DNA from: Paramagnetospirillum magnetotacticum MS-1
Lineage (GTDB): Bacteria; Pseudomonadota; Alphaproteobacteria; Rhodospirillales; Magnetospirillaceae
NCBI RefSeq assembly: GCF_000829825.1
Contig: NZ_JXSL01000030.1
Coordinates: 999,501 to 1,063,500 of the forward strand
Direction: 5' to 3'
Length of the DNA stretch: 64,000 bases
This document shows, piece by piece, positions 1 to 64,000 of this stretch. The notes below the pieces were generated by a model, which saw only the letters and a program-made list of their open reading frames with translations, did no database searches and had not been told where the DNA came from. The position numbers and the translations under genes are program-made. Within the stretch, counting starts at the first letter, position 1; every line of letters begins with the position of its first letter.

Positions 1-226
1 GCTCGCCGCCGCCGAATCCCACTTCCAGCCAGACCGAGCGGACCGCGCCGGGAAACAGGAGGCCGGGTTCAAGGATTTCGCCCGGCTGCGGGATCGCCAG
101 GCTCAGCCGGGGCAGCAAGTCCTCGATCAGCCCAAGGGCGTTGCGGCGCAGGGCCTTGCCCTTGCGCCGACCGAAAAAACGCGGCCGCTCGGCGGCCGCG
201 TTTCCCTTTTCAGCATGTTTGCTCAT
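1..226 (-). CDS. trmB: tRNA (guanine-N7-)-methyltransferase, N-terminal part (cut by window edge)
   Basis: This is the first 75 codons of a minus-strand gene that runs off the left edge. The product would methylate N7 of G46 in the tRNA variable loop using S-adenosylmethionine. The visible N-terminus has the basic FFGRRKGKALR stretch, LLPRL, and then WLEVGFGGGE, which is the start of the SAM-binding glycine loop of TrmB. The ATG lies seven bases downstream of the metK stop, so it is probably co-transcribed with metK, which makes its cofactor. metK-trmB is a common alphaproteobacterial pair. The catalytic C-terminal part is not visible, so the call rests on the N-terminal motifs and the context. 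Confidence 0.85.
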   Translation of the reverse strand, partial: MSKHAEKGNAAAERPRFFGRRKGKALRRNALGLIEDLLPRLSLAIPQPGEILEPGLLFPGAVRSVWLEVGFGGGE

Positions 227-233
227 GAAAAGC

Positions 234-1400
234 TTAGAAGGCCTTCTTGAGCTGCTCCACCAGGTCGGTCTTCTCCCAGGAGAAGCCGCCATCGGCGTCC
301 GGGCTGCGGCCGAAATGGCCATAAGCCGCGGTGCGGGCATAGATGGGCTTGTTGAGGCCCAGATGGGTGCGGATGCCGCGGGGGGAAAGATCCACCAGCT
401 GCTGCAGCACCAGGGCCAGCTTGTCCTCGTCCACCTTGCAGGTGCCCGAAGTGTCCACATAGACCGACAGGGGCTTGGACACGCCGATGGCGTAGGAAAG
501 CTGGATCACGCATTTGTCGGCCAAACCGGCGGCGACCACGTTCTTGGCCAGATAGCGCGACGCATAGGCGGCCGAACGGTCAACCTTGGTCGGGTCCTTG
601 CCCGAGAAGGCACCGCCGCCATGGGGCGCAGCGCCACCATAGGTGTCGACGATGATCTTGCGGCCCGTCAGGCCGGTATCGCCGTCGGGACCGCCGATGA
701 CGAAACGGCCGGTGGGGTTGACGTAGAACTGATCCTCGGGCGGGAACCAGCCCTCGGGCAGCACGTTCTTCACATGCGGGCGGACGATTTCCTTGATGTC
801 GGCCTGGGTGAGGCCGTCCACATGCTGGTGCGAGACCACCACGGAGGTGGCGCGGACCGGCTTGCCGTCGCGGTATTCCAGGGTGACCTGGCTCTTGGAA
901 TCGGGCAGTAGCTGAGGAGCGGCGCCGGAATGGCGGGCCTCGGCCAGGCTTTTCAGGATCTCGTGCGAGTAGTAGATGGGCGCCGGCATGAGGACCGGGG
1001 TCTCGTTGCAGGCATAGCCGAACATGATGCCCTGGTCGCCCGCGCCTTCATCCTTGTCGGCGCCGGAATCGACGCCCTGGGCGATGTCGGCCGACTGGGC
1101 ATGGACGCGGTTGATGATCTCGGCATGCTTCCAGTGGAAGCCTTCCTGCTCGTAGCCGATATCCTTGACGGCGTGGCGGGCCAACTCGTCCATCAGGGCG
1201 GCGTTGACCGAGGCCGGGCCGCGCACTTCGCCGGCCATGACGATCAGGTTGGTGGTGACCAGGGTCTCCACCGCCACGCGGGCATAGGGATCGGCGCCAA
1301 GGAACGCATCGACGACGGCATCGGAGATCCGGTCGGCAACCTTGTCGGGATGGCCTTCGGACACGGATTCACTGGTGAAGAGGAAATTCTTTTTGGACAC
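234..1400 (-). CDS. metK: S-adenosylmethionine synthetase
   Basis: MetK makes S-adenosylmethionine from methionine and ATP in the cytoplasm. At 388 residues it has the usual family length. It carries the N-terminal [13 protein letters not shown] block, the ATP-binding [12 protein letters not shown] hexapeptide region and the P-loop-like [10 protein letters not shown] chose the GTG at 1398-1400: GGAGGG sits eight bases upstream and the conserved [13 protein letters not shown] begins right there. The frame stays open upstream to 1481 but that extension has no family resemblance. It lies between an XRE regulator upstream and trmB downstream. The 221-base leader shows a strong hairpin but no SAM riboswitch I can recognise. 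Confidence 0.97.
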
Positions 1401-1561
1401 GGGGCTTACCCTCCTAGATCCAACCAAAATTGGGACCTGGGGCATCAGCACGCGAGAACAGCGCCATCGTGATGCACCCACTTAGCCGAAATCAGCGTGG
1501 CGGCAAGCGGTCAAAATCTCCACGGGAGCGGCAACACCCCTCCGGGTCGTTCTTCTGACAG

Positions 1562-1599
1562 GCCGAGGGGCGACTCGTCAAGACGAATCGCCCCTCGGC
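1562..1599 (-). terminator. Strong hairpin downstream of the XRE regulator gene
   Basis: A perfect 12-bp stem (GCCGAGGGGCGA at 1562-1573 with its complement at 1588-1599) is extended inward by TCGT/ACGA pairs around a tetraloop. It starts about 22 bases after the stop of the regulator gene and lies 160 bases before metK. No clear T-run follows on the minus strand, so it may be an attenuating or mRNA-stabilising hairpin rather than a full terminator. Confidence 0.6.
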
Positions 1600-1621
1600 T
1601 AAAATCCTGGATTTCAAAGGG

Positions 1622-2116
1622 TTATTTCTTGGTTTCGCCGGTCGCGGCCAGGGCCTTGGCCAAGTCATAGACACGGCGGCGGACCTGAGGGTCGATGATG
1701 GCGTAATAAGCCCGGACCAGTTCCAGCGTTTCGCGCTTGGTCATGGGATCGGCCTCGAAACTGGCGGGCTCCTCGGAGAGGCCGGAGGCACCGCGCGAAA
1801 CCGCCACCGGGCTTTGCTCCTGGACGGTTTCGGCCATGTCGTCGAAGAAGAACGACACGGGCACGTCCAGAACGCGCGACAGGTCGAAGAGGCGCGAGGC
1901 GCCGATCCGGTTGGCGCCGCGCTCGTATTTCTGCACCTGCTGGAAGGTCAGCCCGATGGACTCTCCCAGCTTCTCCTGGCTCATCCCCATCAGGGTGCGG
2001 CGCAGCCGGACCCGTCCACCCACATGAATATCCACCGGATTGGGAAGGCCAGAGGGGAGGCGGCCTCTGGACGAGCCGCGGTGGGTAGGGGCGGAAGTGC
2101 GTTTGCTCTTGACCAT
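1622..2116 (-). CDS. XRE-family transcriptional regulator (PhrR-like, metK-linked)
   Basis: A 164-residue protein with one lambda-repressor-type helix-turn-helix at about residues 30-90 (VRLRRTLMGMSQEKLGESIG, then FQQVQKYERGANRIGASRL). A basic, low-complexity N-terminus precedes it, and an acidic linker with a C-terminal helical segment follows. The family is typical of alphaproteobacteria, where it sits between lnt and metK. In Sinorhizobium the relative next to the lnt homologue actA is the low-pH-induced phrR; that name is by analogy only. Its target is unknown, and the conserved place before metK suggests a link to methionine/SAM or stress control. A good sigma-70 promoter lies at 2175-2203. 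Confidence 0.88.
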   Translation of the reverse strand: MVKSKRTSAPTHRGSSRGRLPSGLPNPVDIHVGGRVRLRRTLMGMSQEKLGESIGLTFQQVQKYERGANRIGASRLFDLSRVLDVPVSFFFDDMAETVQEQSPVAVSRGASGLSEEPASFEADPMTKRETLELVRAYYAIIDPQVRRRVYDLAKALAATGETKK

Positions 2117-2174
2117 GGCTGCGTCCTAATAGGTCTTAGGTGGGCGGAGTAAAAGTACCGACAGTTGTGTCGTT

Positions 2175-2203
2175 ACCATAGGGGCGTGATTGCATACAGT
2201 CAA
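2175..2203 (-). promoter_or_regulatory. Predicted sigma-70 promoter for the XRE regulator (and perhaps metK-trmB)
   Basis: Reading the minus strand, TTGACT (2203-2198), a 17-base spacer and TATGGT (2180-2175) form a near-consensus promoter. It lies about 60 bases upstream of the regulator ATG in an AT-rich 148-base gap after lnt. Confidence 0.6.
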
Positions 2204-2264
2204 CACGCTACACGGGAGGCGCATAGCACTATTATCATATACCTAATGTATGGTTGGTAAATTT

Positions 2265-3809
2265 CTAATTCAACCGACGCAGAAAAAAAACTGCGATACA
2301 GGTCAACAGGATCATCAGTCCGGGAACCAGATCGCCCAATCGGCCATAAACCGTGCCGGGCAGGGACTGGGGCAGAGGGGCGTCGAGGATTCCCCTCTCT
2401 CCCAGGGGCAGGTGGGCAATGACGCGGCCCACCGGATCCACGACCGCCGAGATGCCGGTATTGGCGGCACGGGCCTGGGGCAAGCCCTCCTCGATGGAAC
2501 GCATGCGCGCCGCCGCCAGATGCTGATGCGGTCCCGAGGAAATTCCGAACCAGCCGTCATTGGTGACATTGACGATCCAGCCGGGACGGGGCTGGTCCTT
2601 GGCCAGGAAGGCGCCGGGAAAGATCGCCTCGTAGCAGATCATGGGCGCCATGGCGGGCAAGCCGGGCAGGGCCAGGGTGACCGGTCCCGGTCCCGCCGAA
2701 AAGTCGGTGCTGCCATGGGTGATCTTGTCGATGGGCAGGATGGAGCGTAGGGGCACGTATTCGCCCCAGGGCACCAGATGGACCTTGTCATAGATGGCCG
2801 CGATTTCCGACGATCCGGTGACCACCATCAGCGAGTTCCAGATCTGGAAGGGCTCGACGCCCCTGGGCGTGATGCGCGGCGCGCCGGTCAGCAGCAGCCC
2901 GCCCGGCGGCACCGCCGCCGCCGCCATCTGGCGGTGCAGACGGTCGAGATCGAGGAAATAGGCCACGGCGGTTTCCGGCCAGATCACGGCACTGATCTTT
3001 TCGAAACCCGGTCCCCGCGACAGTGTCACATGGTCGCGCAGATGGGCTTCGCGCTGTTCGTCGCGCCATTTGTTGCCCTGGGGCACGGCGGCCTGGACAA
3101 GGCGTAAGGTGACATCGGGGACATTGGCCTCAGGGTTCAGGGCCAGCCGCCAGGTGCCGCCGATCCATATCAGGGCGGGCAGGCCCAGGACCAGGGCGGC
3201 CACCGTGCGGCCCTGGCCGGGCCGGGTGACCAGGGCCGGGGCCAGCACCACCAGATAGGTCAGCAGGGACAGGCCCCAAATGCCGCCCAACGCCCCGAAT
3301 TGCAGCATGGGTAGACTGATATCCCAGACCGACCCGACCGGGTTCCAGGGCAGGCCGCTCATCACCCAGGAGCGCAGCCATTCCGACAGGGTCAGCGTCG
3401 CGGCCAGGGCGGGTATGCGGGCGATCCGGCCCAGGCGGGCCATGTGCACGGCCAAAGTGGCCAGACCGTTGAAGGCGGCCAGCAACGAGGACAGGCCGAA
3501 CACCGCGAAGGGGATCATCCAGCCGAAGCGGAGCGCATCCACCAGCAGGGCGTTGGAAATCCAGTAAAGCCCCACGGCAAACCAGCCGGTGGACCACCAG
3601 AATCCGGCGCCGAAGGCTTCGCGCCGCGTGGCTGCACTATCCAGGCTCCAGGCCATGGCGGGAAAGGCGATCAGCAGAACGGGCAGCACATGGGTGGGCG
3701 GCAGGGCGCTGGCCGCCAGGATTCCCGCAGCCATGAGGGCAAATCGCCGCCGCCAGCCAGTGAGCGCCTGGAAACGGCTGGACAGGGAATGCACGCAGAT
3801 CAAGGTCAT
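2265..3809 (-). CDS. lnt: Apolipoprotein N-acyltransferase
   Basis: Lnt adds the third acyl chain to the N-terminal cysteine of lipoproteins in the inner membrane. The protein has 514 residues. A multi-spanning N-terminal half of hydrophobic segments (about residues 20-220) is followed by a periplasmic nitrilase-like (CN-hydrolase) domain. The catalytic triad is visible: Glu in WPETAV (about 276), Lys in YDKVHLVPWGEY (about 341) and Cys in MICYEAIF (about 390). A last C-terminal membrane segment follows. It sits between corC and the XRE/metK genes, the standard alphaproteobacterial order. A repeat doublet separates it from corC. Confidence 0.96.
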   Translation of the reverse strand: MTLICVHSLSSRFQALTGWRRRFALMAAGILAASALPPTHVLPVLLIAFPAMAWSLDSAATRREAFGAGFWWSTGWFAVGLYWISNALLVDALRFGWMIPFAVFGLSSLLAAFNGLATLAVHMARLGRIARIPALAATLTLSEWLRSWVMSGLPWNPVGSVWDISLPMLQFGALGGIWGLSLLTYLVVLAPALVTRPGQGRTVAALVLGLPALIWIGGTWRLALNPEANVPDVTLRLVQAAVPQGNKWRDEQREAHLRDHVTLSRGPGFEKISAVIWPETAVAYFLDLDRLHRQMAAAAVPPGGLLLTGAPRITPRGVEPFQIWNSLMVVTGSSEIAAIYDKVHLVPWGEYVPLRSILPIDKITHGSTDFSAGPGPVTLALPGLPAMAPMICYEAIFPGAFLAKDQPRPGWIVNVTNDGWFGISSGPHQHLAAARMRSIEEGLPQARAANTGISAVVDPVGRVIAHLPLGERGILDAPLPQSLPGTVYGRLGDLVPGLMILLTCIAVFFLRRLN

Positions 3810-3829
3810 GGGCTTGTGCTTCTTTGATT

Positions 3830-3948
3830 CTCCCTCGCCACCCGCTTGCGGGGGGAGAGGGTCGAGGTGAGGGGGGTGACGGCCACGGACGCACCCTCAC
3901 CCGGCTCGCTAAAGGCTCGCCACCCTCTCCCGCAGGCGGGAGAGGGGC
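3830..3948. repeat. RF-1 palindromic repeat doublet between corC and lnt
   Basis: Two inverted RF-1 units face each other. The left one runs CTCCCTCGCC...GGGGGGAGAGGG then GGTGAGGGG. The right one runs CACCCTCACCC then CCCTCTCCCGC-AG-GCGGGAGAGGGG. The whole stretch could fold into one long hairpin. The same arms recur at 25876-25950 and 26952-27026. It resembles the REP/BIME class of intergenic palindromes. Confidence 0.75.
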
Positions 3949-3954
3949 AAGATA

Positions 3955-4920
3955 TTATTCCGTGGCCGCTGGCTCCAGGCTTGCCACCCGGCGCACCCTT
4001 ACCCGCTTGACCCGGCGCGGATCGGCGTCCAGGACCTCGAATTCCAGTCCGGCGGAATGGGTGATCAGCTCGCCGCGCGACGGCACCCGTCCGGCCACGA
4101 AGGAGACCAGACCGCCCAAGGTTTCCACCTCTTCGCGCTCTTCCTCGGTCAGCACCGCGCCCATGCGGTCCTCGAATTCGGCGATGGGGGTGCGGCCGTC
4201 GGCCTCGACGGTGCCGTCGTCGCAGAGCGTCAGTTCCGGCTCTTCGTCCTGGTCGTGTTCGTCCTCGATCTCGCCGACGATCTGTTCCACCAGATCCTCG
4301 ATGGTGACCAGACCGTCGATGCCGCCGTATTCATCCACCACCAGAGCCAGATGCGAACGTTTGAGCCGCATCTCAAGCAATAGATCGGTGACCCGCATGC
4401 TGGGCGCCACGAACTGGACGCGGCGCGCCAGGCGGGGCAGGTTGAACGCCTTGCCCTCTCCCATCACCTCCAGCAGATCCTTGATGTGGATCATGCCGAT
4501 GACGTCGTCCAGCGACCGGCGATAGACCGGCAGGCGGGAATGGCCGCAATCGATGAACAGGGCGATCAGCCCTTCCAGGGATATCTTGGCTTCCACCGCC
4601 ACGATATCGGCGCGCGGCACCATGACGTCGTAGGCGGTGACGTCGCGCAGATGCAAGATGTTGCCGAGCAGCTGGCGCTCGTGTTCGTCGATGGGGATTT
4701 CGGCGCTGTCGCGATCCTCGATCAGCTCTTCCAGGGCGTCGCGCACGGTCTCGGCGCCCTTGGGGCGGCGGCGGCCCTTCAGCCAGCCGCGCATGGCACC
4801 GAACAGCGAATCATCGCCTGCCTTGCGCTGAGTTGCCCCGCCGTCGCGGGGCGGGCTTTCGCCCGATCTCTTGGTGTTTGCCCCGCCTTCGCGGGGCGGG
4901 CTACTGCCAGGGTCGTTCAT
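3955..4920 (-). CDS. corC: CorC/HlyC-family CBS-domain protein
   Basis: A 321-residue cytoplasmic protein of the CorC/TlyC family, linked to magnesium/cobalt efflux or, in alphaproteobacteria, to membrane and rRNA-processing neighbours. Two CBS domains lie at about residues 85-205 (VMVPRADIVAVE ... SRLPVYRRSLDDVIGMIHIKDLL and a second copy). A CorC_HlyC domain with SRGELITHSAGLEFEVLDADPRRVKRVRV follows. There is no N-terminal membrane domain. The N-terminus is odd: SPPREGGAN and SPPRDGGAT are encoded by two copies of the RF-3 palindrome. It ends a short gap before lnt and starts six bases after ybeY. Confidence 0.92.
   Translation of the reverse strand: MNDPGSSPPREGGANTKRSGESPPRDGGATQRKAGDDSLFGAMRGWLKGRRRPKGAETVRDALEELIEDRDSAEIPIDEHERQLLGNILHLRDVTAYDVMVPRADIVAVEAKISLEGLIALFIDCGHSRLPVYRRSLDDVIGMIHIKDLLEVMGEGKAFNLPRLARRVQFVAPSMRVTDLLLEMRLKRSHLALVVDEYGGIDGLVTIEDLVEQIVGEIEDEHDQDEEPELTLCDDGTVEADGRTPIAEFEDRMGAVLTEEEREEVETLGGLVSFVAGRVPSRGELITHSAGLEFEVLDADPRRVKRVRVRRVASLEPAATE
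4833..4902. repeat. Two RF-3 palindromes inside the corC coding region
   Basis: Two near-identical hairpins, CCCCGCCGTCGCGGGGCGGG (4836-4855) and CCCCGCCTTCGCGGGGCGGG (4881-4900), each followed by GCT, lie 45 bases apart. That is a multiple of three, so corC stays in frame. A third related copy lies at 49140-49161 outside coding sequence. Confidence 0.75.
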
Positions 4921-4926
4921 GGACCT

Positions 4927-5421
4927 TTATTGCTCTCCATAAGGGTCGGCGATGCCGAGCGCCGCCAGCAGGGTGGTTTCCAAGGATTCCATCTCGGCGG
5001 CCTCCTCATCGTCCATGTGATCATAACCCAACAGATGCAGGACGCCATGGACAACAAGATGACCAAAATGATCGGCGAGAGTCTTGCCCTGATCCTTGGC
5101 CTCGGCGGCGCAGGTCTCATAGGCCAGGATGACGTCGCCCAAGAGCAGCGGCGCGCCGGGCACCAGTGGCGCGTCCTCGTCGTCCAGGGAGGCGAAAGAC
5201 AGAACGTTGGTGGGCTGGTCCTTGCCGCGCCAGTCGCGATTGAGACCCTGCACCGTGGCATCGTCGGCCAGCACGATGGACAATTCCACCACGCCTTCGG
5301 GCAGATCGACGGCACCCAGCGCGGTGGCGGCCAGACGCCCGCAGCGGGCCTCGGCATCGGGCAGGACGTCAGTCCAGGCCGGGTATTGAATGTCGACGGC
5401 GATGTCGATGGTTACGGTCAT
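4927..5421 (-). CDS. ybeY: Endoribonuclease YbeY
   Basis: A 164-residue UPF0054 metalloprotein involved in 16S rRNA 3'-end maturation and 70S ribosome quality control. The metal-binding signature HGVLHLLGYDH is intact near residues 125-135. ADDATVQGLNRDWRGKDQPTNVLSF is the typical family core. The ATG overlaps the phoH stop by four bases (ATGA), so translation is probably coupled. phoH-ybeY-corC-lnt is a widely conserved operon. Confidence 0.96.
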   Translation of the reverse strand: MTVTIDIAVDIQYPAWTDVLPDAEARCGRLAATALGAVDLPEGVVELSIVLADDATVQGLNRDWRGKDQPTNVLSFASLDDEDAPLVPGAPLLLGDVILAYETCAAEAKDQGKTLADHFGHLVVHGVLHLLGYDHMDDEEAAEMESLETTLLAALGIADPYGEQ

Positions 5422-6382
5422 GACTCGGCCTTCTTTTCCTTGGATTCGCGGTCGGCCTTGTCATAGGCGCGCACGATGCGGGTCACCAGATCGTGGCGTA
5501 CCACGTCCTTGTCGCTAAAACGCACGAAACGCACGCCCTCGACGCCGTCCAGGATGTGGACGGCGTCCACCAGCCCCGAACGTGTGCCGGGCGGCAGGTC
5601 GATCTGGCTGACATCGCCGGTCACCACCATGCGGGAATTCTCGCCCATGCGGGTGAGGAACATGCGCATCTGCATGGCGGTGGTGTTCTGGGCCTCGTCG
5701 AGGATGATGAAGGAATTGGCCAGGGTGCGTCCGCGCATGAAGGCCAGCGGCGCCACCTCGATCTCGCCGCCCAACAGCTTCTTGGCCACCTGATCGCCGG
5801 GCAGCATGTCGTGAAGCGCGTCGTAGAGCGGCCGCAGATAAGGGTCCACCTTGTCCTTGAGATCGCCGGGCAGAAACCCTAAGCGCTCGCCCGCCTCCAC
5901 CGCAGGTCGCGACAAAATGATGCGGTCCACCTCGCCCGCCACCATCATGGAGACCGCCTTTGCCACCGCCAGATAGGTCTTGCCGGTGCCCGCGGGGCCA
6001 AGGCCGAAGGTCAGTGGCGCCTCGCCCATGGCCCGGATATACGCGGCCTGAACGGGGGTGCGCGCCGCGATGTGGCGCTTGCGGGTGCGGATGACCAGAT
6101 CCCCGGCCGAATCCTCGTGCCGCACCATGCGAACCGCGCTATCCACGTCGGCGGTCTCGAGATGGCCCTGGCGCTTGGTCGTCTGATAGAGGCTGTCGAG
6201 AATGCGGGCGGCTTCGGCGGCGGAATCCGGGGTGCCCGAAACGGTCACCGTATTGCCGCGCACATCGAGCGCCACGCCCAGATGGCCCTCGATCCGGTCG
6301 AGATTGGCGTTGTGGGGGCCGAACAGCACCTGGGCCAGGGCGTTGTCGGGAAATTCGCGCACGATCGAGGTGTCGCCGGGGC

Positions 6383-6386
<4 letters not shown>
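5418..6386 (-). CDS. PhoH-like ATPase (PhoL)
   Basis: A 322-residue PhoH-family P-loop ATPase with an N-terminal KH-like domain. Walker A is GPAGTGKT (130-137) and Walker B is FIILDEAQ (DE at about 230). Family members work with YbeY in RNA metabolism. The start is a GTG at 6384-6386 that overlaps the miaB stop as GTGA, with GGAGG ten bases upstream. An open frame continues to 6566 but lies inside miaB and has no homology, so I reject it. Confidence 0.94.
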
Positions 6387-7699
<1,313 letters not shown>

Positions 7700-7748
7700 T
7701 GTCTTACGCGTCCAGGAAATTCATGGTCAGGGAGCCGGGCGTCACGAG

Positions 7749-8558
7749 TCAAGGATTCGCAGCAGGGCGCCCGGCCAGAAGGCGGGTCACACCGTGGCTG
7801 ATCACCTTGTGGCAATGGGCCGACAGCACCTTGCGCGAGCCGAATTCGGCTACGGTGACCGGCGGATGGAACTCCACCTCCACGGTGATGCGTCCCATGC
7901 CCAGCGCGCCCACCAGATGCCCGGCCAGGGTCATATCGCCGTACCAGGCCAGAAAGGGGCGAAGCGCGCGGGTGATGGGCAGGCCGTCCAGCCTGGCATA
8001 GGCCACCGAGACTGGCTGCACCGAAACGGCGCGCGGCATCCCGTCGGCGCCCCGCACCTCGCCTTCTGCCACCGAGAAGAACGAGCTTTTGAACGGCATG
8101 ACGTGATTGCCGTCGTTCGACGTGCCCTCGGCGAACAGGATCAGCGACTCGCCCAGATCAAAGCGGTCGAGCAGGCCGTTCTTTTCCCGCGCCGTGGCGC
8201 CGCGGCTGCGCTCGATGAACACGGTGCGCGAAATGCGGGCCAGGAAGCCGAAACCGGCCCAGCCCGCAACCTCGTTCTTGGCGACGAAATAGGCATGCAG
8301 CAGGCTGCCCAACACGATGATGTCGAGATAGCTGGCGTGGTTGGCCACGTAAAGCACCGGTGATCCGTCTTCCAGCGGGCGGCCATGGACCACCACGTCA
8401 TAGCCGATGATGGCCATGACTCCCTTCCAGTAGAAGCGGGTGTAAGTCGGCATGCGCGGACGCGCCGCAAGGCGCAGCACCAGAAAGGGCGGCAGCAGGA
8501 GCAGGGTCCACAGCACGAAGCCGAGGAAGCGCAAAATGGCGATGGGAGTGGAGATCAT
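7749..8558 (-). CDS. olsA: Lysophospholipid/lyso-ornithine-lipid acyltransferase (OlsA/PlsC family)
   Basis: A 269-residue PlsC-family O-acyltransferase with an N-terminal membrane anchor (about residues 8-32). The catalytic block is NHASYLD (H74, D79), and FAEGTSND is the usual substrate-binding motif. It starts six bases after the stop of an OlsB-like N-acyltransferase. That pairing favours OlsA, which puts the second acyl chain on lyso-ornithine lipid. A housekeeping 1-acylglycerol-3-phosphate acyltransferase role is possible, because a plsC copy often sits between fur and miaB in alphaproteobacteria. A second PlsC homologue is at 22831-23562. Confidence 0.8.
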   Translation of the reverse strand: MISTPIAILRFLGFVLWTLLLLPPFLVLRLAARPRMPTYTRFYWKGVMAIIGYDVVVHGRPLEDGSPVLYVANHASYLDIIVLGSLLHAYFVAKNEVAGWAGFGFLARISRTVFIERSRGATAREKNGLLDRFDLGESLILFAEGTSNDGNHVMPFKSSFFSVAEGEVRGADGMPRAVSVQPVSVAYARLDGLPITRALRPFLAWYGDMTLAGHLVGALGMGRITVEVEFHPPVTVAEFGSRKVLSAHCHKVISHGVTRLLAGRPAANP

Positions 8559-8564
8559 GGGGGC

Positions 8565-9371
8565 CTATTCCTCGGACCAGCCGGGAATGGTGCGGTCGTA
8601 ATGAGCCCGGTACTTGGCGGTGACCAAGTCGGTTTTGACCATGACGCAAACATCGGTGGTGTTGAACTGGTGGTCGATCACCGCGCCGTCTCCGACAAAA
8701 CCGCCCAGACGCAGGTAACCTTTGATCAGGGGCGGCAATTCGGCCATGGCCCGGCGCGGCTGGAGTGCATCCTTGGGCCGGAGCGCCATGTCGACGCGCA
8801 GATGGGGCAGGGCGCGGGGACGCAGGGATTCGGGCGCCAGATGATGGTGGTAGAGATAGGACAGATGACCGGCCAGAGCCTCGATATCGGTGCCGGGCAG
8901 GCTGGCGCAGCCGAACATCAGCTCGACGCCGTTTTCAAAGACATAGGCGGCGATGCCGTCCCACAGCTTCTTCATGGTGCCGCCGTTGCGGTAACCGGAA
9001 TCGACGCAGGAACGGCCCAGTTCCATGAAACGGCCGCCATTGGCCAGGATCTTGGAAATGTCGTATTCGCCCGCGGTGTAGAACCGGCCGAAGGCCTCGC
9101 CCGGCGCGCGGCGCATCAGACGGTAGGTTCCAACCACGCCAGCCGCTCCGGCGCCCTGCGTCCGGTCGATGACCAGCAGATGATCGCAGACGGGATCGAA
9201 ATCGTCGAAATCGGCCAGGCGGTCACGCATGGCCTGGGTGGGCTTGGCCCCCATCTCCTGATAGAAGACGCGATAGCGCAAGGCCTGGGCGGCGGCGATC
9301 TCGGCCGCGCTTTCGGCAAGGCGGACCTCAAGCCTGTCGCTGAGCTCGCGTGTCTCGGACACGGATTGCAT
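8565..9371 (-). CDS. olsB: L-ornithine N-alpha-acyltransferase (OlsB-like, GNAT fold)
   Basis: OlsB transfers a 3-hydroxyacyl chain from acyl carrier protein to ornithine, the first step of ornithine-lipid synthesis. The 268-residue product has the family pattern: LRYRVFYQEMGA at the N-terminus, FDDFDPVCDHLLVID, then GRFMELGRSCVDSGYR and IKGYLRLGGFVGDGAVID. I start at the ATG 9369-9371, which has AGAGGG upstream; a more upstream ATG at 9440 would run into the fur gene. It is followed directly by olsA and preceded by fur. The GNAT superfamily call is sure; the ornithine specificity is inferred. Confidence 0.82.
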   Translation of the reverse strand: MQSVSETRELSDRLEVRLAESAAEIAAAQALRYRVFYQEMGAKPTQAMRDRLADFDDFDPVCDHLLVIDRTQGAGAAGVVGTYRLMRRAPGEAFGRFYTAGEYDISKILANGGRFMELGRSCVDSGYRNGGTMKKLWDGIAAYVFENGVELMFGCASLPGTDIEALAGHLSYLYHHHLAPESLRPRALPHLRVDMALRPKDALQPRRAMAELPPLIKGYLRLGGFVGDGAVIDHQFNTTDVCVMVKTDLVTAKYRAHYDRTIPGWSEE

Positions 9372-9417
9372 GATCCCTCTGGTTCCGTCCTTTGCGGCGC
9401 GGGTTCGACCGCAAAGC

Positions 9418-9849
9418 CTATTTGTCTTCCGGTTTATCACCGGAAGTCAACGGAACTCCATAAAGTTCAAGGCGATGCCCCACCAGACGGTAGCCATAGC
9501 GCCGCGCGATCTCGCGCTGCAGGGCTTCGATTTCGGTGCTGGTGAACTCGATCACATTGCCCGACTGCATGTCGATCAGGTGATCGTGATGGTCCCCCGC
9601 CGATTCCTCGTAACGGGCGCGGCCGTCGCCGAAATCGTGGCGTTCCAGGATATCGGCTTCCTCGAACAGCCGCACGGTGCGGTAGACGGTGGCGATGGAA
9701 ATATGGGGATCGATGGCGGTGGCGCGGCGATAGACCTCTTCCACATCGGGGTGGTCGGAGGATTCGGACAGAACACGCGCGATAACCCGACGCTGGTCGG
9801 TCATCTTCATGCTCTTGTCGATGCAGCGTTGCTCGATGCGTGAAATCAT
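9418..9849 (-). CDS. fur: Ferric uptake regulator Fur
   Basis: A 143-residue Fur-family repressor. The N-terminal winged helix includes RRVIARVLSESSDHPDVEEVYRR. The regulatory metal site includes HHDH (87-90) and the H/E-rich C-terminal half. There is no CxxC structural zinc site, as in many alphaproteobacterial Fur proteins. It sits upstream of the olsBA-miaB string, its conserved place. Fur-box-like palindromes at 51256-51280 and 51451-51477 are plausible targets in this window. A Mur (manganese) role cannot be ruled out from sequence alone. Confidence 0.9.
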   Translation of the reverse strand: MISRIEQRCIDKSMKMTDQRRVIARVLSESSDHPDVEEVYRRATAIDPHISIATVYRTVRLFEEADILERHDFGDGRARYEESAGDHHDHLIDMQSGNVIEFTSTEIEALQREIARRYGYRLVGHRLELYGVPLTSGDKPEDK

Positions 9850-9985
9850 TGCCGCGATCCGGTAGCCGACGGGTCCCGCCGCGAATGGGACGCTGATGGC
9901 GCCCCGTCAGGCCGGGATTCCGGGATCATGCCCGGAACTCCCTCACTTGTCGAGAAGACGAGTCTTACCTGACGGTTGGGCGTCC

Positions 9986-10405
9986 TCAGACGGTGCGCTT
10001 GCGCTTGCGCGGCTTGGTGCCCAGGCCGATCTTCTTGGCCAGGCTGGAGCGGTGCTGCGCGTAATTGGGAGCCACCATGGGGTAATCAGCCGGGAGACCC
10101 CAACGGTCCCGGTATTCCTCGGGGCTCATATTGTACGCCGTCTTGAGATGGCGCTTCAGCATCTTCAGCTTCTTGCCGTCCTCGAGGCAGATGATGTAGT
10201 CGGGGGTGACCGACTTCTTCACGTTCACGGCGGGCTGAGGACGCTCAGGCGCGGCGGGCGCGCTGCCGACCGAGGCCAGGGTGCGGTAGACTTCCTGAAT
10301 CAGATGAGGAAGATCGGCAACCGCGACGCTATTATTGGCGACATGCGCAGCCACGATTTCCGTGGTCAGGCCCAGCAGGTCGCCGCTGTTCGAATGCTCC
10401 GACAT
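9986..10405 (-). CDS. mucR: MucR/Ros-family transcriptional regulator
   Basis: A 139-residue MucR/Ros protein. These regulators bind AT-rich promoters and control exopolysaccharide, motility and cell-cycle genes in alphaproteobacteria. The core runs from TPDYIICLEDGKKLKMLKRH through MSPEEYRDRWGLPADYPMVAPNYA. The zinc finger is reduced: only one cysteine is present, Asp stands at the second Cys position, and the distal His position is Tyr. Other MucR relatives show similar changes, so it may bind zinc differently or not at all. It has a good promoter at 10441-10469 and GGAGGG before the ATG. It diverges from tusA. Confidence 0.92.
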   Translation of the reverse strand: MSEHSNSGDLLGLTTEIVAAHVANNSVAVADLPHLIQEVYRTLASVGSAPAAPERPQPAVNVKKSVTPDYIICLEDGKKLKMLKRHLKTAYNMSPEEYRDRWGLPADYPMVAPNYAQHRSSLAKKIGLGTKPRKRKRTV

Positions 10406-10440
10406 AGAGAGCAGCCCTCCAATTTTATTCAGTGGGCCCT

Positions 10441-10469
10441 TATATAAATCCTTCGTACAAAGCTGGCAA
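10441..10469 (-). promoter_or_regulatory. Predicted sigma-70 promoter of mucR
   Basis: On the minus strand TTGCCA (10469-10464), a 17-base spacer and TATATA (10446-10441) lie about 36 bases upstream of the mucR ATG. The region is AT-rich, so MucR autoregulation is plausible but not shown. Confidence 0.6.
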
Positions 10470-10504
10470 TATCCATTGCAACAAATGAAAGTGACACAAT
10501 TCGC

Positions 10505-10753
10505 ATGACTGAGAAGCCTAACTACAGCCTTGACATAACCGGCGAAGTCTGTCCGATGACCTTCGTCAAAACCAAGTTACTTGTGGAGCGCATGGCGTCG
10601 GGAGAGATCGTTGAAGTGCGGCTGAAAGGTGCGGAACCTCTGGGAAACGTGCCGCGTTCTCTCGCCGAGCTGGGGCATGAAATCCTCTCGCTCCGGCCAG
10701 AGCCCGGTGAAGGAACGACGGGTATTCATCACCTTGTCGTGCGTAAGAAATAA
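10505..10753 (+). CDS. TusA-family sulfurtransferase
   Basis: An 82-residue TusA/SirA-like protein that would carry persulfide sulfur. The active-site signature is CPMTFVKTK near residues 17-25, with the cysteine and the downstream lysine intact, followed by the two-layer fold pattern SGEIVEVRLKG. It is on the plus strand, alone, divergent from mucR and convergent with rimI. No strong Shine-Dalgarno is seen before the ATG. Its sulfur partner (tRNA thiolation, molybdopterin or other) cannot be told from the context. Confidence 0.9.
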   Translation: MTEKPNYSLDITGEVCPMTFVKTKLLVERMASGEIVEVRLKGAEPLGNVPRSLAELGHEILSLRPEPGEGTTGIHHLVVRKK

Positions 10754-10785
10754 GTCCACTTATCGAGTATGGATATTGGCGTAGT

Positions 10786-11265
10786 TCACGACGAGACTGA
10801 AGTTTCGTCCAGTCGGCAACTCATGGTGACGCCGTCAATAGCTCCGTAATAGCCCTTACGCAGCCCAACGCGGTTAAATTTTCGGGATTCATAGAGGGCC
10901 AGGGCCGCTTCGTTGTCGGCGGCGGCTTCCAGGAACATGGTCAGGGCCCCGGCGCGGGCCGCGTTCTCCATGGCGGCATCCAACAGGCGAGCCCCGACAC
11001 CCCGGCGGCGCCAGGGGGGTAGGACGGCGATGGTGAGAATCTCCGCCTCGTCGAAAATCCGCCGCCACAAAATCAGCCCGGCCGGTCCTGGCGGTTCAGT
11101 GGCGGGGGCGAGGGATTTTCCGTCCACGGCAATCAGCCCCTCGGTTCCGGCCAAGGCCAGGACTTCGGCCATGGACTTGGGATTCCAGGGTTCGGCGAAG
11201 CAGATGCGGTGCATGCCGCCCAGCAAATCGGCATGGACCAGCCCGGCGGGGATCAGGTCGATCAC
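10786..11265 (-). CDS. rimI: Ribosomal protein S18-alanine N-acetyltransferase
   Basis: A 159-residue GNAT acetyltransferase with the acetyl-CoA loop PWRRRGVGARLLDAAM, then FLEAAADNEAALALYESRKFNRVGLRKGYY, as in RimI. The start is the GTG at 11263-11265, overlapping the tsaB stop as GTGA; the open frame continues upstream inside tsaB and has no homology. The tsaB-rimI pair is conserved across bacteria. It converges on tusA with only 32 bases between the stops. Confidence 0.9.
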   Translation of the reverse strand: MIDLIPAGLVHADLLGGMHRICFAEPWNPKSMAEVLALAGTEGLIAVDGKSLAPATEPPGPAGLILWRRIFDEAEILTIAVLPPWRRRGVGARLLDAAMENAARAGALTMFLEAAADNEAALALYESRKFNRVGLRKGYYGAIDGVTMSCRLDETSVSS

Positions 11266-11921
11266 ACCCGTTTTCCCGGCATGGTGACGTCGGCGTCCCG
11301 AAGATAGAGGGGCTCGGGCGGCAGGCATTGCCCCCGGCTCCAACCATGGGCGGCCAGGGCGGCCACCAGGGCGGCATCGGGAAAACCGGCCGCGGCGGCA
11401 AGAATCGCTTCGGGCAGATGGGGCAGAATGTCGGGGGCGGCGTCGCCCGCCACCACCACCGGGCCTTGGCCCAGCTCTCCGGCCTGATCGGGACGCAAGG
11501 CGCGGATTTCGGACAGAGGGGCCGGGGCGGAATTGAAGAGTTGCAGCCATTTCTCGTCGCGGCGCGAGTCCACGGCGACCAGAATATTGCGGCCTTGCCG
11601 CTCGGCCTCGGTTACGCCCGCCGCCACCGCCGCGGTGGTGGTCACGCCAGCCAGGGGCAGGCCGCTGGCCAGGGCCAGGCCGCGCGCCGCCGCCAGACCG
11701 ATGCGCAGGCCGGTGAAAGCGCCCGGTCCCACGGTGACCGCCAGCAGGCCGAGATCGGCGAAGGCGAGCCCAGCCTCGGCCATCACCTCGGCCACCATGG
11801 GCATCAGCGCCTCGCTCTGGCCGCGAACCATGACCGACAGGCGGTGCGCCAATACGTGCCCATCCGACCACAGAGCGGCGGAACAGGCGGAGGTCGAGCT
11901 ATCCATGGCGAGAACAATCAT
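11262..11921 (-). CDS. tsaB: tRNA threonylcarbamoyladenosine biosynthesis protein TsaB
   Basis: TsaB is the scaffold partner of TsaD in making t6A37 of ANN-decoding tRNAs. The 219-residue product has the ASKHA-fold start LAMDSSTSACSAALW and the core VTVGPGAFTGLRIGLAAARGLA, with the usual drop in conservation in the C-terminal half. Its partner tsaD is in the same window at 40291-41334. tsaB overlaps rimI and diverges from ddpX with a gap of only about 43 bases. Confidence 0.95.
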   Translation of the reverse strand: MIVLAMDSSTSACSAALWSDGHVLAHRLSVMVRGQSEALMPMVAEVMAEAGLAFADLGLLAVTVGPGAFTGLRIGLAAARGLALASGLPLAGVTTTAAVAAGVTEAERQGRNILVAVDSRRDEKWLQLFNSAPAPLSEIRALRPDQAGELGQGPVVVAGDAAPDILPHLPEAILAAAAGFPDAALVAALAAHGWSRGQCLPPEPLYLRDADVTMPGKRV

Positions 11922-11964
11922 CTCGCCGCTATACTTCCCTGCCGATGGAAATGAAAGCAGGAAG

Positions 11965-12531
11965 ATGCATCCCCTGATTCCCGTGACCGCCGAAGGCTTC
12001 GGCGTCGAGATTCTTCTGGCCTATGCCACCCCCGACAATTTCACGAATCGTCCGGTCTACGCGCCCGCCGCCGGTTGCTGGCTGCACGCCCAAGCCGCGC
12101 CGCTGCTGAAGAAAGCGGTGGAACTGGCCCGGCCCCTGGGGCTCACCTTGCGAATCCTCGACGCCTATCGCCCAACCGAGGCGCAATGGGCATTGTGGAA
12201 CCACACGCCTGATCCTGAATTCCTCGCCGATCCGCGCCGGGGCTCCACCCATTCGCGCGGCGTGGCGTTGGACCTGGACCTGCTGGATGCGGCCACGGGC
12301 GTGGCGCTGGACATGGGCACCGCCTTCGACGCCTTCACGCCGCTGTCTCATCATGGGGTTACCGGGGTTAGCGTCGAGGCGCAGCGCAACCGTCTGCTGC
12401 TGTTGGGGCTGATGAACGCGGCGGGCTGGGACTTCTATGGCAATGAGTGGTGGCACTACCAGATGCATGACGCGGCCCGCTTTCCCCTGCTGTCCGATAC
12501 GGTGCTGGGGGCGGACAGGATGATGGGTTGA
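11965..12531 (+). CDS. ddpX: D-alanyl-D-alanine dipeptidase (DdpX/VanX family)
   Basis: A zinc dipeptidase that cleaves D-Ala-D-Ala. All active-site elements are visible in the 188-residue protein: Arg in DAYRP (R69), HSRGVALDLD (zinc ligands H96 and D103), and EWWH (catalytic E161, zinc ligand H164). No signal peptide is visible, so it should be cytoplasmic and work in D-Ala-D-Ala turnover. I start at ATG 11965, which gives the family length; the frame stays open far upstream, antisense to tsaB. No other van-type genes are near, so glycopeptide resistance is not implied. Confidence 0.9.
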   Translation: MHPLIPVTAEGFGVEILLAYATPDNFTNRPVYAPAAGCWLHAQAAPLLKKAVELARPLGLTLRILDAYRPTEAQWALWNHTPDPEFLADPRRGSTHSRGVALDLDLLDAATGVALDMGTAFDAFTPLSHHGVTGVSVEAQRNRLLLLGLMNAAGWDFYGNEWWHYQMHDAARFPLLSDTVLGADRMMG

Positions 12532-12535
12532 GGCC

Positions 12536-12656
12536 CTTTTGGGCTATCGCCCAAACCTATCTGGGGCCATGGCCCCAGACCCCCATTGATTCCATCGATA
12601 AAATCAGGGGAGATCCGGAGGCGCAAGCCTCCGGGCGGGTTCGGGCGGCAGCCCGA
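12536..12656. repeat. RF-2 composite repeat between convergent ddpX and hydroxy-acid oxidase genes
   Basis: A row of small hairpins lies here: TTTGGGC-TATC-GCCCAAA, CTGGGGCC-ATGGCCCCAG, CCGGAGGC-GCAA-GCCTCCGG and CGGGC-GGCA-GCCCG. They surround the AT-rich core TTCCATCGATAAAATCAGGG (12590-12609). It fills the gap between two convergent stops and may terminate both. The copy at 54152-54245 shares the core and the layout. Confidence 0.75.
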
Positions 12657-12657
12657 T

Positions 12658-13788
12658 TTATCGCCACAGCCACCCGTCATCCAATACCGACCATGACGGA
12701 CAGCCGATCTGAATGAGAGTGCGTTTGAGGTCAGCGGCCAGCAGATCGGCGGCGCGCGCCGCTCCCGCTTCGCCCGCCGCCGCCGCGCCGTAATAGAAGG
12801 CGCGGCCGCAGAAGACGAAATCGGCGCCCGTGGCCCCGGCGCGGACCACGTCTTCTCCCGAGCGGATGCCGCCATCCATGACCACCACAGGATCGGGCCC
12901 AAGCGCGGCGCGGATGGCGGAGAGCGAATCGATGGCCGCAGGCGCGCTGTCCAACTGGCGGCCGCCGTGATTGGACACCCAGATGCCATCGGCGCCTAGC
13001 CCAAGCGCCGTCTTGGCATCGGAGGCGGTCATGATTCCCTTGACCAGCATTCTGCCCTGCCACTGGTCGCGCAAGGATTTGAGGTCGTCCCAGGTAAGGT
13101 CGTCCTTGATCTGGGACGAGATGAATCCGGCCAGGGTCTTTCCATCCACCTCGCCCACATAGCGGGCCAGATTGGGAAAGCCGGGTGAGCCGTGTTTCAG
13201 CGTGGACAGCGCCCAGAACGGCGCCATGGCCAGTTGGGCGACAAAGCGCGCCCCCGGCTTGAAGGGCAGGACGAAGCGGTTGCGCAGGTCGCGGCGGCGG
13301 TCGCCCGCCACCGGTACATCCACGGTGACCACCAATTCGCGGATTCCTGCCGCCCAGGCCCGCGCCAGCAGGTCGCGGTTGATGCGCTCCTCGCGCGAGA
13401 CGTAAAGCTGGAACCAGGCGTTGCCGTCGGCGGCCTTTGCGATGTCTTCCAGGGCGGTGGTGGCGACGGTCGATGCCACCACGGGAAAGCCCAGCCGCGC
13501 CGCTTGGCGCGCCACCATCAGATCGGCGCCCGGCCACAGCAGATTGCCCATGCCCACCGGGGCGGCGCCGAAGGGCAGCCGGTAGTCCCGGCCGAACAAT
13601 GTGGCCGTGGTGTCGGGCTTGGCCCCGGTGCAGGCCTTGGGCGCCAGGATCACCGCTTCCAGGCGGTCCCGATTGCGGCGCAATCCGTCCTCTTCGCCCG
13701 AACCGCCGTCCAGGAAACCGAAGGCGAAGCCCGGAATGCGCCACCGCGCCCGTTTCGCCAGATCGCCGATAGAAGCGGCGTTGCTCAT
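12658..13788 (-). CDS. FMN-dependent alpha-hydroxy-acid oxidase/dehydrogenase
   Basis: A 376-residue member of the L-lactate dehydrogenase/glycolate oxidase family, which oxidises 2-hydroxy acids to 2-oxo acids with FMN. Visible are FGAAPVGMGNLLWPGAD, WFQLYVSREE, VTVDVPVAGDRRRD, the active-site SNHGGRQLD (His at about 274) and the phosphate-binding DGGIRSGEDVVRAGATGAD. The true substrate (lactate, glycolate, mandelate) cannot be told. The stop TAA abuts an RF-2 repeat. AAAGGGG lies before the ATG. Confidence 0.92.
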   Translation of the reverse strand: MSNAASIGDLAKRARWRIPGFAFGFLDGGSGEEDGLRRNRDRLEAVILAPKACTGAKPDTTATLFGRDYRLPFGAAPVGMGNLLWPGADLMVARQAARLGFPVVASTVATTALEDIAKAADGNAWFQLYVSREERINRDLLARAWAAGIRELVVTVDVPVAGDRRRDLRNRFVLPFKPGARFVAQLAMAPFWALSTLKHGSPGFPNLARYVGEVDGKTLAGFISSQIKDDLTWDDLKSLRDQWQGRMLVKGIMTASDAKTALGLGADGIWVSNHGGRQLDSAPAAIDSLSAIRAALGPDPVVVMDGGIRSGEDVVRAGATGADFVFCGRAFYYGAAAAGEAGAARAADLLAADLKRTLIQIGCPSWSVLDDGWLWR

Positions 13789-13909
13789 GGAAAGAACCCC
13801 TTTAATTTAGAGCGGCATGCCCCAAACCCGGCGTATGCCGCGATCAGCCGCCATTGAGGCGGCGGCCAAGCGACCGGACGGTCGCGCCCGGCGAGGGACA
13901 AACATAAAG

Positions 13910-13935
13910 CTAGATCATGGCGCGCCATGATCTAG
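13910..13935. repeat. 26-bp perfect palindrome at the end of the RlmJ-like gene
   Basis: CTAGATCATGGCG (13910-13922) is followed at once by its exact reverse complement (13923-13935), with no loop. It contains the stop codon of the gene on the minus strand. It could act as a terminator hairpin or as a dimeric protein-binding site. No T-run follows. Confidence 0.7.
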
Positions 13936-14693
13936 ATGCAGTAATCGTCGACAGGGGCGCGGGGCAGCCGGACCGAAAGCTCGCCCCCCAACAATCCGGC
14001 CAACAGGCGCAGATCGGCAAGGATATCAAGGACCACCGTCTCGGCACCGCCGCCCAGCAAGACGCCCCGCCCCAATCCGCCGCCCCGTAATTCCAGCCCA
14101 GACCGCCCGATCTGGTCGATGACGTTCTGGGACGTGTGGTCCACCGGATAGGAAACCATATAGGGCGTGTCGAGTGTGTCGAGCAGGATGGCCGCGTCCA
14201 TGGCATAGCCGGGGCCGCGCGGATCATCGGGCGGCGGATCGATGAAGACGAAATGGGGCCGGGGCTCCAGCACGAAGCGATGGCGCAGGAAGGAGAACCA
14301 GTCATGGCTCCAGAACCGAACCCAGCCGCCCTCGCGGTTGCCCTTGGCCGCCTCGATGACGCCGAGGTCGATATCGTTGACGTCGGCTTCGAAATCCAGG
14401 CCGCCCAGGGCATTGATGACCCGTCCGGCCAGGACCCACGAACCGGGATAGCTCTTCCCGGCCACCACGGCGTCAAGCCAGCTTCGGGAGTGGAATTCGC
14501 CTCTATGGGCCAGGACGGCGGGCAAGAGGGCGGGCGGTAAAAGTCTGCCGCCGCCCGCATGGGTATCGGCATAGGAGAAGCGCGGCGCTTCCGCCTCCTC
14601 GTCATGCGTCTCCGCCACCCGGTGGGCGACGCGGGTCAGCGCCGCCGCCAGGATGAACTGAGTCCAGATGATATCCGCTTCGCCCGATTCCAT
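13932..14693 (-). CDS. Divergent RlmJ-like methyltransferase (probable)
   Basis: A 253-residue protein I do not recognise by name, but it shares the key blocks of RlmJ, the 23S rRNA m6A2030 methyltransferase, in order: YADTHAGGGR (SAM site; RlmJ has DTHAGAGR), SYPGSWVLA (RlmJ YPGSP) and FIDPPPDD (RlmJ DPPY). The DPPY catalytic tetrad reads DPPP here, so the m6A activity is doubtful. The N-terminal RlmJ block YRHAFHAGNHADVLKH is not recognisable. It stands alone between a nuclease and an oxidase gene. It could be an altered-specificity relative or a non-catalytic paralogue. Confidence 0.6.
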   Translation of the reverse strand: MESGEADIIWTQFILAAALTRVAHRVAETHDEEAEAPRFSYADTHAGGGRLLPPALLPAVLAHRGEFHSRSWLDAVVAGKSYPGSWVLAGRVINALGGLDFEADVNDIDLGVIEAAKGNREGGWVRFWSHDWFSFLRHRFVLEPRPHFVFIDPPPDDPRGPGYAMDAAILLDTLDTPYMVSYPVDHTSQNVIDQIGRSGLELRGGGLGRGVLLGGGAETVVLDILADLRLLAGLLGGELSVRLPRAPVDDYCI

Positions 14694-14743
14694 GCCCCCT
14701 ATCCAAGCCGTCTTTGGCTTCGGCGTAAAGTAGGGATCAGGAT

Positions 14744-15763
14744 TTAGACGTCATCCTCTTCGTCATCGCCGCCGCACTTGTCGTCCCAGTATTTGGCCTC
14801 GATGGGCCAGGGCGCCTTGGCCGAGACCGCATCCGCCGCCTTGCGGTCAGAATCCGAAAGATTGGTGAGGAATTTCAGCCCCGTGGCCTTTTCCAACGCC
14901 GTAAGGGAGGTGGAATAAATGGTCAGGTCGTATTTGGACTGGGGCGTGCCGGCGCATTTGCGGTAGCCGCCCCGCTGGTCCTCATCGGCCTGATGGAAGA
15001 GGAAGGCGCGAGCTTCCACCTTACCCTTGGTCTCGATCACCAGGATCTTGAACAGGGCGTGGGGAATGGCCACGGGCACGGTGACGCCCTCCTTGCCGAT
15101 GGTGTCGATTTCGCGCTCGGGCTCGAAGACCGGGCCTGCGATGGTCCAGACGCGCCCGAATTTGTTGGCCGCCGCGATGGCGTAATTCTCCAGTGCCAGC
15201 CAGTCGCCCTGATTCATATCGGCGAATTGCGGCAGGGCATTGATGAAGGTGTGGGTGTTGCAGCCCTCCTGCCACGAGATGCGGTTGGCATGGTTGCGCG
15301 CCGCCATATGGCCCCGGTTCCACAGGACGGCGAAGCCCCGGTACGACGCGTCGATGCCGGGCTTCAGCTTGGGCTCGGTCCACAAGAAGTCGGTGGCTTC
15401 CAACTCGTACCATTTGACCGGGCGCTTGGCGCCCTGGGGATGGATGGGCTTGCCGTCGGCGCCCATCATGGCGTGCATCTCGTAGGACACCCATTTGGGA
15501 ATGCCCTTATAGGGGGAATCGGGCGTGTCGTGGTCCTGCCTGGTCTCGAAGGACGAGGTGAAGGCGCCATAGGAAAACATCAGGCTGCGCGGCCAGGTGG
15601 CGAAGCGGTCATGGTCATAACCGGCGGGAACCGCCGTTTCATAGGGCAGTTCCTTGACCCCGCCCTGGCCCTTGCAGGCCAGGGGTTCGGCATGGGCGGA
15701 AAAATTCGCGGCTGCCAAGGCGACAGCAGCGAATACGAGAAAAAATAATCTTTTGATGATCAT
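14744..15763 (-). CDS. Secreted DNA/RNA non-specific endonuclease
   Basis: A 339-residue protein with a signal peptide (about 1-25, cut after SAHA) and an NUC-type beta-beta-alpha-metal nuclease domain in the middle. The active-site motif reads NRGHMAARNHAN, with the catalytic His intact but Asn where the usual pattern has Asp (DRGH). The metal-ligand block NALPQFADMNQGDWLALE keeps the spaced Asn...Trp...Glu of the Serratia nuclease family. It ends in a short acidic tail. It is likely exported to degrade nucleic acid in the periplasm or outside the cell, perhaps for phosphate or nucleotide scavenging. Its neighbours give no operon clue. Confidence 0.87.
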   Translation of the reverse strand: MIIKRLFFLVFAAVALAAANFSAHAEPLACKGQGGVKELPYETAVPAGYDHDRFATWPRSLMFSYGAFTSSFETRQDHDTPDSPYKGIPKWVSYEMHAMMGADGKPIHPQGAKRPVKWYELEATDFLWTEPKLKPGIDASYRGFAVLWNRGHMAARNHANRISWQEGCNTHTFINALPQFADMNQGDWLALENYAIAAANKFGRVWTIAGPVFEPEREIDTIGKEGVTVPVAIPHALFKILVIETKGKVEARAFLFHQADEDQRGGYRKCAGTPQSKYDLTIYSTSLTALEKATGLKFLTNLSDSDRKAADAVSAKAPWPIEAKYWDDKCGGDDEEDDV

Positions 15764-15841
15764 CGACGAACCTCATCGAGAATAAATTATCCACTGATGG
15801 TGCAGTTTCGCCGCGATCTTTGCAATTCATGAAAGTTGTAT

Positions 15842-15883
15842 ACTTTTGGCCGCGCCGCCACAAAAGACGGTTTGGCCAAAAGT
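15842..15883. terminator. Hairpin after galU
   Basis: ACTTTTGGCC (15842-15851) and its exact complement GGCCAAAAGT (15874-15883) lie in the 137-base gap between the galU stop and the nuclease ATG. The stem is 10 bp with a 22-base loop. It may end the galU transcript; no strong T-run follows on the minus strand. Confidence 0.45.
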
Positions 15884-15900
15884 TTTTCTCGTATTGCTGC

Positions 15901-16776
15901 TCAGGCCGCCCGGCGTCCGGACAAGGCCTCAAGATGGGCAAGAACGGCGGAGGCAGTTTCCGGATGTGCCAGGGCGGCGTCGATGATCGCCGCCACATAA
16001 CCGGCCTTATTTCCGCAGTCGTAGCGGGTGCCGAGGAAACGGGCGCCGTGCAGGCTTACCTCTCCCAAAGTCCGGGCGATGGCGTCGGTCAGCTGGATCT
16101 CGCCGCCCGCGCCGCGTTCTCTGCGCTCCAGGGCATCGAAGACCGAGGCGTCGAGGATATAGCGGCCGATCACCGACAAGGTGGAGGGCGCCTCGGCGGG
16201 TTTGGGCTTTTCCACCATGCCCCGCGCCCGGATCAGACGGCCCTTTTCCTCGATGACGTCCAGGATGCCGTAGCGGTCCACCTGATCGGCGGGAACGTTT
16301 TCCACGGCGATCACATGGCCCCGGGTTTCGCTCCACACATCCACCAGCTGCTTCAGGCAGCCGGGCTTGCCGAGGATCAGGTCGTCGGGCAGCAAGACGG
16401 CGAAGGGTTCGTCACCGATGACGGGGCGGGCGCACAGCACCGCATGACCGAGGCCCAGCGGCGCGGGCTGGCGCACGCAGGTGATGCTCACCCCCTTGGG
16501 GCAGGTGCCGCGCGCGATGTCCAGCAGCTCGGTCTTGCCCCGGGCCTCCAGCGAGCGCTCCAGCTCGGCATTGCGGTCGAAATGGTCGGCCAGCATCTCC
16601 TTGCCACGGGCGGTGACCAGGACGATCTCGGTGATGCCCGCCTCGGCGGCTTCCTCCACGGCATACTGGATCAAGGGCTTGTCCACCACCGGCAGCAATT
16701 CCTTGGGCAGCACCTTGGTGGCGGGCAGAACGCGGGTGCCCATACCGGCAACGGGAAGAACGGCTTTGCGGATCAT
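15901..16776 (-). CDS. galU: UTP-glucose-1-phosphate uridylyltransferase
   Basis: GalU makes UDP-glucose for lipopolysaccharide, exopolysaccharide and osmoprotectant synthesis. The 291-residue protein starts with the nucleotidyltransferase motif GMGTRVLPATKVLPKELLPV, followed by PLIQYAVEEAAEAGI, a DDLI metal-binding turn and VEKPKPAEAPSTLSVIGRYIL. The length and motifs are those of bacterial GalU, and the family is distinct from RmlA. It is a single gene; pgi, another sugar-phosphate gene, is far off at 46063. Confidence 0.96.
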   Translation of the reverse strand: MIRKAVLPVAGMGTRVLPATKVLPKELLPVVDKPLIQYAVEEAAEAGITEIVLVTARGKEMLADHFDRNAELERSLEARGKTELLDIARGTCPKGVSITCVRQPAPLGLGHAVLCARPVIGDEPFAVLLPDDLILGKPGCLKQLVDVWSETRGHVIAVENVPADQVDRYGILDVIEEKGRLIRARGMVEKPKPAEAPSTLSVIGRYILDASVFDALERRERGAGGEIQLTDAIARTLGEVSLHGARFLGTRYDCGNKAGYVAAIIDAALAHPETASAVLAHLEALSGRRAA

Positions 16777-16882
16777 TTCGGGGTCTCTTCAAGAGAGAGG
16801 TTGCGATGACGGGGATCATCGCGCCCCAAAACGGCGGAGTTTTGTTCCGATTACGGCAAAACCGGGGCGCATTTCCATGGAT

Positions 16883-16915
16883 CAGGGATGCGCGAAGGGA
16901 CGAGTCACTTCGCAA
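16883..16915. repeat. Single RF-1 second-module hairpin next to chaC
   Basis: CAGGGATGCGCGAAGGGA followed by CGAGTCACTTCGCAAA matches the second module of the repeats at 25918-25950 and 26952-26984. One base change breaks the 9-bp stem. It stops five bases before the chaC stop codon. Confidence 0.75.
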
Positions 16916-16920
16916 ACCTG

Positions 16921-17502
16921 TTACCCCTCATCCACCAGCGCCAGCAGGCGCTTCAGCCCCTCGCTGCCCAGGCCCAGCATCTCCAACTGGGTGATGGTAT
17001 TGGCCAGATAGTCGCGGCAGGGGCCAGCGGTGCCGTGGCCCTGGCGGATCAGGGCGGCGCGTTGATCTGGCGTGGCTTGGGCCAGGTATTGGGGATGGTC
17101 GCGCCGGGCGACGAAGGCCCAAGCTTGGACCTTGCGTCTATCGTCCAGGACGGCGGGAAGGAAGCGGGGCTCGTAGACGCCTGTGGGCATTTCGCGCGAA
17201 TAGATGCGGGCCATGACCTCGGGCACCTTGATGGCCGCCACCCGGAAGGCCCGGCCCCGGCACGACCCGCCCCGGTCCAGGCCCATGACCAGACCGGGCC
17301 TTTCCGCCGTGCCGCGCCAGAGAAAGGACAAGATGCACATGGCGCGGTGATAGCCCGAAATTTGGGCGGTGCGGGTTTCCTCGTGTTCGAAGTCCGGGTT
17401 CCACATGAGCGAGCCATAGGCGAAGACCCATAGGTCGGTGCCTTGCCTCCAGCCCGCTGTCGGGTTAGACCTTGTGACCGGTTCTGGAGTCGCGATGCCC
17501 AT
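16921..17502 (-). CDS. chaC: Gamma-glutamylcyclotransferase, ChaC family
   Basis: ChaC enzymes split glutathione to 5-oxoproline and Cys-Gly. The 193-residue product has the family opening WVFAYGSLMWNPDFE (YGSL at 29-32), RGTAERPGLVMGLDRGGSCRGRAFRV and the YEPRFLPA region. The ATG at 17500-17502 overlaps the start of the divergent DUF2125 gene by eight bases, and no good ribosome site is seen. A non-ATG start just before WVFAYGS is possible. Glutathione-related ggt and gst genes lie elsewhere, at 59820-62272. Confidence 0.9.
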   Translation of the reverse strand: MGIATPEPVTRSNPTAGWRQGTDLWVFAYGSLMWNPDFEHEETRTAQISGYHRAMCILSFLWRGTAERPGLVMGLDRGGSCRGRAFRVAAIKVPEVMARIYSREMPTGVYEPRFLPAVLDDRRKVQAWAFVARRDHPQYLAQATPDQRAALIRQGHGTAGPCRDYLANTITQLEMLGLGSEGLKRLLALVDEG

Positions 17503-18553
17503 GCCCGTCCGTTTCCGTCTTGCCGCCCTGATCGCCGCATTCCTGGCCCTGGCCGGGTGCGGCGGCTATACGGCCTATTGGTTCCATGTGGCGGGGCAGT
17601 TGCGCAAGGGGATAGAGGACTTCGCCGCATCGCGCCGCGCCGATGGCTGGCATCTGGATTACGGCCCCGTCGCGCTGTTCGGCTTTCCCGGCCAGATCGG
17701 TCTGGATTTGGGCGCGCTCAATCTCTCCACGCCTTCCGGGCTGGCCTGGAGCAGCGACGGCGTGCGTCTGCGGCTGCCCGGCCTCGACCCGATGGGGCCG
17801 GTTCTGGATCTGGGGACCAGCCATACTCTGGCCATGGGAAACGAGTGGCGCGGCATCGTCACCACCACCGGGGCGACGGTGCGGCTTCGGGTGGATGGCG
17901 ACGGCGATCTGCACGATTTCGCATTCGAGGCGGGCCGCCTGGCGCTGGAACAGCCCGGCGCGGGGCCGTTGACGGCCGAGCGTCTTGCCATTCGCTATGA
18001 ATGGCTGAACCCTCCCGATCCCGGCCATGAGAAACCCTCGGCCGGTTTCGCCCTGAACGCCCAGGGCGTGGAGATGGGCCTGCCCGCCGATCTGCCCTTC
18101 AACCGCCGCCTGGATCTGGTGCGGGTGGAGGGGCGCATCATGGGCACCATTCCCGATACGGCCCCGCTTTCCGCCCTGGCCGCCTGGAGCAATGCTGGCG
18201 GCACCGTGGAACTGGACAAGCTGGCGGTGGACTGGGCGCCGCTCAGCCTGGAAGCCGACGGGACCTTCGCCTTCGACCCCATGCTTCAGCCTCTCATCGC
18301 CACCACGGCCCGCATCCGCGGCTGGAAAGAGGTGGTGAGCCGCCTGGTGGAAGCCAAGCTGATGGAGCCGGGCATGGCCTCGGCCGCTGAAATCCTTCTG
18401 GCCATTCTGGCGCGTCCCGATCCCCAGGGACGCCCCACCCTGACCCTTTCCGTCACGGTGCAAGATGGCGATCTCTATGCCGGGCAGGTAAAGCTTCTCC
18501 GGCTGCCGCCCTTGCCCATCACTCCCCCCGGACCCGGAGCCCCGCCCCCATGA
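17495..18553 (+). CDS. DUF2125 family membrane-anchored protein
   Basis: A 352-residue protein with an N-terminal hydrophobic segment (residues 5-27) that ends in LALAGC, so it could be a signal anchor or a lipoprotein. The rest is a long beta-rich periplasmic domain with the DUF2125 pattern WHLDYGPVALFGFPGQIGLD and LSLEADGTFAFDPMLQP. The function is unknown; the family is widespread in alphaproteobacteria. GGAG lies six bases before the ATG at 17495. The stop overlaps the aminotransferase ATG (ATGA), so the two are probably translated together. Confidence 0.85.
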   Translation: MPMPVRFRLAALIAAFLALAGCGGYTAYWFHVAGQLRKGIEDFAASRRADGWHLDYGPVALFGFPGQIGLDLGALNLSTPSGLAWSSDGVRLRLPGLDPMGPVLDLGTSHTLAMGNEWRGIVTTTGATVRLRVDGDGDLHDFAFEAGRLALEQPGAGPLTAERLAIRYEWLNPPDPGHEKPSAGFALNAQGVEMGLPADLPFNRRLDLVRVEGRIMGTIPDTAPLSALAAWSNAGGTVELDKLAVDWAPLSLEADGTFAFDPMLQPLIATTARIRGWKEVVSRLVEAKLMEPGMASAAEILLAILARPDPQGRPTLTLSVTVQDGDLYAGQVKLLRLPPLPITPPGPGAPPP

Positions 18554-19731
18554 GCAATCTGCCCGTCCAGTCGTTTCAGCCCCCCTTGCGCATCCTGATG
18601 GGGCCCGGCCCCTCCGACGTCCATCCCAGGGTGCTGGCCGCCCAGGCGCGTCCCACCATCGGCCATCTCGATCCCGCCTTCGTCGGCATGATGGATGAAC
18701 TGAAGGGCCTGTTGCAGGCCGCCTTTCGCACTGCCAACGAGATGACCTTCGCGGTGTCCGGCCCCGGTTCGGCGGGCATGGAGGCCTGCTTCGTCAATCT
18801 GATCGAGCCGGGCGACACGGTGGTGGTCTGCGTCAATGGCGTGTTCGGCGGGCGCATGAAGGAGAATGTGGAACGCTGCGGCGCCCGCGCCGTGGTGGTC
18901 GAGGATGCCTGGGGCACCCCCGTCGATGCGGGCAAGGTGGAAGAGGCCCTCGCCGCCAATCCAGGCGCCAAGGCCCTGGCCTTCGTGCATGCCGAAACTT
19001 CCACCGGCGTCGAATCCGACGCGGCCATTCTGTGCGCCCTGGCCCATGCCCATGGGGCCCTGACCATCGTCGATGCCGTCACCTCGCTGGGCGGTATTCC
19101 GGTCCTGGTGGACCAGTGGGGCGCCGATGCCGTCTATTCCGGCAGCCAGAAATGCCTGTCGGCGCCGCCCGGCCTGTCGCCGGTCACCTTCTCGCCCCGC
19201 GCCGTCGAAGCGCTGAAGGCGCGCAAGACCAAGGTGCAAAGCTGGTTCCTCGATCTTACCCTGCTCACCGCCTATTGGGGCGGCGGGGCTAAGAGGACCT
19301 ATCACCATACCGCCCCGGTCAATGCGCTCTACGGTCTGCACGAATCCCTGGTCATGCTGCACGAGGAAGGCCTCGACGCCGCCTGGGCGCGTCACCGCGC
19401 CATGCACGAGGCCCTGCGCGCGGGGCTCGAGGCCATGGGTCTGGGCCTGCTGGTCGCCGAAAAATCCCGTCTGCCCCAGCTCAACGCCGTCACCGTGCCA
19501 GACGGCGTGGACGAGGCCACTGTGCGTGCCCAATTGCTGGCTCGCTTCGGCCTGGAAATCGGCGCGGGCCTCGGCGCCCTTGCGGGTAAGGTGTGGCGCA
19601 TCGGCCTGATGGGCCAAAGCGCCACTCCCAAACACGTCATCACCTGCCTTACCGCCCTGGAAGGCGTGTTGGGCGACAAGGTCAAGGCCGGTGCCGGTCC
19701 AGCGGCGGCGTCCAGGCTGCTGTTCGGGTAG
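18550..19731 (+). CDS. Class V aminotransferase (serine/alanine-glyoxylate type)
   Basis: A 393-residue PLP enzyme of the serine-pyruvate/alanine-glyoxylate family. The N-terminal substrate loop MGPGPSDVHPRV is typical. GSGSAGMEA-like SGPGSAGMEACFVNL binds the cofactor phosphate, and SGSQKCLSAPPG has the Schiff-base lysine at K201. The conserved ETSTGV and YHHTAPVNALYGL blocks are present. It probably transaminates serine or alanine with glyoxylate, as in glycine/serine metabolism. It is coupled to the DUF2125 gene. A role as 2-aminoethylphosphonate aminotransferase is less likely. Confidence 0.9.
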   Translation: MSNLPVQSFQPPLRILMGPGPSDVHPRVLAAQARPTIGHLDPAFVGMMDELKGLLQAAFRTANEMTFAVSGPGSAGMEACFVNLIEPGDTVVVCVNGVFGGRMKENVERCGARAVVVEDAWGTPVDAGKVEEALAANPGAKALAFVHAETSTGVESDAAILCALAHAHGALTIVDAVTSLGGIPVLVDQWGADAVYSGSQKCLSAPPGLSPVTFSPRAVEALKARKTKVQSWFLDLTLLTAYWGGGAKRTYHHTAPVNALYGLHESLVMLHEEGLDAAWARHRAMHEALRAGLEAMGLGLLVAEKSRLPQLNAVTVPDGVDEATVRAQLLARFGLEIGAGLGALAGKVWRIGLMGQSATPKHVITCLTALEGVLGDKVKAGAGPAAASRLLFG

Positions 19732-19735
19732 ATTT

Positions 19736-19866
19736 CGCTGCGCGAGCGGGCTTGGCCCGCACCCATCGGAGGCAAAAGCCTCCGAACCACCATTTTAAAT
19801 GTCAATGAAGTGATGGAGGGTCCGGGAGGCTTCTGCCTCCCGGTTGGGGTCGGGGCGAAAGCCCCG
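19736..19866. repeat. RF-2 type composite repeat between convergent genes
   Basis: Small hairpins in a row: GCGGGC-TTG-GCCCGC (19746-19760), CGGAGGC-AAAA-GCCTCCG (19767-19784), CCGGGAGGC-TTCT-GCCTCCCGG and CGGGGC-GAAA-GCCCCG. An AT-rich core lies at about 19791-19815. The layout matches 12536-12656, but the core sequence is less alike. It fills the space between the aminotransferase stop and the Hsp15-like stop. Confidence 0.65.
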
Positions 19867-20148
19867 TTACTCTTCCGGCGCCCTTTCCTTCCCCAGATCC
19901 CGGTAAAGCCCCTGCGCTTCGGGGGCGGGGCCGCGGCGGGTGCCCGGAGCCAGCACCTCCACGGTGCGGATATAGGGTCCTGCGGGAAAGGCCACCCGGT
20001 CGCCGGGCCTGACCCCATGGGCGGGCTTGGTGACAGGAGCGCCGTTGAGGCGCACCGCGCCGCTCTCAACCACGTTTGCAGCCAGAGCGCGCGACTTGAA
20101 GAAACGGCAGAAGAACAGCCATTTGTCGAGGCGGATGGAGGTTTCCAT
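19867..20148 (-). CDS. S4-domain RNA-binding protein, Hsp15 (HslR) family
   Basis: A 93-residue protein with one S4 RNA-binding domain: IRLDKWLFFCRFFKSRALA, then VVESGAVRLNGAPVTKPAHGVRPGD. This is the pattern of heat-shock protein 15, which rescues 50S subunits carrying nascent-chain tRNA. A basic/acidic tail follows. The ATG at 20146-20148 has AGGGG seven bases upstream; an ATG at 20169 lies inside a repeat and is unlikely. RF-2 type repeats flank the gene on both sides. Confidence 0.88.
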   Translation of the reverse strand: METSIRLDKWLFFCRFFKSRALAANVVESGAVRLNGAPVTKPAHGVRPGDRVAFPAGPYIRTVEVLAPGTRRGPAPEAQGLYRDLGKERAPEE

Positions 20149-20157
20149 CCAGACGCC

Positions 20158-20222
20158 CCTTTTAATCAAAAGGGAGGTTTGGAGGCATCGCCTCCAACCG
20201 GGGCCGCGGGGCGGGAGCCCCG
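20158..20222. repeat. RF-2 type repeat between nrdJ and the Hsp15-like gene
   Basis: TTTTAATCAAAAGGG, then the hairpins GGAGGC-ATC-GCCTCC (20181-20195) and GGGGC-GGGA-GCCCC (20208-20221). It is the shortest RF-2 copy and the only one between two genes on the same strand. It ends eleven bases before the nrdJ stop. Confidence 0.6.
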
Positions 20223-20232
20223 CATCTCGTCC

Positions 20233-22560
20233 TCATCCGCACTTGGAATAGCCGCAGGATGTGCAGGTATCGCAGCCTTCCGAGCGCAGCAGGGCGGGCT
20301 GGTTGCATTTGGGGCAGTGGCGCAGCCGCGTCTCGCCGTTGACCACCTTGCGCTCCTCGCCATAGCGGTCGTCGCGGGCCTCTACCGGTTCGCGCGCCGC
20401 CTTGGGGTCGGGCAGGAAGCCGATGGCGATCATGTGGCGCTCGATGACTTCGCCGATGGCGGCCAGCAGCGAGGGGACATAGCGTCCGCCCACCCATTGG
20501 CCGCCTCTGGGATCGAACACCGCCTTCAGTTCCTCGACCACGAAAGCCACGTCGCCGCCCCTGCGGAACACCGCCGAGATCATGCGGGTCAGCGCCACCG
20601 TCCAGGCGAAGTGCTCCATGTTCTTGGAATTGATGAACACCTCGAAGGGCCGCCGCCGTCCGTCCTGGATGATGTCGTTCAGCGTGATGTACATGGCATG
20701 GTCGGAATCGGGCCAGCGCACCTTGTAGGTGGAGCCGGGCAGCGCCTCGGGCCGGTCGAGCGGCTGGGTCAGGTGGACGATGCCGGAATCCAGGGGATCG
20801 GTGTAGCGGGTGCGGGTCTTCTCCAGCGGCAGTTCGGGCTCGGCATCGTCCTCGGGCCTGGCCTCCTTCTTGACCTCCAGCACCGAGCCGGTGATGTCGT
20901 TGGGGCGGTAGGTGGTGCAGCCCTTGCAGCCCAGTTCATAGGCCTGGGTGTAGACGTCCTTGAAGGCGTCGAAGGAGATATCCTCGGGCACGTTGATGGT
21001 CTTGGAGATGGAGGAGTCCACGTATTTCTGCACGGCGGCCTGCATCACCACATGATCGCCGGGGGTGAGTGACAGGGCGTCGACGAAATAGGTGGGCAGC
21101 GGCGCGTTCTCGCCCCGCAGACGGCGGAACAGGCGATAGGCGTAGTCGCTGACCTCCTCCTCGCGTCGCGTGCCGTCACGCTGCAGCACGCCGCGGGTAT
21201 AGGTGAAGGCGAAGACCGGCTCGAGGCCCGACGACACATTGTCGGCGAATAGCGAGATGGTGCCGGTGGGCGCGATGGAGGTCAGCAGGGCGTTACGGAT
21301 GCCATGGGTGCGGATGGCCTCGATGACATCGGAATCCAGCCCCTGGATGGTCTCGCCCGCCAGATACTTCTCGGCATCATAAAGCGGGAAGGCGCCCTTC
21401 TCACGCGCCAGTTCGGCCGAAGCCAGATAGGCCGAGCGGCGGATGGCCGCCATCCAGGTCTCGGTCAGGCGGATGGCTTCGCGCCCGCCATAACGCGCTC
21501 CGCACAGAATCAGGGCATCGGCCAGACCGGTGATGCCCAGCCCGATGCGGCGCTTGGACAAGGCTTCGTGACGGTGACGATCGAGGGGGTAGTTGGACAC
21601 GTCGATGACGTTGTCCATCATGCGCACGGCAACGCGCACCAGCCGGTCCAGCTTATCGAGATCCAGCCTTGCCCCGTCCTCGAAGGGCCGGTCCACCAGG
21701 CGGGCCAGATTGAGCGAGCCCAGCAGGCAGACGCCATAGGCGGGAAGGGGCTGTTCGCCGCAAGGATTGGTGGCGTGGATGTCCTCGCAATAGGAGAGAT
21801 TGTTCAGCCGGTTGATGCGGTCGATGAAGATCACGCCCGGCTCGGCATAGGAATAGGTGGCGCGCATGATCTTGTTCCACAGTTCGCGCGCTGGCAGGCT
21901 TTTATAGGTGACGCCCTTGAAGGTCAGCTCCCACGGGCCGTCTTCCTTGACCGCCTGCATGAAGGGGTCGGTGACCAGGACCGAGAGGTTGAACATGCGA
22001 AGCCGCCCGGCTTCGCGCTTGGCGTCGATGAAGGCCTCGATATCGGGATGGTCGCAGCGCATGGTGGCCATCATGGCGCCGCGGCGCGAGCCCGCGCTCA
22101 TGATGGTGCGGCACATGGCGTCCCACACATCCATGAAGGAGAGCGGGCCCGAGGCGTCGGCGCCCACGCCCTTGACCGGAGCGCCCTTGGGACGCAGCGT
22201 CGAGAAGTCGTAACCGATGCCGCCGCCCTGCTGCATGGTCAGGGCGGCCTCTTTCAGGTGCTCGAAGATGCCCGCCATGTCGTCGGGGATGTCGCCCATG
22301 ACGAAGCAGTTGAACAGCGTCACCTTGCGGTCGGTCCCCGCGCCCGAGATGATGCGGCCAGCGGGCAGGACCTTGAAATCCTCCATGGATTCGAAGAAGC
22401 GCTGTTCCCAGACGGCGGGCTCGGCCTCGGTCGCCGCCAGACTGCGCGCCACGCGCCGCCAGGTGTCCTCGATGGTGCCGTCCAGCGCCGTTCCCTCGGC
22501 GGACTTCAACCGATACTTCATGTCCCAGATCTGCTGGGAAATGGATGCCACCTGCGTCAT
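20233..22560 (-). CDS. nrdJ: Adenosylcobalamin-dependent ribonucleoside-diphosphate reductase (class II)
   Basis: A B12-dependent ribonucleotide reductase that makes deoxynucleotides with or without oxygen. It has 775 residues, with FNCFVMG at the substrate cysteine, QGGGIGYDFSTLRPKG, the active-site loop NPCGEQPLP (near 265-270) and SIAPTGTISLFADNVSSGLEP. A C-terminal zinc ribbon (CPKC ... CDTC, CSKCG-like end) supplies the re-reducing cysteines. It links to the cobalamin genes at 30459-35687. The 270-base upstream gap has a promoter-like element and several DnaA-box-like 9-mers. Confidence 0.96.
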   Translation of the reverse strand: MTQVASISQQIWDMKYRLKSAEGTALDGTIEDTWRRVARSLAATEAEPAVWEQRFFESMEDFKVLPAGRIISGAGTDRKVTLFNCFVMGDIPDDMAGIFEHLKEAALTMQQGGGIGYDFSTLRPKGAPVKGVGADASGPLSFMDVWDAMCRTIMSAGSRRGAMMATMRCDHPDIEAFIDAKREAGRLRMFNLSVLVTDPFMQAVKEDGPWELTFKGVTYKSLPARELWNKIMRATYSYAEPGVIFIDRINRLNNLSYCEDIHATNPCGEQPLPAYGVCLLGSLNLARLVDRPFEDGARLDLDKLDRLVRVAVRMMDNVIDVSNYPLDRHRHEALSKRRIGLGITGLADALILCGARYGGREAIRLTETWMAAIRRSAYLASAELAREKGAFPLYDAEKYLAGETIQGLDSDVIEAIRTHGIRNALLTSIAPTGTISLFADNVSSGLEPVFAFTYTRGVLQRDGTRREEEVSDYAYRLFRRLRGENAPLPTYFVDALSLTPGDHVVMQAAVQKYVDSSISKTINVPEDISFDAFKDVYTQAYELGCKGCTTYRPNDITGSVLEVKKEARPEDDAEPELPLEKTRTRYTDPLDSGIVHLTQPLDRPEALPGSTYKVRWPDSDHAMYITLNDIIQDGRRRPFEVFINSKNMEHFAWTVALTRMISAVFRRGGDVAFVVEELKAVFDPRGGQWVGGRYVPSLLAAIGEVIERHMIAIGFLPDPKAAREPVEARDDRYGEERKVVNGETRLRHCPKCNQPALLRSEGCDTCTSCGYSKCG

Positions 22561-22607
22561 GGACCCGTCTTTCCTCTCCCGCCCTTTTATCAGGGCTCAC
22601 CGCGCTG

Positions 22608-22637
22608 ATTTTAGGGCTTCGGGGCGGGGGGAATCAA
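22608..22637 (-). promoter_or_regulatory. Predicted nrdJ promoter
   Basis: On the minus strand TTGATT (22637-22632), an 18-base C-rich spacer and TAAAAT (22613-22608) lie about 50 bases before the nrdJ ATG. I see no NrdR-box pair. Confidence 0.5.
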
Positions 22638-22668
22638 TGGAAAGCGTTCTTTTTTTGTACTAACAGGC

Positions 22669-22795
22669 TTATCCCGATGCCGCGCCCCGTCAGATCAAGC
22701 AATGCTGGCTGTGGCGGCACTTATCCCCGTTATGCACAGAGACACGGCCTGGGGGCTGATTTTCAGCCTCATCCCCATCCACAGACTTATCCACA
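22669..22795 (+). promoter_or_regulatory. Cluster of DnaA-box-like 9-mers upstream of nrdJ
   Basis: One perfect DnaA box, TTATCCACA (22787-22795), and several near matches all point the same way: TTATCCCGA (22669-22677), TTATCCCCG (22721-22729), TTATGCACA (22730-22738) and CCATCCACA (22775-22783). They sit between the plsC stop and the nrdJ promoter. DnaA is known to control nrdAB in E. coli; control of nrdJ here is inferred. Confidence 0.5.
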
Positions 22796-22830
22796 GAGGG
22801 CGGGACTTTCCCTCCCCCCGGTCTTGTGGG

Positions 22831-23562
22831 TCACAGGCCGGGATGGCGTTCCCGCGCCTCGGCGATCAGGCGGTCGCTGGCGGTCTCGATGCGGCTCTCC
22901 AGCTCGGCCATGAAGGCCTTGCGGTCCATGCCCGGCGCGATGGGTTCCAGCGCCTCCAGGGTCAATGTGCCGGGCTTCTTGGCAAAGCCGCGGCGGCGCC
23001 AGAACAGCCCGGAATTCAAGGCAATTGGTATGACCGGTACCTTCAGCGCGCCATACAGCATGGCCACGCCCGAATGGTAGGGCAGCTTGGCGCCCGGGGC
23101 GGCGCGGGTGCCTTCGGGGAAGATCACCACCGGGCGGCCTTCGGCCACCGCCTCCTCGGCGCCCTTGACCATGGCCTTCAGCGCCTTGGTGCCCGCCGAG
23201 CGGTCGATGGCGATCACGCCCGACTTGCCCAGGTACCAGCCGAAGAAAGGTATCCACAACAGCTCGCGCTTGAGGATATAGGCCGGGTCGTTCAGCAGCA
23301 GGTGGAAAACGAAGGTCTCGAAGGCCGACTGGTGCTTGGACGCGATGATCAGCGGTCCCGTGGGCAGGTTCCCCGCACCGCGCAGCTCCCAGGACAGGCC
23401 AGCGATCAGGCGCAGCGCGCCGAGCATGCCCTTGAGCCACAGGCGCACCGCCGGTCGCATGGCCTTGCGGGGCATGGCCAGCAGCGGCAGGTAGAGCAGG
23501 GACAGAACCAGGGTCCAGACCCAGGTGAAGAGGATGAACAGGGCGGAGCGGAGAACGGTCAC
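22831..23562 (-). CDS. plsC: 1-acyl-sn-glycerol-3-phosphate acyltransferase (PlsC family)
   Basis: A 243-residue membrane acyltransferase that would make phosphatidic acid. Two N-terminal hydrophobic segments (about 5-32 and 44-56) precede the catalytic block KHQSAFE. Here the family HxxxxD motif has Glu as its acid, a variant common in alphaproteobacterial PlsC. FPEGTRAAPGA binds the substrate phosphate. It overlaps the DUF218 gene by four bases and ends the ftsE-ftsX-DUF218-plsC operon. It is the better housekeeping PlsC candidate of the two homologues in the window. Confidence 0.9.
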   Translation of the reverse strand: MTVLRSALFILFTWVWTLVLSLLYLPLLAMPRKAMRPAVRLWLKGMLGALRLIAGLSWELRGAGNLPTGPLIIASKHQSAFETFVFHLLLNDPAYILKRELLWIPFFGWYLGKSGVIAIDRSAGTKALKAMVKGAEEAVAEGRPVVIFPEGTRAAPGAKLPYHSGVAMLYGALKVPVIPIALNSGLFWRRRGFAKKPGTLTLEALEPIAPGMDRKAFMAELESRIETASDRLIAEARERHPGL

Positions 23563-24179
23563 GGCTTCCTCTCGGATTTCTTAGGGATAAACAGCGGCCG
23601 GGCCAGCGCCGCCAGATATTTGGTGTATTCCACCGCCAGCAGATGGGCGGTGCCGGGCCAGCGCCACCACTGGTCGCGCTTGAAGGCGTCGGGAAAGACC
23701 GGGTGGGCGATGATCTGGGCCTCGGGCAGGGCGCGGCGCAGTTCCAGCAAGGCTCGGCGCATGTGATAGGCCGCCGTCACCAGCCGCAGCGACGAGAACC
23801 CCTCACGCCGCATCCACGCGGCGGTCTCGACGGCATTGCCCACCGTGTCGTCGGCGGCATGCCCCAAGGTGATGCAGCACCGCACCCGCTCGGGCGAAAC
23901 ATGGGCCTGACGCAGCAAATCGGCCAGATCGACGCCCTTGTGCACGCCCGAGACGAACAGCATGCGGCCCCGGCCCGCCTCAAGAAGCGCCAGGCCGGAA
24001 TTCAGCCGCTCGGCCCCTCCGGTCAGCACCACAACCGCATCGGTGACGGTGGCGTCGTCCTCCGCCCTGATGCCCAGATCGGCGGCGAACCAAATCAGCC
24101 CACCGCCCCAGGCACCGAACAGGGTGCCCGCCGCCACCATGAATCCGATGGCCAGGCGGCGCAACGCGGCCCGGCTCAT
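23559..24179 (-). CDS. DUF218 (YdcF/ElyC-like) membrane protein
   Basis: A 206-residue protein with one N-terminal membrane segment (residues 8-33) and a periplasmic DUF218 domain: DAVVVLTGGAERLNSGLALLEAG, then LFVSG and TLGHAADDTVGNAVETAAW, SLRLVTAAYHMRRA. ElyC of this family is tied to undecaprenyl-phosphate metabolism and envelope integrity in E. coli. It overlaps ftsX upstream and plsC downstream by four bases each, which supports an envelope role during division. Confidence 0.88.
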   Translation of the reverse strand: MSRAALRRLAIGFMVAAGTLFGAWGGGLIWFAADLGIRAEDDATVTDAVVVLTGGAERLNSGLALLEAGRGRMLFVSGVHKGVDLADLLRQAHVSPERVRCCITLGHAADDTVGNAVETAAWMRREGFSSLRLVTAAYHMRRALLELRRALPEAQIIAHPVFPDAFKRDQWWRWPGTAHLLAVEYTKYLAALARPLFIPKKSERKP

Positions 24180-25075
24180 GGCATCTTGGCCAGGGTGCCG
24201 TGGACGGTGAGCCGCGCCGTCAGCATGGCAAGAAGCGCGGCCAGCAACGGCAGCAGGCCGATGGCCACATAGCCCAGAACCGGCAGGCTGAGGCTGGGCA
24301 GAAAGCCGCCTTCCAGCCTCTTGGCCGCCCAGCCGATGGCCGTCAGCGCAGGCACCGCCAGCCCCAGCCCCATCAGCCCGCCGCCGATGCCCAAGGCAAA
24401 GGCGCGATCGGCGAATTGCCGGGCCACGTAATCGTCATGGGCGCCGATCAGATGCAAAACCTCGATGATGCCGTGATGCACCGCCATGCCGGTGCGGGTG
24501 GCATAGACCACCGTGGCCGAGGTCACCATGCCGATCAGCACAACCACCAGAATGGCCAGCCATTGCATGGTGCGCGACAGATTGATCAGACGTGACAGCC
24601 AGACCCGGTGATCGTCCAGCGAGGCGCCGGGCACGGCGCGCGACAGACGCAGCGCCACCTCGGTTAAATCGATGCGCGATTCCGGGTCGATGGTGACGTC
24701 GATCAGGCGGGGCAGCGGCATGTCCTGGACCATCTCGGTATTGCCCAGCCAGGGCTCCAACAGCGCCAGGGTGCGCTTCTTGTCGAAGGCCTTGACCGCC
24801 AGCACGCCCGGCACCTTGCGCATCACGTCGATGGCCGAATGAACCCGCTCCTCGGTCACCGCATCGGCATTTTCGCCGCCCGCCGGAAGAACCTGAACGG
24901 TCAGCGTGCCCGACACGTCGCGGTCCCAGCGCTCCATCACCGAGCCAATGACAAAGGCCCCGGCCACCGCCATGGAGGACAGAAACACCATCAGCGCCAC
25001 CAGCCAGGGCAAAAACCGTGACGTGGCGTCACCGGCCAGGGGCAGATCGGAATGGCGGCGGCGAAACAGCATCAC
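24176..25075 (-). CDS. ftsX: Cell division protein FtsX
   Basis: FtsX is the membrane subunit of the FtsEX complex that switches on peptidoglycan hydrolases at the septum. The 299-residue protein has one N-terminal membrane segment (about 25-50), a periplasmic loop (about 51-180) with a typical VLAVKAFDKKRTLALLEPWLG stretch, and three C-terminal membrane segments starting near 184, 230 and 270. The ATG overlaps the ftsE stop (ATGA). Confidence 0.93.
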   Translation of the reverse strand: MMLFRRRHSDLPLAGDATSRFLPWLVALMVFLSSMAVAGAFVIGSVMERWDRDVSGTLTVQVLPAGGENADAVTEERVHSAIDVMRKVPGVLAVKAFDKKRTLALLEPWLGNTEMVQDMPLPRLIDVTIDPESRIDLTEVALRLSRAVPGASLDDHRVWLSRLINLSRTMQWLAILVVVLIGMVTSATVVYATRTGMAVHHGIIEVLHLIGAHDDYVARQFADRAFALGIGGGLMGLGLAVPALTAIGWAAKRLEGGFLPSLSLPVLGYVAIGLLPLLAALLAMLTARLTVHGTLAKMP

Positions 25076-25794
25076 TCCGTCTCCAGATCGTCCGCCGCCG
25101 GTTCATGGTGCAAGGTCGTCACCATGCCGTGCTCGATATGCAGGCGGGGAAGATGGGCGAAGCGCCGCACCAGCAGCTCGTTGTGGGTCGCCACCACGAT
25201 GGTGGTGCCCAGCTTGTTCAACTCCTCGAACAGATACATCAGCCGCATGGCGATGTGATCGTCCACGTTACCGGTGGGCTCGTCGGCGAGAAGAAGGTCG
25301 GGACGCCCGATCACCGCCCGCGCGATGGCCACGCGCTGCTTCTGCCCGCCCGAGAGCGTCGAAGGCTTGGCCCCCAGATGGTCGGCCAGACCCACCCAGG
25401 ACAATAGTTCCGGCACATGGCGCCGGATCTCGGATTCCTTGACGCCGCGCACCCGCAAGGGCAGCGCCACATTGTCCAAGGCGGTCATGTGGTCAAGCAG
25501 GCGGAAATCCTGGAACACCACCCCGATACGACGGCGCAGCGCCGGAAGCTCGTAACGCTTGGTCGCGGCGATGTCGCGGTCGAACAGCACGACCCGCCCG
25601 CGCGTGGGGCGCAGGCCCAGATACATCAAACGCAGCAAAGAGGATTTGCCCGCGCCCGAGGGCCCGGTCAGGAAATGAAAAGACCCGGCCGGCAGCTTGA
25701 AGGTGACGTCCTGCAAGACTTCGGGCCCAAGCCCGTAGCGCAGCCCGACACTGTCGAACCGGATGATGTTTTCCCCACGAGGGCGATGCCGCAC
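25072..25794 (-). CDS. ftsE: Cell division ATP-binding protein FtsE
   Basis: The ABC ATPase of FtsEX. In the 240-residue product the Walker A is GPSGAGKSS, the signature is [14 protein letters not shown], Walker B is [12 protein letters not shown] and the switch His is in [10 protein letters not shown] start at the GTG 25792-25794, which has GGAGGAG four bases upstream. The typical FtsE core [11 protein letters not shown] follows about ten residues later. The frame stays open to 25845 but without a ribosome site. Confidence 0.94.
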
Positions 25795-25875
25795 GGTGCT
25801 CCTCCCGAACCGCCCGAAGATGACACGGCTTGGACGACGGGGCAACCCGTGGCGGGGCTGCTCCCCCCGGTAACT

Positions 25876-25950
25876 CCCTCTCCCGCGAGCGGGAGAGGGT
25901 TGGGGTGAGGGCCCTTCTTTGCGAAGGGACTCGTCCCTTCGCGCATCCCT
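25876..25950. repeat. RF-1 repeat, left inverted copy flanking the DUF4393 gene
   Basis: CCCTCTCCCGC-GA-GCGGGAGAGGG, then GGGGTGAGGGCCC and the second hairpin GCGAAGGGACTCGTCCCTTCGC, ending in GCATCCCT. Read in reverse it matches 26952-27026 at about 90% of positions, including 33 identical bases at the inner end. Confidence 0.85.
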
Positions 25951-25986
25951 GGTCGCTTGGTCATGCTGACGGTAAGGTCTGCCTTG

Positions 25987-26877
25987 TCAGCTAGGCGCTC
26001 GGCAAGTTTCCATCAAAGTTCGCCCAAGTAATGTCAGAGTAAGGATGTCCTGCGCACATCGGAAGTCGGTTGTCGACCCTCTGCTATGGAAGGTAACCGG
26101 GGTGTGTACGCCCTTAGAAAGGTTTATGGCAGAGGAAATGCCGCGCTCGACCAAATCCAATGCTCGCACCAGAGGATCTGGGGGGGGATTTGGGAAATTT
26201 GACATTGGGGATAGTTGAATGCCTCGAACAAAATCTAGGCCGTAATTGCTAAGTGAATCGCTTGGTAGCGCTGCACATCCCAGCCGGATTACATTGAGGA
26301 CGGCGGTCTTGCGGGCAAAATTATTTAAATTTTCCCAACTGGCAGCTATTGAAATATCGACATTATAATTTACCTCTGAATTATTTTTTTGCCGATACCG
26401 ATAACTGCTCCATAGCAATTCAAGTAAAATAGCATCTGGCCCCTCAAGATCCTTCAATATTCCGCAAAGCATCTTGTGCGCCTGGATGTCTATTCCGGGG
26501 GTCATCGCACCCGCCAGTAAAGCCGCCCAGAGTTTCAGGACATCATCATCATCTTCCATCGACGCATCATCGAATAGACGATGGGCCTTCGCGAACGGGA
26601 GTGCTGCCAGGGCATCGGGGTTTACCTCGCGCCTCTGGACTTCATCACGCCAATAGTCTGCCAATCTGTTCAAATTGCGTGCACGGAAATGTGCCATCTG
26701 GTCACCGAGCAGACTTCCAAGATGGCTGGCGGCTGGGGCCAAGGCCTTGGTTATCAATTCAGCGGCGGCAGCCGACAAACCTCGTGACAGAGATTGGGAT
26801 TGTGCCATCGAAAGAAGTTTTTCGGCCTTCGGTTTTGCCCGTTTCGGCTTATCCATCTCGACGCTCAGCGAAGCCAT
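25987..26877 (-). CDS. DUF4393/Abi-alpha-like protein, AT-rich and repeat-flanked
   Basis: A 296-residue cytoplasmic protein. LITKALAPAASHLGSLLGDQMAHFRARNLNRL and then FDDASMEDDDDVLKLWAALLAGAM are the pattern of the DUF4393 (Abi-alpha) family, named for abortive-infection relatives but without a proven mechanism. The C-terminal half, with KNNSEVNYNVDIS, is not recognised. Base use is unlike its neighbours: A/T-rich runs such as AATTATTTAAATTTT lie within it. It splits the ftsE and dnaJ genes and has ~75-bp inverted repeats on both sides, so it is probably an acquired gene. A phage-defence role is only an inference. Confidence 0.7.
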   Translation of the reverse strand: MASLSVEMDKPKRAKPKAEKLLSMAQSQSLSRGLSAAAAELITKALAPAASHLGSLLGDQMAHFRARNLNRLADYWRDEVQRREVNPDALAALPFAKAHRLFDDASMEDDDDVLKLWAALLAGAMTPGIDIQAHKMLCGILKDLEGPDAILLELLWSSYRYRQKNNSEVNYNVDISIAASWENLNNFARKTAVLNVIRLGCAALPSDSLSNYGLDFVRGIQLSPMSNFPNPPPDPLVRALDLVERGISSAINLSKGVHTPVTFHSRGSTTDFRCAQDILTLTLLGRTLMETCRAPS

Positions 26878-26951
26878 TCAGTGCAATGACTATATCTTGA
26901 TATCGGTCTTTGGTCGACATATCGACCAACAACCACACGATTTAAGGGAAC

Positions 26952-27026
26952 AGGGATGCGCGAAGGGACGAGTCCCTTCGCAAAAAAGGCCCTCACCCCG
27001 CCCCTCTCCCGCAAGCGGGAGAGGGG
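26952..27026. repeat. RF-1 repeat, right inverted copy flanking the DUF4393 gene
   Basis: AGGGATGCGCGAAGGGAC, GAGTCCCTTCGCAAA, then GGCCCTCACCCC and CCCTCTCCCGC-AA-GCGGGAGAGGGG. It is the inverted partner of 25876-25950. It also lies just after the dnaJ stop, where it could serve as a terminator. Confidence 0.85.
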
Positions 27027-27050
27027 CGGGGTGAGGGATCGGAGAGGCTG

Positions 27051-28199
27051 TCAGCCTTCCTTCAAGTCTTCCCAGAGTTCCTTGACCTTGGCGAAGAAGC
27101 CTTGGCTTTCCGGGGAATTCTTGGCTTTTTCGCCTTCGCCGGCTTCGTTGAACTCGTGGAGGAGTTCTTTTTGGCGCTTGGTGAGGTTGACGGGGGTTTC
27201 GACCACGGCCTGGATGAACATGTCGCCGCGGGCGGGGGAACGCAGAACGCTCATGCCTTTGCTCCGCAGGCGGAACTGGTTTCCGGTCTGGGTGCCTTCG
27301 GGGATGGTGACCTTGGCCTTGGAGCCGTCGATGGTGGGGACCTCGATGGTGCCGCCGAGGACCGCCGTGGTCATGGGGATGGGCACGCGGCAGAAGATAT
27401 TGGCGCCGTCGCGCTGGAAGATGCGGTGCGCGGCGATGGACAGGAAGATATAGAGGTCGCCCGGTGGCGCGCCGCGCATTCCGGCCTCGCCCTCCCCCGC
27501 CAGGCGGATACGGGTTCCGTCCTCGACACCGGCGGGGATATTGACCTGGAGGGTCTTTTCCTTGCGGGTGCGGCCCGATCCGCCGCAAGACCGGCATGGG
27601 TCCTTGATGATCTTGCCCATGCCCTGGCAGGTGGGGCAGGTGCGTTCGATGGTGAAGAAGCCCTGCTGCTGGCGGATCTTGCCGTGGCCGTGGCAGGCCG
27701 AGCAGGTGACCGGGGCGGCGCCGTCCTTGCCGCCGGTGCCCTTGCAATCCTCGCAAGGCGCCGACGAGGGCACCTTGACCGTGGTGGTCTTGCCCGCGAA
27801 GGCGTCTTCCAGGCTGATATCCATGTTGTAGCGCAGATCGGCGCCGCGGCCCGTTGACTGGCCCCGGCGTCCGCCGCCCATGAACTCGCCGAACATCTCG
27901 TCGAAGATGTCGGAGAAGCCGCCGCCGCCAAAGCCGCCGAAACCGCCGCCGCCCCCGCCGCCGGGGCCGCCCTGTTCGAAGGCGGCGTGGCCGAAGCGGT
28001 CATAGGCGGCGCGCTTCTGCTCGTCCTTGAGGACGTCGTAGGCTTCGTTGATTTCCTTGAACTTCTGCTCGGCCTCGGCATTGCCAGGATTGCGGTCCGG
28101 ATGGAACTGCATGGCCTGTTTGCGGTAGGCCTTCTTGATGTCGTCGGGCGAGGCGCCCTTTTCGACCCCCAGAAGATCGTAATAGTCCTGCTTGCTCAT
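27051..28199 (-). CDS. dnaJ: Chaperone protein DnaJ
   Basis: Hsp40 co-chaperone that feeds clients to DnaK and stimulates its ATPase. The 382-residue protein has a J domain (YYDLLGV ... HPD at about 33-35), a Gly/Phe linker (about 76-110), and four zinc-finger repeats [24 protein letters not shown] and CRSCGGSG. The C-terminal substrate domains follow. I start at the ATG giving MSKQDYYD; an upstream ATG adds seven residues. It follows dnaK after 71 bases. Confidence 0.97.
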
Positions 28200-28270
28200 G
28201 CGTCTAGCATCCCACATGAGGCCGGCGGCGAGTGATCGCCGCCGGTCCCTGGATCAACAAACAGGGGCTG

Positions 28271-30205
28271 TTACTTGCCCTTCTTGTCGCCGTCGACTTC
28301 CTCGAAGTCGGCGTCGACCACCTTGTCGTCATGGCCGCCCGAGGCTCCGCCATGGGCACCGCCACCGGCCGCAGCCTCGGCTTCGGAGCCGCCAGCGGCT
28401 TCCTGGGCCTTGTACATGGCCTCGCCCAGCTTCATGGAGGCCTGCATCAGGTCTTCGGTCTTGGCCTTGATGGCCTCGACATCGTCCTTTTCCATGACGG
28501 CCTTGAGGGCCGTGATTTCCTTTTCGATGGCGCCGGTGAGCTCGGCCCCGGCCTTGTCGCCGAATTCCTTGAGGCTCTTTTCCGTGGTGTGGATCAGGCC
28601 GTCGGCGTGGTTGCGCGCCTCGATCAGCTCCTTGCGCTTCTTGTCCTCGGCGGCGTGGATCTCGGCTTCCTTGACCATCTTCTCGATGTCGGTATCGGAC
28701 AGGCCGCCCGAGGCCTGGATGCGGATCTGCTGCTCCTTGCCGGTGGCCTTGTCCTTGGCGCTGACATTGACCAGGCCGTTGGCGTCGATGTCGAAGGTCA
28801 CTTCCACCTGGGGCACGCCGCGCGGCGCCGGGGGAATGCCCACCAGATCGAACTGGCCCAGCACCTTGTTGTCGGCGGCCATTTCGCGCTCGCCCTGGAA
28901 GACGCGGATGGTGACGGCGGTCTGGTTATCCTCGGCGGTGGAGAACACCTGGGACTTGCGGGTGGGGATGGTGGTGTTGCGGTCGATCAGGCGGGTGAAG
29001 ACGCCGCCCAGGGTCTCGATGCCGAGCGAGAGCGGGGTGACGTCGAGCAGCAGGACGTCCTTGACCTCGCCCTTCAGCACGCCGCCCTGGATGGCGGCGC
29101 CGATGGCGACCACTTCATCGGGGTTGACGCCCTTATGGGGCTCGCGGCCGAAGAATTCCTTCACCACTTCCTGGATCTTGGGCATGCGGGTCATGCCGCC
29201 CACCAGAATGACTTCGTCGATTTCGCTGGCCTTGACGCCGGCGTCCTTCAAGGCCGCCTTGCAGGGCTCGACGGTGCGGGCGACCAGATCCTCGACCAGG
29301 GCTTCCAGCTTGGAGCGGGTCAGCTTGATGTTGAGGTGCTTGGGCCCCGAGGCGTCGGCGGTGATGAACGGCAGGTTCACCTCGGTCTGCATGGAGGACG
29401 ACAGCTCGATCTTGGCCTTCTCGGCGGCTTCCTTCAGGCGCTGCAGGGCCAGACGGTCCTTGCGCAGGTCGATGCCCTGCTCCTTTTTGAACTCGTCGGC
29501 CAGGTAATCCATGATGCGGGCGTCAAAGTCTTCGCCGCCCAGGAAGGTGTCGCCGTTGGTGGACTTCACCTCGAACACGCCGTCGCCGATTTCCAGCACC
29601 GAGACGTCGAAGGTGCCGCCGCCCAGGTCATAGACGGCGATGGTGCCTGCGCTCTTCTTCTCCAGGCCATAGGCCAGGGCGGCCGCGGTGGGCTCGTTGA
29701 TGATGCGCAGCACCTCCAGACCGGCGATGCGGCCCGCGTCCTTGGTGGCCTGACGCTGGGCGTCGTTGAAATAGGCCGGGACGGTGATCACCGCCTGGGT
29801 GACCTTCTCGCCCAGATAGCCTTCGGCGGTTTCCTTCATCTTCTGCAGGATGAAGGCCGAGACTTGGCTGGGGCTGTACTTGGCGTCGCGGGCCTCGACC
29901 CAGGCGTCGCCGTTGTCGCCCGCCACGATGTGGTAGGGGACGAGGTTCATGTCCTTCTTGGTGATCGGGTCGTCGAAGCGGCGCCCGATCAGGCGCTTGA
30001 TGGCGAACAGGGTGCTGGTGGGATTGGTCACCGCCTGGCGCTTGGCCGGCTGGCCGACCAGACGCTCGCCCGATTCGGTGAACGCCGTCATGGAGGGCGT
30101 GGTCCGCATGCCTTCGGCGTTTTCGATGACCTTGGCGTTCTTGCCTTCCATCACGGCGACGCACGAATTCGTGGTGCCCAGGTCGATGCCGATAACCTTG
30201 CTCAT
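28271..30205 (-). CDS. dnaK: Chaperone protein DnaK (Hsp70)
   Basis: The main Hsp70. At 644 residues it is full length: [17 protein letters not shown] at the N-terminus, [26 protein letters not shown], the phosphate-binding [33 protein letters not shown] before the substrate domain, and a Gly/Ala-rich tail ending [11 protein letters not shown] sigma-32 type promoter lies at 30333-30360. The long open frames on the opposite strand are shadows of its biased codon use. Confidence 0.98.
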
Positions 30206-30332
30206 GACTGTCCTCTTTCCTGTTCGGCAGATCCCGGCGGCCCTGAAGCTTCAGCAGCCGGCCCAAGGGATCCCCATTCGGGTTGCATCCATCAAATGTT
30301 AGGGAACGACCCAAATCCGTCCCATCGGCGTT

Positions 30333-30360
30333 ATATAGGGCGGTATGGGAAGCGTGCAAC
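30333..30360 (-). promoter_or_regulatory. Predicted sigma-32 (RpoH) heat-shock promoter of dnaK
   Basis: On the minus strand GTTG (30360-30357), a 17-base spacer and CCTATAT (30339-30333) fit the alphaproteobacterial RpoH pattern CTTG-N17-CYTATNT with one change in the first element. It lies about 130 bases before the dnaK ATG, just after the micropeptide frame. Confidence 0.65.
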
Positions 30361-30369
30361 GTGGGAATC

Positions 30370-30462
30370 TCAGTGTAAGAGAAGACCCCGCGACAGCAGA
30401 TAGCTTCCGACGGTTCCCACAAAGGCGAGAAGCGCCAGGATAAGGGCGCGTCGGCTCATCAT
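30370..30462 (-). CDS. 30-residue membrane micropeptide overlapping the cobN end (candidate)
   Basis: A short frame begins ATGATG at the cobN stop, so the start overlaps it, with GGAGG ten bases upstream. The product starts MMSRRALILALLAFVGTVGS and ends LLLH. It has positive residues and then one hydrophobic helix, like a single-pass inner-membrane peptide. I know no family for it. It would be translated by coupling to cobN, and it ends just before the dnaK heat-shock promoter. Chance cannot be excluded at this length; the coupled start, ribosome site and charge pattern are the support. Confidence 0.5.
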   Translation of the reverse strand: MMSRRALILALLAFVGTVGSYLLSRGLLLH

Positions 30463-33400
30463 TTCGGGTCGGCCTCCAGGAGACGGTGGGTGGAGTTGCG
30501 GCGCGGCTGCCACAGGCCGCGTTCGATGGCCTCGTTGAGCCGGGTGCGGATATCAGCCAGGGCGGCGGGGTTGTTGGCCTCGAGGAAGTCCAGCACCTCC
30601 TCGTCGCCCAGATAGGCCTCGGCCACCAGATCGAAGTGATGGTCCTTGACCGCCTTGGTAGTGGCGGCGAAGGCGAACAGGTAATCCACGCTGGCCGCCA
30701 TCTCGAAGGCGCCCTTATAGCCGTGGCGCATGACGCCCTTGATCCATTTGGGATTGACCACCCGGGCACGGACGATGCGGGCGATCTCGTCATCCAGAGT
30801 GCGGATGCGGGGCGTTTCGGGTCGGGAATGATCGGCGTGCCAGACGGTGGGTGCACGGCCCGAGGCGGTTTCCACCGCCGCCGCAAGACCGCCTTCGAAC
30901 TGGTAGTAATCGTCGGAATCCAGCAGGTCGTGCTCGCGGTTGTCCTGGTTCTGGACCACGGCTTCCACCTTGGACAGGCGCTGGCGGAACAGGCCGTGTC
31001 CGGCCTCGCCCTCGGCGCCCGCGCCATAGGCCCAGCCGCCCCAGGCCATGTAGGATTCGGCCAGATCGGCCCGCGTCGCCCAGCCCTTCTCGTCGATCAG
31101 GGCCTGGAGCCCGGCGCCATAGGCTCCCGGCATGGAGCCGAAGACCCTAAACCCCGCCTGACGCGCCGCCTGTTCCGGCGAAGCGCCCTCGCCTTCCAGC
31201 CGGGTGCGTTCGGCCCGGACGCGTTCAGCCAGGGGATTGATCTCGGCGGGCTCGTCCAGGGCGGCCACGGCGCGCGACGCCGAATCGAACAGATCGATCA
31301 GGCCGGGGAAGGCGTCGCGGAAGAAACCCGAGACCCTGAGCGTCACATCGATTCGGGGGCGGTCCAACACCGTGGCGGGCAGGATCTCGAACCCTGACAC
31401 CCGGTTGGAGCCCACATCCCAGCGGGGCTTCACCCCCATCAGGGCCAGGCCTTGGGCGATGTCGTCGCCCCCCGTCCGCATATTGGAGGTGCCCCAGGCG
31501 GTCAGCGCCAGGGCCTTGGGCCAGTCGCCATGCTCCTGCAGATGGCGTTCCAGCAGCAATTGCGCCGATTTCCAGCCCAGGCTCCAGGCCGCGGGCGTCG
31601 GCACCGCTCTGGTATCGACGGAATAGAAATTGCGCCCGGTGGGCAGCACGTCGGGACGACCCCGCGTGGGCGCGCCCGAAGGACCGGGGGCAACGAAGTG
31701 CCCGGCAAGGCCCTTGAGCAGTCCTTGGATCTCGGCCCCGCCACAGGCCTCGACCGTGGGCCGCAGATGGGTTTCGATCCATTGCAGCACCGGAATCGTC
31801 TTGGCCCAGCCGGGCTCGGGCTGGCGTTCCCCGGCGATCAGGGCGCGCGACAGGACTTCGAGGCGCTCGACCGCGTCGCCATGGCTGCGCCACGGGGCGT
31901 CGCCGCCCAAGGCTTGCGGGCGGGGGCCGGTCCAATCATCGCCCGGCACGCAGTCCAAGGGATCGAAATCGAGGCCCAGATCACCGGCCAGGGCGCGCGG
32001 CAGGGAGGCGCCTTCCGGGGCACTTCCCCTGGGCACGCGGGCCAGGGCCACCAGCAGATCGGTCAGCTGGTCGCCCATGGGCGAGAGGCCGAAAATGTGC
32101 AGCCCGTCGCGGATCTGCAACTCCTTCAGCTCGCACAGATGGTTGTCCAGCTTTTTCAGGGCCTCGTCCGGCGCGTCGTCGCGACTGATGCCCAGATCCT
32201 CGTCCAGCCCGGCCGCCGCCGACAGGGTCAGGATCTCGCGCCGCAGCAGGCCAAGGCGGCGGGGATCGACGCCCGCCGCTTCGTAATATTCGTCCACCAG
32301 ACGCTCCAGCTCTCGCAGGGGGCCATAGCTTTCGGCCCGGGTCAGCGGCGGGGTCAGGTGGTCGATGATCACGGCGCTTGCGCGGCGCTTGGCCTGCGTT
32401 CCCTCGCCCGGATCATTGACGATGAAGGGATAAAGATGGGGTAGCGGCCCGAGCGCCGCTTCGGAAAAGCACTCCGCCGAGAGCGCCAGGGCCTTGCCCG
32501 GCAGCCATTCCAGATTGCCGTGCTTGCCCATATGGACAACGGCGTCAGCCCGAAAGCCGTCCTGCATCCAGGCATAGAAGGCGAGGTAATTATGGGGCGG
32601 CACCAGATCGGGGTCGTGATAGCTGCTGGCCGGGTCGATATTATAGCCGCGCGCAGGCTGCACAGCCACCGTAACGAAACCGAAACGGGTGGCGGGCAGG
32701 ATGAAATCGCCGCAGGTCAGTTCGCCCTTGGCGAAAAAGGGATCTGCCTCGGGCGCGCCCCAGCGGGCCGTCACCTTGTCTTGCAGGGCGCGGGGCTGGG
32801 ACTGGAACCAGGCGAGGTAATCGGGCAGGGCCAGGGTTTCACGCCTTTCCCGATGGGCCAGCGCCCGCCAGTCATTGGTAGCGCCCGCCTGAATTAACTC
32901 GATCAGCGCGTTGCCGCTTTCGGGGATATCGCCGACCCCATAGCCCGCCGCGTCAAGAGCCCGTAGCACTTGAATGGTCGCGGCAGGGGTGTCCAGGCCG
33001 ACGCCGTTGCCGATGCGGCCGTCGCGGTTGGGGTAATTGGCCAGGACCAGGGCGATGCGCCGCTGTTCCGGCGCCTTGCGGCGCAGTTTCGCCCAGTTGG
33101 CGGCAAGCCTTGTGACGAACTGGATACGGTCCGCCACGGGGGCGTGTATGGCCAGATCGCATTGGGTGGCCGCGTCGCGCCTTGCCTGCTTGAAGGAAAT
33201 GGCGCGGGTGATGATGCGCCCGTCCACCTCGGGCAGGGCCACATTCATGGCGATATCGCGCGGGCCCAGACCTTGGGTGCCCGCTTTCCAGGCCTCCTCG
33301 GTGCCCGAGGCCAGGATCACCTGCAGCACCGGGCAATCGGCGGCGTCGAAGGGGCCGGTCTCGGCCTTTCCCGGCGAAGAGACTGCGAAACCGGTGGCGT

Positions 33401-34157
33401 TGACGATCACGTCGGGCGGCGTCTCGGTCAGCAGGGTGCGGGTGAGCGCCGCGCTGACCGGGTCCTTCAGGCTGTGGACGAACAGGGCCGAAGCCGCCAG
33501 CCCTTGCCCGCGCAGCCCAGCTATCAGGGCATCCACCGGGGCGGTGTCGCCAGCCAGGACCAGGGCGCGGTAGAACACCACCAGGGCTTGAGGCCGTCCG
33601 TCCCCGGCATCGGCCTCGCCGTAGAGGCCTGCCTGGGGCAGCGGCCGGGGTTCCAGCCATTCGGTGCCATGACCAAGAAGATTGGCGGCATGGGCCAGGA
33701 AGGAGCGGCAATTCTCCGGCCCACCATGCAGCAGATAGGCCCACAGCCGTTCGACCGATTGGGGCTCCACGGTGGAATCGGCCATCAGATCGGGATCGGG
33801 CTGATCGGCGCCGGGCAGCAGGGCCAGGGCAATGCCAAAGCGGCGGCAGGCATCCACGATCTGCTCGATGCCATAGGGCCAGTAGGAGCGTCCGCCCAGC
33901 AGCCGCACCACCACCAGCCGGGCATGGGCGATGACCTGCTCCACATAGAGGTCCACCGACATGTGATGGGCCAGACGGGTGAGATTGGCCAGACGCAGGC
34001 CGACCGGCGCATCTCCCCAAGTGCCATAGGCGGCGGCCAGGGCGGCCAGTTCCGTATCGGCCGCCGACAGCACCACCAGATCGGCGGGGCTCTGGCAAAG
34101 ATCCACGGCCTCGGTGCCGTCGGAAATGGTGCCGGGCTGGGCGGCGAGAAGGTGCAT
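30459..34157 (-). CDS. cobN: Cobaltochelatase subunit CobN
   Basis: CobN is the large subunit of the ATP-dependent CobNST complex that puts cobalt into hydrogenobyrinic acid a,c-diamide in the aerobic B12 pathway. It has 1232 residues and the CobN/magnesium chelatase H core: LVLANYPNRDGRIGNGVGLDTP, MGKHGNLEWLPGKALALS, PHLYPFIVNDPGEGTQAKRR, and GTSNMRTGGDDIAQGLALMGVKP near the end. cobS and cobT are not in the window. It overlaps cobW by one base and a micropeptide frame at the end. Confidence 0.97.
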   Translation of the reverse strand: MHLLAAQPGTISDGTEAVDLCQSPADLVVLSAADTELAALAAAYGTWGDAPVGLRLANLTRLAHHMSVDLYVEQVIAHARLVVVRLLGGRSYWPYGIEQIVDACRRFGIALALLPGADQPDPDLMADSTVEPQSVERLWAYLLHGGPENCRSFLAHAANLLGHGTEWLEPRPLPQAGLYGEADAGDGRPQALVVFYRALVLAGDTAPVDALIAGLRGQGLAASALFVHSLKDPVSAALTRTLLTETPPDVIVNATGFAVSSPGKAETGPFDAADCPVLQVILASGTEEAWKAGTQGLGPRDIAMNVALPEVDGRIITRAISFKQARRDAATQCDLAIHAPVADRIQFVTRLAANWAKLRRKAPEQRRIALVLANYPNRDGRIGNGVGLDTPAATIQVLRALDAAGYGVGDIPESGNALIELIQAGATNDWRALAHRERRETLALPDYLAWFQSQPRALQDKVTARWGAPEADPFFAKGELTCGDFILPATRFGFVTVAVQPARGYNIDPASSYHDPDLVPPHNYLAFYAWMQDGFRADAVVHMGKHGNLEWLPGKALALSAECFSEAALGPLPHLYPFIVNDPGEGTQAKRRASAVIIDHLTPPLTRAESYGPLRELERLVDEYYEAAGVDPRRLGLLRREILTLSAAAGLDEDLGISRDDAPDEALKKLDNHLCELKELQIRDGLHIFGLSPMGDQLTDLLVALARVPRGSAPEGASLPRALAGDLGLDFDPLDCVPGDDWTGPRPQALGGDAPWRSHGDAVERLEVLSRALIAGERQPEPGWAKTIPVLQWIETHLRPTVEACGGAEIQGLLKGLAGHFVAPGPSGAPTRGRPDVLPTGRNFYSVDTRAVPTPAAWSLGWKSAQLLLERHLQEHGDWPKALALTAWGTSNMRTGGDDIAQGLALMGVKPRWDVGSNRVSGFEILPATVLDRPRIDVTLRVSGFFRDAFPGLIDLFDSASRAVAALDEPAEINPLAERVRAERTRLEGEGASPEQAARQAGFRVFGSMPGAYGAGLQALIDEKGWATRADLAESYMAWGGWAYGAGAEGEAGHGLFRQRLSKVEAVVQNQDNREHDLLDSDDYYQFEGGLAAAVETASGRAPTVWHADHSRPETPRIRTLDDEIARIVRARVVNPKWIKGVMRHGYKGAFEMAASVDYLFAFAATTKAVKDHHFDLVAEAYLGDEEVLDFLEANNPAALADIRTRLNEAIERGLWQPRRNSTHRLLEADPK

Positions 34158-35164
34158 CAGAGGCCCTTGATCGCAGCCTCGATCGCCGCGCGGTCGAGGC
34201 CGGTGCGGCCGATCACCACCAGGGTGCCGACACGCTCCTCATCGGCCTTCCAGGGGCGGTCGAAATATCGTTCCACCCTCGTACCGACCGCCTGGATCAC
34301 ATGGCGGGCGGGCTTTCCCGTCACCGCCAGGAAGCCTTTGAGGCGTAAAATGTCGTGGGCGGCGATGGCGGCCACGGCGCGGGACTCCACCATGGCCGGG
34401 TCGTCGACCATGGGCAGATGCAATGCGAAGCTTTCGAAATCGTCGTGGTCGTGGCCGTCCTCGGCATCGTGGTGGGAGGGGCGCGCCGCCAGGTCTTCCT
34501 CGGCGGCGGCCGAAAGGCCGAGGACCACCAGCGGGTCCACCGCCGACATATGGGTGGCCAAGGTCTTGACGCCGGGGCGCAGGCGCGCCGCGATACCGGC
34601 CCGCAGGGCCTCAAGCGCGCCCGTCTCCAGCAGGTCAGATTTGTTCAAAAGGATCAGATCGGCGCAGGCCAACTGGTCCTCGAACACTTCCTCCAAGGGA
34701 TTGTCGTGGTCGGGCCGGGCCATTTCCTCCGGCGTGGAGGCGAAGCGGCCCGCCGCGGCAGCCGGGGCATCCACCACCGCCACCACGCCGTCCACGGTGA
34801 CGCGCGAGCGGATTTCCGGCCAGTGGAAGGCCTTGACCAGGGGTTTGGGCAGGGCCAGACCCGAGGTCTCGATGACGATATGGTCGGGAGGGTTGGGCCG
34901 GTCCAGCAAGGCCTGCATGGTGGGCAGGAACTCGTCGGCCACGGTGCAGCACAGGCAGCCATTGGCCAGTTCGATGATGTCGTCTTCGGTACATCCCGCC
35001 ACGCCGCAGGCGGCCAGCAATTGGCCGTCCACCCCGATATCGCCGAATTCGTTGACGATCAGCGCGATGCGCCGTCCCTGGTTATGGGCCAGGAGATGGC
35101 GGACCAGGGTGGTCTTGCCCGCGCCCAGAAAGCCGGTGATGACGGTGACGGGAATCTTGCGCAT
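34157..35164 (-). CDS. cobW: Cobalamin biosynthesis GTPase CobW
   Basis: A 335-residue G3E-family GTPase and metallochaperone thought to deliver cobalt to the CobN chelatase. Walker A is GFLGAGKT (11-18), the metal-binding CxCC lies in NGCLCCTV (C70, C72, C73), and LNKSDLL is the guanine-specificity motif. A His/Asp-rich stretch (SHHDAEDGHDHDD) follows near residue 230, and the CobW C-terminal domain ends the protein. It sits directly before cobN, the common arrangement, which favours CobW over a zinc ZNG1/YeiR-type paralogue. Confidence 0.95.
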   Translation of the reverse strand: MRKIPVTVITGFLGAGKTTLVRHLLAHNQGRRIALIVNEFGDIGVDGQLLAACGVAGCTEDDIIELANGCLCCTVADEFLPTMQALLDRPNPPDHIVIETSGLALPKPLVKAFHWPEIRSRVTVDGVVAVVDAPAAAAGRFASTPEEMARPDHDNPLEEVFEDQLACADLILLNKSDLLETGALEALRAGIAARLRPGVKTLATHMSAVDPLVVLGLSAAAEEDLAARPSHHDAEDGHDHDDFESFALHLPMVDDPAMVESRAVAAIAAHDILRLKGFLAVTGKPARHVIQAVGTRVERYFDRPWKADEERVGTLVVIGRTGLDRAAIEAAIKGL

Positions 35165-35165
35165 A

Positions 35166-35687
35166 TCAGGAAACGTCCTTGAGAATCAGGGGAAGACCGG
35201 CGGCGACGAACACCACCCGGCGGCATTGGGCGGCGACCCGTTGGTTGACCCGGCCCTGATGGTCGCGAAAAGCGCGGCCCAGGCTGGTTTCCGGCACCAG
35301 CCCCATGCCCACCTCGTTGGAGACCAGCACAACCGGCCCGTTGGGGGCGGACAGAACCTCGCACAGCCGGTCGAGGCAGCGGTCGATGTCGCGGCCCGCA
35401 TGCATCAGGTTGGACAGCCACATGGTCAGGCAATCCACCAGGACTGGCCGGTCGGGGCGCATGACGTTGTCCAGGGCGTCGGCCAGATCCAGAGGCTCTT
35501 CCAGCGTGCTCCAGCCCGCTCCCCGCCTGCGGCGGTGATGGTCGATGCGCTCGGCCATTTCACCGTCGAGCGCCTGGCCGGTGGCGAGATAGAGGGCCGG
35601 AGCCTCGCCGAACAGGGATTCGGCATAGGCGGATTTGCCCGAGCGGGCACCGCCCAGGACCAGTGTGGAGGGGGGAAGTGCGTTCAT
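35166..35687 (-). CDS. cobP: Adenosylcobinamide kinase / guanylyltransferase
   Basis: CobP (CobU in enterics) phosphorylates adenosylcobinamide and links GMP to it during nucleotide-loop assembly. The 173-residue product has the P-loop GGARSGKS (12-19), DHHRRRRGAGWSTLEEPLDL with the guanylylated-His region, and LVSNEVGMGLVPE. It starts nine bases after the cytochrome stop and is one base from cobW. No cobalamin riboswitch is visible because the space before it is too short. Confidence 0.95.
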   Translation of the reverse strand: MNALPPSTLVLGGARSGKSAYAESLFGEAPALYLATGQALDGEMAERIDHHRRRRGAGWSTLEEPLDLADALDNVMRPDRPVLVDCLTMWLSNLMHAGRDIDRCLDRLCEVLSAPNGPVVLVSNEVGMGLVPETSLGRAFRDHQGRVNQRVAAQCRRVVFVAAGLPLILKDVS

Positions 35688-35696
35688 CCCTGCGGC

Positions 35697-36290
35697 CTAT
35701 TTCCGTTTTGTTTGCGAAAGAAACTCGGCGACCTGCTCGATCTGGGCATCGGAGAGCTTGCGCACATTGGCGACCATCAACCGGGCACGCCGGGTCGAGC
35801 GGATTTCGTCGCGGATGGCCTTGATCTGGACCATCAGGTAATCCCGGCGTTGGGCGGCCAGGAAGGGATAGTCGGCCAAGGGCTTCAGGCCATCGGCGCC
35901 GTGGCAGCCGATACAGCCGTTTTCCTCGAACAGATCAGCGCCTTTTTCCGCCTTGGCCTTGTCGCCGGTCTGGGGATCGGCGGGCTTTTGCCCGGCCAGC
36001 CATTGGGCCAGGGCCTTGCGCTCCTCGGGGCTGGTCTTGGCGATGACCGGTTTCATCACCTTGACCGGGCCGGAGGCGCGGGTGCCATCGGCGATCTCGG
36101 TCATCTGGCGGGCCAGATAGTCGGCGTTCTGGCTGGCAAGAACGGGAGAACCGGCAATGGGCTTGGCGCCGCTTTCGCCATGGCAGGCGGTGCAGCCCTT
36201 GGCGGCGAACAGCGCCTTGCCGTCATCGGCCAGGGCCTGGGCGGCGGAAAAGCCAGCCAGAATGGCCAGGGCGACGCCCAGTCTGGTCAT
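35697..36290 (-). CDS. Di-heme cytochrome c (c4-like), periplasmic
   Basis: A 197-residue exported protein with a signal peptide (about 1-21) and two class I cytochrome domains. The heme sites are CTACH (33-37) and CIGCH (126-130). KVMKP (M79) and RLMVAN are the likely axial methionines. It resembles cytochrome c4/c553 electron carriers that feed terminal oxidases. Its ATG overlaps the hemY stop (ATGA), so it is made with the heme genes. The frame stays open upstream, but only inside hemY. Confidence 0.92.
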   Translation of the reverse strand: MTRLGVALAILAGFSAAQALADDGKALFAAKGCTACHGESGAKPIAGSPVLASQNADYLARQMTEIADGTRASGPVKVMKPVIAKTSPEERKALAQWLAGQKPADPQTGDKAKAEKGADLFEENGCIGCHGADGLKPLADYPFLAAQRRDYLMVQIKAIRDEIRSTRRARLMVANVRKLSDAQIEQVAEFLSQTKRK

Positions 36291-37567
36291 GTCCACTCCA
36301 GACGCCCCGCTGCGCCGCAGGCGGGGCAGCACAGGGCAAAGTCCGGGCTGTGGTGGCCGCAGCCGCCGCAGACCCAGGCTGGTTCCGGTACCGAATCGGT
36401 TCCGGCCTTCATCAGCCAGCCATGGGCGGCGGTCTCGTCCTTGCGCTCGTCGCGCTCGACCTGGGCCAGAAGCTGGAACACTGTGCGGGTGGGCCGCTGG
36501 GTCAGGGCCTTTTCCAGATGGCTGCGGGCCAGTCCCCATAACTGGGCGGCCAGGGCGGCTTCGGCCAGGGCCACATGGCCCTCGGGCGAGGCGGGATTGG
36601 CCTGGGACAGGTCCTGAAGGCGCTTGACCCGGTCCAGCGCGCTCTCGCCCTCGCCCAGCGTCAGCCATTTGGCGATCAGCAATGGATGGGCATGGGTCTT
36701 GAAAGCGGATTTGAGCAAGGAGGCCGCCTTGCGCCCCTTGCCGCGTCGGCGCAGAAGATCGGCGGCGAGCGCCACGGCGGGGGTAAACTGCGGGTCGGCA
36801 TCGCGGGAATCCTGGGCCCAGTCCAGGGCCTGGGCCTCGTCACCGGCCGCCATGGAGTCCTCGGCCCGGCCCAGCAGGATCAGGGCGCGGCGGCGGGTGA
36901 AATCCGCCTCGGACAGGCTGCCGTGGCGGCGCGCCAGACGGGCGACCTGCTCGGCCTCGGCCCAGGCTCCCGCTTCCATATGCAGGTCCAGCAGCAGGAC
37001 GGACAGATCCGGGGCGGTGGGCGAAATATCGAAGGCCTTGGCGGCCTCGGCGCGGGCGGTGGTCCGGTCCCCGGCCTTCACGGCCAGTTCGGCCAGCCCC
37101 TGATGGCCCAGGAAGGCGGTTTCCTTGCGTTCGGTCATGGCGCGGAAACGCTCGGCCAGTTGATGGTCATCGCCGCTGAGACGGGCGGCCTGGGAACTCA
37201 GTAATCCGGTGATGGCTGGGTCGTGCAGCAACTTGTCGGCCTTGCGCGCGAGCTTGGCGGCGCGGGCCGCATCGCCCGACGCGGCCGCGGCCAGTCCATC
37301 GGACAGCGCCGCATAGCCCTTGCGCTGACGGCTCAACCGCAGTGCCGCCAGCCAGCGCTTGGGCGCGCCGAACACCAGCCGGATCAGGCGAATCAGGACC
37401 GAGAGCGCCAGCAGCAGCAGGGCGAGAACGGCCAGCAGCACCGGAACGGAGGTGTCGGCGCGCCAGCCCTGCCAGCGGATGGTGACCTCGCCCGGCCGGT
37501 CGGCCAGCCAGACGGCACCGGCCACCGCCAGCCCGGTGAGGACCAGGAAGGCGAGGAAGCGCCTCAT
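36287..37567 (-). CDS. hemY: HemY-type TPR membrane protein
   Basis: A 426-residue inner-membrane protein of the HemY_N plus TPR family that accompanies late heme genes; its exact role is unsettled. Two N-terminal membrane segments (about 4-20 and 40-63) are followed by helical TPR repeats and a C-terminal zinc-ribbon-like CGGCGHHSPDFALCCPACG that binds metal in some relatives. The ATG overlaps the mic60 stop. It is not the protoporphyrinogen oxidase that shares the name in Bacillus. Confidence 0.9.
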   Translation of the reverse strand: MRRFLAFLVLTGLAVAGAVWLADRPGEVTIRWQGWRADTSVPVLLAVLALLLLALSVLIRLIRLVFGAPKRWLAALRLSRQRKGYAALSDGLAAAASGDAARAAKLARKADKLLHDPAITGLLSSQAARLSGDDHQLAERFRAMTERKETAFLGHQGLAELAVKAGDRTTARAEAAKAFDISPTAPDLSVLLLDLHMEAGAWAEAEQVARLARRHGSLSEADFTRRRALILLGRAEDSMAAGDEAQALDWAQDSRDADPQFTPAVALAADLLRRRGKGRKAASLLKSAFKTHAHPLLIAKWLTLGEGESALDRVKRLQDLSQANPASPEGHVALAEAALAAQLWGLARSHLEKALTQRPTRTVFQLLAQVERDERKDETAAHGWLMKAGTDSVPEPAWVCGGCGHHSPDFALCCPACGAAGRLEWT

Positions 37568-38562
37568 GGCTTGGCTCCGGCCAGGGCCAAAGCCTGGGCG
37601 GTCAATTGCGACAGGGCCTTGTCGGCACTCTGGCGCGCCCGCGCCTCGGTGATCCAGCTTTGAGCGGCCTGGGCCGGGCCTGCGCTCAAGCCTTCCAGCT
37701 CGGCCAGGGCACCGGCCGGATCGTCGCGGCTGATGGCCGCCTGGGCGCGGCCGATGATGGCGGCGGCGTTCTGGCCCAGGGCCGCGCCGTCCTCGCGGCG
37801 GATGGTGACCAGAGACAGCAGCCGGTCCAGGGTACGACGCCACCAGCCGTCGCCTTCGGGCAGGATTTCGGCGCGGATCAGGGCGGGGGCCAGGGTCTCG
37901 AAGCGTTGCGCCAGGGTGGCGCGGCTGGCGATGCCCGTGCCCGCAAAGGGCTTCAGCCCGTCGAGCAGGGCGAGGCTTTCGCTGTCCTCGCCCGCCAGGA
38001 CGCGGGCGGCGCGCCATTCGGACTCGAAGCTCCGCCCGGCGGCGGCGGCTTCGCGCAACTGTCCGACGGCCAGAAGGAGGGCGGCGGCCGAGGAGCGCTT
38101 GGACTGAAGCTCGCGCACATTCTGGTCCAATTGCTCCAGACGCTCGGAAAGGCGCAGGACGGCGCTGGCCTCGGCCGAGCTGCGCTTGAGCTCGGCAATC
38201 TGTTTTGCCAGCGATTCGATCTCGGCCATGGGGGCGCTTGCATGGGCCGGGGCGGCTTTTACCGTCTCCTCCAACCGTTCCAGGCGGGCGGCGTCGGGAT
38301 TGCTGGTCGGTCCCTTGGCCTCCAACTGGGCGATGCGATTGGTGGCCGCCGACAGTTCGGCCCGCAAATTCTCCACCTCGAAGCCTTCGGACGCCACGGG
38401 CATTCCGATCTGGGCGCGCCACAGGGGAAAGCTGCCATAGGCCCCGCCGCCCAGCGCCAGCAGGGCGAGGATGAGCATCAGGCGGCCCGATGATCGGCTG
38501 GGCGCTCCCTGGGTCGGCGCCTCCGGGGCGGGGGCGGGCATGGGCGCGGGCTCTGACGTCAT
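37564..38562 (-). CDS. Mic60/mitofilin-family protein (alphaproteobacterial, heme operon)
   Basis: A 332-residue protein: a Pro/Ala-rich N-terminus, one membrane segment (about 27-48), a coiled coil (about 62-160) and a conserved mitofilin C-terminal domain (GFEVENLR ... WWRRTLDRLLSLVTIRRE). Alphaproteobacterial Mic60 is found next to hemY and is linked to shaping intracytoplasmic membranes, as mitochondrial Mic60 shapes cristae. It sits between hemD and hemY and overlaps hemY by four bases. The family call rests on domain order, the C-terminal block and context. Confidence 0.85.
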   Translation of the reverse strand: MTSEPAPMPAPAPEAPTQGAPSRSSGRLMLILALLALGGGAYGSFPLWRAQIGMPVASEGFEVENLRAELSAATNRIAQLEAKGPTSNPDAARLERLEETVKAAPAHASAPMAEIESLAKQIAELKRSSAEASAVLRLSERLEQLDQNVRELQSKRSSAAALLLAVGQLREAAAAGRSFESEWRAARVLAGEDSESLALLDGLKPFAGTGIASRATLAQRFETLAPALIRAEILPEGDGWWRRTLDRLLSLVTIRREDGAALGQNAAAIIGRAQAAISRDDPAGALAELEGLSAGPAQAAQSWITEARARQSADKALSQLTAQALALAGAKP

Positions 38563-38565
38563 GGG

Positions 38566-39288
38566 CTAAAATCCCCGGTTGAGATCGTCGTCGATGGCGG
38601 CCAGCAAGGCGGCCTGGGTCGGTTCAAAGGCCTGGCGCAGCACCCGCCAGGGCACCCGCGCCAGTTCGGCCGAAACATTGGCCGACAGACCATAGGCGGC
38701 GATGGTGCGAAGTTGGTCCTGCACTCCCGCTTCGACCGCCAAGGTAGCAAAGGTTTTGGCGGTGCGGGGAGAGAAAAACAGGGCCAGATGGATGGTGCCG
38801 TCCACGAGCGCCCGGCAGAGCCCGTCGGACAGGCGGGTGGCGGTTACCGCCTGATACAGGACCTGACGCCGCACCTGGAATCCCTTGGCTTCGAGACGTC
38901 CCGACAAATCGCCCGCAACCACCGTTCCAGCGGCATGCAGCAGGGCACCAGATTGGGGATTGACGCGGGCCGCCACCAGTTCGGCCAGGGAGTCCACATC
39001 GCCCCCGGCGCTTTCCACGGCGGAAAAGCCCATCTCGCGCGCCGCCCGCGCCGAGGAATCGCCCACCGCCCACACCGCCAGATCCCGGCGGGGGCATAGA
39101 CGGGCCAGGGCGCGGATGCCGTTGGCGCTGGTCACTAAGATGCCCTGGGCGCCCTCGGTCTCCACCTGGGCGTCCTCGACGGCTGCGATGTCGAGCAGCG
39201 GCTCGATCATGACGTCAAGGCCGCGCTGGCCCAAGGCCCGTGCCACGCCTTCGGAATCCTCCTTGGGGCGGGTGACCAGGGCGCGCAT
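38566..39288 (-). CDS. hemD: Uroporphyrinogen-III synthase
   Basis: HemD closes hydroxymethylbilane with inversion of ring D to give uroporphyrinogen III, the branch point to heme, siroheme and B12. The 240-residue product starts MRALVTRPKEDSEGVARALG and has GILVTSANGIRAL and LFFSPRTAKTFATL, both typical. HemD varies a lot between species, so the location three bases after hemC is important support. Confidence 0.93.
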   Translation of the reverse strand: MRALVTRPKEDSEGVARALGQRGLDVMIEPLLDIAAVEDAQVETEGAQGILVTSANGIRALARLCPRRDLAVWAVGDSSARAAREMGFSAVESAGGDVDSLAELVAARVNPQSGALLHAAGTVVAGDLSGRLEAKGFQVRRQVLYQAVTATRLSDGLCRALVDGTIHLALFFSPRTAKTFATLAVEAGVQDQLRTIAAYGLSANVSAELARVPWRVLRQAFEPTQAALLAAIDDDLNRGF

Positions 39289-39291
39289 GGC

Positions 39292-41330
<2,039 letters not shown>

Positions 41331-41334
<4 letters not shown>

Positions 41335-41879
41335 GCAAGGCCTTCACCAAGGAATCCGACGGCGACGAGGACGCGGAAGACCTGCCCCAGGGCCTGCCGC
41401 CGGGCGCCAAGAACTATATGCGGCCCCAGGGCTTCGCGGCGCTGAAGGCCGAACTGTCCCATCTGCACAAGGTGGAGCGGCCCAAAGTGGTCGAGGTGGT
41501 GTCCTGGGCGGCGGGCAATGGCGACCGCTCGGAAAACGGTGATTACCTCTATGGCAAGAAGCGCCTGCGCGAGATCGACCGCCGCATCCGCTTTCTCACC
41601 AAGCGCATGGAATCGGCCCATGTGGTCGATCCCGACCAGCAGAAGAACCGCGATCAAGTGTTCTTCGGCGCCACCGTCACCTATGCCAATGCCAGGGACG
41701 AGGAGATCACCGTCACCATCGTCGGCATCGACGAGGCCGATCTGGAGCGTGGCCTGATCAGCTGGATCTCGCCCGTGGCCCGCGCCCTGCTGAAGGCGTC
41801 CGAGGGCGATACCGTGCCCGTCCGCACCCCTTCCGGGACCGAAATGATCGAGGTTGTGGCCATCCGCTACGGGGAATGA
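41331..41879 (+). CDS. greB: Transcription elongation factor GreB
   Basis: GreB lets stalled RNA polymerase cleave its transcript and resume. The 182-residue protein has an N-terminal coiled coil with [21 protein letters not shown], the acidic tip DRSENGDY of Gre factors, and the C-terminal FKBP-like domain with [35 protein letters not shown] is typical of GreB rather than GreA. A Ser/Asp/Glu-rich N-terminal extension of about 28 residues is extra. The GTG start overlaps the tsaD stop (GTGA) and GGGAG lies before it. Confidence 0.93.
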
Positions 41880-41895
41880 GGGGGGAGCCCCCCTC
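41878..41895. terminator. Short bidirectional hairpin between greB and hemerythrin gene
   Basis: GAGGGGGG and CCCCCCTC flank AG, so the hairpin holds parts of both convergent stop codons. It probably ends or protects both transcripts. Confidence 0.5.
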
Positions 41896-42313
41896 ACGCC
41901 GCCTTGTCGAACAGGTCGTAGAGACGGCCTTCCTCGCGCTCCACCCGTGCTTTCAGCAGGCCGAGAATTTCCCGCGTCGCCGTCACGAAGCCGCCGGGGT
42001 CGCGACCGATGGCCAGCGGCCCGGCCCAGGCCTTCTTGTAGGTATCGAAGCGCAGGGAAAGGCTGCCCATTTCCGACTGAAATTCGGCGGCGGTGCGCCG
42101 CAAGGCCGGGTCGGCATGGGCGGCGCATTTGGGGTAGAGCGTTCCATCCTCGATGGCCAGATGGATGGAGAATTTGCCGAACAGGTCGAGGACCACCCGG
42201 GACACCGAGGCCGGATCGGCGGCAACGCTTTTGGGGTCCAGCATGGGCTCCAATCGGGACACGATGCGCCGCAGATCGTCGTGGTGTTTACGGAAATGCT
42301 CAGTCTTGCGCAT
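41894..42313 (-). CDS. Hemerythrin-like HHE-domain protein
   Basis: A 139-residue helical protein with the metal-ligand pattern of hemerythrin HHE domains: HFRKHHDDLRR near the N-terminus, FSIHLAIEDGTLYP in the middle and REEGRLYDLFD near the end. It would bind a di-iron centre and sense or carry oxygen or nitric oxide, or serve in iron/redox repair. Magnetospirilla carry many such proteins. It stands alone between greB and mutL, and the upstream gap is AT-rich with no clear regulator site. Confidence 0.85.
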   Translation of the reverse strand: MRKTEHFRKHHDDLRRIVSRLEPMLDPKSVAADPASVSRVVLDLFGKFSIHLAIEDGTLYPKCAAHADPALRRTAAEFQSEMGSLSLRFDTYKKAWAGPLAIGRDPGGFVTATREILGLLKARVEREEGRLYDLFDKAA

Positions 42314-42407
42314 GGCTATATTCCTTGCTATCTCTCATCTGAGACAAGAATAACCAAGTAACGAGCTATGGTACTTGACGGTGATCAAGCCGGGGCCGTC
42401 CAGCGTA

Positions 42408-44210
42408 TCAGCGCCGTCCGAACAGCTTCTCGATATCGGCGAGGCTGAGGCTTATATGGGTCGGCCGCCCGTGATTGCACTGGCCTGACAGAGGCGTGGC
42501 CTCCATGCGGCGCAGCAGGGCGTTCATTTCGGGGATGCCCAAGCGGCGGCCCGCCCGCACCGAGCCATGGCAGGCCATGGTGGCGCAGACATGCAGCAGG
42601 CGTTCCTCCAGCGCCGTACTGGCCCCCCATTCGGCCAGTTCGTCGGCAAGATCGCGCACCAGCCCCTGGACATCGCCTTCGCCCAGCAGGGCGGGAACCT
42701 CGCGCACCACCACGGCGCCGGGGCCGAAGGGCTCGACCACCAGACCCAGGCGGGCGAGATCCGGGGCCCGTTCGGCGACACGGGCGGCCCCGGCCTCGCC
42801 CAAATCCACAACTTCGGGCAGCAGCAGGCCCTGGCGTGCCACCCTGCCGTCCTCCAGGCCCAGTTTCAGGCGCTCGAAGACCAGACGCTCGTGAGCGGCG
42901 TGCTGGTCGACGATCACCAATCCGTCTTTGGTCTCGGCGACGATATAGGTGTCGTGCAGCTGGGCCTTGGCGGCGCCCAGGGGATAGTCGGTGGTGAATT
43001 CTTCGGTCTCGGTTACGGGAGCAGCAGGCGGCAGGTCGAGGCTGAGGCTCTGCTCGGCCAGACCGAAGGGGGATTGGGCCTCAATGGCGGCGCGGACCAG
43101 CGGGAGTGACGGACGCGGCGGCGGATGATGGCCGAAGAAGGAGGAGGGGGGCTGAGACGGACTGCCCAGCGCGCCCAAGGCTACGCCGGTCAGAGTGGAA
43201 CTGGCGCGGTGCCCGGCTCCGGCCAGGGCGTGGCGGATGGCGCCGACGATCAACCCGCGCACCAGCCCGGAATCGCGGAAACGCACTTCGGCCTTGGCGG
43301 GATGGACGTTGACGTCCACCTGATCGGGCTCCAGATCAAGGAACAGCGCCACCACCGGATGGCGGTCGCGGGCCAGCACGTCCTGATAGGCGCCCCGCAC
43401 CGCGCCGATCACCAGGCGATCCTTCACCGGGCGGCCATTGACGTAGAGATACTGGGCCGCCGAGGTGGCGCGGTTATAGGTGGGCAACCCGGCCCAGCCG
43501 GTCAGCCTGACCCCGTCGCGAAGGGCGTCCAGGGCCAGGGCATTGGGCTCGAATTCGCGTCCCACCACCTGGGCGATGCGGGCCAGGCGGGCGGCTTCCG
43601 GTTCGCCCCGTTTGGCCGCCAGATCCAGCACCTTGCGTCCGCCGTCGGACAGGGAGAAGGCGATACCGGGATGGGCCATGCCAAGACGCTCGATCACATC
43701 GCAGGCATGGGCAAGTTCGGTGCGGGCCGCCTTGAGGAATTTGAGGCGGGCCGGGGTGGCGTAGAACAGGTCGCGCACCTCGATGCGGGTCCCAAAGGGA
43801 TGGGCGGCGGGGACCGGTCGCCCCTTGACGCCGCCTTCGACGCTTAGGCTCCAGGCGGATTCGGCGCCCCTGGGGCGGCTGGTCAGCGTCAGGCGCGCCA
43901 CCGAGCCGATGGAGGGCAGCGCCTCGCCGCGAAAGCCCAGGAAGTTGATGCGGACCAGATCGTCATCGGGCAGCTTGGAGGTGGCGTGGCGCTCGACCGC
44001 CAGCATCATCTCGTCAGGCGCCATGCCGCAGCCGTCATCGCTGACCGCGATCAGCGATTGGCCGCCTTCGGCCAGCACCACGTCGATGCGCGTCGCCCCG
44101 GCATCAATGGCGTTTTCCACCAGTTCCTTGACCGCCGAAGCGGGACGCTCCACGACCTCGCCAGCGGCGATCTGGTTGACCAGGGTGGGGGGGAGGAGGC
44201 GGATGGACAT
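42408..44210 (-). CDS. mutL: DNA mismatch repair protein MutL
   Basis: MutL links mismatch recognition by MutS to strand removal. The 600-residue protein has the GHKL ATPase motifs [15 protein letters not shown] and [13 protein letters not shown], then a variable linker. The C-terminal domain carries [12 protein letters not shown], the endonuclease motif of MutL proteins from bacteria without MutH, and [13 protein letters not shown] near the end. So this MutL probably nicks DNA itself. It lies twelve bases after the diguanylate cyclase start-to-stop block on the same strand. Confidence 0.97.
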
Positions 44211-44221
44211 GCGTGGCCGCG

Positions 44222-45949
44222 TCAGCCCACCGCGACCTTGTTGCGGCCCGACCGCTTGGCGGAATAAAGCGCCATATCGGCCCGCGACAGCATGGAATCG
44301 ATGGTGGTGTCGGTCTCCAGGCGTTCGGCGACGCCGATACTGGTGGTGAAGGCGACGATTCCCTGTTCGGCCGGAATGCGGATGGCGGCCACCGCCAGAC
44401 GCAGACGCTCGGCGACCAAAAGGGCGCCGTCCAGATCGGTCTCGGTCAGGACGATGGCGAATTCCTCGCCACCTAAGCGGCCCAGCACATCCTCGTGACG
44501 GACGATTTCGGTGCAGACATCGGCCAGGGCCTTGATGGCCACATCTCCCACCGGATGGCCGTAAGTGTCGTTGATGCGCTTGAAATGGTCGATATCGAGC
44601 ATCAGCGCCACCATGGGCCGGCCATGGCGGCGCGCCCGGTCCACTTCGTTGCGTGCCATTTCCATGAAATGGCGGCGGTTGAAGATGCCGGTCAGCACGT
44701 CGGTGGTGGCCAGACGGCGCAGTTCGGCCTCCATGCGCTTACGCTCGGTGATGTCGAGCATGACGCCGATCACGCCTTCTGGCCGTTTGTCGCGGGCGCG
44801 CCAGACGGTCTTGTTGACCACCACGTCCAGGGCCTTTTCCGGCGCGACTTCCAGATGGGCCTCGAACTGGATGCGCCCGGTATCGGCCAGAGCCTTCACA
44901 TCGGCCTTGGCCGATATGGCGGCGAATTCGGCATTGACCATTTCGGCGGTGGTACGCCCCACCCAGTCGGTGGCGCTGATCTGATGAAGCTCGCGAAAGG
45001 CGCCGTTATAGCCGAGATAGCGGCCGTCGATATCCTTCCACCACAGGGGGTTGGGCACGGCCTCCAGCAGGCTTTCCACGAAGGCGCGGGCCTCGACGGC
45101 GCGGAAACGTTCCTCGGCCAGTTCGTGGGTGCGGGCCACCACCTGCTGTTCCAGGGTGTCGTTCATGTGGCGCAGTGCCGCCACGGCCCGGATCTGGCCG
45201 GTGATGTCGCGGGCTTCAACCATGTATTCCGGCGCCGCGCCCCGCGACGGCAATGGGGTGGCCTTGATCTGGGCGTCGAAGGCCGAGCCGTCCAGACGGG
45301 CGAGGCGCATGGGCACGACCCCGCCCTCGTCCAGCAGGGCGGGCAGGTCCGAGGCGACGATCTCGCGGTATTCGCCAGCGAAGATCTCGGAGACGGGAAT
45401 GCCGACGAACTGGCTGGGATCATTGCCGCCCAGCACCTTTACGCCGGTGGCATTGATATAGCCGATGCGTCCGCCATGGCAGAGCAGGACCAGATGCATG
45501 GACCGCTCGACCAAAGCCTGGAAACGGTCCTCGCTGTGGCGGGCGGTGCGGGCGAGGTGGCCCTGGCGGGAAATGTCGCGCGCCGTGACCACGGCATAGG
45601 CCGGACCCAGTTCGCGGGCGGGGTGGATCTGAAGCTCGGCTTCGAAGGTGCCGCCGTCCAGATGGACGATCTTGATGGGGAAGGCCGAATCCTCGATTTC
45701 CTTGAGGTGCAGCAGGTCGTCGATGACCCCGGCGTAATCGCCGCCCACCAGATTGCGAAAGGCGCGGCCAACCACCTGTTCGCCATTCTCGGCGCCCAGC
45801 ATGGCGATGCCCGCGCTGTTGATGTCGATGACCAGCCCTTCACCGCACAGGCAGACGAGCTCGCGCGAGACTTCCAGCACGCTCATGAAATTGGCGCCGA
45901 ATCTCGGCCCCTTGCGCCGACGTTCGGCTGGCGTTTCCCGCGACCCCAT
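44222..45949 (-). CDS. PAS-domain diguanylate cyclase
   Basis: A 575-residue cytoplasmic signalling protein with no membrane segment. Three PAS-like domains lie at about 20-120, 140-255 and 280-405. A GGDEF domain (410-575) follows. The active site reads GGEEF near residue 490, competent for cyclic di-GMP synthesis, and the inhibitory RxxD site is present as RHED before it. [26 protein letters not shown] joins the parts. I start at the ATG 45947-45949, behind AGGTG; a GTG three codons upstream is also open. No partner is adjacent, so the signal is unknown. Confidence 0.92.
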
Positions 45950-46062
45950 GATGCACACCTGTACCAGGGTGGAGCCCCTGAGATCCCCATCTCAAGGCTT
46001 AATTATGGGTATAGCCATTTGCAGGGGATCATGCCAGTCACACCGTGGAAGTGATCGAAAAA

Positions 46063-47709
46063 TTACCGGCGCAGCGCCCGCACCGCCTCGATCAGCCCGG
46101 TGGTGGAGGAATCATGATTGGTGACGGGCGCGGACGACGACAATTCCGGCAAGATGGCCTTGGCCAGCACCTTGCCAAGTTCGACGCCCCATTGGTCGAA
46201 GCTGTTGACGTCCCAGATCACGCCCTGGACGAAGACCTTGTGTTCGTAGAGCGCGATCAACTGGCCCAGCATGAAGGGGTCGAGGCGGGGGTAAAGCAGG
46301 GTATTGCTGGGGCGGTTGCCGGGGAACACCCGGTGGGGTAGCTGGAACGCGATCTCGGCCGTGCTCATCCCCGCCTTTTCCAGCTCGGCGCGGGCCTCGG
46401 CCTCGGTCTTGCCCCTCATCAGGGCCTCGGCCTGGGCAAAGACGTTGGACAGCAGCATCAGGTGGTGCTCGCCCAAGGGGTTGTGGGTCTGGGCGGCAGC
46501 CAGGAAGTCGCAGGGAATCAGGCGGGTTCCCTGGTGGATCAACTGGTAGAAGGCGTGTTGGCCGTTGGTGCCGGGCTCGCCGAAGACCATGGGGCCGGTG
46601 CCCCAGCCGACCATGGCGCCATCCCTGGCGGTTCCCTTGCCGTTGCTTTCCATGTCCAACTGCTGGAGATAGGCGGGCAGGCGGTGCAGATACTGGTCGT
46701 AGGGCAGCACCGCATAGGCATCGGCGCCCAGGAAGTTGGCGTTCCAGATACCGATCAGGGCCAGGATCACCGGCAGATTGGCTTCCAGCGGGCTCTCGCG
46801 GAAGTGCTCGTCCATGGCGTGCCCGCCAGCCAAGAGCTCTTCGAACCGCCCGAAACCCACCGCCACGGCGATGGACAGGCCGATGGCCGACCACAGGGAA
46901 TAGCGCCCCCCCACCCAATCCCAGAACTCGAACATATTGGCGGTGTCGATGCCGAAATCGGCCACCGCACGGGCATTGGTGGACAGGGCCACGAAGTGGT
47001 TGGGAATGGCGGCCTCGCCCAGTTTGTCAACCGTCCAAGCCCGGCAAGTCTTGGCATTGGCGATGGTTTCCTGGGTGGTGAAGGTCTTGGACGCCACGAT
47101 GAACAAGGTGGTCTCGGGATCGCAGAGCTTCAGCACCTCGGCGGCGTGGCTGCCGTCCACATTGGAGATGAAGCGGACGGCAAGGTCGTCCCGCTGATAG
47201 GGCTTCAAGGCCTCGGTGACCATGACCGGTCCCAGATCCGAGCCGCCGATGCCGATATTGACCACGCTTTGGATGGCCCGCCCGGTGGCGCCCTTCCATT
47301 CCCCAGAGCGCACCTGCTCGGCGAATGTCTTCATGCGGGCCAACACGGCACGGATCTCGGGCATCACGTCCTGGCCGTCCACCATCACCGGCCGCTCGGA
47401 ACGGTTTCTCAGCGCGGTGTGCAGCACGGCGCGGCGCTCGGTGATATTGAATGTCTCGCCGCCGAACATGGCGTCGCGGGCCTCCGCCAGACCAGCCTGT
47501 CGGGCGAGGCGGATCAGGGCGGCCATCACCTCGGCGTCGATGCGGTTCTTGGAGTAGTCCAGCAAGAGATCGCCCAGACGGGCCGAGAAGCGGCCGAAAC
47601 GGCCGGGATCGGCGGCGAACATATCGCGCATGGGCTTTTGCCCGGTGGTGGCGGCCAGCGCTGCCAAATCCTTCCAGGCGGGAAGCCCAACCGGATGCAC
47701 CATCTCCAT
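46063..47709 (-). CDS. pgi: Glucose-6-phosphate isomerase
   Basis: Pgi interconverts glucose-6-phosphate and fructose-6-phosphate. The 548-residue product has the sugar-phosphate block [36 protein letters not shown], the signature [20 protein letters not shown] and the C-terminal [25 protein letters not shown]. The length matches the E. coli type. It lies alone; a 113-base gap separates it from the diguanylate cyclase gene. Confidence 0.97.
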
Positions 47710-47751
47710 CTCCCCCTGAAACCATCATGCTCAGGGGTGGAATCCTATACC

Positions 47752-49116
47752 CTACCAGATGAAGAAGAACACCCCCCACATGCCGATCTGGGCGAAAGCG
47801 CCAGCCAGCCCCAGAAGCCAGGCCCCCAGGCGGCGGGCCAGGACGGCACCAGGCAGCGAGCGCCACATCAGCACCGCGCTCCAGACCAGGCCCAGGATCA
47901 GCAGCCCGGCGCGGGCGTCGGGAACCCAGGCCAGAAACACGCCCTCGGCGGTGAGTTGGGTCAGCGTCATGGCCGACAGGCCGATGATCAGCCCCACCGC
48001 CCCGGCGGGCACCAGCCCATAGCCCAGCCGCCACAACAGGCGGGGCTGGCCCAGGAGACGTGCGGCGGCGGCCAGTCCGGCCAGCCCGATTCCACCGAAC
48101 AGCAGCGACGCGCCGCCCATATAGGCCAGGATGCAAAAGCCATCGAGCAAGGTGAACACTTCGCCGGTCTCGTCGGAATTGGTCAGCAGCCACCAGGGCA
48201 GGGTCTCGGTCATGGGAAAGGTGATGCCAGCCTCCACCAGCATGGCCGCCAGCCCCTGCTTGAGCGCGATGAACACCGGCGAGGCCGACCACTGGAAGGC
48301 TCCGCTGGCCACCCCCATCACCCCGAACAGCAGCAAGACGATGTCCCAGGGCGAGACTTCGCGGGCGGGCAGGGCGGCGATCTCGGCGCCGGGCAGGCGC
48401 GGCGCCAGCTCCACCGCGCCTCGGTGGCCGGAACAGCGGCCGCACATATGGCACGAGCCGCCGCCGGTCATGGCGCGCACATCCACCAAGGTGGCGCAGT
48501 TGACCGCATGGGCGCGCGGCGCCGTCTTCCAGGTCTCGGCATCGACCCGGAAATGGACGGGCGCCAGACGCGACAGCAGCGAGAATACGCCGCTGGCCGG
48601 GCAGAGATAGCGGCACCACACCCGCTTGCCCCGGCCATAGACCAAACCGATGCCCAGCGCCATCACGGTGGAGGCGCCAAGGATCAGCAAGGCCGCCTTG
48701 GGGTATTCATAGACGGTGATCATCTGGCCGTAGATTGTGGTGCAGACGAAGGCCACGAAGGGCCAGCCCTTCCAGCGCAGCCAGGCGGGAATGGCGCGGC
48801 CCAGGCCGTGGCGGCTGACCCATTCGGTCATGGTGCCTTCGGGACAGAACAGCCCGCACCAGGCCCGGCCCATTACCACCATGCTGACCATGACGAAGGG
48901 CCACCACACCCCCCAGAAAGCGAATTGGGCAAACAGCACCAGATCGTCCCAGATATGTTTGGAATCATCGGGGACCGGCAGAAAGGCCGGGGCGGTGACC
49001 AGGAAAAGATAGATGACCACCATCAGCCACTGTGCCGCCTGGATCGGCCGGGAATGGCGCGCCAGCCAGTGACCGGCGGAGGCGAGCGGATGAAAGCGCA
49101 AAAGCATGGCGGTCAT
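47752..49116 (-). CDS. Polyferredoxin membrane protein of an iron-uptake locus (FtrD/NapH-NosR-like)
   Basis: A 454-residue integral membrane protein with about ten hydrophobic segments. It has two CxxxCP ferredoxin-type motifs, CGLFCPEG and CRYLCPAS, and a third cysteine cluster CHMCGRC, so it may bind iron-sulfur clusters and pass electrons across the membrane. Homologues accompany P19, cupredoxin and FTR1 in Ftr-type iron uptake, where they are thought to handle electrons for iron redox steps. I start at the ATG 49114-49116, with GAGG six bases upstream; the ATG at 49161 lies in an RF-3 palindrome. It is downstream of the porin gene. Confidence 0.82.
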   Translation of the reverse strand: MTAMLLRFHPLASAGHWLARHSRPIQAAQWLMVVIYLFLVTAPAFLPVPDDSKHIWDDLVLFAQFAFWGVWWPFVMVSMVVMGRAWCGLFCPEGTMTEWVSRHGLGRAIPAWLRWKGWPFVAFVCTTIYGQMITVYEYPKAALLILGASTVMALGIGLVYGRGKRVWCRYLCPASGVFSLLSRLAPVHFRVDAETWKTAPRAHAVNCATLVDVRAMTGGGSCHMCGRCSGHRGAVELAPRLPGAEIAALPAREVSPWDIVLLLFGVMGVASGAFQWSASPVFIALKQGLAAMLVEAGITFPMTETLPWWLLTNSDETGEVFTLLDGFCILAYMGGASLLFGGIGLAGLAAAARLLGQPRLLWRLGYGLVPAGAVGLIIGLSAMTLTQLTAEGVFLAWVPDARAGLLILGLVWSAVLMWRSLPGAVLARRLGAWLLGLAGAFAQIGMWGVFFFIW

Positions 49117-49139
49117 GGCAAACCTCAAGGGACGCAACC

Positions 49140-49161
49140 ATGCCCCACGAGGGCGGGGCAT
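49140..49161. repeat. RF-3 palindrome between porin and polyferredoxin genes
   Basis: On the minus strand ATGCCCC-GCCCTCGT-GGGGCAT. It shares the core TGCCCCGCC-N-TCG-N-GGGGC with the two palindromes in corC (4836-4900). Here it is in the 85-base gap before the polyferredoxin gene. Confidence 0.6.
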
Positions 49162-49201
49162 GGCTGTTATTAATATTGCAACGCAGAGTTATTCGCATCC
49201 A

Positions 49202-50668
49202 TCAATATGTCAATTGCCCCCTCAGCCCCAAGGCATAGGCCACCTCGCCCGACGGATTTCCACCGGGATGGCGGATAAGTTGGAAATCGGGTGTGAGGTC
49301 GAAGCGGGGCATGACGCGATAGCGGTAGTATAGCTCGGCACTTTGCTCGAAGGCGGTCGCCTTGTAGCCCAGGTCGGGGGTGCCGTCATTGTCGTTGTCG
49401 AGTCTCGCCGATTTGTCGCGGTACGTCTTGGACACATGGTTGGCCACCAGACCGAGACCCAGTCCGTCGGCCCCACGTCCCCAGTACGAGCCGTTGACCT
49501 CGCCGCCCGCGCTGACACTCTGGTCAAAGCGGGTCTTGCCCTTCAACTGATAGCCGTAGCGGCCGAACAGGGTGACGTAATCATCCACCTTCTGGTCCAG
49601 GGACAGTCCGACACCGGCATGTCTGCCCCGCTTGTTGTCGAAGTCCGTCGCCCGGTCGTTGGTCCAGCCATAGACGCGGTACGTGCCTTCCAGTCCGTCG
49701 AAGAAGCGTTCGGTGGTCTCGGCCTGAACGATGCGGAAGGGGAATTCGTTGGAACCCTGAAACGACGCCCCGGTACCGGTTTCGAAGACGGCGGCCTGCA
49801 CCTTCCACTTGTCGGCATCGCTGACATAGGCAAGACGCAAACCGGGCGAGAAGCCGAAGGGGTCGACTCCCACATCACCGCCCGCGTCCAGCAGCGCGTT
49901 ATGGACCAGGGTGGAGTTCATGAAATAGATGGTCTCGTCATTGGCCACGGCGTTCTTGTCGAAGAAGCCGAAGGGATCCATCTTGCCCGCGGTGATCTCC
50001 ATGTGATGCTTGGCCGTCTTCATGTCGCCGCCGAACGGCACGTCCAACTGGTACCAGGCTTCCACCAGACCGATGGCGGCGTCGGTATTGTCGGCGCCGG
50101 AACGCTGGAAGGCCGTCCCGTTGACCGAGGCCAAGGAGTTGCTGACATTGCTTAAGCCCCGGCCCTGGCCCATGCGCAGATGGGTGAAGATGGTGCCCCG
50201 GTTGTCGCCGACGGTGCCCGCGGGGATGGTCAGGGTGACGTCGCCGCGCCAGTTGAGCTGGCCGTCCTTTTCCTGCGACTGGCCGATCAGGTTCTGGCCG
50301 ACCACGGTCATGCCCGCGCCCACCTTGATACCGCCCAGCACGTCGATGGTCTTGGAGCCCTTCTTGTAGGACAAGATATCGTTCTCGGCCGCCTTCAGGC
50401 GGGCGGCGATCTGAGGCTCGGTCTCGCTGATCGTGTCCTGGTCCATGGCCTTTTCCATGGCGGCGTTATGGTTTTCCAGCTTCTCGATGCGCTGCTCGAT
50501 GGGGGCCTGGGCCGTCTTGGCGCGCTCGAGCTCTTCCACCCGGCTGGCCAGGCGGCGGATCTCGGCGAGAAGTTCGGCGGTGCCGGGCTCCTTGGGGGCG
50601 GCGGCGAGGACGGGGCTGGCGGCCAGCAAGCCGATGGCCGCCACCGAGATCACGGAACGGGCGCGCAT
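49202..50668 (-). CDS. Outer-membrane porin of an iron-regulated locus
   Basis: A 488-residue protein with a signal peptide (about 1-22), an N-terminal coiled coil (about 30-90) and a long beta-strand-rich region ending in aromatic QLTY, as for outer-membrane barrels. GLGLVANHVSKTYRD and AELYYRYRVMPRFDLTPDFQLIRHPGG resemble the OprB/carbohydrate-selective porin group, whose members end in a similar block. It lies between P19 and the polyferredoxin gene and overlaps P19 by one base, so it may admit a metal or metal chelate. Substrate is not known. Confidence 0.8.
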   Translation of the reverse strand: MRARSVISVAAIGLLAASPVLAAAPKEPGTAELLAEIRRLASRVEELERAKTAQAPIEQRIEKLENHNAAMEKAMDQDTISETEPQIAARLKAAENDILSYKKGSKTIDVLGGIKVGAGMTVVGQNLIGQSQEKDGQLNWRGDVTLTIPAGTVGDNRGTIFTHLRMGQGRGLSNVSNSLASVNGTAFQRSGADNTDAAIGLVEAWYQLDVPFGGDMKTAKHHMEITAGKMDPFGFFDKNAVANDETIYFMNSTLVHNALLDAGGDVGVDPFGFSPGLRLAYVSDADKWKVQAAVFETGTGASFQGSNEFPFRIVQAETTERFFDGLEGTYRVYGWTNDRATDFDNKRGRHAGVGLSLDQKVDDYVTLFGRYGYQLKGKTRFDQSVSAGGEVNGSYWGRGADGLGLGLVANHVSKTYRDKSARLDNDNDGTPDLGYKATAFEQSAELYYRYRVMPRFDLTPDFQLIRHPGGNPSGEVAYALGLRGQLTY

Positions 50669-51231
50669 CAGTAGCCGCCCTTCTTGCCCACTCCGGCGAA
50701 GACGAATTCGTAATTCAGCTTGAAGGCGGGGAACCAGGGACGCACGCCCGTGGCGCGGTCGGTGTGGCGGCCGTAATGCTTGCCCGACGCGTTCTCGGGG
50801 GCATTGGGCGGATAGATGGTGTAGGTGACCTTGTACTTGCCGGGTCCCTTCATCTTGACGTTGTCGCCGTAATGGGGGCCGTCATTGGCGACCATGGGCA
50901 TCATCTCGCCCTTGATCACTTCGCCGGTATCGACCTTGACCAGTTCGTAGCCGACCAGCAGATAGGGAATCCACGATCCTTCGGGATAGCCGTTGGGATT
51001 GCCCTGCAACGCCTTGATATCGGCTTCAATATGGATGTCCGACTGCTCGGGCTGGGCCATCATGCCGTCCGGCTCCATGCGCACCGCCTGAAGATAGACG
51101 GCGCCGATTTCCATGCCGTAACGGCTTTCCGGGGCGCCGATGGGATATTCCACCGCCAGGGCGGGGCCGCAGGCGGCGGAGAATCCGGCCAGGAGGCCGA
51201 GGGTGGGAAGTAGGGTCTGGCGATTGATCAT
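50668..51231 (-). CDS. P19-family periplasmic iron/copper-binding protein
   Basis: A 187-residue exported protein (signal peptide about 1-26) of the P19/Tpd family. Such proteins bind copper and iron in the periplasm and work with an FTR1 permease in uptake. GAPESRYGMEIGAVYLQAVRM, HIEADIKALQGNPNGYPEGSWIPYL and DGPHYGDNVKM carry the conserved Met/His ligands, and HYGRHTD near the end is a further histidine site. It heads a porin-polyferredoxin operon and diverges from a cupredoxin gene. A Fur-box-like site lies just upstream. No FTR1 gene is in the window. Confidence 0.88.
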   Translation of the reverse strand: MINRQTLLPTLGLLAGFSAACGPALAVEYPIGAPESRYGMEIGAVYLQAVRMEPDGMMAQPEQSDIHIEADIKALQGNPNGYPEGSWIPYLLVGYELVKVDTGEVIKGEMMPMVANDGPHYGDNVKMKGPGKYKVTYTIYPPNAPENASGKHYGRHTDRATGVRPWFPAFKLNYEFVFAGVGKKGGY

Positions 51232-51255
51232 GGGGGCCTCTGAGGGGAGAATGGA

Positions 51256-51280
51256 TGCAAATGCAAGTGACTCGCAATAG
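51256..51280. promoter_or_regulatory. Fur-box-like operator upstream of P19
   Basis: TGCAAGT (51262-51268), G, ACTCGCA (51270-51276) forms a 7-1-7 inverted repeat with one mismatch, within the typical TGCAAATGCAAGTGACTCGC form of Fur sites. It lies about 30 bases before the P19 ATG. Confidence 0.6.
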
Positions 51281-51450
51281 CAGTCCTAGCCATTTCGCAC
51301 GCTCCTGTCAACAGCCACAATTTAATCACGGGTTCTCGCCCCCTGCCCCAGCCCGGTCTAAAAATCTGTAAAACAAGAATGAAAACAGTTAGTTATGGGA
51401 TGTAACCATTATTCCCACAATCCCGGTCTGGACAAAGGGCTAGATCTTGC

Positions 51451-51477
51451 GTATGAGAATGATAAACGTTCTCATAC
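51451..51477. promoter_or_regulatory. Fur-box-like operator upstream of the cupredoxin gene
   Basis: GTATGAGAA (51451-51459) and TTCTCATAC (51469-51477) are perfect inverted arms around TGATAAACG, close to the classic Fur box. It ends 13 bases before the cupredoxin ATG, so bound protein would cover the ribosome site region or the transcription start. Confidence 0.7.
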
Positions 51478-51490
51478 TGAAAGGATCACC

Positions 51491-51829
51491 ATGTCCGCCC
51501 TTCTCCGTCTGAGCCTTGCCGCCATCTTCCTTGCCCTGTGCAGTCCGCCCGCCAAGGCCGCCGAGGAGGTATTGGTCAAGTTGACCATCAAGGATCATCG
51601 CTTCACCCCCGATCGGCTGGAGATCCCGGCCAGGACCAAGGTGATCCTTCTGGTCAGGAACGAGGATGCCGAGGCCGAGGAATTCGAATGCGTGCCGCTG
51701 CGCCGCGAGAAGATCGTCTTTCCCGGCACCGAGATCAGAGTGGTCCTGGGCAAGGTCGAACCCGGCGAATACCCCTTTGTCGGCGAATACCACGAGGCCA
51801 CGGCCAAGGGTGTGATCATCGCCCGGTAA
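51491..51829 (+). CDS. Periplasmic cupredoxin-like protein of the iron-uptake locus
   Basis: A 112-residue exported protein with a signal peptide (about 1-21, cut after AKA) and a small cupredoxin fold: VKLTIKDHRFTPDRLEIPART, VRNEDAEAEEFECVPL and YPFVGEYHEATAKG. Similar proteins accompany P19 and FTR1 (FtrB-like, or the EfeO cupredoxin part) and are thought to oxidise ferrous iron. The usual C-terminal copper ligands are only partly recognisable. AAGGA lies before the ATG at 51491. It diverges from P19 with a Fur-like box on each side. Confidence 0.82.
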   Translation: MSALLRLSLAAIFLALCSPPAKAAEEVLVKLTIKDHRFTPDRLEIPARTKVILLVRNEDAEAEEFECVPLRREKIVFPGTEIRVVLGKVEPGEYPFVGEYHEATAKGVIIAR

Positions 51830-51928
51830 ACACCTTAATACGGATGAGCCATGGCATTTCGAGCGGCTGAGGGTGCTAAATAACCGCAGCTAGAATGTGG
51901 TCTTTCGACCCGTATCATGGAGGCGGCC

Positions 51929-52009
51929 ATGAACAGTCTGTCCACGAATCTTTTGATCGCGGCCCTGCCCGGCAGCAGCTACTGGCTTCTCGGCCTTCTG
52001 CTTTTGTAG
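51929..52009 (+). CDS. 26-residue hydrophobic micropeptide (candidate)
   Basis: A short frame starting MNSLSTNLLIAALPGSSYWL and ending in LLLL, preceded by GGAGG at a good distance. It would span the membrane once. A perfect 12-bp hairpin follows at 52021-52050. It lies 100 bases after the cupredoxin stop on the same strand, so it could belong to that iron-regulated transcript. I know no family, and a chance frame is possible. Confidence 0.4.
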   Translation: MNSLSTNLLIAALPGSSYWLLGLLLL

Positions 52010-52020
52010 TCATCACCGTT

Positions 52021-52050
52021 CCGCCGTGCCAGAATCGTCTGGCACGGCGG
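52021..52050 (+). terminator. Hairpin after the micropeptide frame
   Basis: CCGCCGTGCCAG (52021-52032), a six-base loop and CTGGCACGGCGG (52039-52050) make a perfect 12-bp stem. The GGAGG ribosome site of the next gene begins at its last base, so it may end transcription or hold back translation of the GNAT gene. Confidence 0.6.
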
Positions 52051-52060
52051 GAGGAATGGC

Positions 52061-52594
52061 ATGCGTGACGAGGTTGGCATTATCGCGGGATGGCAGCCAG
52101 GCGCCATCGGCGACATCGTGGCCATGCATTCACGATATTTCGCCCTTCACTGGAATTTCGGACCCTATTTCGAGGCCAAGCTGGCCTCGGAACTGGCGGG
52201 TTTCGTGCGCGACCGCCATCGCTTCGAAAGCCAGTTGTGGTGCGCCGTGGATTCCCGTGACCGCATGGTGGGCTCGGCGGCCATCGACGGCGCCAAGGGA
52301 CTCCAGGCCGGGGCGCATCTGCGCTGGTTCATGGTCGATCCCAACCGCCAGGGCATGGGGGCGGGCTCGCGCCTGCTGGACGGTGCCCTGGCGTTTTGCC
52401 GCGAAAAGGGGTTCGCCTCGGTCCATCTGTGGACCTTCGCCGGGCTGCATGCGGCCCGGCGGCTCTACGAGGCCAGGGGCTTCGTGCTGACCCAGGAAAT
52501 GACCGGCGAGACCTGGGGCAAGCCGGTGACCGAGCAATGCTTTCAGCTGCAGCTTGCCGGATCCCCTTGCGTCGGCGAAGGCTTGCCTCAATAG
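52061..52594 (+). CDS. GNAT-family N-acetyltransferase
   Basis: A 177-residue acetyltransferase with the acetyl-CoA loop FMVDPNRQGMGAGSRLLDGAL (about 89-109), then VHLWTFAGLHAARRLYEARGF and a short tail. The N-terminal HSRYFALHWNFGPYFEAKLASELAGF is seen in small-molecule or MarR-linked acetyltransferases. The substrate is unknown. GGAGG lies before the ATG. It is eight bases before the murJ ATG, so both may be co-transcribed. Confidence 0.88.
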   Translation: MRDEVGIIAGWQPGAIGDIVAMHSRYFALHWNFGPYFEAKLASELAGFVRDRHRFESQLWCAVDSRDRMVGSAAIDGAKGLQAGAHLRWFMVDPNRQGMGAGSRLLDGALAFCREKGFASVHLWTFAGLHAARRLYEARGFVLTQEMTGETWGKPVTEQCFQLQLAGSPCVGEGLPQ

Positions 52595-52601
52595 TGCCGC
52601 C

Positions 52602-54149
52602 ATGAGTTTGTTTCGTTCCATCGCCACGGTCGGCGGCTTCACCATGGCTTCGCGCGTCACCGGCCTGATGCGCGAGATGATGATCGCCCATTTCCTGGGC
52701 GCGGGCGCCGTGGCCGACGCCTTCTTCGTGGCCTTCCGCTTTCCCAATCTGTTCCGCTCGCTGTTCGCCGAAGGCGCCTTCAATGCCGCCTTCGTGCCGC
52801 TGTTTACCGGCAAGATGACCGCCGAGGGGACCGAGGCGGCGCGGCGCTTCGCCGAGCAGGCCTTCGCCGTGCTGGGTCTGGCGCTCGCCCTGTTCGTGGC
52901 GGTGATGGAACTGGCCATGCCTTGGGCCATCTACGGCCTGGCGCCGGGCTTCGAGTCGGTGCCGGGCAAGATGGCCCTGGCCACCGAATTCTCGCGCATC
53001 TGCTTTCCCTATCTGCTGTTCATCTCCCTGGTCAGCCTGCAGGCCGGGGTGCTGAATTCGATGGGGCGTTTCGCGGCGGCCGCCGCCACGCCGGTCCTGC
53101 TCAACCTCACATCCATGGCCGGGCTATGGTTCCTGGTGCCCTATACCGAGACCGCCGGTCACGCCATGGCCTGGGGCACCTTCGCCGCCGGGGTGGTGCA
53201 GTTCACCTGGCTGGCCCGTTCGGCGCGGCGCGCCGGAATGGGGCTGGGTCTGGTGGCCCCCAAGCTTACGCCCGAGGTCAGGCTGCTGTTCAAGCGCATC
53301 GTGCCGGGCGCGGTGGGCGCCGGGGTCTATCAGGTCAATCTGGTGATCAACACCATGATCGCCTCGACCGTGGCCGACGGCGCGGTCAGCTATCTCAATT
53401 ACGCCGACCGGGTGAACCAATTGCCGCTGGGTGTGGTGGGCATCGCCATCGGCACCGCCTTGCTGCCCACGCTTTCCCGACAGTTGAAGGCGGGCGAGGC
53501 CGATGCGGCGCGCACCAGCCAGAACCGCGCCATGGAGCTTGGTCTGGCGCTGACCCTGCCCGCCGCCGTCGCCCTGATGGTTATCGCCGCTCCGGTGATC
53601 CGGGTGCTGTTCGAGCGCGGTTCCTTCGGGCCTAACGAGACGGCGGCCACGGCGTCCGCCCTGGTGGCCTTCGCCATCGGCCTGCCCGCCTATGTGCTGG
53701 TCAAGGTTCTGGTCCCCGGCTTTTTTGCTCGCGAGGATACTGGCACGCCGGTCAAGGTGGCGGGCGTGGCAATGGTGCTGAACGTGGTCCTCAATCTGTC
53801 CCTGGCCAAGCCGTTGGGCCATGTGGGCATGGCGCTGGCCACCGCCATCGCCGCCTGGGCCAATGTGGCCATCTTAGCCGTGCTGCTGGCTCGGCGCGGC
53901 TATTTCACGATGGATGAGCGCCTGAAATCCAAGGCGCCCCGCATCCTTGCCGCCTGCGCCGTCATGGGTGGCGTGCTGTGGGGGGGCAAGCTGGCTCTGT
54001 GGCCCCTGGCCCAGGGGCAGTTGATGGCGGTGGGGATTCTGGCCGGACTGGTGGTCCTGGGAGCCATAGCCTTCCTGGCGGCGGCCCAGATGCTGGGCGC
54101 GCTCAGCCTGGGCGAGATCCGGGGCATGGTGCGGCGCAAGCGGGGGTGA
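52602..54149 (+). CDS. murJ: Lipid II flippase MurJ
   Basis: MurJ flips lipid II for peptidoglycan synthesis. The 515-residue protein has about 14 membrane segments and the family start TMASRVTGLMREMMIAHFLG, then FFVAFRFPNLFRSLFAEGAFNAAFVPLF. YLNYADRVNQLPLGVVGIAIGTALLPTLSRQ and the VKVLVPGFFAREDTGTPVKV core follow. I start at ATG 52602; the open frame begins a little earlier, inside the GNAT gene. An RF-2 repeat follows the stop. Confidence 0.96.
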   Translation: MSLFRSIATVGGFTMASRVTGLMREMMIAHFLGAGAVADAFFVAFRFPNLFRSLFAEGAFNAAFVPLFTGKMTAEGTEAARRFAEQAFAVLGLALALFVAVMELAMPWAIYGLAPGFESVPGKMALATEFSRICFPYLLFISLVSLQAGVLNSMGRFAAAAATPVLLNLTSMAGLWFLVPYTETAGHAMAWGTFAAGVVQFTWLARSARRAGMGLGLVAPKLTPEVRLLFKRIVPGAVGAGVYQVNLVINTMIASTVADGAVSYLNYADRVNQLPLGVVGIAIGTALLPTLSRQLKAGEADAARTSQNRAMELGLALTLPAAVALMVIAAPVIRVLFERGSFGPNETAATASALVAFAIGLPAYVLVKVLVPGFFAREDTGTPVKVAGVAMVLNVVLNLSLAKPLGHVGMALATAIAAWANVAILAVLLARRGYFTMDERLKSKAPRILAACAVMGGVLWGGKLALWPLAQGQLMAVGILAGLVVLGAIAFLAAAQMLGALSLGEIRGMVRRKRG

Positions 54150-54151
54150 AC

Positions 54152-54245
54152 GGGGCTATCGCCCCGGCCCTTCATTATTTCCATCTATAAAATCAAAGGG
54201 GGTTCGGGGTCCGCCCCGAGCGGGCGCGGGCGGTAGCCCGCCATG
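54152..54245. repeat. RF-2 composite repeat between convergent murJ and yegD-like genes
   Basis: Hairpins GGGGC-TATC-GCCCC (54152-54165), TCGGGGT-CC-GCCCCGA (54204-54219) and GCGGGC-GGTA-GCCCGC (54226-54241) flank the core TTCCATCTATAAAATCAAAG (from 54179). The core is shared with 12590-12609. Confidence 0.75.
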
Positions 54246-54253
54246 CGGCTCAT

Positions 54254-55534
54254 TCACCCCATCTCACGGGCGCGTTGGGCAAGGCCGGTGGCGACCGAGA
54301 TGAACTCGCCGCCAGCACTCAGGCGATCCTCGCCGAAGCGGTTGGCGAAAATGGCGCGCACCGCTGGCACCAGGGACGAGCCGCCGGTGAGGAAGACCCG
54401 GTCCACCTGGGCCAGTGCGGTGCCGGTGCCGTCCAGCAAGCCATCGACGCAAGATTCGATGGCGCTCAGCTCCTTGCCGATCCAGCTTTCGAACTCGGCG
54501 CGGGTGACGCGGCGTTCCACCACGACGGGGTCGTGGTCGAAGCGCAGCACGGTTTCGTCCGCAGAGGACAGGTCGCGCTTGGCCTGTTCCACCGCGCGAT
54601 AGAGGTGGTAGCCGAGATTGTGCTCGATCAGCGCCAGCAGCTGCTCCACCTGATCGGGGTGCTCCACCTGGCGCAGCAGATCGCGCAGCAGGCGCATGGT
54701 CGAGGGCGTGTTGAGGAAGGCGACGTGGTGCCAGCGTTCCAGCTTGGCATAGACCCAGGCGGGCATGGGCAGGACCTTGCCGTCGCTGACATAGGTGGTG
54801 TACTTGCCAAAATGCCCGGACAGGCCGTGCTCGACAATGCGGCGGTCGAAGGCGTCGCCCGCGATGCCCACACCGGCGGTGCCGATGATGGCGTCTTCGG
54901 GCCGGGCCAGTCCGGCGCGTCCCGGCCCCAGGCGGATCAGGCAGAAATCACTGGTGCCGCCGCCGAAATCGGCCACCAGCACGGTCTGGTCGCGGGTGAG
55001 CGTGCTTTCATAATAATAGGCGGCGGCGATGGGTTCGTATTCGAACACCACATCGGTGATTCCGGCCTTGGCGAAGGCCTCGACCAGACGCCCGGTGGCA
55101 TAGGCATCCTCTTCCTCGCCGCCCTCGGCGACGAAGCGCACCGGGCGGCCCGCCACCACCCGCTCGACCTTGGCGCCCGCCGCCTCTGCGGTGCGGCGCA
55201 ATTGGGCGATGATGAGGGCCACCAGTTCTTCCAGGGAGTAGGGCGCCCCATAGATGGCGGTGCTGGTAAACGAGCGGCTGGTCAGATAGGACTTGAAGGA
55301 TTGCAGGAAGCGGCAGTCCCCGTCACCGTGCAGATAGGCCTCGATGGCCTCGTGACCGGCCAGGGGCAGGATGCGCCGCTGGGCGTCGCGCCGGGCGTTC
55401 TCGAAGGCCAGGACCGAGCGCAGCGTCGAAGCTGCGCCGGTGGCGGCGGCGAAGTTCAGCACCTCCACGCTTCCATCGGCGCCAGCCAGGGCGACGGCGC
55501 TGTTGGTGGTGCCGAAATCCATTCCGACGAACAT
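54254..55534 (-). CDS. YegD-type Hsp70-like protein
   Basis: A 426-residue protein with only the Hsp70 actin-like ATPase domain and no substrate-binding domain. VGMDFGTTNSAVAL is the phosphate-1 loop, VLVADFGGGTSDFCLI is phosphate-2 and DRVFLTGGSSLVPAVRAIF is the adenosine motif. YegD relatives in E. coli are atypical chaperones of unknown clients. It stands alone, convergent with murJ and divergent from the aldehyde dehydrogenase gene across a 254-base gap in which I recognise no site. Confidence 0.9.
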   Translation of the reverse strand: MFVGMDFGTTNSAVALAGADGSVEVLNFAAATGAASTLRSVLAFENARRDAQRRILPLAGHEAIEAYLHGDGDCRFLQSFKSYLTSRSFTSTAIYGAPYSLEELVALIIAQLRRTAEAAGAKVERVVAGRPVRFVAEGGEEEDAYATGRLVEAFAKAGITDVVFEYEPIAAAYYYESTLTRDQTVLVADFGGGTSDFCLIRLGPGRAGLARPEDAIIGTAGVGIAGDAFDRRIVEHGLSGHFGKYTTYVSDGKVLPMPAWVYAKLERWHHVAFLNTPSTMRLLRDLLRQVEHPDQVEQLLALIEHNLGYHLYRAVEQAKRDLSSADETVLRFDHDPVVVERRVTRAEFESWIGKELSAIESCVDGLLDGTGTALAQVDRVFLTGGSSLVPAVRAIFANRFGEDRLSAGGEFISVATGLAQRAREMG

Positions 55535-55788
55535 GGGGAGGTCCTGTGTGCCATGGGCCCGAGGGGGCGCAAGTCATAAGGTTGGCGGCGCGAAAATTCC
55601 AGCCTAATCCGCATGACGAGCCGTGCCGCGGCGGGTGGCAGGACGCCAGATGAAGCAGGAATACCTGTGAAGCAACGGCGGCCGGACACGGAAAATTTCC
55701 GAGAAGGGCTTGCCCATGATGGGCGGAGACGGCATGAAGGAGCGGCATCTGCCGATCAACAATCCCGACTCGAAAAGGGCCTGCCGCC

Positions 55789-57258
55789 ATGATCTTGAAA
55801 GATTCCTCCCTGCTCAAGTCGCGGGCCTTCGTGAACGGCGCCTGGACGGATGCCGATAACGGCGCCACCTTCGACGTCCTCAACCCCGCCACCGGCGAAA
55901 TCCTTGCCTCGGTTCCCGATATGGGCGCCGCCGAGGCGCGGCGCGCCATCGAGGCGGCCAATGCCGCCTGGCCCGCCTGGAAGGCCAAGACCGGCAAGGA
56001 ACGGGGCGCCATCTTGCGCAACTGGTTCAACCTGATCATGGCCCATCAGGAGGATCTGGCAGTCCTCTTGACCGCCGAGCAGGGCAAGCCCCTGGCCGAG
56101 GCCCGCGGCGAGATCGCCTATGGCGCCAGCTTCATCGAATGGTTCGCGGAAGAGGCCAAGCGGGTCTATGGCGACACCATTCCCGGCCATGCCCCCGACA
56201 AGCGCATCGTGGTGGTCAAGGAGCCCATCGGCGTGGTGGCGGCGATAACGCCCTGGAATTTCCCCAATGCCATGATTACCCGCAAATGCGCCCCCGCCCT
56301 GGCGGTGGGCTGCCCGGTGGTGGTCAAGCCTGCCGAGGACACGCCGCTCTCCGCCCTGGCCCTGGCCGAACTGGCCGTCCGCGCCGGTATTCCGGCGGGC
56401 ATCTTCAACATCGTCACGGCGCGTCACGGCGCGTTGGTGGGCGGCGAGTTGAGCGGCAATCCGCTGGTGCGCAAGCTGTCCTTCACCGGCTCCACCCAGG
56501 TGGGCAAGCTGCTGATGAGCCAGTGCGCCGCCACGGTGAAGAAGGTCAGCCTGGAACTGGGCGGCAACGCGCCCTTCATCGTCTTTGACGACGCCGATCT
56601 GGATGCCGCCGTGGCGGGCGCCATGGCGTCCAAATACCGCAATGCCGGTCAGACCTGTGTCTGCGCCAACCGGATGCTGGTCCAAGACGGCGTCTATGAC
56701 GAGTTCGCCCGCCGTTTGGCCAAGGCGGTGTCGCAGCTGAAAGTCGGCGACGGCCTGGCCAGTGACGCCAATCAGGGCCCCTTGATCAATGCCAAGGCGG
56801 TGGAGAAGGTCGAGCGCATGCTGGCCGACGCCGTGTCCAAGGGGGCCACCATCGTCTGCGGCGGCAAGCGTCACGCGCTCGGCCGCACCTTCTTCGAGCC
56901 CACCATCGTCACCAATGTCACGTCCACTATGTCCATGGCGCGCGAAGAGATTTTCGGCCCCGTGGCGCCGCTGTTCCGCTTCAAGACCGAAGCCGAGGCC
57001 ATCGCCATGGCCAATGACACGGAATTCGGACTGGCCGCCTATTTCTATGCTGGCAATATCGCCCGCGTCTGGCGGGTGGCGGAGAAGCTGGAATACGGTA
57101 TGGTCGGCATCAATGACGGCATCATCTCCACCGAAGTGGCGCCCTTCGGCGGCGTCAAGGAATCCGGCATCGGCCGCGAAGGCAGCAAATATGGAATCGA
57201 GGATTTCCTCGAGATCAAATATCTCTGCCTGGGCGGCATCAAGGAGGCGGCGCAGTGA
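55789..57258 (+). CDS. gabD: NAD(P)+-dependent succinate-semialdehyde dehydrogenase-type aldehyde dehydrogenase
   Basis: A 489-residue aldehyde dehydrogenase. Visible are ITPWNFPNAMITRKCAPALAVG, FTGSTQVGKLL, LELGGNAPFIVFDDADLDAAV and the catalytic GQTCVCANR (C290), with a second Cys two residues on, as in the redox-switched SSADH group. The best fit is succinate-semialdehyde dehydrogenase, which completes 4-aminobutyrate breakdown. No gabT is next to it. A CoA-transferase gene follows after 66 bases. Confidence 0.9.
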   Translation: MILKDSSLLKSRAFVNGAWTDADNGATFDVLNPATGEILASVPDMGAAEARRAIEAANAAWPAWKAKTGKERGAILRNWFNLIMAHQEDLAVLLTAEQGKPLAEARGEIAYGASFIEWFAEEAKRVYGDTIPGHAPDKRIVVVKEPIGVVAAITPWNFPNAMITRKCAPALAVGCPVVVKPAEDTPLSALALAELAVRAGIPAGIFNIVTARHGALVGGELSGNPLVRKLSFTGSTQVGKLLMSQCAATVKKVSLELGGNAPFIVFDDADLDAAVAGAMASKYRNAGQTCVCANRMLVQDGVYDEFARRLAKAVSQLKVGDGLASDANQGPLINAKAVEKVERMLADAVSKGATIVCGGKRHALGRTFFEPTIVTNVTSTMSMAREEIFGPVAPLFRFKTEAEAIAMANDTEFGLAAYFYAGNIARVWRVAEKLEYGMVGINDGIISTEVAPFGGVKESGIGREGSKYGIEDFLEIKYLCLGGIKEAAQ

Positions 57259-57324
57259 GCAAACCCCGCCTGTCCAAGGCCGAACCGATCGGTTCTCATC
57301 AGTCCATTGCATAGAGGAAACACC

Positions 57325-58536
57325 ATGGCCGGTCCCTTGTCCCATCTTCGCGTCCTCGATCTCAGCCGGGTTCTGGCCGGTCCGTGGTCCGGTCAATTGC
57401 TGGCCGATCTGGGCGCCGAGGTCATCAAGGTGGAGCGCCCCGGCGAGGGCGACGACACGCGGGGCTGGGGGCCGCCCTTCCTCAAGGACAAGGACGGCAA
57501 GGACACCGCCGAGAGCGCCTATTACCTCTCCACCAACCGGGGCAAGCGCTCTGTCACCATCGACTTCACCCAGCCCGAGGGCCAGGAACTGGTGCGCCGT
57601 CTGGCCGCCAAGTCCGACATCGTGCTGGAGAATTTCAAGTTGGGTGGCCTGGCCAAATACGGCCTGGACTATGCCGGGCTGAAGGCGGTCAAGCCCGACA
57701 TCATCTATTGCTCCATCACCGGCTTTGGCCAGGACGGCCCCTATGCCCAGCGGGCGGGATACGACTTCCTGATCCAGGGCATGGGTGGGCTGATGAGCCT
57801 GACCGGAGAGCCCGGCGGCCAGCCCATGAAGGTGGGCGTGGCGCTCACCGATATCTTCACCGGCATGTATGCTTCGACGGCGGTGCTGGCCGCCCTGGCC
57901 CATCGCGACCGCACCGGCGTGGGGCAGCATATCGATCTGTCCCTGCTGGACGTGCAGGTGGCGGTTCTGGCCAATCAGGCGACCAATTATCTGGTGGGAG
58001 GCAAGGTGCCCAACCGGTTGGGCAATGCCCATCCCAACATCGTGCCCTATCAGGCCTTCGCCACCAAAGACGGGCATATCATTCTGGCGGTGGGCAATGA
58101 CGGCCAGTTCCGCCGTTTCACCCAGGTGGCGGGACGGCCCGAACTGGGGACCGATCCCCTCTTTGCGGCCAATGTGGACCGGGTGCGCAACCGCGCCCAA
58201 CTGGTTCCCATTCTGGAAGAACTGATCGCCCAGCGCCCCAGCGCCCGTTGGATCGATGAGCTGGAGCAGGCGGGCGTGCCCTGCGGGCCCATCAACACCC
58301 TGGATCAGGTCTTCGCCGATCCCCAGGTCCGCCATCGCGGCATGGCGGTCAATATGGCGCATCCCCAGGCGGGCGAGGTCACCTTGGTGGCCAATCCCAT
58401 CAAGATGTCCGAAACCCCGGTGGCCTATGACCGGGCGCCGCCCAGTCTGGGAGCGGACAGCTCCGAAGTGCTGACCACGTTGCTGGGTCTCGACACCGAT
58501 GAACTGGGGCGGTTGGGCGCCAAGGGCATCATCTGA
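57325..58536 (+). CDS. CaiB/BaiF (class III) CoA-transferase
   Basis: A 403-residue CoA-transferase that moves CoA between carboxylic acids. The N-terminal LRVLDLSRVLAGPWSGQLLADLGAEVIKVE is diagnostic, and AQRAGYDFLIQGMGGLMSLTGEP holds the catalytic Asp near residue 147. RGKRSVTIDF precedes it and HPNIVPYQAF lies later. Substrate cannot be assigned; succinyl-CoA:dicarboxylate or formyl-CoA type are options. AGAGGAA precedes the ATG at 57325. A 16-bp stem hairpin follows. Confidence 0.93.
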   Translation: MAGPLSHLRVLDLSRVLAGPWSGQLLADLGAEVIKVERPGEGDDTRGWGPPFLKDKDGKDTAESAYYLSTNRGKRSVTIDFTQPEGQELVRRLAAKSDIVLENFKLGGLAKYGLDYAGLKAVKPDIIYCSITGFGQDGPYAQRAGYDFLIQGMGGLMSLTGEPGGQPMKVGVALTDIFTGMYASTAVLAALAHRDRTGVGQHIDLSLLDVQVAVLANQATNYLVGGKVPNRLGNAHPNIVPYQAFATKDGHIILAVGNDGQFRRFTQVAGRPELGTDPLFAANVDRVRNRAQLVPILEELIAQRPSARWIDELEQAGVPCGPINTLDQVFADPQVRHRGMAVNMAHPQAGEVTLVANPIKMSETPVAYDRAPPSLGADSSEVLTTLLGLDTDELGRLGAKGII

Positions 58537-58560
58537 GCCGCCCCAATCCTCGGAAAACGA

Positions 58561-58596
58561 CTCAGGGCCGCTTTCTTTGAAGAAAGCGGCCCTGAG
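58561..58596. terminator. Bidirectional hairpin between CoA-transferase gene and irr
   Basis: CTCAGGGCCGCTTTCT and its exact complement, 16 bp, close a TTGA loop between two convergent genes. A short T-rich stretch follows on the minus strand. Confidence 0.75.
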
Positions 58597-58638
58597 CCGG
58601 TTCGTTCCCTTCGAGACGAGGGACGTTCAAAAAGACAC

Positions 58639-59058
58639 TCAGCCGTCCACCCGGACGATCACCTCGACCCGGCTGATGTTCAGCCCCTCGGGCGCATTGG
58701 GCACCTTGGAGACGGCGATCAGATCGGCGGGGATGTCGCACAGCTTGCCGCTCTTCTCATAGAAGAAGTGGTGGTGGTCGCTGGTATTGGTGTCGAAATA
58801 GGACCGGCCGGCATCCACCACGATCTCGCGCAGCAGGCCCGCATCGGTGAACTGGTGCAGCGTGTTGTAGACCGTGGCCAGGGAGACCCGGATGCTGGTC
58901 GACAGCGCCTCGGTGTGCAGTTGCTCGGCCGAGATGTGACGGTCGCAGCCATCGAACAGCAGGCGGGCCAGGGCCAGGCGCTGGCGGGTGGGGCGAAGGC
59001 CCACGGCGCGAAGCCGGTCCAAGGCGTGGCTGTAGGGGCGAACGGTGATCGTGGTCAT
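58639..59058 (-). CDS. irr: Irr-like iron response regulator (Fur superfamily)
   Basis: A 139-residue Fur-superfamily regulator. The winged helix runs RPTRQRLALARLLFDG ... SLATVYNTLHQFTDAGLL, and HHH (95-97) in SDHHHFFYEKSG is typical of Irr rather than Fur. Irr responds to heme and iron and controls heme synthesis and iron storage. The N-terminal heme regulatory motif (GCPWHD) of Bradyrhizobium Irr is absent. I start at the ATG giving MTTITVRPYS; ATGs 5 and 20 codons upstream are also in frame. An intrinsic terminator precedes it. Confidence 0.88.
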   Translation of the reverse strand: MTTITVRPYSHALDRLRAVGLRPTRQRLALARLLFDGCDRHISAEQLHTEALSTSIRVSLATVYNTLHQFTDAGLLREIVVDAGRSYFDTNTSDHHHFFYEKSGKLCDIPADLIAVSKVPNAPEGLNISRVEVIVRVDG

Positions 59059-59136
59059 GGTGGCAGCCGCCATTTCGGGGTGTGAGAGGGTCAAATTGAT
59101 CCAGCGCAACGCTAACATGGAGTCGTTCGAAAAACA

Positions 59137-59188
59137 AAGTCCTTAACACCACATTTTATGGGAGTTAGGGCTTTGGTATTAAGGACTT
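59137..59188 (-). terminator. Intrinsic terminator or attenuator between gpt and irr
   Basis: AAGTCCTTAACACCA (59137-59151) pairs with TGGTATTAAGGACTT (59174-59188), 14 of 15 positions, with a 22-base loop. On the minus strand it is followed by TTTGTTTTTCG, the form of an intrinsic terminator for gpt; it could also attenuate irr. Confidence 0.7.
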
Positions 59189-59268
59189 AGCCATAAGATC
59201 CATATCCCATACATGGTTATGCCCATTACAGGTTTCCATAGCTCATCTTGAGCGGGGGCATATATCGC

Positions 59269-59724
59269 TCAAATCTGTTCGACGGCTTCCCAGGGAAAGA
59301 TCAGCCAGGTCTCCTGCTCCACGTCTTCCACATGGGTATGAACCATGGGCCGCCCCGAGGGCTTGGCGTAGAGAGTGGCGTAATGGCCGCCGGGCAGCAT
59401 GTCGCGCACCACCTGGGCGGTGCGCCCGGTATCGACCAGATCATCGACCACCAGCCAGCCCGCCCCGTCGCCGGAAATGCGCTTCAGGACTTCCAGGTCG
59501 TGGCGGGTGCTTTCGTCGTAACCGGCGATGCACACGGTGTCCACTTTGCGGATGTTCAGTTCGATGGCCAGGATGGCGGCGGGGACCAGCCCGCCCCGGG
59601 CGATGGCGATGATGCCGTCGAAGGGGCCTTTGCCTTGAAGGCGCCGGGCCAGTTGCCGCGTGACGGCATGAATTTCGTCCCAGGACAGGGAACGGGTGTG
59701 GGAAAAGGCGGGATCGAGGGTCAT
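59269..59724 (-). CDS. gpt: Xanthine-guanine phosphoribosyltransferase
   Basis: Gpt salvages guanine and xanthine with PRPP. The 151-residue product has DGIIAIARGGLVPAAILAIEL and the PRPP-binding WLVVDDLVDTGRTA. PWEAVEQI ends the protein, as in GPRT of the E. coli type. It diverges from ggt across about 95 bases and ends before an intrinsic terminator. Confidence 0.94.
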   Translation of the reverse strand: MTLDPAFSHTRSLSWDEIHAVTRQLARRLQGKGPFDGIIAIARGGLVPAAILAIELNIRKVDTVCIAGYDESTRHDLEVLKRISGDGAGWLVVDDLVDTGRTAQVVRDMLPGGHYATLYAKPSGRPMVHTHVEDVEQETWLIFPWEAVEQI

Positions 59725-59819
59725 CGGGCATTGATCGCGTGGTGAGTGGTGTCGCCACTCTGGACGGCGGGCGGCATTTTCGCAACAATCGCCCAGCCAC
59801 CTTTAGGATCAGCCGCCCG

Positions 59820-61415
59820 ATGCTCAATTCTCCCATGGCCCGCCGGGGCATGGTCACCTCGCCCCACCACCTCGCCTCCCAGGCGGGGCTCGCGGTCCTG
59901 CGCGAGGGCGGCACCGCCATCGAGGCGGCCATTGCCACCGCCGCCATGCTCGGCGTGGTCTATCCCCATATGACCGGATTGGGCGGCGACGCTTTCTGGC
60001 TGATCGCCGAGCCGGGCAAGCCGCCCGTTTCCATCGACGGGTCGGGCGCCGCCGGGGCCAAGGTGGATTTGGAGCTTTATCGCAAGGCGGGCCACAAACG
60101 CATCCCGACGCGCGGCCCCCTTGCCGCCAATACGGTGGCGGGCGCCGTGTCCAGCTGGCAACTGGCGCTGGACGTATCGGGCCATTGGGGGGGGCGTCTG
60201 CCGCTGCGCCGTCTGTTCGAGGATGCGGTTTTCGCGGCGCGCGAAGGTTTTGCCGTGACAGGGCACCAGGCCGCCGCCACTTTGCGCGGGTTGAACGATC
60301 TGAAGCGTGAGCCGGGCTTTGCCGAGACCTTTCTGGCCAAGCGCAAGGCGCCTGTTCCCGGCGCGATGCTGCGCCTGCCCGCCCTGGCCGATACGCTGGA
60401 GCGTCTTGCCAATGCCGGGCTGGACGATTTCTATCGCGGCGAGGTGGCCCGCGCCGTGGCCGCCGGACTGCAGGCGGCGGGTTCGCCCCTGCGCGCCGAG
60501 GACATGGCGCGCCATCGCGGCATGCGCCGCCGGCCCTTATCCCTCAACCTGCCTTGCGGGCATCTGTTCAACACCGCGCCGCCCACCCAGGGGCTGGCCT
60601 CGCTGATCCTGCTGGGGCTGTATCAGCGCCTTGAGGTCGCCGAGGCCGACGGTTTCGATCATATCCACGGTCTGGTGGAGGCCGCCAAGCTGGCCTATCG
60701 CATCCGCGATGCCCATGTTACCGATCCGGCGCGCATGTCCATTCACGCCACCACCTATCTGTCGGACGGCATTCTCGACCGCATGGCCTGGGAGATCGAC
60801 AAGGCCAAGGCCAGTCCGCTACCCGGTGCGGGCGCCGAGGGCGATACGGTCTGGCTGGGGGTGATCGACGGCCAGGGCCGCGCCGTCAGCTTCATCCAGA
60901 GCCTGTTTCACGCCTTCGGCTCCGGCGTGGTCCTGCCCGAGGTGGGGCTGGTCTGGCAGAACCGGGGCTGTTCCTTCAGCCTGGACCCGGAGCACCGCAA
61001 CGCGCTCGAGCCCCGGCGGCGGCCCTTCCACACCCTGTCGCCTGGTCTGGCGCGCCTCAAGGATGGCCGCACCATGGTCTACGGGACCATGGGCGGCGAC
61101 GCCCAGCCCCTGGTCCAGGCGGAAGTCTTTACCCGTGTGGCGCTCTACGGCCAGGGGTTGCAACAGGCGGTCTCGGCGCCGCGCTGGTGTCTGGCCCGCG
61201 CCCTGGACGGTTCTGCCGCTCCTGCCGGGATTCAAGTGGAAAGCCGCGTCGATCCCCAGGTGATCCGCCGCCTTGAAGAGGTGGGTCACTCTGTCCAAAT
61301 GGTGGGAGACTGGAATTCGCTGCTGGGCCATGCTGGCGCGGTGCTGCGCCGCGCCGACGGCCTGCTGGAAGGAGCCGCCGATCCCCGCGCCGATGGCGTG
61401 GTGGCGGCATTTTGA
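59820..61415 (+). CDS. ggt: Gamma-glutamyltransferase family protein
   Basis: A 531-residue Ntn-hydrolase that would cleave the gamma-glutamyl bond of glutathione and similar compounds. Visible are MVTSPHHLASQAGLAVLREGG, MTGLGGDAFWLI, and the Thr in GDTVWLGVIDGQGRAVSFIQS (T343), which fits the self-cleavage and nucleophile site though the next residue is Val, not the usual Thr. MGGDAQPLVQAEVFTRV lies near the end. No signal peptide is visible, so it may act in the cytoplasm. A zinc-ribbon protein and a GST follow. Confidence 0.88.
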   Translation: MLNSPMARRGMVTSPHHLASQAGLAVLREGGTAIEAAIATAAMLGVVYPHMTGLGGDAFWLIAEPGKPPVSIDGSGAAGAKVDLELYRKAGHKRIPTRGPLAANTVAGAVSSWQLALDVSGHWGGRLPLRRLFEDAVFAAREGFAVTGHQAAATLRGLNDLKREPGFAETFLAKRKAPVPGAMLRLPALADTLERLANAGLDDFYRGEVARAVAAGLQAAGSPLRAEDMARHRGMRRRPLSLNLPCGHLFNTAPPTQGLASLILLGLYQRLEVAEADGFDHIHGLVEAAKLAYRIRDAHVTDPARMSIHATTYLSDGILDRMAWEIDKAKASPLPGAGAEGDTVWLGVIDGQGRAVSFIQSLFHAFGSGVVLPEVGLVWQNRGCSFSLDPEHRNALEPRRRPFHTLSPGLARLKDGRTMVYGTMGGDAQPLVQAEVFTRVALYGQGLQQAVSAPRWCLARALDGSAAPAGIQVESRVDPQVIRRLEEVGHSVQMVGDWNSLLGHAGAVLRRADGLLEGAADPRADGVVAAF

Positions 61416-61433
61416 CGAGAGGATCAGGATCAG

Positions 61434-61655
61434 ATGGGTACCATTGTGCTGAAACACGTTCCCGAGGACCGCATCAACGGGCGCGAGGTCATGGATACGG
61501 GTGTCCTCATGATGGGGTTGGGGGGAGACAATGTTCACTGCGGCGTCTGTGGCCGTGAGATGATGCACGAGGTTCCCATCCGGACCATGAAGGTCAATCT
61601 GGTCTACCGTTGTGCCGGTTGCGATTCGCTCAACGAGTTGCCGCCGGACGCTTAA
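61434..61655 (+). CDS. Small zinc-ribbon protein between ggt and gst
   Basis: A 73-residue protein with two CxxC pairs, CGVCG and CAGCD, about 24 residues apart, as in a zinc ribbon. The N-terminal half is not recognised. It lies 18 bases after ggt and 11 bases before gst, so it should be co-expressed. A regulatory or redox role in glutathione metabolism is only inferred. I do not recognise a family. Confidence 0.75.
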   Translation: MGTIVLKHVPEDRINGREVMDTGVLMMGLGGDNVHCGVCGREMMHEVPIRTMKVNLVYRCAGCDSLNELPPDA

Positions 61656-61666
61656 GGAGATTACCC

Positions 61667-62272
61667 ATGAAGCTCTATTACAAGGCGGGCGCCTGCTCGC
61701 TGGCGTCGCACATCGCCTTGGAAGAGGCCGGTATCCCCTATGCGGTGGAGGCCGTCGATCTGGTGGCCAAGAAGACCGAATCGGGCAGCGATTTCCTGGC
61801 CATCAATCCCAAGGGCTATATCCCCGCCCTGGTCATTGATGACGGCGTGGTGCTGACCGAGGGTGTGGCCATTTTGCTGCGCATCGCCGCCATGGCGCCG
61901 GAAAAGGGCCTGGCTCCGGCGGTGGGCACCCAGGATTACATGAAGCTGGTGGAATGGCTGGTGTTCATCGCCACCGAACTGCACAAGCCCGCCGGCACCC
62001 AGTTCAATCCGGCCATGCCCGAGGACGGCAAGGCCGTGCTGAAGACCATCCTGGGCCGCCGTCTCGACTATCTCGACAAGGCTCTGGGCAAGGGGCCATT
62101 CCTGATGGGCGAGCGCATCACCGTGGCGGATTTCTACCTGTTCACGGTGTTCTCGTGGCTGCCGCGCCTGAAAATCGACACGGCGGCCTGGCCCCATGTG
62201 GCGGCTTTGTGCGAGCGTATCAGAACCCGTCCCGCCACCCAGGCGGTGCTGAAGGCCGAGGGGTTGGCGTAG
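61667..62272 (+). CDS. gst: Glutathione S-transferase, beta class
   Basis: A 201-residue glutathione transferase. KLYYKAGACSLASHIALEEAG carries the beta-class cysteine C10, INPKGYIPALVIDDGVVLTEG is the thioredoxin-fold glutathione site, and LMGERITVADFYLFTVFSW is the C-terminal N-capping region. AAGGAG lies before the ATG at 61667. It ends the ggt-zinc-ribbon-gst set. The substrate is unknown. Confidence 0.92.
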   Translation: MKLYYKAGACSLASHIALEEAGIPYAVEAVDLVAKKTESGSDFLAINPKGYIPALVIDDGVVLTEGVAILLRIAAMAPEKGLAPAVGTQDYMKLVEWLVFIATELHKPAGTQFNPAMPEDGKAVLKTILGRRLDYLDKALGKGPFLMGERITVADFYLFTVFSWLPRLKIDTAAWPHVAALCERIRTRPATQAVLKAEGLA

Positions 62273-62310
62273 GATTGAAATTTCCGGCTTTGGCGGAAAT
62301 CAATCTTTCG
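62273..62310 (+). terminator. Intrinsic terminator of gst
   Basis: GATTGAAATTTCCG and CGGAAATCAATC pair with a two-base bulge and a seven-base loop, and TTTCGTCTT follows on the plus strand. Confidence 0.65.
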
Positions 62311-62348
62311 TCTTGGCACCCTCGGGTTTGATTCCTGAGTCCGTGAAT

Positions 62349-62367
62349 GGCCGGGCAATGCCCGGCC
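62349..62367. repeat. Short palindrome between gst and DUF4197 gene
   Basis: GGCCGGGC-AAT-GCCCGGCC, an 8-bp perfect stem in the 151-base gap between convergent genes. It may help end the DUF4197 transcript. Confidence 0.5.
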
Positions 62368-62423
62368 AGGACCAGGGACGGAGGTTTTTCAACCAGGAGC
62401 GCTTAGCCGCCGCCCCGGAATCC

Positions 62424-63212
62424 TCAGCCGCCGAAGACCTTCTTGAGAAGATCGGTGGAGCGGCTGGCCGGGTTGGTGCGGATGGCGGCCTCTTCCTGGC
62501 CGAGATATTTGAAGATGCCCGACAGCGCGTAATCGAGCACATGGTCGGTCAACATGGACGGGCCGGATTTCAGCGCATCGCCCACCATGGGCAGGGTCTG
62601 GGCGGCTCCGGCCATGTTGGAATAGGACTGCACCGCACCTGATTGCGACACGGTATTGTCCACCACAGGGCGCATGGCGGTGCGCAGATCGGGGGTCATG
62701 CTGCGCTTGAAGTACGAGGTGGCGGCGTCCTGGGGGCCGTTCAGGATGCCCCGGGCATCATCGAGCGTCATCTTCTGCACCGCGTCCCAGAAAATCTGCT
62801 TGGCCTTGGGCGTGGCGGCCTCGGCGGCGCGGTTGAGCTTCAGTTCCAGATCGTCGGCCATCTGCGACTTGCCCACCAGGGCCAGGCCTTGGCGGACCTT
62901 GGCCAGTGTGTCGGGCAGCGGAATATGGACCGCCGGATCGCTGTTGAAGCCGTCGGAGCGCCCCAATTGGCCGGTGACCTTGTCGGCGGCGACGCGCAGC
63001 GCCTCCTTGAGGCCCGAACCGATCTCCGAGGTGGACAGCGACGAGCCCGCCGTGGCGCCGGACGAAGCGGACGAGCCTCCCACCCGTTGTTCCAACTCCT
63101 GCTTGACCAGGCCCTTGCCCATATCCATCAGGCTGCCCTGGGCGAGGGCCGGGGAGGCGCAAAACATCACGGCCGCGGCAGTCATGCACGCGGTCTTGGC
63201 GAACGGGCTCAT
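62424..63212 (-). CDS. DUF4197 exported protein
   Basis: A 262-residue protein with a signal peptide (about 1-24, cut near ALAQG) and a DUF4197 domain: GLKEALRVAADKVTGQLGR, AVHIPLPDTLAKVRQGLALVG, LELKLNRAAEAATPKA, and near the end FKYLGQEEAAIRTNP. It should be periplasmic and mostly helical. The function of the family is unknown. It starts two bases after a metallophosphatase stop, so the two are probably co-transcribed. Confidence 0.87.
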   Translation of the reverse strand: MSPFAKTACMTAAAVMFCASPALAQGSLMDMGKGLVKQELEQRVGGSSASSGATAGSSLSTSEIGSGLKEALRVAADKVTGQLGRSDGFNSDPAVHIPLPDTLAKVRQGLALVGKSQMADDLELKLNRAAEAATPKAKQIFWDAVQKMTLDDARGILNGPQDAATSYFKRSMTPDLRTAMRPVVDNTVSQSGAVQSYSNMAGAAQTLPMVGDALKSGPSMLTDHVLDYALSGIFKYLGQEEAAIRTNPASRSTDLLKKVFGG

Positions 63213-63214
63213 TC

Positions 63215-64000
63215 TCAGGCCTCCAGAATTTGCAAGATGGTGCCGTCGGCACCGAAGCAGGCGGCGGTCAGGGTGCCCCCCTGGCCTGAACCGGAATCAA
63301 GGGTGGCGGAGAAGGGACCGAAGGTCGCGCCGCCCTTGCGGCGGTCGGCGCCGCGCACCACCAGTTTGAAGCCGGAATAAGGCTCGTCCAGACCGGCGAA
63401 CAGGCTGGAGCCCCACCAGAAGGCGTCCACCTGGGCCGAAAGCGGCCTTGTGGGATCGAGACCGGCATGGGTGAACAACAGCACGTTGTCGTCGGTGAAG
63501 GCGGCATGCTTCAGCACGCTCATCAGCGTGGTGTGGCCGTCGTAATTACGCATGGTCTGGCGCAACTGGCTGGTCCAGCGGGTCAGCGCCAGGATGCCCT
63601 CGCGGATGGCGTTGCTGCCCTCTTCCACCGAGCCGCCATAGGCGGCGATGGTGGGCGCGATGCCGTGATCGACCATCCAGCGCAGTACTTCCGCGGGATT
63701 GGGGGCGAACTGCAATTGCAGCAGCTTCTGCCACATCTCTTCCTGGGTGCCGCGCAGATAGACCACATCCTCGACCTCGACGCCGGGCTGGGCGATGAAG
63801 GAGCGGCGGAAGGTCAGCAATTCGTCGATGGTCTGCAGCACCGGGGCACCGCAGCCCAGGTAATCGCCGAGATAGACCAACTGGTCCCCCGGCCGCATTT
63901 CCTGGGCAAGGCGGGCATGAAGGGCGCACAGCCGGGCATGCTCGCCCCTGACGGCGGCGACGGCCCAGATACGGGCGCCGCCCCGCAAGGTGGCGAAGAC
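63215..64000 (-). CDS. Metallophosphatase (serine/threonine phosphatase 1-like), N-terminus beyond window
   Basis: At least 262 codons of a calcineurin-like phosphoesterase. VRGEHARLCALHARL, LVYLGDYLGCGAP (the GDxxxRG motif region, here GDYLGCG), VVYLRGTQEEM (equivalent of GNHE, here RGTQEE) and LLFTHAGLDP (GGHA-like) mark the family. The GNHE block is altered, so the activity may be weak or altered. The frame continues to the right edge with VFATLRGG, so the true start is outside; a TTG at 63988 is a poor start. It is joined to the DUF4197 gene. Confidence 0.75.
   Translation of the reverse strand, partial: VFATLRGGARIWAVAAVRGEHARLCALHARLAQEMRPGDQLVYLGDYLGCGAPVLQTIDELLTFRRSFIAQPGVEVEDVVYLRGTQEEMWQKLLQLQFAPNPAEVLRWMVDHGIAPTIAAYGGSVEEGSNAIREGILALTRWTSQLRQTMRNYDGHTTLMSVLKHAAFTDDNVLLFTHAGLDPTRPLSAQVDAFWWGSSLFAGLDEPYSGFKLVVRGADRRKGGATFGPFSATLDSGSGQGGTLTAACFGADGTILQILEA

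Follow-up and report, generated by a model that had tools for sequence, protein, structure and literature searches.

A P19 locus of Paramagnetospirillum magnetotacticum MS-1 and an unlinked FTR1 permease as parts of a probable split ferrous-iron importer

We analyzed a 64-kb stretch of the genome of Paramagnetospirillum magnetotacticum MS-1 (called the window) that harbors genes for a P19/FtrA protein, a porin, a polyferredoxin, and a divergently oriented cupredoxin. The locus probably represents a split Ftr ferrous-iron importer, whose permease is encoded at an unlinked position, belongs to a class other than FtrC, and has a control site in common with the P19 promoter; that locus and permease act together is what we infer from these findings. 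The unusual feature is the split itself: the permease is unlinked and of another class, and the cupredoxin does not belong to the FtrB clade. In such an importer, the porin would admit small iron species to the periplasm, and P19 and the cupredoxin would bind iron and copper and oxidize the iron or pass it on, as judged from the characterized FtrA and FtrB. FTR1 would carry the iron across the inner membrane, as suggested by its family and by the motifs REVLE and REGAE that it carries, and the polyferredoxin would handle electrons.

Composition of the locus

The initial annotation described Ftr/P19-type parts around a divergent promoter with a Fur-like box, and this was confirmed by Pfam matches for all four genes and by the box itself (Table 1). 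All four genes were uninterrupted reading frames of full length. The best solved relatives of the window P19 are named FtrA-P19 (7r4z and others), and the alignment extended from residue 15 through to the end. Although the mechanically called cupredoxin frame begins at 51395, translation more likely starts from the ATG at 51491, which places the Fur-like box directly before the gene at the distance given in Table 1. The box, GAGAATGATAAACGTTCTC, matched the E. coli Fur consensus at 15 of 19 positions, and no other 19-mer of the 64-kb window reached 14 matches. In 30 first-order Markov copies of the window, the mean number of sites was 0.1 with at least 14 matches and 0.0 with at least 15. The operator-like site on the P19 side was overlapped by a reverse match at 51262-51282; this site is common to the promoter of the distant FTR1 gene.

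Table 1. Features of the P19 locus, with positions in the window
Feature	Position	Strand	Basis
Polyferredoxin, FtrD-like membrane protein	47752..49161	-	Pfam Fer4_5, 42.6 bits
OprB-family porin, taken as FtrP	49202..50668	-	Pfam OprB, 79.1 bits; P. putida OprB nearest to model
P19/FtrA periplasmic iron-binding protein	50668..51231	-	Pfam PF10634 (Iron_transport/P19), 213 bits
Operator-like site, ~25 bp before P19	51256..51276		Genome-wide pattern searches
Fur-like box, 17 bp 5' of cupredoxin start	51455..51473		15/19 to E. coli Fur consensus, Markov control
Cupredoxin, divergent from P19	51491..51829	+	Cupredoxin_1, 91.7 bits; tree; match to solved Brucella 8vuk

The position of the porin between P19 and the polyferredoxin was also confirmed, with the gene order P19-porin-polyferredoxin on the minus strand. 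Its predicted model had four N-terminal helices followed by 16 strands (mean pLDDT 72.8), and the closest solved structure was P. putida OprB 4gey (TM 0.61 by query and 0.70 by target, 19% identity). The "coiled-coil" N-terminal part is plausible yet poorly modelled, since the pLDDT was low across roughly the first 110 residues. We rejected the view that the porin makes this layout unusual. Among the best 80 of 139 related loci with P19, a homologous porin adjoined P19 in 62, and the five-component FtrAPBCD system is in print (named in PMC11966278). A polyferredoxin homologue was found by tblastn in 76 of these 80 loci; the other four (L014, L022, L032, and L035) were all cut or too short to show it.

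The distant FTR1 gene and a shared promoter site

A PF03239 search found no FTR1 within the 64-kb window, as the initial annotation had stated. The same did not apply to the whole genome (4.52 Mb in 36 contigs, listed as 100% complete), which harbors a single PF03239 match at G000:C23:6621-7382 (111 bits), so the idea of a system with no permease at all was dropped. The C23 protein scored 136 bits against the NCBIfam EfeU equivalog, below the cut-off of 255. A quick tree built from 92 FTR1 domains separated operon FtrC (60 rows, branch 94), a distant class (22 rows, 99), and a FetM-like group (10 rows, 99). The FTR1 of the window's genome fell in the distant class and not with FtrC or the FetM-like group; these separate clades led us to reject a relocated FtrC.

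A 20-base site from the P19 side of relatives, searched with up to three mismatches, gave four matches at three places in the 4.52-Mb genome: the P19 promoter (two overlapping matches), the promoter of the distant FTR1, and C23:82204. The reversed pattern gave no match in this genome. The shared site starts 76 bases upstream of the ATG of the distant FTR1. Only P19-side sequences supplied the letters of this pattern; the choice among the relatives' variants, though, was made after FTR1 promoters had been inspected. A P19-only consensus with one two-letter place matched four places in the window's genome, adding C23:21643. Among the 17 genus genomes scanned, this consensus matched the FTR1 promoter in six of the 11 with a distant FTR1, and the reversed patterns gave no match in any of the 17. 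The FTR1 promoter was missed in the remaining five of the 11, which counts against the split importer. G032 had its only match at FTR1, and in G027 the P19 site was matched and the FTR1 site was not. The chance that one of four to six places falls in a given 300-base stretch is about 0.0003-0.0004 per genome, with related genomes not being independent. The FTR1 sites had helped to shape a further pattern, which makes its zero mismatches there circular; reversed, this pattern matched once. A weight matrix in which the sites themselves were part of the seed was set aside as evidence. The searches with the 20-base site and with the P19-only consensus are cleaner in this respect.

In the search with the 20-base site, the promoter of the only FTR1 gene shared the site with the P19 promoter and with just one more place. 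An FTR1 of the same regulon elsewhere in the genome, which the initial annotation had named as speaking against its own reading, was thus in substance what we found. The common regulator is putative and may be Fur-like.

Distribution of FTR1 classes and affinity of the cupredoxin

FTR1 was present inside the locus in 60 of the 80 related loci (best 80 of 139). In 16 of the 80, P19 and the polyferredoxin were both visible with no FTR1, and gaps below ~270 bases between the genes left no room for it. FtrC-less loci thus recurred in 16 of the 76 decidable cases among the best 80 of 139; L014, L022, L032, and L035 could not be judged. A search of 17 genomes, those of the 16 loci and that of L014, which was treated as FtrC-less too, found an FTR1 elsewhere in 13 and no FTR1 match in four. 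All 49 FtrC-bearing genomes searched had a match, 49 being the number left after setting aside L040, L061, L065, L084-L088, L091, L093, and L044.

The two classes were spread in a complementary fashion. According to class profiles, the distant class was present in 18 of 23 FtrC-less genomes (genus genomes added, L014 left out) versus 4 of 49 FtrC-bearing genomes (G042, G053, G054, and G059), with a Fisher p of 4e-9 that is inflated by relatedness. For these assignments, the second FTR1 matches in G060, G069, and G081 were counted outside the distant class because of their partial span and long frames, and a third match of G053 was left out. Mapping the FtrC-less state on a polyferredoxin tree takes 12 changes, and well-supported branches force eight of these. 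Independent pairs on this tree gave a mean of 4.8 in the same direction, 0.1 in the opposite direction, and 3.2 without difference; the median p of only 0.0625 is a weak point for the partnership. The counts fit loss or gain of FtrC alike. The absence of the distant FTR1 from 5 of the 23 FtrC-less genomes also counts against the partnership; four of these five are metagenome-assembled genomes (MAGs) and the fifth is G029.

We also compared the locus across the genus, as the initial annotation had proposed. A P19 locus of this type was present in 10 of 17 genomes, nine of them with the distant FTR1 as well. One genome had the locus only (G029), two had FTR1 only (G021 and G028, the latter 79% complete), and five had neither. 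For co-occurrence, the Fisher p was 0.035. G029 is 99% complete and has the locus with no FTR1 match in the genome; no other result speaks as strongly against a constant pairing of locus and FTR1.

The cupredoxin did not group with FtrB. In a rebuilt tree of 47 cupredoxins, operon FtrB formed one side of a 99/100 branch and the window cupredoxin was outside. The divergent cupredoxins of the genus, including that of the window, grouped at 100/98 on the same side as cupredoxins paired with FTR1. With 90 columns and one distant outgroup row, the branching order among the non-FtrB cupredoxins is not readable. For this tree, 23 of 65 operon FtrB rows were kept after thinning, and six operon rows (motif filter) and others, including L098 and the second outgroup L008, were left out. 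Of 14 distant FTR1 rows from FtrC-less genomes, 9 had an adjoining cupredoxin (the exceptions being L094, L099, L102, L105, and L106; L106 shows only ~260 bases before its FTR1, and a cupredoxin could be out of view there), as did all four such rows from FtrC-bearing genomes. Within the genus this was the case in 1 of 11 genomes (G022), and no cupredoxin adjoins the C23 FTR1 in the window's own genome. In an alignment with Brucella FtrB 8vuk, counted by hand, the positions of E84, E86, E93, and H121 are conserved in the window cupredoxin, and D118 is replaced by G. The residue numbering is that of PMC11966278, in which G at this place is reported as frequent in cluster III.

Alternative models and known systems

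The locus might also run without FTR1, its four parts collecting and conditioning ferrous iron in the periplasm for import by FeoB or some other permease. G029 and the four further FtrC-less genomes without an FTR1 match are in agreement with this, as are two FeoB_C matches in the window's genome, of which one follows an OprB porin and FeoA. It is opposed by the promoter site in common with FTR1 and by the way the two FTR1 classes complement each other across genomes. In addition, the four genomes are MAGs of unstated completeness, so that genes may be missing from them. We consider this model unlikely.

A role in copper acquisition or copper defence instead of iron is very improbable. The cupredoxin and P19 families bind copper, as established for relatives (for FtrB, see PMC11966278), but the Fur-like box before the cupredoxin, the site common to an iron permease gene, and the finding of these genes next to FTR1 in 60 of the 80 loci (best 80 of 139) all speak against this role. 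Even less credit is due to the view that the locus is what is left of an FtrAPBCD operon, decaying after the loss of FtrC. FtrC is indeed absent from the row, the genome has a decayed P19/porin remnant on C36, and the porin of the related locus L016 (in G024) reads as two frames. The window genes, however, are open over their full length, P19 aligns almost completely with solved FtrA-P19, and the locus is present in 10 of the 17 genus genomes.

The split importer remains our preferred model, and it leads to a wider proposal that we put forward only tentatively. Ftr importers may be modular, with FtrC repeatedly lost or gained. In its absence, a cupredoxin-FTR1 pair that lies elsewhere and belongs to another class would act in trans. 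In magnetospirilla this pair would itself be split, with a cupredoxin of its type beside P19 and a shared operator tying the permease to the P19 operon. Under this proposal, the split importer would be one of the further iron routes feeding magnetite formation. Loci with P19 and without FTR1 may lack nothing but have their permease gene at a distance, where a promoter site common to both could be used to trace it. The initial annotation spoke of a magnetite-forming lineage, and the genome carries magnetosome genes, with MamD and MamG models matching on contig C36. In the related Magnetospirillum gryphiswaldense, loss of FeoB1 lowers magnetite formation, though not to zero, and other uptake routes are called unidentified in PMC11565563. 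The split system is a concrete candidate for such a route in the related genus. The literature we consulted, mostly open papers, yielded no account of P19/FTR1 iron uptake in magnetotactic bacteria and no separate paper on FtrA/P19 of Rubrivivax gelatinosus; either may be in print elsewhere.

The closest known system is FtrAPBCD of R. gelatinosus, the original work on which is reportedly that of Steunou et al. in 2022. As in FtrAPBCD, the window has P19/FtrA, a porin directly beside it, the FtrD-like polyferredoxin in the row, and a cupredoxin. The P of the name presumably stands for this porin, since the gene order in Rubrivivax benzoatilyticus (L053) is P19-porin-cupredoxin-FTR1-polyferredoxin. 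The window row differs in lacking FTR1/FtrC, the only FTR1 of the genome being unlinked and of another class, and in its divergent cupredoxin outside the FtrB clade (99/100; 90 columns). In our best reading, the window system would work like FtrAPBCD, yet the lack of FtrC in the row and a cupredoxin from outside the FtrB clade keep it from strict membership.

For Leptospirillum, PMC2631029 describes a gene pair of cupredoxin and FTR1 (EfeU-type); Magnetospirillum is named there only under iron efflux. The distant FTR1 often follows a cupredoxin in the FtrC-less genomes (the 9 of 14 rows given above), and the window cupredoxin falls with such paired cupredoxins on one side of the tree. The likeness rests on the description of the pair, and the C23 FTR1 differs in having no adjoining cupredoxin. 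FetMP also combines P19 with an FTR1 permease, whereas no FTR1 adjoins the window locus and the one in the genome falls outside the FetM-like group of the tree. A row of a FetM-like FTR1, a polyferredoxin, two P19 genes, and a porin was present in G023, G027, and G021. Finally, in Acidithiobacillus the permease of FeoPABC is FeoB and not FTR1, and there is no P19, but the OprB-family porin FeoP lies in feo operons with Fur boxes (PMC2631029). The resemblance to the window locus is that of an OprB-family porin serving a ferrous-iron permease, together with Fur boxes.

FTR1 and cupredoxin genes in other members of the genus

The distant FTR1 class, which is separate from the operon permease FtrC, is directly preceded by a cupredoxin gene in the genus member G022 (see table). 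This genome also has the divergent cupredoxin at P19. In a further genome of the genus, the 99%-complete draft G029, the P19-porin-polyferredoxin/cupredoxin locus is present (L153) and no FTR1 match was found.

Positions of the features
Feature	Locus	MS-1 position	Genes
Cupredoxin and distant FTR1 (G022)	L164:5785-6964		
feo row	L229:2012-5934	C19:14011-17933	OprB-family porin directly before FeoA, FeoB
Third operator-like place	L219:1501-1521	C23:82204-82224	flanked by HflK/stomatin-like and AphA-like regulator genes
Decayed row	L004:5658-6922	C36	small periplasmic protein gene, FTR1 start, P19 piece, porin piece

Further operator-like sites and the feo porin

A third place in MS-1 resembled the putative operator common to P19 and the distant FTR1. 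Upstream of the feo porin there is a weak copy with 3 mismatches to the mixed pattern, which was itself partly derived from FTR1 sites. The feo row has a layout similar to that of FeoPABC of Acidithiobacillus (PMC2631029).

A decayed gene row near magnetosome genes

Genes of the mamD/mamG type lie about 5 kb from the decayed row. Its intact counterpart in G023, G027, and G021, also of this genus, comprises a FetM-like FTR1 (a third group, apart from FtrC and the distant class), a polyferredoxin, two P19, and an OprB porin.
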